The notes beneath the pieces were generated by a model. That model saw only the letters and a program-made list of their open reading frames with translations. It did not search any database and was not told where the DNA came from. Of a DNA stretch of 33,909 nucleotides, positions 1-33,909 are shown piece by piece. The DNA lies in assembly GCA_016208495.1 (NCBI GenBank), contig JACQXX010000022.1, positions 1 through 33,909 on the forward strand. The letters are read 5' to 3'. The translations under genes and the position numbers were made by a program. The stretch's first letter is position 1. Every line of letters begins with the position of its first letter. This DNA is from Acidobacteriota bacterium (GTDB lineage Bacteria; Acidobacteriota; Blastocatellia; Chloracidobacteriales; Chloracidobacteriaceae).

Positions 1-1
1 C

Positions 2-625
2 CCCAGTAGAGGTTCAATCAGCACCAGATCGTTGTCACCGGAGCTGGATATTGGTTTCCCTGGAAATGCCCAACCACGACTGGGTTGGACTGGAGCTGGA
101 AATTCTGGCGCTAGTGGAAGATTACTTCCAGGGAGAGAACCCAAACTCCTTGGTCCGGGAGAAGGTAGCCCGCCATCACGGGTATTTTATGGTTATCCAG
201 ATGGTGGGATTTCAATCGGGCGTGGAAATCCAAATCAACTTGGGCCACAAGGACCCTTTATTAGTGCTCCCCATGGTATAACAGTTCCAAATCAAATCGG
301 GGGAGTATACTCAATTGACCCTGCTGCAGTGCGATTTAGCCAAGACAGTTGTAATTACTACTTTAAAAATGGTGGTAACATTGATGATTTAGCTGCAGCA
401 TTAAGAAATGGTCAGGTTAGTCCAATGGACATTCCCGAAATCCGCCTTGTTGAAAAAGATGGGCTATTCTTTTCACTAGATAATCGCCGTCTTGAAACCT
501 TCAGAAGAGCGCAAATACCAATTCGCTATAGAATGGCGACAGTAAGTGAAATTCAACATGATGCTTTCAAGTTCACTACAACAAATGATGGTGTCTCAAT
601 ATATGTAAGGAACGAACCAAGATGA
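2..625 (+). CDS. C-terminal part of a polymorphic (RHS-type) toxin, 5' end outside window
   Basis: The reading frame is open to the left edge with no stop, so the real start lies upstream. A TTG at 32 is the first possible start inside the window and is not convincing. The first ~90 residues are Gly/Pro-rich linker-like sequence. From about nt 300 the protein changes to a compact domain with the pattern FSQDS, then 'DLAAALRNGQV', 'IRLVEKDGLFFSLDNRRL' and 'FTTTNDGVSIYVR'. I recognise this from toxin tips at the C-terminus of RHS and related polymorphic toxins; the DNRRL core resembles ParB-like nuclease toxin domains. The biochemical activity is inferred, not shown. The segment from about 300 on is visibly AT-richer than the linker, as expected for an exchanged toxin cassette. 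The next gene overlaps its stop by four bases and is likely its immunity gene. Confidence 0.62.
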   Translation, partial: PSRGSISTRSLSPELDIGFPGNAQPRLGWTGAGNSGASGRLLPGREPKLLGPGEGSPPSRVFYGYPDGGISIGRGNPNQLGPQGPFISAPHGITVPNQIGGVYSIDPAAVRFSQDSCNYYFKNGGNIDDLAAALRNGQVSPMDIPEIRLVEKDGLFFSLDNRRLETFRRAQIPIRYRMATVSEIQHDAFKFTTTNDGVSIYVRNEPR

Positions 626-876
626 TAAGTCCTGAACAAGCCAAATCAATTAAAACAAAAGAAGATCTTGTCAACTTTATCAAGCTACTGGTCAGAGATC
701 TTAAAGATGACCCTGACTCTTGGGAAAATTCACGGCTTGACCACTACCTTGATGCTCTTTCAGCCTGGACTGAAGACATGGAAGGGTTTTTTGCAAATGT
801 CGGTGAACCTTTTCCAGAAACCCCAAATTGGAGACTCATTGGAATTATGTTACTTGCTGCTAAAAGGTATGAATAA
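622..876 (+). CDS. DUF7660-like immunity protein
   Basis: An 84-residue acidic, soluble protein whose ATG overlaps the toxin stop as ATGA, a typical translational coupling. The pattern 'KTKEDLVNFIKLLVRDLKDD', then 'WENSRLDHYLDALSAWTEDM', and a C-terminal 'PNWRLIGIMLLAAKRYE' matches small proteins annotated as DUF7660, which often sit directly after polymorphic toxin genes. I infer that it neutralises the preceding toxin tip. There is no signal peptide or membrane segment, so it would act in the cytoplasm. Base composition is AT-rich like the toxin tip, so the two probably travelled together. Confidence 0.68.
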   Translation: MISPEQAKSIKTKEDLVNFIKLLVRDLKDDPDSWENSRLDHYLDALSAWTEDMEGFFANVGEPFPETPNWRLIGIMLLAAKRYE

Positions 877-903
877 TTATCCATCCAATAATTCAAAAGA
901 TTT

Positions 904-1062
904 CTAGCTTGTGGTGCGCTGGTCGTCTGGAATTTCCCGAACCAAGCGACCCAGTGCAGCATCTTCCAGCAATTCCTCAAGGAGAGCACTATATTCCGGC
1001 AAGGGCAGGACCGCCGCCGTGCGGTTTCCCTCTTGATCCACAATGTAGTTGATTCCAGCCAT
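904..1062 (-). CDS. orphan Phd/YefM-like antitoxin, 52 aa
   Basis: A short gene reading from ATG at 1062 to TAG at 904, with a good ribosome binding site (GAAAGGAAAACCTATG on the minus strand). The product begins MAGINYIVDQEGNRTAAVLP and continues LPEYSALLEELLEDAALG. This is the usual layout of small Phd/YefM-type antitoxins: a 'vDekG...aVvLpl.eY' strand region, then an acidic helix. No ParE/RelE partner lies directly next to it: downstream is the convergent immunity gene and upstream is a degenerate stretch. It therefore looks like an orphan antitoxin left after loss of its toxin, or one that acts on a toxin elsewhere. Confidence 0.55.
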   Translation of the reverse strand: MAGINYIVDQEGNRTAAVLPLPEYSALLEELLEDAALGRLVREIPDDQRTTS

Positions 1063-1089
1063 AGGTTTTCCTTTCGGTTGAAGTGTCTT

Positions 1090-1113
1090 TCGCTGGCGGC
1101 CAGTGGCTCAAAC
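1090..1113 (+). repeat. 24-bp direct repeat, copy 1 (primase zinc-finger fragment)
   Basis: Identical over 24 bp to 2290-2313. In one frame it reads SLAASGSN, the segment that follows the C-x2-H of the CHC2 zinc finger in the pseudogene at 2141. The flanks differ, so this copy is either a scrap of a second primase-like gene or a recombination product. Confidence 0.6.
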
Positions 1114-1205
1114 TGCTTCTTTTGAAACAATCCACTTGCTCCTGCCTCCCGGTCAGGCCGGGCAATGGGTCACTTGAACGTGAGGTGTTCAATTTGAACA
1201 GTTGA

Positions 1206-1490
1206 TCAGGGTGAATCCGGATCACGTCTGGCGTGGAGGCACGTGAGCACCCGGACGCTTTTACCCTGAACCGTGAAAAACAGGTGGTAGGGAAAGCGAT
1301 TGATCACCATTCGCCGAACTTCTTTATAGACAACCGGATACGCCAGTGGGAATTGGGTAATCCGGACCAGTGCCGCATCAACCGCCGCCAACCAGTCCTC
1401 TTCCAGACCAGGGTGGTGGGCCTTGTACCAGCGAAAGACGGCAAAGATGTCGTTTTTCGCCTTGTGCCGGATGACCAGCTTGAAACTCAT
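1206..1490 (-). CDS. ParE/RelE-family toxin
   Basis: A 94-residue protein starting MSFKLVIRHKAKNDIFAVFR, with 'WYKAHHPGLEEDWLAAVDAAL', 'FPLAYPVVYKEVRRMVINRFPYHLFF' and 'VRVLTCLHARRDP'. This is the ParE/RelE toxin fold: an N-terminal strand plus helix, a central 'P..yp.v....Rr..v..FPY.i.f' and a C-terminal 'v..v.HarRdP'. The start at 1490 is chosen because its ATG overlaps the antitoxin stop (ATGA); a longer in-frame start at 1526 would sit inside the antitoxin. The family includes ribosome-dependent mRNA nucleases (RelE) and gyrase inhibitors (ParE), and the sequence alone does not decide which. Confidence 0.85.
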   Translation of the reverse strand: MSFKLVIRHKAKNDIFAVFRWYKAHHPGLEEDWLAAVDAALVRITQFPLAYPVVYKEVRRMVINRFPYHLFFTVQGKSVRVLTCLHARRDPDSP

Positions 1491-1708
1491 GGCCGTGACC
1501 TCAGTTCGGCTTTGGCGGCGTCCCAACTCAGTTCATCATCCGGGTTGGCTTCCACATCGGCCAAACTCCAGTCCAGTTCGGCTTTTTGAGCCTGAGTCAG
1601 CGGCAATTCGGCGGCTTCGGCTTCCACGCTTTCCCAGATTTCCAAGGCCAGGGCAATCCGGTCCGCCGGACTCATCTGCAAAATTGATTCACGCAATTCC
1701 ACGTTCAT
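1487..1708 (-). CDS. antitoxin of the ParE/RelE module (addiction-module family)
   Basis: A 73-residue protein with 'ILQMSPADRIALALEIWESVE' near the N-terminus and 'LTQAQKAELDWSLADVEANPDDELSWDAAKAELRSR' at the C-terminus. This is the usual composition of the short addiction-module antitoxins (TIGR02574 type): an N-terminal 'l...er..La..lw.Si' helix and a C-terminal 'l...W.e....' toxin-binding tail. It has a very strong ribosome binding site (AGGAGGAGCAGGAAATG on the minus strand). It overlaps the toxin start by four bases and follows the small XRE-tail gene after about 20 bp, giving a three-gene operon. Confidence 0.85.
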   Translation of the reverse strand: MNVELRESILQMSPADRIALALEIWESVEAEAAELPLTQAQKAELDWSLADVEANPDDELSWDAAKAELRSRP

Positions 1709-1728
1709 TTCCTGCTCCTCCTGATTGA

Positions 1729-1962
1729 TTACCTGACCGCCATGGCCTGAACCCGTTTCTTGAACAAAAACGCATCCAAAAAGGCTTTGACCACCAGTTT
1801 GTCGGCTTCGGGCAAGGTTTCCACTTCCTGAAATTGCCGCAACAGTTCCCGATCTTCAAACTGGGATTTGGCGGTTTCCTGCATTGCTCCATTCAACAGA
1901 AAATCTCCGGTGACCTCCAGGACTTCCGCTAGGCGTTCAGCAAAAGTTGTTTGAGTCGTCAT
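1729..1962 (-). CDS. HTH-less remnant or derivative of an XRE-type regulator
   Basis: A 77-residue product starting MTTQTTFAERLAEVLEVTGD and continuing FLLNGAMQETAKSQFEDREL, then an acidic 'FQEVETLPEADKLVVKAFLDAFLFKKRVQ'. This matches the part that normally follows the helix-turn-helix in XRE-family regulators (LAevLgvs.dyLl.g... then 'D.eLl..f..ie.L...dk..vk..id.fl.k'). The HTH itself is absent. A well-formed promoter lies immediately upstream (1996-2024), so the HTH is missing from the transcript as well. The protein could retain a dimerisation role in the operon or be decaying. An alternative TTG start at 1977 adds five residues. No clear Shine-Dalgarno is visible. Confidence 0.5.
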   Translation of the reverse strand: MTTQTTFAERLAEVLEVTGDFLLNGAMQETAKSQFEDRELLRQFQEVETLPEADKLVVKAFLDAFLFKKRVQAMAVR

Positions 1963-1995
1963 CGGTTTAGCATCCAAGTCTTTGATTTGAAAGCT

Positions 1996-2024
1996 ATTAT
2001 AGCTGATTCACCTTGCCGTGTCGA
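1996..2024 (-). promoter_or_regulatory. sigma70-type promoter of the toxin-antitoxin operon
   Basis: On the minus strand TCGACA (5 of 6 to the -35 consensus) is followed by exactly 17 bp and a perfect TATAAT. Transcription would start near 1989, about 27 nt before the ATG at 1962. Confidence 0.65.
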
Positions 2025-2140
2025 TAAAAATGGAGTGCAGATGCCAAATATAAAGCGTCTTTGTCTAGTGTGAAATTCTTTCCATAAAGAAGCCAAGATG
2101 CTTCATTTAACAGAGCATAAGTCTAGGAGGAGGTTTTGCA

Positions 2141-2325
2141 ATGCCACACTACAGTGAAAGCGAAATAGAGGACGTGTGAAGCGGGCGAACCGGTTGGAGG
2201 ACCTGGCGCGGGCGTGTGGGTGTGAATTGAAGAAGCACGGAGTGAACAAGTTGGTGATGCGGTGCTTATGGCATCAGGAAAAAACGCCGTCGCTGGCGGC
2301 CAGTGGCTCAAACCTGCTCTGTGTG
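2141..2325 (+). pseudogene. fragment of a CHC2 zinc-finger (DnaG-like) primase, frameshifted and truncated
   Basis: A strong AGGAGG site precedes ATG at 2141, but the frame runs only MPHYSESEIEDV before TGA at 2177. In the next frame the sequence continues without loss: KRANRLEDLARACGCELKKH, then CLWHQEKTPSLAASGSNLLC, which is the start of a CHC2 zinc finger (C-x2-H then EKTPS). An extra TG in a GTGTG run near 2175 explains the break. Homology ends near 2325, where the sequence runs into the tail end of the next, opposite gene. Such proteins are usually much longer and prime DNA synthesis on plasmids, phages or islands. This is a dead remnant and marks earlier mobile DNA. Confidence 0.6.
2290..2313 (+). 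repeat. 24-bp direct repeat, copy 2
   Basis: Second copy of the sequence at 1090-1113, lying inside the CHC2 zinc-finger fragment. The two copies bracket the ParE-type toxin-antitoxin operon and its promoter. Confidence 0.6.
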
Positions 2326-2346
2326 ATGAAGATATCACCCACCATT

Positions 2347-2894
2347 TCACAAGGCATCGGGGTCAAGGCCCAGTTCCTTGAGTTTGGCAGCCAGTTTTTC
2401 GGCTTTCAGGCGTTCTGCTTCAGCTTTGAGAAGCGCTTCTTCTTTGGCGATTGTTTCAGCTTCCTTTTCGGTGTGTGTCAGAATCAATCTGGCCTGAGCC
2501 TCTGCCAGGTGGTTCAAAGCTTCTTCCTTGAGTTTGAGTTCCTGTCCAGCTTTGTCGGTGTCAGGTGTGCGGACCGACACGGCTGTTCCCAACCGGGATT
2601 GGACTTCCAGCCAGTCACGGGGTGAGAGTTTTCCGATCACTGTGACATCCGTGGCCGGAAAGGTCAGTAGGAAACTTCTGAACGCCGTGGAAGCCCGCAA
2701 TCCAGCGCTTGACCAATCCAGCAACTGGTAATCGGTTGGGCCGGTGGCTCTGGCAACTTGCGTGGTCAACACGCCGACGATCACGTCCGGTCGGGTGCGA
2801 TGGTATTCGGCACTGGACACCACGACCGCTGGACGCCGTTTCGTGGCATGCGCTCCCGCAAACATCACGTCACGACATCTCCAGGATTAACCAC
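2347..2894 (-). pseudogene. PemK/MazF-family toxin with frameshift near the start and a coiled-coil tail
   Basis: The body reads KRRPAVVVSSAEYHRTRPDV, 'GVLTTQV', 'DWSSAGLRASTAFRSFLLTF' and 'IGKLSPRDW'. This is a PemK/MazF mRNA interferase, with the RP motif before the second strand and the 'G.Ls..d' near the end. The expected N-terminus MVNPGDVVT is encoded from GTG at 2894, two bases after the antitoxin stop, but is in another frame. One missing base near 2866-2872 (GTGACGTGATG; an added G would give V-T-V-M-F) breaks the gene. Translation from GTG at 2868 would lack the first strand. After the toxin domain about 70 residues of Lys/Glu/Ala-rich coiled coil follow, ending LKAEKLAAKLKELGLDPDAL. 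That ending resembles the tail of Uma2-family nucleases and is not normal for MazF. It could be a sequencing error, so activity is uncertain. Confidence 0.68.
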
Positions 2895-2896
2895 CC

Positions 2897-3106
2897 TTAT
2901 TTTTCTTCTTCTAGTGATTGCACATAATGCCAGGAAGCGACGGCGGCTTCCCGCAGGTCAACGTCCGTCCAGTCGTCGCTGTCCTCTATCGGTAACCGTT
3001 CCCGATACCTTACCGCCAGCGAATCCAGAAACTGCTCCACTTCCGCCAGGGTTTCCGGCGGCAGACGTTTGATTTTTTCCAGTAAAAGCTGTTCGTGCGT
3101 TGTCAT
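2897..3106 (-). CDS. antitoxin of the PemK/MazF module
   Basis: A 69-residue acidic protein starting MTTHEQLLLEKIKRLPPETL, then 'AEVEQFLDSLAVRYRERL', and ending 'SDDWTDVDLREAAVASWHYVQSLEEEK'. The N-terminal half resembles DUF2281-type antitoxins (lppe.laEve.Fl..L); the 'DDW...Dl..a....Y....E' tail is common in antitoxins upstream of PemK/MazF toxins. Start chosen at 3106, preceded by GAGGATC on the minus strand; an upstream extension to 3187 adds 27 residues without family resemblance. It ends two bases before the GTG of the toxin, so the pair is an operon. Confidence 0.72.
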   Translation of the reverse strand: MTTHEQLLLEKIKRLPPETLAEVEQFLDSLAVRYRERLPIEDSDDWTDVDLREAAVASWHYVQSLEEEK

Positions 3107-3704
3107 AATCTGAAAGATCCTCAGTTGTTCGCTACCTGATAACATCCCTTGTTTGGAATGGTTTACCAACCGAGTCTCAACAGTCACATAAAATTGGTCT
3201 CCCGCACTTTTGGTGATGCATTGAGCCTAAGGTTTTGCTCCCAAAAGTCTTGCAAATTGTGAAGCACCTTTTTGATTTTTAAACTATAAGTAGTGTTGAA
3301 CCAGTAATTTACTTGCCAGACTATCAGCGAAATTGCGGAAGAGCCAATTTTACGTGATTTTTTTCAAGGTAGCTGACCTTCAGCAAGCAGTTAAGAATAG
3401 AGACGTAACCGGTGTTATAGCATTTCAGAAGATGATCCCTCCCTGGGAGCGCTGGCATCTTGCCGGCAAATGATTGAAGATTAACCGTTTGGTGCCGGCA
3501 GGATGCCGGCGCTCCCAGGAAATATTTACCTGAAAATATAGAATTTACTCACCATCAGAAATTGAAGCTTGAATACATACTGACCTGTACCTAACTCCAT
3601 ATTGGAAAAAGCTTGCGGTCAAATGGAATGTTGAGCCCTGACAATATGTTGTGAACGAGGTTATTCCTCCCAGGCTTATAACGGTTAAATGACAGGAGAA
3701 AAAG
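3107..3704. other. 598-bp gene-poor stretch with a REP-like palindrome
   Basis: No convincing gene on either strand. AT-rich sequence precedes the palindrome at 3442-3519. After it, the only ribosome-binding-site-like signal is the one belonging to the gene at 3705. Confidence 0.6.
3442..3519. repeat. REP-like imperfect inverted repeat (27-bp arms)
   Basis: Arm 3442-3468 and arm 3493-3519 are inverted copies with two mismatches and a 24-nt centre. The core GGGAGCGCYGGCATC..TGCCGGC is itself rich in GCCGGC symmetry and is far GC-richer than its surroundings. This form is typical of bacterial interspersed palindromes spread by REP-associated transposases, or of small MITEs. Confidence 0.7.
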
Positions 3705-3992
3705 ATGAAGCTGTATTTTTTAGAGAAGTATTTAGGTGAGGTAGTTGAAGAAGGTGACGATTTTCCCTGGAAAATTGGGTTATTTTCACCCAACAGCAAT
3801 GCAGACAGTTTCAAAGACTTTTTTGCTTATATGGTCAGTGAAGATGTGCAAGAAACCGAACCCCCTTTTTCTGCAGAGCTTTTGGATGATGAGAGTTGGT
3901 TTCTTGTGGATGATAGCAATCAGAGGCACAAAATTTCCGTTCCTGCGATTCACCCAGATAACTCAATATGGTGGATATGGCGACCATTTTGA
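3705..3992 (+). CDS. small acidic protein of unknown function, 95 aa
   Basis: Begins MKLYFLEKYLGEVVEEGDDF and has a good ribosome binding site (ACAGGAGAAAAAGATG). Rich in Phe, Trp, Asp and Glu, with 'WKIGLFSP', 'DFFAYMVSED' and the C-terminus 'NSIWWIWRPF'. There is no signal peptide or membrane segment. I do not recognise the family. Its size, acidity and place in a toxin-antitoxin island would fit an orphan immunity-type protein, but that is a guess from context. A frame-shifted overlapping ORF (3745-4002) is a shadow. Confidence 0.5.
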   Translation: MKLYFLEKYLGEVVEEGDDFPWKIGLFSPNSNADSFKDFFAYMVSEDVQETEPPFSAELLDDESWFLVDDSNQRHKISVPAIHPDNSIWWIWRPF

Positions 3993-4176
3993 TTTCAGGT
4001 AACCCTCTGAGGTTATCTCAATTTGTTGCAAACCAGAATTTTGCCAACCACAGAGCTACTAAGTTGAGATAATTTGCTTCTTTAGCCAGAAACCCAACCA
4101 AATCAAATGCTTGAGCCTGTCGTTGATCGGCGGGCTTTTGATTTTTCCAAGCAGTGGTTGCTCTAATTTCTATCGA

Positions 4177-4260
4177 GCATCGGAGTCAAGGCCCAGTACC
4201 TTGAGTTTGGCCGCCGGTTTTTCGGCTTTCAGGTGTTCGGTTTTGGTTTTGTCGGTGTCA
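4177..4260 (-). pseudogene. decayed second copy of the MazF-type toxin tail
   Basis: Bases 4177-4243 match 2354-2420 closely on the same strand, with scattered substitutions; on the minus strand this is the LKAEK.AAKLK.LGLD.DA tail. The match then jumps to the segment matching about 2562-2577 (the D-T-D-K part), so the middle of the coiled coil has been deleted. No toxin domain is left. Confidence 0.6.
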
Positions 4261-4457
4261 GCCAGGATACCAAAGCGGCTTCCTTTTACAAAAATTTCAC
4301 CAAACCCACTCCGGTTGTCTGCTATTCTAGGTTCTCTTTTTTCGCATTCACCAAACCCGTTTCTCTCAAAACGAATTCATCATCTTTCCTGCAGCCAGGT
4401 TGCTTAGGCTGGTTGGGAAATTTGCCTCCAGGTCATCTCGAACTGGAGTAAATTGGG

Positions 4458-4487
4458 TTGCAAACTATTGTAAATAAATTCTTTTAT
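4458..4487 (+). promoter_or_regulatory. possible promoter of the aldehyde oxidoreductase operon
   Basis: TTGCAA at 4458-4463 is followed after 18 bp by TTTTAT at 4482-4487. Each box matches 4 of 6 consensus bases. Position fits a leader of about 35 nt before the ATG at 4526. Weak evidence. Confidence 0.3.
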
Positions 4488-4525
4488 GAGATTATCCCTG
4501 CTGTTTCAAAGGAGAACTTCATCGC

Positions 4526-5221
4526 ATGGCTGACAAACCTGATCAACCGGATACCAAACCGGGGCTGCTTCCAAATCTCAGTCGGCGGAAATTTCTCGCC
4601 GGCGCTGGCCTGGCCGGTGCTGGTGCCGTCATCGCTGATAAAATCTATTCAGAAATCAAAGGGGAATCATCTTCAACTGCTGTTGAAGCCAATAACGTCC
4701 CGGCTGGTGCCATTCCGGTCACATTGACGGTGAACGGCACGAACCGGACGGTTACGGTTGAACCCCGAACCACCCTGCTGTGTGCTTTGCGTGACCATGC
4801 CGAGCCACCCGTAACTGGGCCCAAACTGGTATGTGACCAGGGAACGTGCGGTGCATGCACGGTCCTGCTTGATGATAAACCTGTGTATGGATGTCTGGTT
4901 CTGGCGGTGGATGCTGTTGGAAAAAAAATCACGACGGTCGAAGGGCTTGGCGCCCCCGACAATATGAGTCCGCTCCAGGCATCGTTTGTTGAACAAGACG
5001 CCATGATGTGTGGATTTTGCACTCCAGGGTTTGTCACCACGATTTCCGCCTATTTGAAGCAAAACCCAAATCCAACCACCGACCAGATTCGCGAAGCCTG
5101 TAAAGGCAATTTCTGCCGATGCGGCACCTATCCCAAGGTCTTTGAAGCGGCTCTGTCATCAGTCAAAGGGCAACGTCGAGCAGCTTCTGACCTGTTTGCC
5201 AAATTTGGAGAGGAGGCATAA
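4526..5221 (+). CDS. Tat-exported 2Fe-2S subunit of a molybdenum aldehyde oxidoreductase (PaoA/YagT type)
   Basis: 231 residues. A twin-arginine signal lies near the N-terminus (SRRKFLAGAG, Arg20-Arg21, then a Gly/Ala hydrophobic run), so the folded, cofactor-loaded complex is probably exported. The ferredoxin-like domain has Cys103, Cys108, Cys111 and Cys123 (C-x4-C-x2-C-x11-C). The second, helical 2Fe-2S domain has Cys162, Cys165, Cys197 and Cys199 (MCGFC ... CRCG). All eight cluster ligands are present, and the length with signal is normal for PaoA. The family passes electrons from the molybdenum centre to FAD. An AAGGAG sits upstream of the ATG at 4526. It is the first gene of the operon, with the large subunit six bases downstream. 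Confidence 0.92.
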   Translation: MADKPDQPDTKPGLLPNLSRRKFLAGAGLAGAGAVIADKIYSEIKGESSSTAVEANNVPAGAIPVTLTVNGTNRTVTVEPRTTLLCALRDHAEPPVTGPKLVCDQGTCGACTVLLDDKPVYGCLVLAVDAVGKKITTVEGLGAPDNMSPLQASFVEQDAMMCGFCTPGFVTTISAYLKQNPNPTTDQIREACKGNFCRCGTYPKVFEAALSSVKGQRRAASDLFAKFGEEA

Positions 5222-5227
5222 CCGCAC

Positions 5228-7417
5228 ATGCAGGACCAACCGAAACCAAAGCGCAAAATCAAGGTGCCGCGGGTTGTAAACGGCATCGAAACCATGGTTG
5301 AAATTGAAGTTGATGACACATCTGGTCCCGGGTGGGGGCCCAATGACCGCCATCGCCTTCTGAACAAACGCATTCCTCGGGTTGATGGACCCGTCAAAGC
5401 AACCGGAACCGCTCAGTATTCCTATGATGTGAAGTTGCCCGGAATGCTCTATGGCCGGATTTTGGGTTCGCCACACGCCCGGGCCAGAGTGACAAGCCTG
5501 GATTTGAGTGGAGCTGAAAAAATCAAAGGCGTGAAAGCGGCCATCAGTGCCAGGGAAGAAGTTCGATATGAAGGCGAACCGGTGGCTGCCGTAGCCGCCA
5601 TCACACCCGAACTGGCCGAAGATGCCATTCGGGCCATTAAAGTGACCTATGAAGTTCTGCCACATACAGTCACGGCTAAAGATGCCCTCCGGCCAAATTC
5701 TCCGAAAGTCTTTGAAGAAGGAAATGTCGAACCACAAGGAAAACAAGGGGATCCAGCCAAAGTGGCGGCGGCTTTCGCCGGGTGTGATGCCGTGATTGAG
5801 GCTGATTACCAAACACCGATGGTTCATCATGCCTGTCTGGAAACCCACGGCGTTGTGGTTGACTATCGCGGTGGTGATACGGCCACGATTTATGCTTCAA
5901 CCCAGGGCACGTTCACCGTTTCGGGTGATGCCGCCAAAGAGCTTGGGTTGCAACAAAGCGCGGTCACCACAGTGGTGGAGCACATGGGCGGTGGTTTTGG
6001 CGCCAAATTCGGACTTGGCCTGGAAGGGAGCCTGGCCTGTCGGCTTTCGAAAAAAACCAGTGCACCGGTCAAAATGATGCTCACCCGGAAAAATGAGTTT
6101 TTGATGGCTGGAACGCGGTCTGGTTCCTGGCAAAAACTCAAGGGCGGTGCCCGCAAAGACGGAACACTGGTGGCGTTGCAGGCGACTCAGTATAAGCTCG
6201 GCGGGCTTGGCGATGGGTCACAGGCTGGACAGCCGTATGTGTATAAGGTTGAAAACTTTTATCGTGAGATTGCGGCGCTCCATACCAATCTTGATTCCTC
6301 ACGAGCGTTTCGCGCCCCAGGTCACCCGCAGGCGTCATATGCGATTGAATCATTGATTGATGAACTGGCCTACAAACTGGAACTGGATCCGGTTGAATTC
6401 CGCAAGAAAAACCTGACGGACCCGGTGTATCACCGTCAACTTGACCGAGGCGCCAAAGAAATCGGCTGGAGCAAGCGCAACCCCAAGCCAGGTGGAACCC
6501 CTGGACCTCGAAAACGCGGCATGGGCTGTGCAGTTGGAGTCTGGGGCGGTGGTGGCCGGCCTCAATGCCAGGTGGATGTGACGATTACCCGTGATGGACT
6601 GGTTACCGTAGCGGTTGGGACACAGGACCTTGGAACTGGAACCCGGACCTACGTCCGGGCGATTGTGGCTGAGGAACTGGGCCTGACGCTCAACGATGTC
6701 ACCGAAAAAATCGGGCGTTCAACCCTTGGGGCCGCGAATCCGTCGGGTGGTTCAACCACGGCGGCTTCACTGGCGCCTGCCGTCAAAGACGCGGCATTCA
6801 AGGCACGGACAACGGTTGCCGAGAAGGTCGCTCCCGTGATGGGGGCCAAACCTGAGGAAGTCACATTTCTGAATGGAAAAGTAATCGCCGGTGCCCGCCC
6901 GCTCGGGTGGAAACAAGCCTGTGCGGCGCTTCCGCCAGCCGGAATCACCGTGCGGGGTGAGTGGAAACCGGGCCTTTCTGAAAATGGCGTTCACGGAGCC
7001 TGTTTTGCTGAAGTCGAAGTTGATGTCGAAACCGGTCATATCAAGCCGATTAAAATGGTGCATGTGCAGGACATTGGCCTTCCGCTTAACCGGCTGGCGG
7101 TTGAAAGCCAGATCAATGGCGGGATGATTCAATCACTTGGGATGGCCCTCTATGAAAGCCGGGTGGTGGATTCGCAACTGGGAATTACCCTCAATCCTGG
7201 GTTTGGCGACTACAAGCTGCCAGGATCGCTCGAAATGCCCGAACTCATTCCCATTATTGATGATGAAGACACCCGTGAAGCCGTGATTGGTGTCGGTGAA
7301 CCCGCGTTGATTCCAGCGGTCGGTGCCCTGGCCAATGCCGTGTTTCATGCCTGCGGCGTTCGAGTCCGCGAACTGCCAATTACACCTGATAAAATTTTAA
7401 TGGGTTTGTTCAAATAG
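5228..7417 (+). CDS. molybdopterin-binding catalytic subunit (PaoC/YagR type, xanthine dehydrogenase family)
   Basis: 729 residues, the usual length for this split-subunit class. Order: a short Lys-rich lead, then 'RIPRVDGPVKATGTAQYSYD' and 'PGMLYGRILGSPHARARV' (aldehyde oxidase a/b hammerhead). Next come 'GGGFGAKFG' near residue 252 and 'SRAFRAPGHPQ' near 358 (cofactor pocket), and finally 'GVGEPALIPAVGALANA' near 690, which contains the catalytic Glu that deprotonates the Mo hydroxyl. The family oxidises aldehydes or N-heterocycles at a Mo-cytosine dinucleotide centre. There is no signal peptide; in PaoABC only the small subunit carries one and the rest is carried along. AGGAGG lies in the end of the preceding gene. 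The XdhC/PaoD-type maturation chaperone is not in this window. Confidence 0.92.
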   Translation: MQDQPKPKRKIKVPRVVNGIETMVEIEVDDTSGPGWGPNDRHRLLNKRIPRVDGPVKATGTAQYSYDVKLPGMLYGRILGSPHARARVTSLDLSGAEKIKGVKAAISAREEVRYEGEPVAAVAAITPELAEDAIRAIKVTYEVLPHTVTAKDALRPNSPKVFEEGNVEPQGKQGDPAKVAAAFAGCDAVIEADYQTPMVHHACLETHGVVVDYRGGDTATIYASTQGTFTVSGDAAKELGLQQSAVTTVVEHMGGGFGAKFGLGLEGSLACRLSKKTSAPVKMMLTRKNEFLMAGTRSGSWQKLKGGARKDGTLVALQATQYKLGGLGDGSQAGQPYVYKVENFYREIAALHTNLDSSRAFRAPGHPQASYAIESLIDELAYKLELDPVEFRKKNLTDPVYHRQLDRGAKEIGWSKRNPKPGGTPGPRKRGMGCAVGVWGGGGRPQCQVDVTITRDGLVTVAVGTQDLGTGTRTYVRAIVAEELGLTLNDVTEKIGRSTLGAANPSGGSTTAASLAPAVKDAAFKARTTVAEKVAPVMGAKPEEVTFLNGKVIAGARPLGWKQACAALPPAGITVRGEWKPGLSENGVHGACFAEVEVDVETGHIKPIKMVHVQDIGLPLNRLAVESQINGGMIQSLGMALYESRVVDSQLGITLNPGFGDYKLPGSLEMPELIPIIDDEDTREAVIGVGEPALIPAVGALANAVFHACGVRVRELPITPDKILMGLFK

Positions 7418-7428
7418 GGGGAAACGAC

Positions 7429-8439
7429 ATGAAGGCATTTGAATGGGTAAATCCAACCACCGTCGCTGAAGCCGTCAAACAGCTTTCGACCCAGGTGAGC
7501 GACCCGAAAGAAGCGCCGCGGCCTCTGGCTGGTGGTCAGGACCTGTTGACGACCATGAAAGATTACATCACGCAGCCGGTGCGCGTGGTCAACCTCAAAT
7601 CCATTCCTGGACTGAATAAAATTGAGGGCGATGCCAAAAAAGGACTCAAAATCGGGGCTCTGGTGACGCTCTCACAGTTGGAAGAACATCCAGAGATTCG
7701 CAAAAACTTTCCCGCCATTGCCGAAGCCGCTCATTCAGTGGCTTCACCGCAGATTCGAAATCTCGGCACCATTGCCGGCAATCTGTGTCAGCGTCCCCGG
7801 TGCTGGTATTTTCGGCTGGAACACGTCGTCTGTCTGAAAAAAGGCGGTGACCAGTGCTATGCCGAAGCGGGTGAAAACAAATACAACGCGATTTTGGGTG
7901 GCGGACCGTCCTATATTGTCCATCCATCTGATTTGGCGCCGGCACTGGTGGCACTTGGCGCCAGCGTGGTCATTGTTGGATCAAATGGGAATCGAACGGT
8001 CGAACTTGAGAAATTTTTCAAGCTTCCAAGCCAGGGAGACCTGCTCCGGGAAAACGTTCTGGCCGACAATGAACTCATCACCGAAATTCAGGTGCCGGCA
8101 TCGCCGATGGCCAGCCGTTCAACCTACTTGAAATTCAAGGAACGGGAATCGCTGGATTTTGCGCTGTCTGCCGTGGCCGCAGCCGTTGAACTGGACGCGG
8201 CTGGGAAGGTCAAACAGGCCCGGCTGGTTCTGGGTGGCGTGGCCCCAACGCCGTGGCGGGTTCCAAAAGCCGAAAGCTATCTGGTTGGGAAAAAACTGGA
8301 CGAGGCGACGCTCCAGGAAGCCGCCAAACTGGCCCTGGAAGGCGCCCAACCACTTTTGCATAACCAGTACAAGGTACCGTTGACCCAGACGCTGGTTCGA
8401 CGAGCCCTGAACCAGCTTGGCGACGGTAAATCAGCCTAA
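7429..8439 (+). CDS. FAD-binding subunit with probable 4Fe-4S site (PaoB/YagS type)
   Basis: 336 residues of the CO dehydrogenase/xanthine dehydrogenase medium-subunit family. 'PLAGGQDLL' (residues 32-40) and 'SPQIRNLGTIAGNL' (106-119) are FAD-binding loops. Directly after the second loop come Cys120, Cys125, Cys135 and Cys143 (LCQRPRCWYFR ... C ... C), the extra cysteines that bind a 4Fe-4S cluster in PaoB and 4-hydroxybenzoyl-CoA reductase but are lacking in plain XdhB. This is the main reason for assigning the operon to the Pao type. It starts eleven bases after the large subunit, with a GGGGGAAACGAC leader. Gene order here is A-C-B, whereas Escherichia coli has A-B-C. Confidence 0.9.
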   Translation: MKAFEWVNPTTVAEAVKQLSTQVSDPKEAPRPLAGGQDLLTTMKDYITQPVRVVNLKSIPGLNKIEGDAKKGLKIGALVTLSQLEEHPEIRKNFPAIAEAAHSVASPQIRNLGTIAGNLCQRPRCWYFRLEHVVCLKKGGDQCYAEAGENKYNAILGGGPSYIVHPSDLAPALVALGASVVIVGSNGNRTVELEKFFKLPSQGDLLRENVLADNELITEIQVPASPMASRSTYLKFKERESLDFALSAVAAAVELDAAGKVKQARLVLGGVAPTPWRVPKAESYLVGKKLDEATLQEAAKLALEGAQPLLHNQYKVPLTQTLVRRALNQLGDGKSA

Positions 8440-8448
8440 GGAGGGGTT

Positions 8449-8718
8449 ATGAGCAAAGACGATTCATTTGACAATTCAACTGTTGACCCACTTGGGAGCG
8501 CGGCGGCTCCCGTATTCAATAGCCCGTTTTGTGGTGAACTGCGGTCAAAAAACTACTTTCTGCTCGATGTCCTGCCAACCAGTGCCGAGCAGTATTTGGA
8601 TCCAAGCGGTCATTGCTGGTGTTTTATGACCCATCAAGTGGTCGGCCCAGACGGAGGGAAGGTGCATCCAAACCGATGTACTTCAGACCGACGATGTTAC
8701 AAATCGGCGCTGGCTTGA
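8449..8718 (+). CDS. small Cys-rich protein at the end of the oxidoreductase operon, unknown function
   Basis: 89 residues with a strong ribosome binding site (AAGGAGGGGTTATG) nine bases after the FAD subunit, so almost certainly the same transcript. It carries five cysteines: one in 'SPFCGELRSKNYFLLDVLP', a 'GHCWCFMTHQVVGPDGGKVHP' segment, and two in the C-terminal 'NRCTSDRRCY'. The arrangement suggests a small metal or Fe-S binding fold, or disulfides. No signal peptide is present. I do not recognise a named family. Operon context points to a role in assembly or electron transfer of the molybdenum enzyme, which is inference only. Confidence 0.68.
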   Translation: MSKDDSFDNSTVDPLGSAAAPVFNSPFCGELRSKNYFLLDVLPTSAEQYLDPSGHCWCFMTHQVVGPDGGKVHPNRCTSDRRCYKSALA

Positions 8719-8746
8719 TGAACCGCCCATCAATGGAGTTTGTGTT

Positions 8747-9400
8747 ATGCGAAAGAAATGGATAGCTGTGAGTGTAATGCTGCTGGTGATGGTCCTTCCA
8801 GGGTTTGGAAGCGAACCAAAGGCCGGGGCAATTTCAGGTGATTATGTCGAAGCCCGGACGGCAAGCGTCTTCGCCGGTGCCTGTCACTACAATGGGGAGG
8901 TGGTCACGATTGGCCGGGATGCCATTTTGGCCTGGAATATTACTTCAGGCGAGTGGAACGGGGTTTCGCTTGCGGGAGTGAAGGCCATGGCGGTGGTGGA
9001 AAGTGATCTCAATCTGGAAAAACCGACAGGCCGTCACCAATCAGAACTGGTAGTGGATAGCGCGGCAACCGAAGCCCAGGCTCAGGCCGTCGCCCAGGCC
9101 CTGGCCACCAAATATGCCGCATCATTGGGGAAAGTGGTTGCCATTCGCCGGCTCCCAGTTTCTTTTGAACATCAACCAACGGGGTATCAAATCAAAGCGG
9201 CTGGGTTTGCTTCATTAACAGTGCAACCGATGCCAAACAATGCCTGTTGCACAATGCCGGGGTTGGTGTGGTATGCACCGTTGGTCCCACTCCAGAATCG
9301 GAAAGTGGGTTATACCGTCAATGCCAGCTATGAAGGCAGTCAGGTCGGTATGCCCTGGTCACGCGCCTCTGAAAACAGTGCTTTTTACGGGACATTCTGA
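8747..9400 (+). CDS. secreted DUF1326-family protein
   Basis: 217 residues. An N-terminal signal peptide (MRKKWIAVSVMLLVMVLPGF, cleavage near residue 21-28) is followed by the DUF1326 signature 'ISGDYVEARTASVFAGACHY', 'GRDAILAWNITSGEWNGVSL' and 'DSAATEAQAQAVAQAL'. A C-terminal part holds 'NACCTMPG'. The domain is common in soil bacteria and its function is unknown. It starts 28 bases after the small Cys-rich gene with a GGAG site, so it may be read with the oxidoreductase operon. The transcript ends at the hairpin at 9463-9499. Confidence 0.82.
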   Translation: MRKKWIAVSVMLLVMVLPGFGSEPKAGAISGDYVEARTASVFAGACHYNGEVVTIGRDAILAWNITSGEWNGVSLAGVKAMAVVESDLNLEKPTGRHQSELVVDSAATEAQAQAVAQALATKYAASLGKVVAIRRLPVSFEHQPTGYQIKAAGFASLTVQPMPNNACCTMPGLVWYAPLVPLQNRKVGYTVNASYEGSQVGMPWSRASENSAFYGTF

Positions 9401-9462
9401 CTATCGTGGGATAGAAGAAGGTACGGAAATCAGTTTCGGAGAGACGTTGAGTCAAATATTTC

Positions 9463-9499
9463 AACCATCCTTCCGTTCGCAAAAAACGAAAGGATGGTT
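9463..9499. terminator. bidirectional rho-independent terminator
   Basis: Arms 9463-9477 and 9485-9499 form a 15-bp stem with one mismatch and a 7-nt loop. A T-rich tract follows (TCCTATTTTTG), and on the minus strand the stem is likewise followed by an AT-rich run. It lies between two converging genes and can serve both. Confidence 0.75.
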
Positions 9500-9501
9500 T
9501 C

Positions 9502-9783
9502 CTATTTTTGGGTGCTGGCTCCTTGCTGAGAGACTTCGGCGTCATCCTGGAGTCCACACTCAGTCACCGCCGCGCATTTTCCATCGTGAGTCATTTGGAA
9601 GCTCTCCAGCCAGTCGTCAAAACCCGAGGTGGGCTCTAACCCAGGACTGGAACTCAAGGCTGGGTCTTCTGAACCCATGACTGATTCATCCTTCACCAAA
9701 TCGGTGACTGCTTGAAAGCGGAATGATTCCCGCGCCAGCCAGTGGGCTGTTTCTCTTATTGTTTTTCGTGACACTAAAAGCAT
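9502..9783 (-). CDS. small protein of unknown function, 93 aa
   Basis: Starts MLLVSRKTIRETAHWLARES at an ATG with an excellent ribosome binding site (CAGGAGTTTCAATG on the minus strand). It ends just before the shared terminator, and both facts support a real gene. The middle is Ser/Pro/Asp-rich and looks unstructured; the last 30 residues hold two cysteines (DGKCAAVTECGLQ). No signal peptide and no family recognised. The leader-like N-terminus plus short Cys/Ser/Thr-rich end is reminiscent of a RiPP precursor, but no modifying enzyme is encoded nearby, so I do not call it one. Confidence 0.5.
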   Translation of the reverse strand: MLLVSRKTIRETAHWLARESFRFQAVTDLVKDESVMGSEDPALSSSPGLEPTSGFDDWLESFQMTHDGKCAAVTECGLQDDAEVSQQGASTQK

Positions 9784-10026
9784 TGAAACTCCTGAAAAAA
9801 TAGAAGGTGTTCAAAAAAACCGGTATCAACCCAGAGTAAGTTCCCGTGGTATAACCCGAGGCGACTGGAGATTGACGTGATTTTGAAGTCAGAGTCTTAC
9901 GTAAAAATTGAGTTCAGGTTCAGATGAGAAATCAAAGGTATTTGAGAAAATGATCCGCCACCTGGATACAAGCTATGCTGTGGTAATTGTATGCCCACCA
10001 CAGTGAGTCGCAGATCAAATACAGGG

Positions 10027-10770
10027 TCAATGCTTTCTCATTTCTTCCTCATTAGGAGTCGAGTTTTGAAGCCCGGCGACAGGCTGGACAATGCCCATTG
10101 AACTGAGAATTTCAGTAACTTCTTCACACTCAGGGCCATTTGCGTGTAGGAAAACAAAGATGAGTGAGCCGGTTTGGGTTGGTTGAATCCAAAACTCAAC
10201 CGTGGCTGTTCCCCCATAATCTTGAAACCAGAGGTCAAATTGGATCACGGATTGCTGCCAGGTGTTGACAGTTTTGGTTTGAAAGGTGGCATTATTGGAA
10301 AAGGATTTGGCAACGGATAAAGCTTTTGTCGAGCATAGGGTTTGGAGTTCAGTGGGGTTTAATTTGGAATTGAAGACCTTGAGCTGGACATCCCCATAAC
10401 TCCCCCCATTCCAACCCCAACCCTCGCCGCCAAGTTGACCAATACAATCAGCAATTGGAAGAACCGAATTGACAACTTTTGAGTACTCACTATCCCATTC
10501 GCCAATCGCATTTTGTGTGGCATAGATCTCAGCTCGGGAGAGGTGAAAATTGTTCTGAAATTTATTGTGCCAATCAGCCCACAATGAAGGAATTAAAAAT
10601 CTCTCACCCGTAGGTAGAATTTGGACCTGACGGCCTGACACAGTCAGTCTGGCATTATTATTCCAGTGTGGTGAAAAATGGTTGAGCCAGAATGTATTCA
10701 GGGATATTCCAAGCACACAAGAAACAACCAAAATTAAACTACCAAGTAGCCAGTTCTTTATTTTTTTCAT
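10027..10770 (-). CDS. membrane-anchored or secreted protein of unknown function, 247 aa
   Basis: N-terminus MKKIKNWLLGSLILVVSCVL gives one hydrophobic segment (signal peptide or anchor; the Cys at 18 could also be a lipobox variant, V-V-S-C). The rest is extracytoplasmic, aromatic-rich and Asn-rich, with 'LPIADCIGQLGGEGWGWNGG' and 'FDLWFQDYGGTATVEFWIQP'. A GGAG site precedes the ATG. It stands alone between a 243-bp spacer and the divergent giant-protein gene. No family recognised. Three cysteines remain in the mature part (C109, C146, C222, approximate). Confidence 0.62.
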   Translation of the reverse strand: MKKIKNWLLGSLILVVSCVLGISLNTFWLNHFSPHWNNNARLTVSGRQVQILPTGERFLIPSLWADWHNKFQNNFHLSRAEIYATQNAIGEWDSEYSKVVNSVLPIADCIGQLGGEGWGWNGGSYGDVQLKVFNSKLNPTELQTLCSTKALSVAKSFSNNATFQTKTVNTWQQSVIQFDLWFQDYGGTATVEFWIQPTQTGSLIFVFLHANGPECEEVTEILSSMGIVQPVAGLQNSTPNEEEMRKH

Positions 10771-11090
10771 CAGAATTCTCCACGGAAAAATTGCAATTTG
10801 AACTTGTTAGACCCTGACAATTGAAGGAAGTTCCATTGCAAAAGGAAAACAAGTTGAAAATTGAGGTTTATGGGAGAATAAAAGTCAGCCGTCTTGTTTG
10901 ATCCAGCCACTGATCCTGGCGATCCATAACTGCCAAAACCGGGATTTTCCTGGAAATAAACCGGTTATTCCATAATTCAACACGGTCATCTGAATTTATA
11001 CTCTGCTTATCTTGATTTTGATACTCTGCAAAATCGCCCTGTTTTTCCTTTCAGCCGAAATCATCCTTCTCTGTATCGCCTGGTGATCAA
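10771..11090. other. 320-bp divergent spacer
   Basis: Promoter region for the two divergent genes. It is AT-rich, with an eight-base direct repeat (TACTCTGC near 11000 and 11021). No RNA gene or convincing operator is seen. Confidence 0.4.
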
Positions 11091-14000
11091 ATGAGTACCT
11101 TCTTTTTTCATAAAGCCTTCTTCCGCCTGCTATCTGGGATTGTGAGCCTGATGGCGATGCTTTGTTTTTCGATTGAAGCTTCAGCACAAAGTGTCGTGAT
11201 CAACTCGGTGAATCCCAGTCAAGTGAATGTTGGTCAGGTCCCGGCCAAAGTCGTCATCAAAGGGACCGGGTTTACACCTCAATCAACCGTCTTTTTCAAC
11301 GACGTTCAGGTCACGGCGAAAGTGAAGAAATCCGGTAAAAAAATTGTTGTGACCCAGCTTCCAGCCGAACTGTTTCAGGTTGTGGGTGCGATTCAGGTGA
11401 GGGTGATTCCACCAAGCGGGGCTCCGTCAAATACTTTTATGCTGGCGGTTGGGAGTTTGAACAGAATTCAGGTTGCCCAACCCGGAGGATTTTCCCTGGC
11501 GGTTGGTGAACAATTTGCAATTCAAGCTCAGGTCCTTGACCAGCTTGGAAATCCCGTTCCGGGTGCTCAAATCACATACGCAAGTTTGAATCCAGAGAAA
11601 GCCACTGTTGATGCCACGGGTGTGGTACGTGGTCTGGCCAATGGCGTTGGTACTATTCGACTTACATCGGGTGATGCGTTTCTGAATTTGATTTTCACGG
11701 TGACCGAAGTGGCCTCAATTCCGTCAGGGATTGTGGGTGATGGGGATCTCAAGGTAGATGCCAATAATCAGGTATATGCCACTGATTTGCGCAACCACGT
11801 GGTCAAAAGTGCTGCCGTTGGCGAACCACTCCGAAATTATGCCGGTTCATTTGGAAATCCGGGGAATGTTGATGGGCCACTGAGCTCTTCCAAATTTAAT
11901 GGTCCGCTGGGGCTTGGGTTAGGCAAGGATCGTCAAATCTTTCTGGTTGATACCGCCAATCGAAAAATTCGGAGATTCAGTCCTGCGACGGGTCAGGTTG
12001 AAACATTGCTCGACCAGGAAAGTGCCCGAACGCTTGGTGGCGTTGAGACCTGGGGACCACGAGGTGTGGTGCAAACTCCAGACGGATTGCTCTACATCAC
12101 CGATGCCGACAACCATGTCGTTTGGAAAGCTCAAATTGATGGCACCAAAAGTCTCTCGGTGATTGCCGGCGGGGTCGGTGTGGCCGGGTTGGTGGATGGT
12201 CCCGGAAATTCCGCCCGGTTTAATGGCCCTCAGGATCTGGTAACCGGCACGACTCCAACGGTGCTGGTGGTTTCCGACCGGGGCAATAAGGTGGTGCGGC
12301 TGGTCACGTTGCCGGCTGGGGAAGTGCTGACAGTGGGGGCCATTCCCGCAGCCCGGCAATCCAACACTACTCTCGATCCACAACAGAACCCAACTGGGGT
12401 GTCATTTTCAGATCCAAGCGGCCTGGATGTTGACCTGCAGGGAAACATCTATGTGGCTGATGGAAACACGGTAAAAATTGTAGGTTCACAAGGTCAAAAT
12501 TTTGCCGTGGCTGAGCTGGCACAAACCGGGACGTTTCAAAATGCCGTGGCGATTGCGATTTCTGGCACGACCGCCTATGTGCTCGATGCGGGTCGCCAAC
12601 AGGTGATTCGAGTTGGATTTCAAGGAACCCCAACCATTACATCAATTACCCCTTCTCAAGTGAAGCTTGGCGAAAATACGGAAGTAAAAATCCAGGGGAC
12701 GAATTTTTTACCGGAAACCCAGGTGGTGATCGATGGCATTCCCGCGCGCGAAGTCGAGGTTGAAAGTGCGACCGAGATCGAATTTCGGCTTCCACCGATC
12801 AGCCAGGCCGGCACCTATCCGGTGGTCGTCAGCCATCGTGGTGGACGGGTTGAAAGCACGATTACCATTGGTGAAGCGCCATCCTTTGGAATTTCTGCTT
12901 CACCTGAGGAAGTCGAACTGGTAGCTGGAATGACCGCCCAGGTCACAATCAACCTCCAGCGTCGAAATTTCACCGGCCCGATTACGCTTCAGCTTGACCG
13001 GCAGTTACTCGTTGGGGTTGCGGCTACATTTTCACCAAATATTGTGACCGGAAACAGCGCCACCATGACCCTTTCGGCGCTTCCAGGGATTATTCCGGGT
13101 GAATTCAAGTTCCGGGTTCTGGGCACAGCGCCAGGACTGGTGGCGTCAACTGAGATTGAAGTGAAAATTCGACCGGCCCAGCCTGGGCAGGTTCAACTTT
13201 CTGCTTCGCCTGTTACCCAAACCCTTCGTGCCGGTGAACGAACCCAATTTACCATTTTCTTGAATCGAGATAATTTCGCCGGTGAAGTTGAACTTGAAGT
13301 CGAAAACGAGCCCGATGGAATTGATGCGCGGATCCAACCAGAAAAAGTAACCGGCACCACCGCAACGCTCGAAGTTGAAACCAGCAATGACCTGTCCCCA
13401 GGTGCCTACACGCTCCTGATCAAAGGTGAAGCCGATGGGGCAGCCATCTTCCCAACTCGTGTCCAGGTCATCATTGAAAATTCAATCACTGCGGGAACGG
13501 TTCTTTTGTCGGCTTCGCCGGTTTCTCAGGCTGTCCAGCCAGGTGGGGTGGTGAGCTATGACATTTTTATCAACCGAACGAACTATAGCGGCGAAGTGCG
13601 GTTGTCGGTGAGCGGGTTGCCTTCTGGCATCGAAGCTGAGTTTGGTGATGACAGTCCCGACGGGAACCAGACTCCATTGCGACTCACCACCTTGAGAAGT
13701 GTGTCGCCAGGTGCCTATGTCTTGACGGTTGAAGGAGATGCCGGCGATGCCTTTGTTCAGCCGACCCAGATCGAATTGATCGTTGAAAGCGAGGGCAGCG
13801 GCGATAGTTCAGTTAGTCTTTCAGCGTCACCGACCACACAGACAATTCAACGTAGCGGAGAAGGTCAGTATATAATCTTTCTGAATCGGAATGGATATTT
13901 TGGTGAAGTGAATCTTTCGGTTACAGGTGCACCGACTGGAGTCGAGGCTGAACTAGATCCCGATAGCGTGTTTGGGGACCAAACCACACTCTTTGTGAGC

Positions 14001-15986
14001 GCCGAATCTGAGGCGGCCCCTGGAACCTACGTCTTAACCATTGCTGGAGCTTCAAATCGAGTCCAGATTGACCCAATTCAAGTTATGTTGATTGTGGAAG
14101 GCAGCGGCGGTGGTTCAAACGGTTCAGTTCGGATTTCAGCTTCACCCGTGCTGCAATCAATTCAACCCGGAGATGACACCACGTACACCCTCTTTTTGAC
14201 CCGCACCAATTTTGATGGCGAAGTGGATGTGACTGTAACCGGAGCCCCATTTGGAGTTGAGGCCGAAGCCGACCCGGATAGTGTCGAGGGCGATGTCACT
14301 CAACTGATTGTGACCAGTGACAATAGTGTGGCGCCGGGAACTTATACTTTGCACATTGAAGGTGCTGCCAGTGGTGCCACGGTGATCGGAACACAGGTTC
14401 AACTGGTGATCGGAAACGGGGGCGGTGGAACTGGTGGAACTGTTACTCTTTCAGCTTCCCCAACCAGTCAAACCATTCGACCAGGGGAAGATACCAGTTA
14501 CACGATCTTTTTGAGCCGGGTGAGCTACACTGGGGAAGTTAATCTCACTGTGACTGGTGCGCCATTTGGGGTCGAAGTTGAGGCAAACCCTGACAGTGTA
14601 ATTGGAAATTCAACCACTCTGGTGGTGACCAGCGAAGCAAGTGCGGCACCCGGAACCTATTCACTTCGCATTACTGGAACGGCCAATGGTGCCACTGTCA
14701 TTGCCACGCAGGTTCAGTTGATCATTGACAACGGTGGCGGTGGTTCGGGCGGAACGGTGACACTTTCGGCTTCACCAAGCAGCCAAACGATTGCGCCTGG
14801 AGATGATACCAGTTACACGATCTTTTTGAATCGCAATAACTTTTCAGGTGAGGTCAACCTGACGGTCACTGGTGCGCCATTTGGGGTTGAAGCTGAAGCC
14901 GACCCCGATAGTGTGTTTGGGAATTCAACCACGTTGAATGTGTTTACCGAAACCAGCGCTGCACCAGGTACCTACACTCTCCGAATTGAAGGAAACGCCA
15001 GTGGCGCCACCGTGACTGGGACACAGGTTCAACTGGTTATTGGGAATGGTGGTGGTGGGACGGGTGGAACGGTGACGCTTTCGGCTTCACCGGGCAGCCA
15101 AACGATTGCACCTGGAGATGATACCAGTTACACGATCTTATTGAATCGCAATAACTTTTCAGGTGAGGTCAACCTGACGGTGACTGGCGCGCCTTTTGGA
15201 GTCGAAGCCGAAGCCGACCCGGATAGTGTTCTTGGAAATTCAACAAGGTTGGTGGTAACGAGTGAATCCAGTGCAGCATCAGGTACCTACATTCTCCGAA
15301 TCGAAGGCACGGCCAGCGGCGCCACCGTCGTTGCCACGCAGGTTCAATTGATCATTGGGAACGGTGGCGGGACAGGCGGAACCGTTACGCTTTCAGCATC
15401 ACCGACCAGCCAAACGATTCCTCAAGGCGAAGATGCCGGCTACACGATTTTCATTTCACGAAGTAACTTTCCAGGCACGGTCACATTGGGCGTTTCGGGT
15501 GTTCCAGATGGTGTCACCACTGAATTTTCACCAGCGAGTACAACTGGGAATAGCTCGGTTTTGACGGTTGTGGTCAGCGCGGATGCGGTTCCTGGAGCCT
15601 ATATGTTGACCATCCAGGGAACCGCGACCGGAGTTGCCATCAATCCAATCCAGGTTGAACTGGTGATTCCTGGCGGGTCAAATGTGAGGCAGGTCATTCT
15701 CTCAGCCTCACCAGCTTCTCAAACAGTAAATGTTGGTGGATCAACGACCTACACTGTCTTCTTGACTCGAACGAATGCCACTGGGGAAGTAAACCTTTTT
15801 GTGGATAACGTCCCAGATGGGGTCGAGGCTGAATTTACAAATGACTCACCGACCGGAAATACCACCCAACTACAAATCTCGGTTGAGAATACTGCGCAAC
15901 CAGGCACGTATGTTTTGATCATTGGCGGGGAGGCAACCGGTGCTGAAGTGATCTCCACACAGGTGACCTTGATTATTCAGCGGTGA
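11091..15986 (+). CDS. giant secreted protein: TIG, Big, NHL propeller, TIG and ten tandem repeats
   Basis: 1631 residues. The signal peptide covers about residues 1-33 (ending FSIEASAQ). Then come a TIG/IPT Ig-like domain (about 34-120, 'INSVNPSQVNVGQ ... KGTGF') and a Big-type Ig domain (about 122-205, 'VPGAQITYASLNPEKATVDA'). An NHL-type beta-propeller follows (about 213-510, repeated 'D...NHVV' and 'GPLGLGLGKDRQIFLVDTAN'). A second TIG domain (about 513-593) precedes ten tandem repeats of about 103 residues from 596 to the end. Each repeat has the frame 'LSASP.SQTI.PG..T.YTIFL.R.NF.GEVNL.V.GAP.GVEAE', a 'PGTYTLRI.G.A.GA' strand and 'TQVQLII', with Gly-rich linkers between several. No membrane anchor or sorting signal is visible. 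The role is probably adhesion or matrix binding at the surface, by architecture only. The Shine-Dalgarno is weak. Confidence 0.85.
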   Translation: MSTFFFHKAFFRLLSGIVSLMAMLCFSIEASAQSVVINSVNPSQVNVGQVPAKVVIKGTGFTPQSTVFFNDVQVTAKVKKSGKKIVVTQLPAELFQVVGAIQVRVIPPSGAPSNTFMLAVGSLNRIQVAQPGGFSLAVGEQFAIQAQVLDQLGNPVPGAQITYASLNPEKATVDATGVVRGLANGVGTIRLTSGDAFLNLIFTVTEVASIPSGIVGDGDLKVDANNQVYATDLRNHVVKSAAVGEPLRNYAGSFGNPGNVDGPLSSSKFNGPLGLGLGKDRQIFLVDTANRKIRRFSPATGQVETLLDQESARTLGGVETWGPRGVVQTPDGLLYITDADNHVVWKAQIDGTKSLSVIAGGVGVAGLVDGPGNSARFNGPQDLVTGTTPTVLVVSDRGNKVVRLVTLPAGEVLTVGAIPAARQSNTTLDPQQNPTGVSFSDPSGLDVDLQGNIYVADGNTVKIVGSQGQNFAVAELAQTGTFQNAVAIAISGTTAYVLDAGRQQVIRVGFQGTPTITSITPSQVKLGENTEVKIQGTNFLPETQVVIDGIPAREVEVESATEIEFRLPPISQAGTYPVVVSHRGGRVESTITIGEAPSFGISASPEEVELVAGMTAQVTINLQRRNFTGPITLQLDRQLLVGVAATFSPNIVTGNSATMTLSALPGIIPGEFKFRVLGTAPGLVASTEIEVKIRPAQPGQVQLSASPVTQTLRAGERTQFTIFLNRDNFAGEVELEVENEPDGIDARIQPEKVTGTTATLEVETSNDLSPGAYTLLIKGEADGAAIFPTRVQVIIENSITAGTVLLSASPVSQAVQPGGVVSYDIFINRTNYSGEVRLSVSGLPSGIEAEFGDDSPDGNQTPLRLTTLRSVSPGAYVLTVEGDAGDAFVQPTQIELIVESEGSGDSSVSLSASPTTQTIQRSGEGQYIIFLNRNGYFGEVNLSVTGAPTGVEAELDPDSVFGDQTTLFVSAESEAAPGTYVLTIAGASNRVQIDPIQVMLIVEGSGGGSNGSVRISASPVLQSIQPGDDTTYTLFLTRTNFDGEVDVTVTGAPFGVEAEADPDSVEGDVTQLIVTSDNSVAPGTYTLHIEGAASGATVIGTQVQLVIGNGGGGTGGTVTLSASPTSQTIRPGEDTSYTIFLSRVSYTGEVNLTVTGAPFGVEVEANPDSVIGNSTTLVVTSEASAAPGTYSLRITGTANGATVIATQVQLIIDNGGGGSGGTVTLSASPSSQTIAPGDDTSYTIFLNRNNFSGEVNLTVTGAPFGVEAEADPDSVFGNSTTLNVFTETSAAPGTYTLRIEGNASGATVTGTQVQLVIGNGGGGTGGTVTLSASPGSQTIAPGDDTSYTILLNRNNFSGEVNLTVTGAPFGVEAEADPDSVLGNSTRLVVTSESSAASGTYILRIEGTASGATVVATQVQLIIGNGGGTGGTVTLSASPTSQTIPQGEDAGYTIFISRSNFPGTVTLGVSGVPDGVTTEFSPASTTGNSSVLTVVVSADAVPGAYMLTIQGTATGVAINPIQVELVIPGGSNVRQVILSASPASQTVNVGGSTTYTVFLTRTNATGEVNLFVDNVPDGVEAEFTNDSPTGNTTQLQISVENTAQPGTYVLIIGGEATGAEVISTQVTLIIQR
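12888..15983 (+). repeat. ten in-frame tandem repeats of about 310 bp
   Basis: Ten units inside the giant gene. Units 5-8 (about 14120-15360) are close to each other at the DNA level as well, with long identical runs such as the stretch after ACCAGTTACACGATC in units 7 and 8. The outer units (1, 2, 3, 9, 10) have diverged. This is the pattern of recent internal expansion by unequal recombination. Confidence 0.85.
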
Positions 15987-16344
15987 ACTTTCAGGATTTC
16001 CAGAGCAAAAAAGGCTGCCCGAGGGCAGTCGCCAAGAAAAGAGAGAATCGGGAGTTTTGAGATTAAAAACCGGATCAGAAACAAATTAAGTCTCTTTCGT
16101 AAGTTTCCTGAGATATTGAATTTGGTAAGTATTTGATTCTTTTCGTGTTTTTCGTGTTTTTCGTGGTTAAAATGTCTTGGAGTTCTCGGTAAAGTACTTA
16201 TACCATTTTGGGCTGAGAGAAATACAAGTCTATCAATTTGCTAATGCGATAGGACCATTCCAAAATGATATGAGGACTTGCGAACAGTGCCGTTGATGAC
16301 GGGGTGGACAATACTGAGACATTAAATTATTGTCAAGTTGTTTT
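15987..16344. other. spacer between the giant gene and the CarH-like promoter
   Basis: Contains a short hairpin soon after the stop (CTGCC-CGAG-GGCAG near 16013-16026, without a clear T tract) and the 9-nt repeat at 16139. No gene is seen. Confidence 0.4.
16139..16165 (+). repeat. short tandem repeat with 9-nt period
   Basis: TTCGTGTTT occurs twice in a row, followed by TTCGTGG, in the spacer before the CarH-like gene. Confidence 0.6.
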
Positions 16345-16377
16345 CCTGGACAAATTCCGGACAGAAGTTTGACAAAT
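16345..16377 (+). promoter_or_regulatory. three 11-bp direct repeats, probable CarH-type operator
   Basis: Three consecutive 11-bp units: CCTGGACAAAT (16345-16355), TCCGGACAGAA (16356-16366) and GTTTGACAAAT (16367-16377). Each carries GACA at the same place. CarH-type regulators are known to bind tandem 11-bp repeats with an ACA core, one repeat per DNA-binding domain. The third repeat contains the -35 box TTGACA, so bound protein would block RNA polymerase. Confidence 0.7.
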
Positions 16378-16398
16378 ATCAGAATGGCCGGTAAGATC
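16369..16398 (+). promoter_or_regulatory. promoter of the CarH-like gene
   Basis: Perfect -35 TTGACA at 16369-16374, 18-bp spacer, then TAAGAT at 16393-16398 (4 of 6). Transcription from about 16405 fits the ATG at 16444 and excludes the longer upstream starts. Confidence 0.6.
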
Positions 16399-16443
16399 GA
16401 AAATGCACCTTCTTATTTTCGTTCTGAATTGAGCCATACATTT

Positions 16444-17376
16444 ATGAAGCAGCCATTAAATTATCCGATTCGTGCGGTCTCAAAACTCACCGGTTTGAGT
16501 ATTGACACCTTACGAGCGTGGGAGAAGCGGTATCAGGCGGTAGTTCCGCTCCGCGATGAGCGAGGTCGGATGTACACCGAGTCTGATTTGGAGCGGCTTC
16601 ATCTGTTGCGGGCAGCCATTGACAAAGGGCATGCCATTGGGCGGGTTGCCGCACTGGCCGATCAGCAGTTACGTGAATTACTTGAGCTAACCCCAATCGC
16701 CCGAGCCAGCGAACTGATATCGGTTCCGATGCGAAAATCACAGCCTCACCTCGATCTGGATCCCTTTATGGAGGCGGTCGAGCGGTATGATTATCTCTGG
16801 ATTGACAAAGAACTTGGACGACTGGCAATTCTGCTTCCAGCACGTGAGTTGATGTATCAGGTGGTGCTGCCATTGATGCGCCAGGTTGGAATTGAATGGC
16901 ATCAAGGCAAATTGAGCATTGCCCAGGAACACATAGTGTCGTCGCTTTTATGCAGGCTGCTGGGATCTCTGATGCGGCTGCATCTCAATTCAAATCCCCC
17001 AGCCAGGCTGCTGTTTGCCACACCAAGCGGTGAGCAGCACGAATTTGGCATCCTCTCGTCCGCGATGCTGGCCACCGGGGGTGGACTTGGCATTTTATAT
17101 CTGGGGTGCGATTTGCCAGCGGAAGAGATCGTTGAAGTGGCGCGAAGGGGTGAGATCGAAGCGGTTGTGCTCGGGGTTGTCGGTACCGGCGGGATCAACC
17201 CGGCAATGAACAGTATCTTGTTTCTGACGAAGCAGTTACCACCACGAACGGAGCTTTGGGTTGGTGGTACCACCAGTGAAGAACTCATTCATGCCATCAA
17301 ACAAACCCGTGCTCAGTGGATTCCGGATTTTGAGACCTATGAAACCCATTTGAAGCGCCTCGGTGCCAGATTTTAA
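16444..17376 (+). CDS. CarH/LitR-like MerR-family regulator with cobalamin-binding photosensor domain
   Basis: 310 residues from the chosen ATG. The MerR-type winged helix lies at about residues 6-75 (YPIRAVSKLTGLSIDTLRAW, 'EKRYQAVVPLRDERGRMYTE'). A helical bundle with W152-H153 and E162-H163 follows (W-x9-EH: EWHQGKLSIAQEH). The Rossmann-like B12 domain has 'PSGEQHEFG' with His199 as lower cobalt ligand, then 'LGCDLPAEEI'. In CarH the Trp and Glu-His pair cap the adenosyl group, and the His next to the Trp takes the cobalt after photolysis; all of these are present. The protein should be a dark-state tetrameric repressor released by light. TTG at 16330 and ATG at 16384 would start upstream of or within the promoter, so 16444 is preferred although its Shine-Dalgarno is poor. 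Known CarH proteins control carotenoid genes; none is nearby. Confidence 0.86.
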   Translation: MKQPLNYPIRAVSKLTGLSIDTLRAWEKRYQAVVPLRDERGRMYTESDLERLHLLRAAIDKGHAIGRVAALADQQLRELLELTPIARASELISVPMRKSQPHLDLDPFMEAVERYDYLWIDKELGRLAILLPARELMYQVVLPLMRQVGIEWHQGKLSIAQEHIVSSLLCRLLGSLMRLHLNSNPPARLLFATPSGEQHEFGILSSAMLATGGGLGILYLGCDLPAEEIVEVARRGEIEAVVLGVVGTGGINPAMNSILFLTKQLPPRTELWVGGTTSEELIHAIKQTRAQWIPDFETYETHLKRLGARF

Positions 17377-17421
17377 CGGTGTTAGTGTGAGGCAATCCTC
17401 TTTTCTTCTCTCCAATTTCTT

Positions 17422-17457
17422 AAGCCTGAACAGACGCCTGTTCAGGCTTTGTTTTTT
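17422..17457 (+). terminator. strong rho-independent terminator of the CarH-like gene
   Basis: A perfect 12-bp stem (17422-17433 with 17438-17449) closed by the tetraloop ACGC, followed by TGTTTTTTC. Confidence 0.9.
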
Positions 17458-17574
17458 CAGCCGGAGAGTTCACGCAACAATGCCAGTAAGGAGGTAAATA
17501 ACAAGCGAGTTTAGGGCACGTGAGAGCCTATCGGAAGGGTTTAAAAAAACCGGAAAAGTGCCCGGAAGAAAAAA

Positions 17575-17592
17575 TGAATGAGTGTTCATTCT
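17575..17592. promoter_or_regulatory. FadR/TetR-like palindromic operator
   Basis: TGAATGA-GTGT-TCATTCT is a 7-4-7 palindrome with one mismatched outer base. It closely resembles the published Bacillus FadR operator form (TGAATGA, four variable bases, TCATTCA). It lies about 200 bp before the alcohol dehydrogenase gene, which begins a lipid/alcohol cluster. Confidence 0.5.
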
Positions 17593-17672
17593 CTTGATTT
17601 CCTGTGATATGCTTGGCATCCAAAATTTGAGCTAAAGCTCAGTTTCTCAAATCCCTTCCACCTTACCAGGTA

Positions 17673-17743
17673 TGAATGATGAATGATGAATGATGAACTG
17701 ACTTTGAGTCTGGTGGTTTAAGAACGAGCCCGTTCATCATTCA
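17673..17743. repeat. heptamer array TGAATGA with inverted partner
   Basis: Three head-to-tail TGAATGA units and TGAAC (17673-17698). The inverted sequence GTTCATCATTCA at 17732-17743 pairs perfectly with 17687-17698. Confidence 0.75.
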
Positions 17744-17793
17744 GATAGTTCCGTTCAAAACGGTAAAATTCTCACGAAAGAGGCGCTCGTCCC

Positions 17794-18996
17794 ATGGGTC
17801 TGATCAACGGTAATTTCCCAATCTCGCGTCCTGAAATCTCCTTCTTTCTCCCGACACAAATCATTTTCGGCACTGGTAAAGTTCGCCATCTGGCCATTGA
17901 TCTGCACATGGCTTCTGATCTGGCTGAGCACACCAATGTAATGCTCATCACTGATAAAGGCATTGTGGCTGCCGGGTTGGTTGATTCGCTCAAGCATATC
18001 TTTGAACATACGGATCACGAGTTCAAGGCGGTATTTGACGATGTTCCGCCTGATTCTGATGTTGAAGTCATCAAGCGAGCCGCCCAAATGGCCACTGACA
18101 ACAACATCAATCTCATCATGGCGCTGGGCGGCGGAAGCGTGATGGATACGGCCAAAGCCACCAGCGTTGTGGCCACCTACGGCGGCGAACCGGCTGATTA
18201 CGAAGGTGGGTTTATGGTGCCGGGGCCGATTATTCCAATCATTGCCATTCCAACCACGGTCGGAACCGGCAGCGAAGTCACACTGGTGGCCATGGTCAAA
18301 GACCACGTCAGCCACCGCAAAATCCTGATGAGCAGCCCCTTTTTGTTTCCACGAATGGCCGTGCTGGACCCGGAAATGGTGGCGACGTTGCCGGCGAAAA
18401 TTGTGGCCTGGACCGGGATGGACGCATTGACCCATTCGATTGAAGCCTACACCTGCTCTGAACACGAACCCTTTTCGGAAGCTCTGGCCATGCGATCTAT
18501 CGAAATGATTGCTGACAACCTCCCGGCAGCCGTGGCGGAGGCCGGCCCAACCGAAGCCCGTGCCAAAATGCAATTGTCAGCCACCATGGCTGGAATGGCC
18601 TTTACCAATTCACCGGTTGGGGCCGTTCACGCGATTGCCCACTCAATCGGAGCGTTGTATGGGGTTCATCATGGGCTGGCGAATGCGATTGCGTTGCCCT
18701 ATGTGATGGAATTCAACCTTGAGAAAGCCACCGAAGGATATGCTCACGTTGGTCGAGCCCTCGGCGTGGGGATTGAAGGCAGTTTTCAGGACCAGGCCGA
18801 AGCCGCAATTGAAGCGGTGCGGAACCTCAAGACACAGCTTGGGATTCCACGGCTGTTTCGCGAAGTCGGCGTGCCCGTAACCGACGAAGCGCTGGACCAG
18901 ATTACCAATTTGACGCTTGAGGAACTGTGCCTCGCTTTCAACCCACGCAAAGCCAGTCCCGAAGAAATCCGGGACTTGATCAAACAGACGATCTGA
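17794..18996 (+). CDS. iron-containing alcohol dehydrogenase (group III)
   Basis: 400 residues, family-typical. The NAD(P)-binding glycine-rich segment is 'ALGGGSVMDTAKA' (110-122), and 'PTTVGTGSEVT' (153-163) lines the nucleotide site. Iron ligands by family spacing are Asp210, His214 (GMDALTHSIEAY), His279 (VHAIAHSIG) and His293 (VHHGLANAIALP). All four are present, so it should be active. The family interconverts alcohols and aldehydes; the substrate cannot be read from sequence. The next genes, an aldehyde dehydrogenase and an SCP2-type lipid carrier, suggest oxidation of an alcohol by way of its aldehyde to an acid, perhaps a fatty or hydrophobic one. GAAAGAGG precedes the ATG by a longer than usual spacer. 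Confidence 0.92.
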   Translation: MGLINGNFPISRPEISFFLPTQIIFGTGKVRHLAIDLHMASDLAEHTNVMLITDKGIVAAGLVDSLKHIFEHTDHEFKAVFDDVPPDSDVEVIKRAAQMATDNNINLIMALGGGSVMDTAKATSVVATYGGEPADYEGGFMVPGPIIPIIAIPTTVGTGSEVTLVAMVKDHVSHRKILMSSPFLFPRMAVLDPEMVATLPAKIVAWTGMDALTHSIEAYTCSEHEPFSEALAMRSIEMIADNLPAAVAEAGPTEARAKMQLSATMAGMAFTNSPVGAVHAIAHSIGALYGVHHGLANAIALPYVMEFNLEKATEGYAHVGRALGVGIEGSFQDQAEAAIEAVRNLKTQLGIPRLFREVGVPVTDEALDQITNLTLEELCLAFNPRKASPEEIRDLIKQTI

Positions 18997-19014
18997 GCGA
19001 AATAGCAAATAAAA

Positions 19015-19186
19015 GCGAGTCGCGAGTCGCGAGTAGTTTTCAATGCATGAGAAAACAGGTGCTCAATTGCAAAATGAACTACCTCAACGATTCAGCTATC
19101 AGTTTAAGCGCTTTTGGCCACCTGATTCGGATATCAAAGGATAGTTGAGTTCCTGGTCTTACTGCTTTATTACTCGCTACTCGCTT
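19015..19186. repeat. heptamer arrays GCGAGTC and inverted ACTCGCT
   Basis: GCGAGTC occurs twice and GCGAGTA once (19015-19035) just after the alcohol dehydrogenase stop. The inverted form ACTCGCT occurs twice (19172-19185) shortly before the aldehyde dehydrogenase gene. Confidence 0.75.
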
Positions 19187-19241
19187 TAGTTTGCCACTTC
19201 ACTCAATTGCTCCCTTGCCACGGACACAAAGGACAAATCCC

Positions 19242-20741
19242 ATGTCATCACCACTCAAAGCCGAATCAATTCCAACGAAATCGTTATTGATTGATGGTCA
19301 GCTTGTTGCGGCTGGATCGGGAAAAACATTTCAAAGTCTGTCACCCGCCGATCAGACGCCGCTGGCCAACATTCCCCACGCGAGCCTTGAGGATGCCGAA
19401 ACGGCAGTTCAAGCCGCGCGATCATCATTTAACCTGGGCTCGTGGCGCAATTCCGATGGCGCCATGCGGGCAAAAATTCTGAATAAAATCGCTGATCTGA
19501 TTGAAGCCAACCTGGAAGAATTTGCCCAACTCGAAGCGGCTGACCAGGGAAAGCCCGTCGGATTTGCCCGATTGCTTGAAATTCCAGCCGTGGTTGATTG
19601 TTTCCGGTATTTTGCCGGCTGGACTGATCGCATTACCGGACAGACCATTCCCGTGCCGATGTCGGGCCTGGACTTTACGCTCCGTGAACCGATTGGCGTG
19701 TGTGTCGGTTTTGCCCCCAATAACTATCCGCTGGCTTTGGCAGCGTTTAAAGTTGCTCCCGCGCTGGCTGCCGGAAACAGTTTTATTTTAAAGCCTTCGC
19801 CTTCGACGCCGTTGACGGCTTTACGGTTAGGGGAAATTTGCCTTGAAGCGGGTCTCCCGGATGGCGTGCTCAACGTTTTAACTGAACCCACCAACGACGT
19901 GGCGGCTTATTTACTGGAGCACCCCGAAGTTGACCTGGTGTCATTAACCGGGGGGACTGAAACCGGCAAGGCCGTGATGCGTGGGGCGGCTTCGACGCTC
20001 AAACACGTGTCGCTCGAACTTGGCGGCAAATCGCCAATGATTGTGTTCCCAGATGTAGACCTGGATCAGGCGGTTACGGGCGCCATGCTCGGGGTTTTCT
20101 ACAATTCGGGTCAAACCTGCACTGCCTCAACCCGGATTTTTGTTCATGAATCCATCCACGACGAATTTGTCGAGCGGTTTGCGGCGCGGGCCACCACGAT
20201 AAAAGTTGGACATCCCCTCGATGATGCCACCCAAAATGGACCAGTGGTAACCCGTCAGCAACTTGAAAAGGTCAAACATTACATCGGGCTTGGTGATCAG
20301 GAAGGCGCCACCCGTGTGTGCGGCGGTGAATTCCCATCAGATTCCAGCCTGTCATCCGAAGGGAATTACATTGCCCCCACGATTTTCAGCCATGTGTCCA
20401 ATTCAATGAAAATTGCCCGGGATGAAATCTTCGGACCCGTGGCCGCAGTCCTGAAATTTTCAGATGAATATGATGTGCTTGATGAGGCCAATGATTCACC
20501 GTATGGTTTAGCCGCTTCCATCTGGACCAGCGACATCAAACGGGCACTCAACTTCGCCAAAAATTTGCAAGCTGGCCAGGTCTGGATCAACAACCACAAT
20601 GCCTTCTTCCCGCATACACCATTTGGCGGATACAAAAAGAGCGGCATTGGCCGTGAAGGTGGCTATGACGTGTTGCTCCATTACACCCAGGTCAAAAACG
20701 TCTATGTTGAATTGGGCGACATCATCATGAGCCCGTTTTAA
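19242..20741 (+). CDS. NAD(P)-dependent aldehyde dehydrogenase
   Basis: 499 residues from ATG 19242, which has AAAGGA at a suitable distance; an in-frame upstream start at 19191 would add 17 unrelated residues. Catalytic features by family: Asn160/161 (FAPNNYP), Lys184 (FILKPSP, cofactor), Glu259 (SLELGGKSPM) and the nucleophile Cys293 (NSGQTCTAST). 'EIFGPVAAVLKF' near the C-terminus closes the cofactor site. The closest named types are betaine-aldehyde and related semialdehyde dehydrogenases, but the substrate is unknown. It probably takes the aldehyde made by the upstream alcohol dehydrogenase. The spacer between them is about 245 bp with heptamer repeats, so the two may be separate transcripts. 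Confidence 0.92.
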   Translation: MSSPLKAESIPTKSLLIDGQLVAAGSGKTFQSLSPADQTPLANIPHASLEDAETAVQAARSSFNLGSWRNSDGAMRAKILNKIADLIEANLEEFAQLEAADQGKPVGFARLLEIPAVVDCFRYFAGWTDRITGQTIPVPMSGLDFTLREPIGVCVGFAPNNYPLALAAFKVAPALAAGNSFILKPSPSTPLTALRLGEICLEAGLPDGVLNVLTEPTNDVAAYLLEHPEVDLVSLTGGTETGKAVMRGAASTLKHVSLELGGKSPMIVFPDVDLDQAVTGAMLGVFYNSGQTCTASTRIFVHESIHDEFVERFAARATTIKVGHPLDDATQNGPVVTRQQLEKVKHYIGLGDQEGATRVCGGEFPSDSSLSSEGNYIAPTIFSHVSNSMKIARDEIFGPVAAVLKFSDEYDVLDEANDSPYGLAASIWTSDIKRALNFAKNLQAGQVWINNHNAFFPHTPFGGYKKSGIGREGGYDVLLHYTQVKNVYVELGDIIMSPF

Positions 20742-20764
20742 TGGAAACTGCCACCAGTTTGAAA

Positions 20765-20853
20765 TGAATCAAATGAATTATGAGAAGCAGATCCCCTTGA
20801 AAAACAAGGACTTCGACTTTTCATAATTCATAATTCATCATTCATCATTCATA
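20765..20853. repeat. heptamer array TGAATTA/TGAATGA with inverted partner
   Basis: Left arm TGAATCA..TGAATTATGA (20765-20783). The right arm, read on the minus strand, is TGAATGA twice and TGAATTA twice (20821-20852). The inner 11-12 bases pair perfectly. Confidence 0.7.
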
Positions 20854-20873
20854 CAAGGAGTGAAAGTGCATTT

Positions 20874-21320
20874 ATGCTGAAGTTTTACACAAAGGCATGG
20901 CTTGACGAAATTGCTCGTCGCCTCGAAGCGGATCCACGATTTGCGCAGGAAGGCAAAAAACTCAACGGCACGTTTGTCTTTCGGGTATTGGACGGGCCAG
21001 ACGGCAAGGACCGCCGGACTTCCTGGACGTTCAAAGGTGGGAAGGCGATTGATTGGCAATATGAAGCCCAGCCATCACCGTGGGAAGAATGGCGCAAAGC
21101 CCCATTTACACCAAACTGGGTCATGCGAGCCACGGCCCCGTTTGCAATGATGGCCAAGGTCAATCGCGGTGAAATTACCCCGGTTCGGGCCATGAGTTCT
21201 CCTGAGTATCACGTCGAAGGCAACAAGGCCATGATCATGCAAATGATGAAGGCCATGAACGTCTGGAATGAAATCACCGCCGCCATCGAAGTCGAATATG
21301 ACTTCACGGATGACAACTAA
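20874..21320 (+). CDS. SCP2-type sterol/lipid carrier domain protein
   Basis: 148 residues with 'RFAQEGKKLNGTFVFRVLDG', 'SWTFKGGKAIDW', 'FTPNWVMRATAPFAMMAKVN' and 'GEITPVRAMSSPEYHVEGNK'. This is the SCP2 pattern (ligand-binding strands, then 'f..l..G...p..a...gk...kGd......l'). SCP2 proteins bind and shuttle acyl chains or sterols in the cytoplasm. There is no signal peptide. AAGGAG lies upstream. Placed after alcohol and aldehyde dehydrogenases and preceded by a FadR-like site two genes back, it supports a role of the cluster in hydrophobic substrates. Confidence 0.8.
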   Translation: MLKFYTKAWLDEIARRLEADPRFAQEGKKLNGTFVFRVLDGPDGKDRRTSWTFKGGKAIDWQYEAQPSPWEEWRKAPFTPNWVMRATAPFAMMAKVNRGEITPVRAMSSPEYHVEGNKAMIMQMMKAMNVWNEITAAIEVEYDFTDDN

Positions 21321-21340
21321 ACTGAATGAAGAAAATACAA

Positions 21341-21439
21341 GTGGTTAGTGGTTAGTGGTTAGTGGTTAGAAATCAATACTTTCGAAGAAGGACCAGGGAC
21401 CAACCACCAAGGACCAACCACTAACCACTAACCACTTTC
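21341..21439. repeat. heptamer array GTGGTTA with inverted AACCACT partner
   Basis: Four GTGGTTA units (21341-21368). Then a heptad-phased run GACCAGG, GACCAAC, CACCAAG, GACCAAC, CACTAAC, CACTAAC, CACTTTC from 21391 to 21439. The arms are inverted copies over three full units, and outside them GAATGAAGAAA (left) and TTTCTTCATTC (right) extend the symmetry. Confidence 0.85.
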
Positions 21440-21456
21440 TTCATTCTCAATTCCTT

Positions 21457-22377
21457 ATGCGTATCTGGCTTTCGAAGCACACAGAGGTGCCAATTCGCGA
21501 GCAACTGGCTGAACAGGTCATGTTTGGGATCATCAGTCAGGAATTGCAGCCCGGTCAGCGATTGCCGAGCATTCGGGAACTGGCCCGCCGGTTGCGCATT
21601 CATTCCAACACGGTCAATGCGGCATATCATGAGTTGGCCCGCCGGGGATGGGTTGAGTTTCGAAAGGGAAGTGGCGTCTATGTCCGAACCCTCGCCGCTG
21701 AAGTCCGCGAAACCAGCTCGCAAGCCGAACTTGACCAGCACATCGCCTCATTTTTGCGAATGCTCCACCGACGTGGCTTTTCACAGGCAGCAATTCAATC
21801 CCGCCTCCACTACCTGCTCGAACTCCAACCCCCAGATCATTTTCTAATCCTCGAATCCGACCCGCATTTGCAGGAAATCTTAAAACGCGAACTCGCTGAA
21901 ATCACTCAGTTTCCAGTTTCGGCCACCTCTCTTGAGACGGTGAAGGCAACACCTCAGGTGCTCATCGGCGCGATTCCGGTGGCGCTCTATAGCCGGGCTG
22001 AACTGGTGCGACCATTGCTCCCGCCGCAAACCGAATGTACCTGGCTCCACCTTCGATCCATTCCCAAATCACTCACCGCCTACCAAAAACCCAGTGACGA
22101 TGCCCTCTTGTCGGTCGTGTCACACTGGCCGGAATTTCTGAAATGGGCGCGGATGCTCTTGATTGCCGCTGGAATTGCGCCGGATGCGGTGCATTGTGTG
22201 ACTCCGACTGATCCTGATTGGGTGCGTAGTCTCCGGCATAGTTATCTGGTGATTACCGACGTCGTTACCGCACCGTTACTGCCGGCGGGAACCCCGATTG
22301 CCATTTATCGGATAGTTGGGGACGAATCTTTTGCCGAACTCCAACAAATGGTTGCCAGCCTCATCTCAGGCGAGTGA
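21457..22377 (+). CDS. GntR-family (YtrA-like) transcriptional regulator
   Basis: 306 residues. An N-terminal winged helix-turn-helix (about residues 10-78): 'VPIREQLAEQVMFGIISQEL', 'PGQRLPSIRELARRLRIHSN', 'TVNAAYHELARRGWVEFRKGSGVYV'. The spacing and 'RIHSNTVNAAYHEL' are YtrA/GntR-like. The C-terminal 220 residues have no aminotransferase or UTRA signature. They look like a Rossmann-type ligand-binding lobe (for example 'DHFLILESDPHLQEILKREL' and 'WLHLRSIPKSLTAYQKPSDD'), which is unusual for the YtrA group, whose tails are normally short. It starts only 18 bp after the heptamer hairpin and may control the preceding cluster. Confidence 0.82.
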   Translation: MRIWLSKHTEVPIREQLAEQVMFGIISQELQPGQRLPSIRELARRLRIHSNTVNAAYHELARRGWVEFRKGSGVYVRTLAAEVRETSSQAELDQHIASFLRMLHRRGFSQAAIQSRLHYLLELQPPDHFLILESDPHLQEILKRELAEITQFPVSATSLETVKATPQVLIGAIPVALYSRAELVRPLLPPQTECTWLHLRSIPKSLTAYQKPSDDALLSVVSHWPEFLKWARMLLIAAGIAPDAVHCVTPTDPDWVRSLRHSYLVITDVVTAPLLPAGTPIAIYRIVGDESFAELQQMVASLISGE

Positions 22378-22691
22378 TTCCAATTCTTCCATTCGTTCTT
22401 ATCCTCAGCCACAAATCTCAGTCCCGTCCCAGAAATGTCACAGTCAGGAAAAGTGTGATAGCGACAGGTATTTCTGATCCATCGCTGGAGTAGTTTCTCG
22501 CCACACGATCCCAATCAACCCTCTCATTTGCTGTGTCTAGTAGTATCGACGCGATATCGTCGCGGTGCGGAAAGCTGGTTTGTTTCTCTCAAGTGAATTC
22601 AGAGGCAGGTGGATTGGGATCGTGTCAAAGCGATGCCCTATCCAGGTATTTTTTGGGTGAGAATAATGAATTCTTTTATTTGTGAGGGATT
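22378..22691. other. 314-bp spacer
   Basis: No gene seen. It holds a small hairpin (CGACG-CGATAT-CGTCG near 22549-22564) and an AT-rich stretch before the next operon. Confidence 0.4.
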
Positions 22692-23189
22692 ATGAAAACA
22701 AAAGTTGTGGTGTATGTTGCCGGATTTGTACTGACAGTGAGTTTTTTCTCAAGTCAGATCTTTGGTCAGTCCAGGGAAACAATCGCTCAAACATCGCCTG
22801 TTCAACCCGTTGATGTCTATCTGAGTACTGCGCAAACGTTAGTGATTGATTCAGATACGCTCCTGTTTACACCACAGACTCTGGTGGCGGAACTTATGAA
22901 GAACGCAGAATTTAAAAAGTTTGATCTGGCGATTGTCGAGCAGTTCAAGAAGGCTGATTTAGAGGTAAACGTCAGTCGGAAAGCCTTTACCACCAAATAT
23001 GTCTTTGAAGTGATTGATCGTCGAACTGGAAAGGTCCTGGCCTCAGAATCGCTGAAATCGCTGGGTGGAACCGTTGAAGGAAAAATCGCCAGCCGGTTAA
23101 TTCAAATTCTGAAACCCCATCGGGTGGGCAACTCATTGAATTCAAACCGCCCAACATTGAAGCGGCCAGCAAAGGAAGGCGAAATATAG
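22692..23189 (+). CDS. secreted small protein, paralogue A of an oxidase-flanking pair
   Basis: 165 residues. A signal peptide (MKTKVVVYVAGFVLTVSFFS, cleavage after about residue 25, IFGQS) is followed by one compact domain. The pattern is 'LMKNAEFKKFDLAIVEQFKK', 'ADLEVNVSRKAFTTKYVFEV', 'DRRTGKVLASESLKSLGGTV', 'EGKIASRLIQIL'. It is clearly homologous to the gene at 24753, with shared 'AD..(I/V)..SRK.FTT.(F/Y)V(F/Y)' and 'S.GGTVEGKIA...I..L'. I know similar domains only as unannotated exported proteins of Acidobacteria. GTGAGGG precedes the ATG. It is the first gene of a three-gene unit. Confidence 0.72.
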   Translation: MKTKVVVYVAGFVLTVSFFSSQIFGQSRETIAQTSPVQPVDVYLSTAQTLVIDSDTLLFTPQTLVAELMKNAEFKKFDLAIVEQFKKADLEVNVSRKAFTTKYVFEVIDRRTGKVLASESLKSLGGTVEGKIASRLIQILKPHRVGNSLNSNRPTLKRPAKEGEI

Positions 23190-23232
23190 GGCTGCTCAGT
23201 TATTCCATCATTTACCCGCATGGAGGTCCCTG

Positions 23233-24711
23233 ATGTCTCAATCTCGACGTGATTTTCTTAAAATGCTGAGTGTTGCTTTGTGTTTTCCTCACGCGAATGT
23301 GAATGGAAAAACACCTCCGGTTGACTCGATTGTGAATGATGTTCATTCGCAACTCAATGCCACACGAGTCTTTTCGATTGTGCGGCCAACACATATTGAC
23401 GATCTTCGGGAATGTATTTGGGCCGCCTCCCGGCTGGAAAAATCAATCAGTATTTGTGGAAAAAGACATTCGATGGGAGGCCAGCAGTTTGGAACAGACT
23501 CGGTTTTGGTGGATATAACCGGGTTTGACCGGGTCCTGGGATTTGATCAGGAACAAGGCATTGTTGAGGTTGAATCAGGAATCACCTGGCCTCAATTGAT
23601 TGATTTTTTGCTCCAGGCACAGCACGGACAGGCTCAGCAGTGGGGAATTATTCAAAAGCAAACCGGGGCTGACGAGTTAACGCTTGGTGGAGCACTGGCG
23701 TCAAACGTGCATGGACGCGGACTGGCGATGAAACCCATCATTGATAATGTTGAATCCTTTGAACTTCTGGACGCGACCGGGCAGCTCCTTTCCTGTAGCC
23801 GAGCCCAGAACACCGAACTCTTCAAACTGGTGATTGGCGGGTACGGATTATTTGGGATTGTCACCTCGATTCGTCTCAGGCTGTGGCCAAGGAAAAAAGT
23901 GAAGCGGGTTGTAAAAATCGGCGAGACACAAACCATTATTTCTGCCTTTGAGGACCGAATTCAAAACGAGTTTTTGTATGGTGATTATCAGTTTGCCACT
24001 GATTTCAAGCGGGAGAGTTTTTTGCGCCGAGGTGTATTTTCCTGCTACCAGCTTATGCCTCCCGATACACCTGTGACCCCAAATCCAACCCGCTTTCATC
24101 CCCAGGATTGGGCAAAACTGACCTATTACTCACATAAATACAAACGCCGGGCGTTTCAGGTTTACACCAAACGGTATCTGGCGACTTCAGGGCAAATATA
24201 CTGGTCTGACTCGCAACTGTCAGCCGCGTATGTTGAAAATTACCACGCGGATTTGGACCGTAAACTTGGGGCAAAGGTGAAAGCCACCGAGATGATTACT
24301 GAAATCTATGTCCCACGAGTGTCCCTGGCTGAGTACATGGAAGCCGCACGAAGCGAACTGATCCGGCTCAAGGCCAATGTGATTTATGGAACGGTTCGAT
24401 TGATCGAAAAAGATGAGGAAAGCTTCCTGGCCTGGGCAAAAGAAAATTACGCCTGCATCATTTTCAACCTGCACATTTCACATACCCCGGAGAAGATTGA
24501 AGGCGCTGCCACGGTATTCAAGCGGCTGATTGACCTGGCTCTTCCTTATGGAGGAAGCTATTACCTGACATATCATCGGTTTGCTACCAAAGAACAGGTC
24601 GCGGCTTGTTATCCACAATTTGAAGAATTTCTCCGGTTGAAATTGAAATACGATCCAAAAGAAGTGTTTCAGAGTGACTGGTATCGCCACCATAAACAGC
24701 TCTTTCGATAA
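23233..24711 (+). CDS. Tat-exported FAD-linked oxidase (FAD_binding_4 family)
   Basis: 492 residues. N-terminus MSQSRRDFLKMLSVALCFPH is a Tat signal (SRRDFLK). Then an FAD-binding PCMH domain (about 50-220): 'ISICGKRHSMGGQQFGTDSV', 'GIVEVESGITWPQLIDFLL', 'GALASNVHGRGLAMKPII' and 'GGYGLFGIVTSIRLRL'. The substrate half ends 'FEEFLRLKLKYDPKEVFQSDW', a typical end for VAO-type oxidases. Neighbouring families are alditol oxidases and DprE1-like enzymes; the His in the RHSMGG motif is a candidate for covalent flavin attachment, which needs testing. The flanking genes (44 and 41 bp away) encode secreted paralogues, so all three should meet outside the cytoplasm. GGAGG lies upstream. Confidence 0.85.
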   Translation: MSQSRRDFLKMLSVALCFPHANVNGKTPPVDSIVNDVHSQLNATRVFSIVRPTHIDDLRECIWAASRLEKSISICGKRHSMGGQQFGTDSVLVDITGFDRVLGFDQEQGIVEVESGITWPQLIDFLLQAQHGQAQQWGIIQKQTGADELTLGGALASNVHGRGLAMKPIIDNVESFELLDATGQLLSCSRAQNTELFKLVIGGYGLFGIVTSIRLRLWPRKKVKRVVKIGETQTIISAFEDRIQNEFLYGDYQFATDFKRESFLRRGVFSCYQLMPPDTPVTPNPTRFHPQDWAKLTYYSHKYKRRAFQVYTKRYLATSGQIYWSDSQLSAAYVENYHADLDRKLGAKVKATEMITEIYVPRVSLAEYMEAARSELIRLKANVIYGTVRLIEKDEESFLAWAKENYACIIFNLHISHTPEKIEGAATVFKRLIDLALPYGGSYYLTYHRFATKEQVAACYPQFEEFLRLKLKYDPKEVFQSDWYRHHKQLFR

Positions 24712-24752
24712 ACTTCATTCGAAACGAACACCTGAACATCAAGTGAGGTCAT

Positions 24753-25271
24753 ATGATTTTTTCACGCTGGTTCCTTCTGATGAGTTGTGGAGTGGTTTTT
24801 TCACTGGTGGGTTTGTGTGGCGGAGGGTCGTCACCGCCAATCAAACGCCAACCTGAACGTCCACCAACCGCCCAAAAACAAACGAAGCCACCCAAACCCC
24901 TGAAAAATTACTCTGAACCGCCGGCCCTCCAAAATGAAGATCGGGTTGCTCTGACAACATTCAAGTCACTGTGTATTCTTTCGAGATCACAGTACTTTAC
25001 CCCCACCGCCCTCGAAGCCGCATTATTTAAACACAAAGAGTTTGTTGCCTGGGGGATTTCGGTCACCCGAGACCTGCGGGACGCCGACGTGGTGATTGAA
25101 ATCAGCCGAAAGAAATTCACCACCCGGTTTGTGTACAGCATTGTTGAGGTTCGCACCCGCCATGTGCTCGGGTCTGGAATAGTCAATTCCATTGGCGGAA
25201 CGGTTGAAGGCAAAATTGCTGATAACTTCATCAAACTACTTCGAGCTTACCGCATAAAGACATCGAACTGA
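24753..25271 (+). CDS. secreted small protein, paralogue B of an oxidase-flanking pair
   Basis: 172 residues. A hydrophobic N-terminus (MIFSRWFLLMSCGVVFSLVG) leads to 'LCGGGSS'; L-V-G-L-C followed by Gly/Ser makes a lipoprotein lipobox possible. A Pro/Lys-rich linker (about 28-55) precedes the same domain as paralogue A: 'FKHKEFVAWGISVTRDLRDA', 'DVVIEISRKKFTTRFVYSIV', 'EVRTRHVLGSGIVNSIGGTV', 'EGKIADNFIKLL'. AGTGAGG lies before the ATG. It has a longer linker than A and may be held at the membrane while A is free. Its stop codon lies inside the left arm of a long inverted repeat. Confidence 0.74.
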   Translation: MIFSRWFLLMSCGVVFSLVGLCGGGSSPPIKRQPERPPTAQKQTKPPKPLKNYSEPPALQNEDRVALTTFKSLCILSRSQYFTPTALEAALFKHKEFVAWGISVTRDLRDADVVIEISRKKFTTRFVYSIVEVRTRHVLGSGIVNSIGGTVEGKIADNFIKLLRAYRIKTSN

Positions 25272-25414
25272 AGAAAGTGGGCTCAGGGCTGAAGACTCGC
25301 AAGCTCGGAGCGGAAGAAAACGGGTTCAATACCCTGAAGCCAACTTCTTCAGCCCGATTTCTTCAGCCCGACTTCTTCAACCCCTGACTCTGAGCCCATT
25401 TTCTTCAGCCCGAA
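25268..25414. repeat. heptad-phased repeat array with inverted arms
   Basis: From 25345 to 25414 the sequence can be read as ten heptamers, alternating TTCTTCA with GCCCGAN and variants. The inverted form TGAAGAA-AGTGGGC-TCAGGGC-TGAAGAC begins at 25269. Arms 25268-25285 and 25391-25408 pair over 18 bp with one mismatch. It could also act as the operon's terminator. Confidence 0.75.
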
Positions 25415-25572
25415 GTCTTTCTGGACCTTGCTTCAGTTTCCCTGGACAGGCTAGTATCTTCCCCACCGCTTTTCTTTCCAGGGAACTCACCAGTGCACCA
25501 CACTGGTTTCAGCAGTCAACATTATCTCAATCAATTGTTTTCAGAAAAACCAGTGAGGAGGAATCTGTCGTG

Positions 25573-26364
25573 ATGGCACGCATTCGACCAGCTTGGAGCA
25601 AATTGGGATTTTTGGGTTTGGTATTGGGAATTTGCGTAGTGATGTCGGGTCAGAGCAGCGGAACCCTGGTTGGTTCAGACGTGGTTTGGGCCCAATCCGG
25701 CTGCACTACAACCGAAGCGCCATCGGTTCCAGGAACGGTCAGCCTGTCGGTGAATTTTGCCGACCGGGTGATTTACAAAGTTCCAGTGAAAGAAGTGGCC
25801 GGCGTTCTGACAACCTTTGCCATGACCTCATCAACACCGGGCGGTCCTCAGCCGAGCAACCTGGATACCCAAACCGGTACGGTACGGTTTCAGCCATTTC
25901 AGCTTGGAAAATTTGATTTTGTGATTACTTCGACTAACTGTTCCGGAAAAAGTGCGACCACCACAGTCACGATGGAGGTCAAACCCAATCCCGCCCAACC
26001 AGTGATTTTGAATCCGGTTTATTCAACTCGAATCGGATTGGTCATGGAAGAAATGATTCAGGAAGGCGATGATGACCCCATTTTTTCCAAAATCCGAGAA
26101 GGCTCAACCTTAGTGGTGGTTCCTCCGGGCGGCACGTTTCAGACCGGCGAGTCGTTCAGGTTAGAACTCCGGCGACCAAAAGGAAACGCACCCCGAACAA
26201 CGAAATGGCAGGTCCGCCTCCGTGATAATGTAAAGAGCACTCCTGGTGGATTCACCATTGATAAGGCCATCCGGCAAAATGATACCTTTTCAATCGTGGT
26301 GGTCAGCGATGGGATTCCGTCAGTCCCGGTGCCCCGTAGCGGAATTATTTTTAAGAATCCGTAG
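25573..26364 (+). CDS. secreted Ig-like protein of unknown function
   Basis: 263 residues from the ATG (a GTG directly before it is an alternative); GAGGAGG lies upstream. A signal peptide to about residue 40 (ends VVWAQS). An Ig-like/putative-Ig domain (about 45-140) has 'GVLTTFAMTSSTPGGPQPSN', 'LDTQTGTVRFQPFQLGKFDF' and 'ITSTNCSGKSATTTVTMEVK', with two cysteines (in SGCTT and TNCSG) that can bridge. The C-terminal half is a second beta-rich domain (IGLVMEEMIQEGDDDPIFSK). No catalytic motif. It is separated from the oxidase unit by the heptad array and ended by the hairpin at 26401. Confidence 0.7.
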   Translation: MARIRPAWSKLGFLGLVLGICVVMSGQSSGTLVGSDVVWAQSGCTTTEAPSVPGTVSLSVNFADRVIYKVPVKEVAGVLTTFAMTSSTPGGPQPSNLDTQTGTVRFQPFQLGKFDFVITSTNCSGKSATTTVTMEVKPNPAQPVILNPVYSTRIGLVMEEMIQEGDDDPIFSKIREGSTLVVVPPGGTFQTGESFRLELRRPKGNAPRTTKWQVRLRDNVKSTPGGFTIDKAIRQNDTFSIVVVSDGIPSVPVPRSGIIFKNP

Positions 26365-26400
26365 TCGGCCAGCCTGTTTTCACCGGCTACTGTTTCTGAC

Positions 26401-26437
26401 AAAGCCCGGCAGGTTTGGCTCAAACCTGCCGGGCTTT
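26401..26437 (+). terminator. perfect 16-bp hairpin after the Ig-like gene
   Basis: Arms 26401-26416 and 26422-26437 are perfect inverted copies (AAAGCCCGGCAGGTTT) with a 5-nt loop. The tail GCAATTTG is poor in T, but the arms begin with AAA and end with TTT, so an intrinsic terminator is likely. Confidence 0.7.
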
Positions 26438-26663
26438 GCAATTTGTGGCATCTTTGGCGAAAACAATACCGTACGAGTGACATCCAAATTTCAATCAACC
26501 CATTTCAGTCGCACCAACCCCGAAGCTTGAGTTCTGGGAAATGAACGGGCCATGCCATTGAACAAAAAATGGCTGGCCGATTCATTCTTCATTCTTCAAC
26601 CTTCCTTCATTGTGAACCAACCGTCGCCACACCGTCACACCAATCCGAAATGAGGAGTCCAGT

Positions 26664-27548
26664 TTGTCTATGAACCTGGTCATTGAACATCTTTCGAAAA
26701 CCTACCCCAACGGCGTCAAGGCCCTCCACGACCTGTCGCTGACCATCAACCGTGGCATGTTTGGGCTGCTTGGTCCAAATGGCGCCGGGAAATCGAGTTT
26801 AATGAGAACGATTGCCACCCTGCAGGAAGCCGATGAAGGGCAGATCCGGTTGGGTGAGATTGATGTGCTCAACGACAAGGACGCGGTGCGACGGATACTT
26901 GGGTATCTGCCTCAGGAGTTTGGGGTTTATCCACGCATGAGCGCCGAGGCCATGCTGGATCACATTGCGATTTTAAAAGGAATTACCAGTGCGAAAGAAC
27001 GCAAAGAGGTGGTGGCGGCGCTGTTGCACCAGACCAATTTGTTTGATGTGCGCAAAAAACACCTCGGCGGCTACTCCGGCGGGATGAAGCAACGTTTTGG
27101 AATTGCCCAGGCCCTGCTGGGAAACCCGAAGTTGATCATTGTTGACGAGCCAACGGCTGGCCTTGACCCGGCGGAGCGCAACCGGTTTCTGGACCTGCTG
27201 AGCGAAATCGGGGAAAACGTGATTGTGATCCTCTCGACCCACATCGTCGAAGACGTCAAAGAACTCTGCACCCAAATGGCGATTATCAACAAAGGCCGGG
27301 TCCTGCTTTCCGGCAATCCAGTTGAGGCGATTGAATCAGTCCACGGAAAAATCTGGAAAAAATTTATCCACAAAACCGAACTTGAGACCTATCAGCGTGA
27401 ATTTGACATCATTTCCACCCGCCTGGTCGCCGGGAAAACTGAAATCCACACCTATGCCGACATTCGGCCTGATGCCTCGTTCCACCCGGCTGAAACTGAT
27501 TTGGAAGACGTGTATTTCCACACGCTTAAAAACGGCACCACGGTTTGA
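26664..27548 (+). CDS. ABC transporter ATPase
   Basis: 294 residues from TTG, or 292 from ATG 26670. TTG is preferred because GAGGAG lies 6 bp before it and 12 bp before the ATG. Walker A 'GPNGAGKS' (37-44), Q-loop Gln84, signature 'YSGGMKQR' (137-144), Walker B 'LIIVDEP' (157-163) and H-loop His193 (STHIVED) are all present. The last 80 residues form a separate tail. The next gene encodes its permease fused to a peptidase. This two-gene set is known from Bacteroidota and Acidobacteriota, but the substrate is unknown. The 289-bp spacer to the permease contains a mobile-looking element. Confidence 0.92.
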   Translation: MSMNLVIEHLSKTYPNGVKALHDLSLTINRGMFGLLGPNGAGKSSLMRTIATLQEADEGQIRLGEIDVLNDKDAVRRILGYLPQEFGVYPRMSAEAMLDHIAILKGITSAKERKEVVAALLHQTNLFDVRKKHLGGYSGGMKQRFGIAQALLGNPKLIIVDEPTAGLDPAERNRFLDLLSEIGENVIVILSTHIVEDVKELCTQMAIINKGRVLLSGNPVEAIESVHGKIWKKFIHKTELETYQREFDIISTRLVAGKTEIHTYADIRPDASFHPAETDLEDVYFHTLKNGTTV

Positions 27549-27553
27549 AAAAC

Positions 27554-27812
27554 CAGGGTTCAGGGTTACTAATCCCCCCGGATTTTGTGGGTTGGCAAAC
27601 CCTATATCGAAAACAAAGGACTTAGCTAACCTACATTTTTGTGGGTGACAGATAAAACAGCTCAAAACAGGCTATTTTTCGGACTTTTTGCTTCATTTTG
27701 AGCATATCATCCCACAAAATCCGGGGGGATTAGCAGGATTAAAGGACATTAAAGGACGAAAGGGACATAAAATCGAAAACCCTGAACCCTGAACCCCGAA
27801 CCCCGAACCCTG
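27554..27812. repeat. heptamer arrays CAGGGTT and AACCCTG/AACCCCG flanking the spacer element
   Basis: CAGGGTT twice at 27554-27567. Five in-phase units AACCCTG, AACCCTG, AACCCCG, AACCCCG, AACCCTG at about 27778-27812 are the inverted form. They bracket the inverted-repeat element. Confidence 0.8.
27569..27733. mobile_element. MITE-like element with perfect 23-bp terminal inverted repeats
   Basis: The ends 27569-27591 and 27711-27733 are perfect inverted copies (beginning CTAATCCCCCCGGATT) around a 119-bp AT-rich centre without a coding frame. Size and structure fit a non-autonomous transposon derivative. No clear target-site duplication is seen at the borders. Confidence 0.6.
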
Positions 27813-27837
27813 AATAATTTCTCAAGAGCAGGTGGAT

Positions 27838-30800
27838 ATGTTTGCTGAAATCTTTCGCTTTGAAATGAATTACCGGTTTAAGCGCATTTCGACTTATGTG
27901 TATTTCGGACTGTGGTTTCTGATGGGGTTTCTCTATACCAGCACTGAAGGACTCAGTATTGGCGTTGGCGGAAAGGTCCTCAAAAATGGTCCCTATGGAA
28001 TCAGCCTGATGACAGCGGTGCTCGGCGCCTTTGGAGTCATGATTACGTCGGCCATTTTCGGGACGGCCATTCACCGGGATTTTGAACAAAATACCTATTC
28101 GACCCTCTTTACCACGCCGCTCACCAGGCGCAGCTATTTGGGAGGCCGCTTTCTCGCCTCGTATCTGGTGATGCTGCTGGTGTATGCCGGAATTCCGCTT
28201 GGAATGCTGATTGGAGGATTGATGCCCTGGGCAGATAAAACCAAGCTCATGCCGGTGCATCTCGCCAATTATTTTCAGCCGTTCCTGGTTTTAGCCGTCC
28301 CGTCAATTTTTCTGACCGGAGCACTCTTCTTTCTGGTTGGCGCTCTTTCCCGAAGCCTGCTGGCGGTGTATTTGCAGGGGGTGGTGTTTTTTGCGCTGTA
28401 TTTGATCACGCTCCCGCTGATTCGGGAAATCGGAAATGATACGCTGCCGGGTCTGGCTGACCCACTTGGAATCGTCGCCATCAACATCATTACCAAATAT
28501 TGGACCGTCGCTGAACGCAACAGCCAGTTACTGCCGATGACCGGAGTTTTGCTCTATAACCGATTGATTTGGGTGGGAGTTGGCGTAATGGCCCTGGCAT
28601 TGGTCATGCGGTTTTTCACATTTTCATCGGAAATGCCTTCCTTTTTAGGAAGCCGGAAGAAAAAGGTTCAGGCTGACGAACCCGCCGTTCCAAAACCAGC
28701 ACATCTTGAGTTACCAGTTGTCCGACAATTGTTTTCAGGCTCAACCCGCTGGCTTCAATTTCTGACGTTGACCCGATTGAATTTCTTGAGCGTGGTCAAA
28801 GAAATTCCCTTTATGGCGATTGTGTTCATCGGAATGTTCATTCTGATGCTCAATGGCTCACAGGCAGGGAAGTTCTATGGAACGCAAGTCTTTCCAGTGA
28901 CTTACATCATCATCGAAGTCATTCAGGGTGGATTCAGTCTCTTTTTTATCATCCTGATCACCATGTATGCCGGGGAACTGGTTTGGAAGGAGCGCGGGGT
29001 TAAGTTTGATCAAATTCACGATGCCCTGCCGCTTCCTGGGTTTTTGACCTACCTGAGTCAGTTGTCGGCATTGACCCTGGTGTACTCGGTGCTGCTGCTG
29101 GCGTTAACCGTGGTTGGGATGGGAATTCAGGTCTGGCATGGCTACTTTAAGTTTGAGCTGGCCCTGTACCTGAAGGAAGCGTTTTTCATTCAACTCCCAT
29201 CGTTGATGCAGGTCACCGCTGTGGCCTTGCTGGCTCAAACAGTACTGAAGAACAAGTTTTTAGGTCACGCGGTGGTGATTTTGTTCTTTATGTCGCTTGG
29301 CTTTATCAGCGAATTTGGCCTGGAACACAAACTGTATCGCTATAGCAGCAATGCCTCATATGTCTATTCGGATATGAATGGGTTTGGCCATTTTGCCAAA
29401 CCGATGCTCTGGTTTACGGTCTATTGGACGGCTTGTGCCGGGTTGCTGGCGGTGCTCACGGTGCTGCTCTCGGTCAAAGGGGTGGATACAAGCTGGAAAG
29501 CACGGGTTCAAAATGCCCGGCAGAATCTACGGTTTCCGTTAACAGCCATTCTGGCGCTGCTGGCGGTGACATTTGTCGGGAGCGGGGTGTTTATCTTTTA
29601 TAACACCAATATTCTGAATAAATACCAGACGTCTGACGCGGCCAAGGCGGCGGTGAAGGAATATGAAAAACTCTATAAAAAGTATGAGAAAATTCCCCAA
29701 CCCCGGATTACCGCCGTCAAACTCAATGTTGATCTGTTTCCGGAAACCCGCGAGTTTCGAGCGAAAGGCAGTTATGTGCTTGAAAACAAAACCAAAACGG
29801 ATATCACTGCCATCCACGTCACCGATCAGTCCGACACGATCAAGAATTTGAATTTCTCTCGCCAGGTCAAAGAGACGCTCAAGGACGTAGATCACAGCTA
29901 CCGGATTTATGAACTTCCCACACCGCTCAAACCAGGTGAACAAATCGAACTGGCCTTTGAGGTTGAAGAGAAAAATCCAGGCTTCCGCAACAGTGGGGAA
30001 AACAATTCGATTGTTGAGAACGGCACATTTTTCAACAGCTCTTATTTTCCCAAAATCGGCTACCAGCCGGATGCCGAAATGCGAGATGAAGACGAACGGA
30101 AAAAACTGGGCCTGCCGCCTCGACCTGGAATGGCACCACCTGACAATCTTGAAGCCCGGATGAACACCTACATTGCGAATGATGCCGACTGGACGACCTT
30201 TAACGCCACGGTCAGTACTTCTCCTGATCAAATTGCAATAGCACCGGGGTACCTGCAACGTGAATGGCTCGAAAATGGCCGGCGGTATTTTGAATACCAA
30301 ATGGAGGCGAAAGTGCTCCACTTTTTTGCCGTGTTGTCAGGCCGATATCAGGTCAAACGAGATCGCTGGAACGATGTCAACATCGAGATTTACTATCACC
30401 CGGCGCACGCCTACAACCTGGACCGGATGATCCAGTCGGTCAAGAAGTCGCTGGATTACTACACGATCAATTTCGGCCCGTACCAGCACAAACAGTTTCG
30501 GATTATCGAGTTTCCGCGCTATGCCTCGTTTGCTCAATCATTTCCGAACACGATTCCATATTCTGAAAGTATTGGGTTTATTGCCCGGGTGGTCAAAGAT
30601 GACGATATAGATTACCCGTTTTATGTGACGGCCCACGAACTGGCGCACCAGTGGTGGGCCCATCAGGTCATTGGCGGCAATGTGCAGGGTTCGACGCTCC
30701 TGGCCGAAACGCTGTCGCAATATTCGGCCTTGATGGTGATGGAAAAAGAATATGGAAAAGAAAAAATGCGGAAGTTCCTCAAGTATGAACTGGACCGCTA

Positions 30801-31476
30801 TCTGCGTGGACGCACGGCTGAACGCAAAAACGAGCCGGCACTGGCCTACGTCGAGGCGGAAAGTTATGTCTATTACCAGAAAGGCAGCCTGGTGATGTAT
30901 GCCCTCAAAGATTATATCGGCGAAGACCGGGTCAATGCGGCGCTCAAGAAATTCATTAAGGAATGTGGCTTTCAAAACCCGCCGTTTACCAATTCGCTTG
31001 AATTTCTCAAGTACATCCGCGAAGTCACACCGCCGGAAATGCAATATCTGATTACTGATCTCTTTGAAACCATTACTCTGTTTGAGAATCGGGCAATTGA
31101 AACCAGCTACAGCAAAACCCCGGATGGCAAATACCTGGTCAAACTCAAGGTTGACGCCAAAAAGCTGCGGGCGGATGGGTCAGGCGACGAAAAGGAAATT
31201 GCCATCAATGACTTGATTGATATCGGTGTGTTTTCGGGAGAGAAGAAGAAAGAAAAAGTTCTTCACCTTCAAAAATACCGAATTGACAAGGCACAGATGG
31301 AATTTGAAATCACCGTGGACGAAGAACCAGCCCGGGCTGGAATTGATCCGTACAACAAGTTGATTGACCGTAATTCAGACGACAATGTGATTGAGGTCAG
31401 TCAGAAGTCTCAAACCGGCAAGCCGGTGGGAATCAAAATCCAATCAGGCGACCAGCCAAGTCAGATCAGGGATTGA
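27838..31476 (+). CDS. ABC permease fused to an M1-family zinc metallopeptidase
   Basis: 1212 residues. The N-terminal ~590 residues form two ABC-2 type membrane blocks of several helices each (for example 'FGLWFLMGFLYTS', 'YLVMLLVYAGIPLGMLIGGL', 'IVFIGMFILML', 'LLLALTVVGMGI'). A last helix (about 575-590, 'ALLAVTFVGSGVFIFYN') leads to a large outer domain. This is a peptidase M1-like fold with the zinc motif HELAHQWW (His933, Glu934, His937) and the third ligand Glu957 in LLAETLSQY. The aminopeptidase GAMEN loop is replaced by 'FAQSFPNTIPYSES'. The glutamate is one residue further from the HExxH than in classic M1 enzymes. ATG 27838 is chosen after AGCAGG; GTG 27832 is an alternative. The fusion implies peptide cleavage coupled to transport, or regulation of the transporter. 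Confidence 0.92.
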   Translation: MFAEIFRFEMNYRFKRISTYVYFGLWFLMGFLYTSTEGLSIGVGGKVLKNGPYGISLMTAVLGAFGVMITSAIFGTAIHRDFEQNTYSTLFTTPLTRRSYLGGRFLASYLVMLLVYAGIPLGMLIGGLMPWADKTKLMPVHLANYFQPFLVLAVPSIFLTGALFFLVGALSRSLLAVYLQGVVFFALYLITLPLIREIGNDTLPGLADPLGIVAINIITKYWTVAERNSQLLPMTGVLLYNRLIWVGVGVMALALVMRFFTFSSEMPSFLGSRKKKVQADEPAVPKPAHLELPVVRQLFSGSTRWLQFLTLTRLNFLSVVKEIPFMAIVFIGMFILMLNGSQAGKFYGTQVFPVTYIIIEVIQGGFSLFFIILITMYAGELVWKERGVKFDQIHDALPLPGFLTYLSQLSALTLVYSVLLLALTVVGMGIQVWHGYFKFELALYLKEAFFIQLPSLMQVTAVALLAQTVLKNKFLGHAVVILFFMSLGFISEFGLEHKLYRYSSNASYVYSDMNGFGHFAKPMLWFTVYWTACAGLLAVLTVLLSVKGVDTSWKARVQNARQNLRFPLTAILALLAVTFVGSGVFIFYNTNILNKYQTSDAAKAAVKEYEKLYKKYEKIPQPRITAVKLNVDLFPETREFRAKGSYVLENKTKTDITAIHVTDQSDTIKNLNFSRQVKETLKDVDHSYRIYELPTPLKPGEQIELAFEVEEKNPGFRNSGENNSIVENGTFFNSSYFPKIGYQPDAEMRDEDERKKLGLPPRPGMAPPDNLEARMNTYIANDADWTTFNATVSTSPDQIAIAPGYLQREWLENGRRYFEYQMEAKVLHFFAVLSGRYQVKRDRWNDVNIEIYYHPAHAYNLDRMIQSVKKSLDYYTINFGPYQHKQFRIIEFPRYASFAQSFPNTIPYSESIGFIARVVKDDDIDYPFYVTAHELAHQWWAHQVIGGNVQGSTLLAETLSQYSALMVMEKEYGKEKMRKFLKYELDRYLRGRTAERKNEPALAYVEAESYVYYQKGSLVMYALKDYIGEDRVNAALKKFIKECGFQNPPFTNSLEFLKYIREVTPPEMQYLITDLFETITLFENRAIETSYSKTPDGKYLVKLKVDAKKLRADGSGDEKEIAINDLIDIGVFSGEKKKEKVLHLQKYRIDKAQMEFEITVDEEPARAGIDPYNKLIDRNSDDNVIEVSQKSQTGKPVGIKIQSGDQPSQIRD

Positions 31477-31835
31477 CCGTAACTGGTTAGGGATTGTAAA
31501 AAATCAACTTCCCGTTTTCGTTTGGGAATCAGGCGTTTGGATTGAGCATCCTGAACGGCAACGCTTCGCGGTGCAAGACCAAAACCTGGATGTGGCAGAA
31601 CCGCCTCAGGAACTTATTTTTTAACGCTCCCTTAGCTTGATGCATATGGGGCGCTGTAAAATCACCTCAAATCACAGTTTTTTTCCTTAATCTCTGCGCA
31701 TATTTGGCTGAACCTCGCCGTTCAGGCAAACCACAATCTCCGCTATTTTTTCAGACTTTTTCAACTGGTCGCTTCGTCTGAACACCTGTTCGTCCCTTCT
31801 CCACATTTCTATCCCACTGCACAGAGTTTCGGCCT
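31477..31835. other. 359-bp spacer
   Basis: No gene, strong terminator or repeat array recognised. It contains AT-rich runs (31618-31625, 31678-31685) and must hold the promoter of the glycosidase gene. Confidence 0.4.
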
Positions 31836-33797
31836 ATGCGACCACTGGTGTTGACCTTCCTTGTGATTTTGTGTCTTTTCACACTGCATCTGCCTGCGGC
31901 ACAGCCTTTAACCGTTGCCCAATCATCCGTCACCATTGTTTTGGGTGAGGCGCCGGCGCCATCACCAATTCGGCCTTTGCTTGGCGTCAATGCGGGACCG
32001 GCGCCGGTTGGTGAGCCTGGAAACCCTGATTTGACCGCTGCCTATCAGTCAGCCGGTGTCACGATGGTCAGAAGCCACGATTTTTATGGCCCGCTTGATA
32101 TGACGACGATGTACCCCAATCAGGCCGCCGACCCAGCTCTGGCCTCGTCGTATGACTTCACCACCAGCGACCAGACGTTTCAAGCCATTATCAGCGGAGG
32201 CTTTGAGCCGTACCTTCGGCTGGGAAATTCCTATAACAACTCGCGTCCCGTGACGAACAAAGCCAATTTTGCGCGCGCCGGAGTCGAGGTCATCCGTCAC
32301 TATCGCGATGCAGCCCGCTGGGGGAAAAATTACGTTCGCTTTGTTGAAGTGTGGAACGAACCTGACAACCGGCAATTCTGGACGGGTAGCCGCGAAGAGT
32401 TCTTCGATTTGTTTGCCCAACTGGTCACGGCGCTCAAGGCTGAATTTCCCGATCTCAACGTCGGCGGTCCTGGACTGACGCCTGCCGGGTTTCTCTCGCC
32501 GCAGGGCCAAAATTACACAACCGGCCTGCTCCAGTACCTGCAGCAGCGAAATGTGCCGCTTGATTTCTTTTCGTGGCATGTCTACACCAACAACCCGCAG
32601 GATTTCACAACTGGGGCCACGTTTTACCGCCAGCAACTGGACCGCTTTGGGTTTTCTGCAACCGAACAGCACCTCACCGAATGGAACACCCAGTACCGCG
32701 AAGGCACCACCGATGATCCGGCGCTCCGAACCGGCGCCAAAGGTGCGGCACTGATGACCGCCGGCTGGATTGCCCTCCAAAACACCGAGGTCACCCAGTC
32801 GCTTTTTTATCGGGGAAATGACCCATCGCTCAATTTGCCGACCTTTTACGGGATGTTTTTTGCGGATGGCCGTCCCAAAAGCATCGGACTGGTATTTCAG
32901 CTCTGGTCGCAACTGGTCCAGCATCCAACCCGGATGGCCTCGACCATCAGCAGCAGCACAAGTTTGAAAGTTCTGGCCGGGCGTACCACTACTGCCGGAG
33001 AATACGCCGTCCTGATTGTGAATCCGACCGATGCGGCTACATCGTGGCAGCTTGATGCGATGGTGCTTGAAGGTTTGCCAGAGGGAATCCAACTGCAGCA
33101 GGTCAGCGATGCCAGCACCCAGGTTCAGACAAGCAATCTGGTGTCGCTCCAGTCAGCTATCGGAGCTTTTGCCACACAACTGGTCACGTTTTCAGTCAAC
33201 GACGCACCACCGCCGCCGCCAGCCCCGAAAGTAACGATTTTGTCTCCCAACGGAGGCGAACGATACAAAGCCGGAAGCACCACTGACATTCGCTGGACGA
33301 CCGAAAATCGAAATACCGTTGCCAGCCATGACCTTTCACTCTCCACCGATGGAGGCCAGACATTTCCTGGCTCAATTGTAACGGGACTTTCGGCCCAAAG
33401 TCAGAGCTTTACCTGGACGATTCCAGACGTCGTAACGACCGTGGCGCGTATCAAAGTGAATGTTGTCAGTTCACTCACCGTTGTGGTGGAAGACACAAGC
33501 AACGCCAGTTTTGAAATCTTCCGCGAGTCAGAGCCTTCCGACACAGTTCCACCCGCCGTGACGAATGTTTTCGTTGGCAGCGGTGCCAAAAAAGTCAAAC
33601 GGGGTCAAACAGTTACAATCACCTGGCAATCCAGCGACAATCTGGGCATCACCGCCCATACTCTCCGCCTGTCCACCGACGGAGGCACAACCTTCCCAAA
33701 TCTGCTCGCCACTGGCCTGGCAGGTTCATTTCAATCCTTTTCCTGGACCGTGGCCACCAGCCTTCCAAAGGAACTGGTTGCGAGTTTTGAAAATTGA
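31836..33797 (+). CDS. secreted GH39-like glycoside hydrolase, C-terminus probably cut by an insertion
   Basis: 653 residues. Signal peptide MRPLVLTFLVILCLFTLHLP (cleavage near residue 21-29). The catalytic domain (about 45-370) is a TIM-barrel type: 'AGVTMVRSHDFYGP', then 'VEVWNEPDNRQFW' with the acid/base Glu175, 'DFFSWHVYTNN', and 'HLTEWNT' with candidate nucleophile Glu282. WNEPD and T-E-W fit clan GH-A, family 39-like beta-xylosidase or related. A small beta-domain follows (about 375-460), then a Pro-rich linker and two copies of an Ig-like module ('TILSPNGGERYKAGSTTDI..' and '..VKRGQTVTITWQSSDN'). The second copy matches the first up to 'SWTVATSLPKE' and then ends in an unrelated LVASFEN stop where strand positions equal to 'ARIKVNV...FEIF' should follow. 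The cut lies near 33773 and coincides with IS-like sequence. Confidence 0.8.
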   Translation: MRPLVLTFLVILCLFTLHLPAAQPLTVAQSSVTIVLGEAPAPSPIRPLLGVNAGPAPVGEPGNPDLTAAYQSAGVTMVRSHDFYGPLDMTTMYPNQAADPALASSYDFTTSDQTFQAIISGGFEPYLRLGNSYNNSRPVTNKANFARAGVEVIRHYRDAARWGKNYVRFVEVWNEPDNRQFWTGSREEFFDLFAQLVTALKAEFPDLNVGGPGLTPAGFLSPQGQNYTTGLLQYLQQRNVPLDFFSWHVYTNNPQDFTTGATFYRQQLDRFGFSATEQHLTEWNTQYREGTTDDPALRTGAKGAALMTAGWIALQNTEVTQSLFYRGNDPSLNLPTFYGMFFADGRPKSIGLVFQLWSQLVQHPTRMASTISSSTSLKVLAGRTTTAGEYAVLIVNPTDAATSWQLDAMVLEGLPEGIQLQQVSDASTQVQTSNLVSLQSAIGAFATQLVTFSVNDAPPPPPAPKVTILSPNGGERYKAGSTTDIRWTTENRNTVASHDLSLSTDGGQTFPGSIVTGLSAQSQSFTWTIPDVVTTVARIKVNVVSSLTVVVEDTSNASFEIFRESEPSDTVPPAVTNVFVGSGAKKVKRGQTVTITWQSSDNLGITAHTLRLSTDGGTTFPNLLATGLAGSFQSFSWTVATSLPKELVASFEN

Positions 33798-33872
33798 TCT
33801 AAACCTTTGTTTTGTATATGTTAGAAGATATGAGAACTCGAGTCTCAACATACCAAAACAAAGGAGTAGATC
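33796..33872 (+). promoter_or_regulatory. long imperfect hairpin that covers a ribosome binding site
   Basis: Arms 33796-33822 and 33847-33872 pair almost throughout (GATCTA, CCTTTGTTTTG and ATGTT parts), with an inner near-palindrome TGAGA-ACTCGAG-TCTCA between them. The right arm contains the AAGGAG for the ATG at 33874. A transcript entering from the glycosidase would hide that site, the known anti-readthrough device of several insertion sequences. Confidence 0.65.
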
Positions 33873-33873
33873 G

Positions 33874-33909
33874 ATGGACGTATCATCGCATAACCCCCAA
33901 CCGACGCCA
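33874..33909 (+). CDS. start of a gene, probably a transposase, cut by the window end
   Basis: ATG with AAGGAG seven bases upstream; twelve codons are visible (MDVSSHNPQPTP). The product cannot be recognised from this. The assignment rests on the hairpin over its ribosome binding site and on the abrupt break of the glycosidase just upstream, both usual at the end of an insertion sequence. Confidence 0.4.
   Translation, partial: MDVSSHNPQPTP

Follow-up and report, generated by a model that had tools for sequence, protein, structure and literature searches.

A mirror-type operator of 11-bp units at a carH-like gene of an Acidobacteriota bacterium, and a candidate second site at ribA

The window analysed here, a stretch of 33,909 nucleotides from an Acidobacteriota genome of 8.38 Mb (177 contigs), carries one CarH-like gene. 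The three 11-bp units that precede this gene turn out to be one side of a larger element, a mirror-type operator. We think it likely that the gene encodes a class I CarH/LitR protein, which would sense light through adenosylcobalamin (AdoCbl), repress at the mirror operator in the dark and let go of it in the light. As far as our tests reach, the variant part is the layout of the operator and its setting, apparently without carotenoid genes; the protein is ordinary. CarH is a model B12 photoreceptor, the operators of which have been mapped in few groups, and the Acidobacteriota are mostly uncultured.

Table 1. Features at carH and at the second site. Positions without prefix are those of the window; L177 and C107 are a locus and a contig of the same genome.
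Feature	Position	Strand	Basis or remark
carH-like gene	16444..17376	+	310 aa; MerR DNA-binding and B12-binding domains (Pfam, phmmer)
Three operator units in 11-bp steps: TGGACA 16347, CGGACA 16358, TTGACA 16369	16347..16374	+	sequence, unit scan
carH promoter TTGACA-17-TAAGAT	16369..16397 (TTGACA 16369-16374, TAAGAT 16392-16397)	+	10/12 consensus bases
Further 11-bp pair TGGACA 16305 / GAGACA 16316, upstream of the mirror element	16305..16321	+	one of two fits TnnACA
Whole mirror operator TTGTC-N6-TTTTC-N3-GACAA-N6-GACAG-N6-GACAA	16330..16375	.	23/25 specified bases of 2+3-unit layout
Divergent promoter-like site TTGACA-17-TATTGT in the mirrored half	16308..16336	-	10/12 consensus bases
Intrinsic terminator behind carH	17422..17449	+	12-pair stem and T run
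Mirror site with adjoining second partial array	L177:9297-9365 = C107:115296-115364		5' of ribA, L177:8522-9145 (-); R1, unit scan

How is the promoter of carH arranged? The GACA cores of the three units lie at 16349-16352, 16360-16363 and 16371-16374, in steps of exactly 11 bp, and the last unit is itself the -35 box, all as the initial annotation had it. Over 1.9 kb the promoter scan returned 6 promoter-like sites against a shuffle mean of 2.2. The published CarH operator unit is nnnnTnnACAn, with the -35 box inside a repeat (PMC9304148). The proposed agreement with this unit holds for the 11-bp length, for the ACA core and for two of the units, TGGACA and TTGACA, which match TnnACA; CGGACA, however, lacks the T. 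When the whole genome was scanned for three GACA units at 11-bp steps, the exact array turned up at 5 places and the reversed control at 1; the 4 arrays other than that at carH all lie within ORFs. Allowing up to one mismatch gave 22 places (13 in the reversed control), of which 17 had one mismatch and, among these, 1 lay outside ORFs. The pattern TTGACA-N7-GACA occurs at 17 places (control 8), 3 of them outside ORFs and none convincing by eye. With the operator lying over the -35 box, the natural reading is that the carH product would repress its own gene in the dark. The likely start of the gene is ATG 16444. An ORF opened by TTG at 16330 would overlap the operator; it probably does not mark the real start, because the predicted promoter would place the start of the transcript near 16404.

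Are such repeats found at the carH genes of relatives? At E 1e-25, 20 of 162 genomes of the class Blastocatellia have a CarH match, the present genome included (21 rows, as G150 has two); there is none in the other nine genomes of the window's family. Exact 11-bp same-strand pairs of GACA or TGTC occur in 12 of the 20 Blastocatellia carH upstreams with enough sequence, our own among them. These hold 21 such pairs; over 500 shuffles the mean was 0.114, and no shuffle had more than 2. A wider set was drawn from a GTDB genome scan, in which the best 80 of 334 relatives gave 73 loci after removal of 7 copies; 44 of these have 11-bp pairs, with 72 pairs at 11 bp, whereas no other spacing between 4 and 35 has more than 6. 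Owing to the shared ancestry of the sets these counts are not independent events, and the difference between spacings carries more weight. We conclude from the sequences that the 11-bp repeats at carH are not due to chance. An absence of repeats upstream of orthologues had been named as the finding that would speak against the operator; the comparison came out in its favour, but not for every orthologue, since the pair is absent from the stretch examined in 8 of the 20 Blastocatellia and 29 of the 73 wider regions.

The three-repeat operator of the initial annotation is present but incomplete as described: it belongs to a larger element with mirrored units and a -35 box on the opposite strand (table 1). 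The mirrored half of the array reads TTGTCAAG at 16330-16337, and its inner unit is degenerate, TTTTC standing in place of TTGTC. A sequence-only profile built from 40 operators, all from other genomes (R1), scores this element at 21.3 bits. The element equals the layout of the relatives plus one extra unit on the carH side, and two others look like it (L097, 22/25; L100 = G161, 20/25). A survey of minus-strand frames over 15801-16460 found no convincing gene behind the divergent promoter-like site. That site, which points away from carH, may be left over from a divergent partner since lost.

In the wider set, 42 of the 73 carH loci carry the mirror TTGTC-N6-TTGTC-N3-GACAA-N6-GACAA with at least 16 of 20 bases within the upstream 250 bp, against 0 of 730 shuffles, and 40 of these 42 elements align without gaps. 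These loci contain 461 other ORF starts, of which 6 score 17 or more and all others 13 or less. By mechanical ORF calls, 31 of the 42 have a divergent minus-strand ORF of at least 60 aa whose start side is no more than 350 bp away. Among the 31 carH loci outside the 42, ten carry a site scoring 16 or better elsewhere in the fetched stretch; by eye these sites lie ahead of the gene run that leads to carH, beside a FAD-oxidoreductase-like gene, or inside an ORF call. Not all carH loci of the class have the mirror layout, since R1 at E <=0.05 finds just 7 of the 20 non-own Blastocatellia ones. As a search pattern at 2 mismatches over the 162 class genomes, the mirror hit our own genome only (the reversed control hit one other) and was set aside as too strict for relatives. 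Among the best matches in the open-licence literature, no title or abstract opening mentions a mirror-type CarH operator or CarH in Acidobacteria. The portions of PMC9304148 drawn on here describe direct-repeat runs, and divergent control by them, with no mirror arrangement.

Other arrangements were also seen. In five of five loci from Methylococcaceae and a proteobacterium (L170-L174) a TGTnnA pair faces a TnnACA pair, each with the 11-bp spacing, just before the gene; this is a mirror layout with a wider centre, so counts of GACA understate the conservation. L169 has the TGTnnA pair only. At L055, L056 and L058 (families f3 and f4) three TGTC units at 11 bp are followed, some 40-60 bp on and nearer the gene, by one or two GACA units.

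What might such an operator control besides carH? Across the Blastocatellia the divergent neighbour of carH is often a fasciclin-domain gene (by Pfam in L042 and in the second-site gene of L208, by eye in the others), and the same gene run may include DUF378 and NmrA/DUF2867 genes (L055) or a photolyase (L044). Elsewhere in the Acidobacteriota the neighbours include a fatty-acid desaturase (L114) and a flavin amine oxidoreductase with DUF1365 (L118). Control of carotenoid genes is usual for CarH, though other cases exist. In the initial annotation carotenoid genes had been called absent and the regulon possibly new. PF00494 (squalene/phytoene synthase) matches just two genes in the genome; because they are adjacent and followed by what is by eye an hpnE-like gene, they are probably part of an hpnCDE set. 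We consider it plausible that the regulon is not centred on carotenoids.

We ran R1 over the 162 class genomes with stricter filters, scoring the best 40 first-look candidates in each; in our own genome these were 40 of 4581, so that weak sites may be missed there. At E <=0.1 this genome has two places, carH (E 0.0018) and C107:115296-115326 (23.7 bits, E 3.4e-4). The second stands 5' of a divergent GTP cyclohydrolase II gene (ribA; PF00925, E 4.7e-66), at a distance of about 150 bp. The mirror pattern with up to 3 mismatches finds it (control 0), and the direct-repeat patterns miss it. No sigma-70-like promoter was found in L177 9000-9800. An Rfam search of the window and L177 at gathering level returned nothing, and hence no FMN riboswitch is recognised at ribA. 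At E <0.01 the 162 genomes yield 8 loci: five at carH (our own, G145, G147, G150 and G161), the ribA site, and one each in G038 and G034, genomes with no CarH match at 1e-25. With E <0.01, some 1.6 matches would be expected by chance in 162 genomes, and the E value in G038 is better than that of the ribA site; for these reasons we give ribA, judged from sequence, roughly an even chance as a candidate second CarH target. No RibA homologue at E 1e-5 occurs in the other carH loci examined, so that comparison lends the link no support, and the best matches in the open-licence literature hold no ribA in a LitR regulon. L210 and L211, R1 matches at E <0.01 in two genomes without a CarH match, may reflect chance or another regulator. 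In G150, which bears CarH, a weaker R1 site (L208:4502-4534, E 0.028) stands before a second fasciclin operon.

How, then, might the system work? Cofactor binding, oligomer state, repression, light release and the control of ribA are what we infer. In the dark, an AdoCbl-bound oligomer on 16330-16375 would cover both the -35 box of carH and that of the divergent promoter-like site, keeping both promoters off. In the light the Co-C bond would be broken, the oligomer would fall apart and the promoters would open. In this genome the relatives' divergent partner was not found and the other operator-like site lies 5' of ribA; light would thus raise carH and perhaps the supply of flavin. In its fullest form, the proposal is of an Acidobacteriota bidirectional switch, in which two outward-facing 11-bp runs about a 3-bp centre, each bearing a -35 box at its far end, let one CarH oligomer shut two promoters; here the switch would have been freed from carotenoids and from the divergent partner and wired to flavin synthesis through ribA. 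We advance this form tentatively, at somewhat below an even chance.

A simpler account is that carH regulates only itself, the ribA site being a chance or decayed one and the light regulon having been lost along with the fasciclin-type partner genes. No fasciclin-domain match exists in the genome, and in the 3.5-kb locus of its one photolyase (PF00875) R1 matches nothing; the lack of a good promoter at the ribA site, the comparable scores in two genomes without a CarH match and the want of a RibA homologue beside other carH genes point the same way. On the other hand, the ribA site outscores the carH site, a second partial array adjoins it, and its E value of 3.4e-4 is that for one genome. Pure autoregulation seems to us quite possible while falling a little short of probable.

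Is the product of carH equipped for the light-sensing part? Pfam finds MerR_1 (E 9.4e-15) and B12-binding_2 (E 6.2e-07) over cut-off, with PF02310 under it (E 1.4e-4; 22.1 bits against 32.1), and the top solved relatives by phmmer are the Thermus thermophilus LitR/CarH structures 3whp (E 8.2e-23) and 5c8d (E 1e-22). Counted from ATG 16444, W152, H153, E162 and H163 (W-x9-EH) and the lower ligand H199 are all in place as first numbered; across 31 aligned proteins E162, H163 and H199 never vary and W152 hardly does. The light-response motifs are given as GxxW, EH, GxxH and GxxxP (PMC11796333). Here the first three read GIEW, EH and GEQH, and GCDLP is GxxxP by our own assignment. The B12 motif D/ExHx2G/P, x41, SxT/V, x22-27, GG (PMC9304148) is represented by EQHEFG and GG at the stated distances, with G244 in the position of the Ser; 7 of 8 alignment rows, our protein included, have Gly there. 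At the Thermus dimer salt bridge the phmmer alignment shows the Asp kept and Q198 in the position of the Arg; this Arg-Asp pair or an equivalent is reported for many CarH proteins, not all (PMC9304148). With Q198 for Arg and G244 for Ser, oligomerization may differ from that of Thermus CarH.

The AlphaFold model (mean pLDDT 91.3, pTM 0.67) resembles Thermus CarH in its predicted fold. In VIA-align its 24 top rows are CarH, photocobilins and CtMerR (Z 17.4-19.4). Against the B12 domain 8c37 the rmsd is 3.0 over 195 residues. Against full-length 5c8d, 256 residues align with 29% identity and an rmsd of 16.3, which suggests that in the model the two halves of the protein are turned relative to each other. 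MttC and mutases, other B12 proteins, come next (Z 15.1-17.3, for the most part aligned over just the B12 domain) and are nearly tied, so fold or Z alone does not single out CarH. Taken together, domains, solved relatives, signature motifs and predicted fold uphold the CarH-like identity, and as far as sequence tests reach the product appears to be an ordinary class I CarH/LitR.

The two deviations, Q198 and G244, also allow another mode, akin to CarA or class II proteins: the DNA-binding half and the 11-bp operator would be real, and control would be independent of AdoCbl and light, relieved for example by a protein partner. The family does have B12-independent relatives (PMC9304148, PMC9758184). 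Against this, Wx9EH is intact, with H153 and H199, and an intact Wx9EH is the mark that sets CarH apart from CarA (PMC9304148); the conservation of W152, E162, H163 and H199 argues in the same sense. We regard such a mode as unlikely.

Could the repeats belong to another regulator, with CarH acting elsewhere? A second MerR-type B12 protein is encoded in the genome (L008:1285-2217, minus strand, contig C45), a full-length relative of CtMerR (E 4.9e-86 to 8jbs). However, its 3.3-kb locus has no R1 site, and many carH loci have the repeats, in agreement with the published CarH unit (PMC9304148), which makes this reading very unlikely. CtMerR itself is matched nearly exactly in G001, a genome of the window's family (688.7 bits over 320 residues), and this would make the family that of Chloracidobacterium or a near neighbour of it. 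The history of the carH product fits descent within the class with losses in relatives, with modest support: in a tree of 94 proteins it groups with L097, five family-f7 proteins and, from the same order, G012 (support 85/88, unresolved inside); G013, another member of that order, lies elsewhere.

The dehydrogenase/FAD-oxidase cluster (17794 onward), which the initial annotation described as a lipid/alcohol oxidation cluster, has adjacency in its favour, but the terminator said to separate it from carH is indeed there (table 1; the region has 6 terminator-like sites, the shuffle mean being 2.1) and R1, at up to E 0.5, matches nothing in the window beyond 16328-16377, so that it finds no support and is a most improbable CarH target.

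The occurrence of the mirror layout at carH over much of the phylum raises the question of how an oligomer that reads direct repeats would read two converging runs. The profile can be used to find light regulons in the Acidobacteriota; among the neighbours examined there, fasciclin, photolyase, desaturase and FAD-oxidoreductase genes take the place of crt genes. The ribA site raises the possibility that a GTP cyclohydrolase is under the control of light.

How does the system compare with those already known? With Thermus thermophilus CarH/LitR (5c8d, 3whp) it shares the MerR and B12 domains, the W/H/E/H set, the lower-ligand His, the 11-bp units and a -35 box within one of them; it differs in its overall sequence (29% identity), in the Gln for Arg at the salt bridge, in an operator mirrored on the other strand and in that no carotenoid genes are recognised nearby. 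Chloracidobacterium thermophilum CtMerR (8jbs/8jbt) likewise has a light-responsive B12 domain, but its identity to the carH product is 17% over 208-209 residues, and the genome has a separate gene of that type. In Pseudomonas the light regulon of the class II LitR proteins PplR/PmlR includes photolyase, GTP cyclohydrolase I (folE), and fatty-acid and short-chain dehydrogenase genes (PMC9758184). The likeness lies in the kinds of gene; the class differs, PplR/PmlR being reported to act without B12 binding and with a LOV partner (PMC9758184). The operators of Bacillus megaterium and myxobacterial CarH also consist of 11-bp TnnACA units, degenerate ones being tolerated, and in Sorangium one CarH site serves two divergent promoters (PMC9304148). 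The Myxococcus xanthus operator contains inverted repeats as well; the authors argue that it is not these that are read (PMC9304148). As those operators are described in the parts of PMC9304148 cited here, B. megaterium and the myxobacteria have direct-repeat runs on one strand, whereas the Acidobacteriota element consists of two outward-facing runs about a 3-bp centre.
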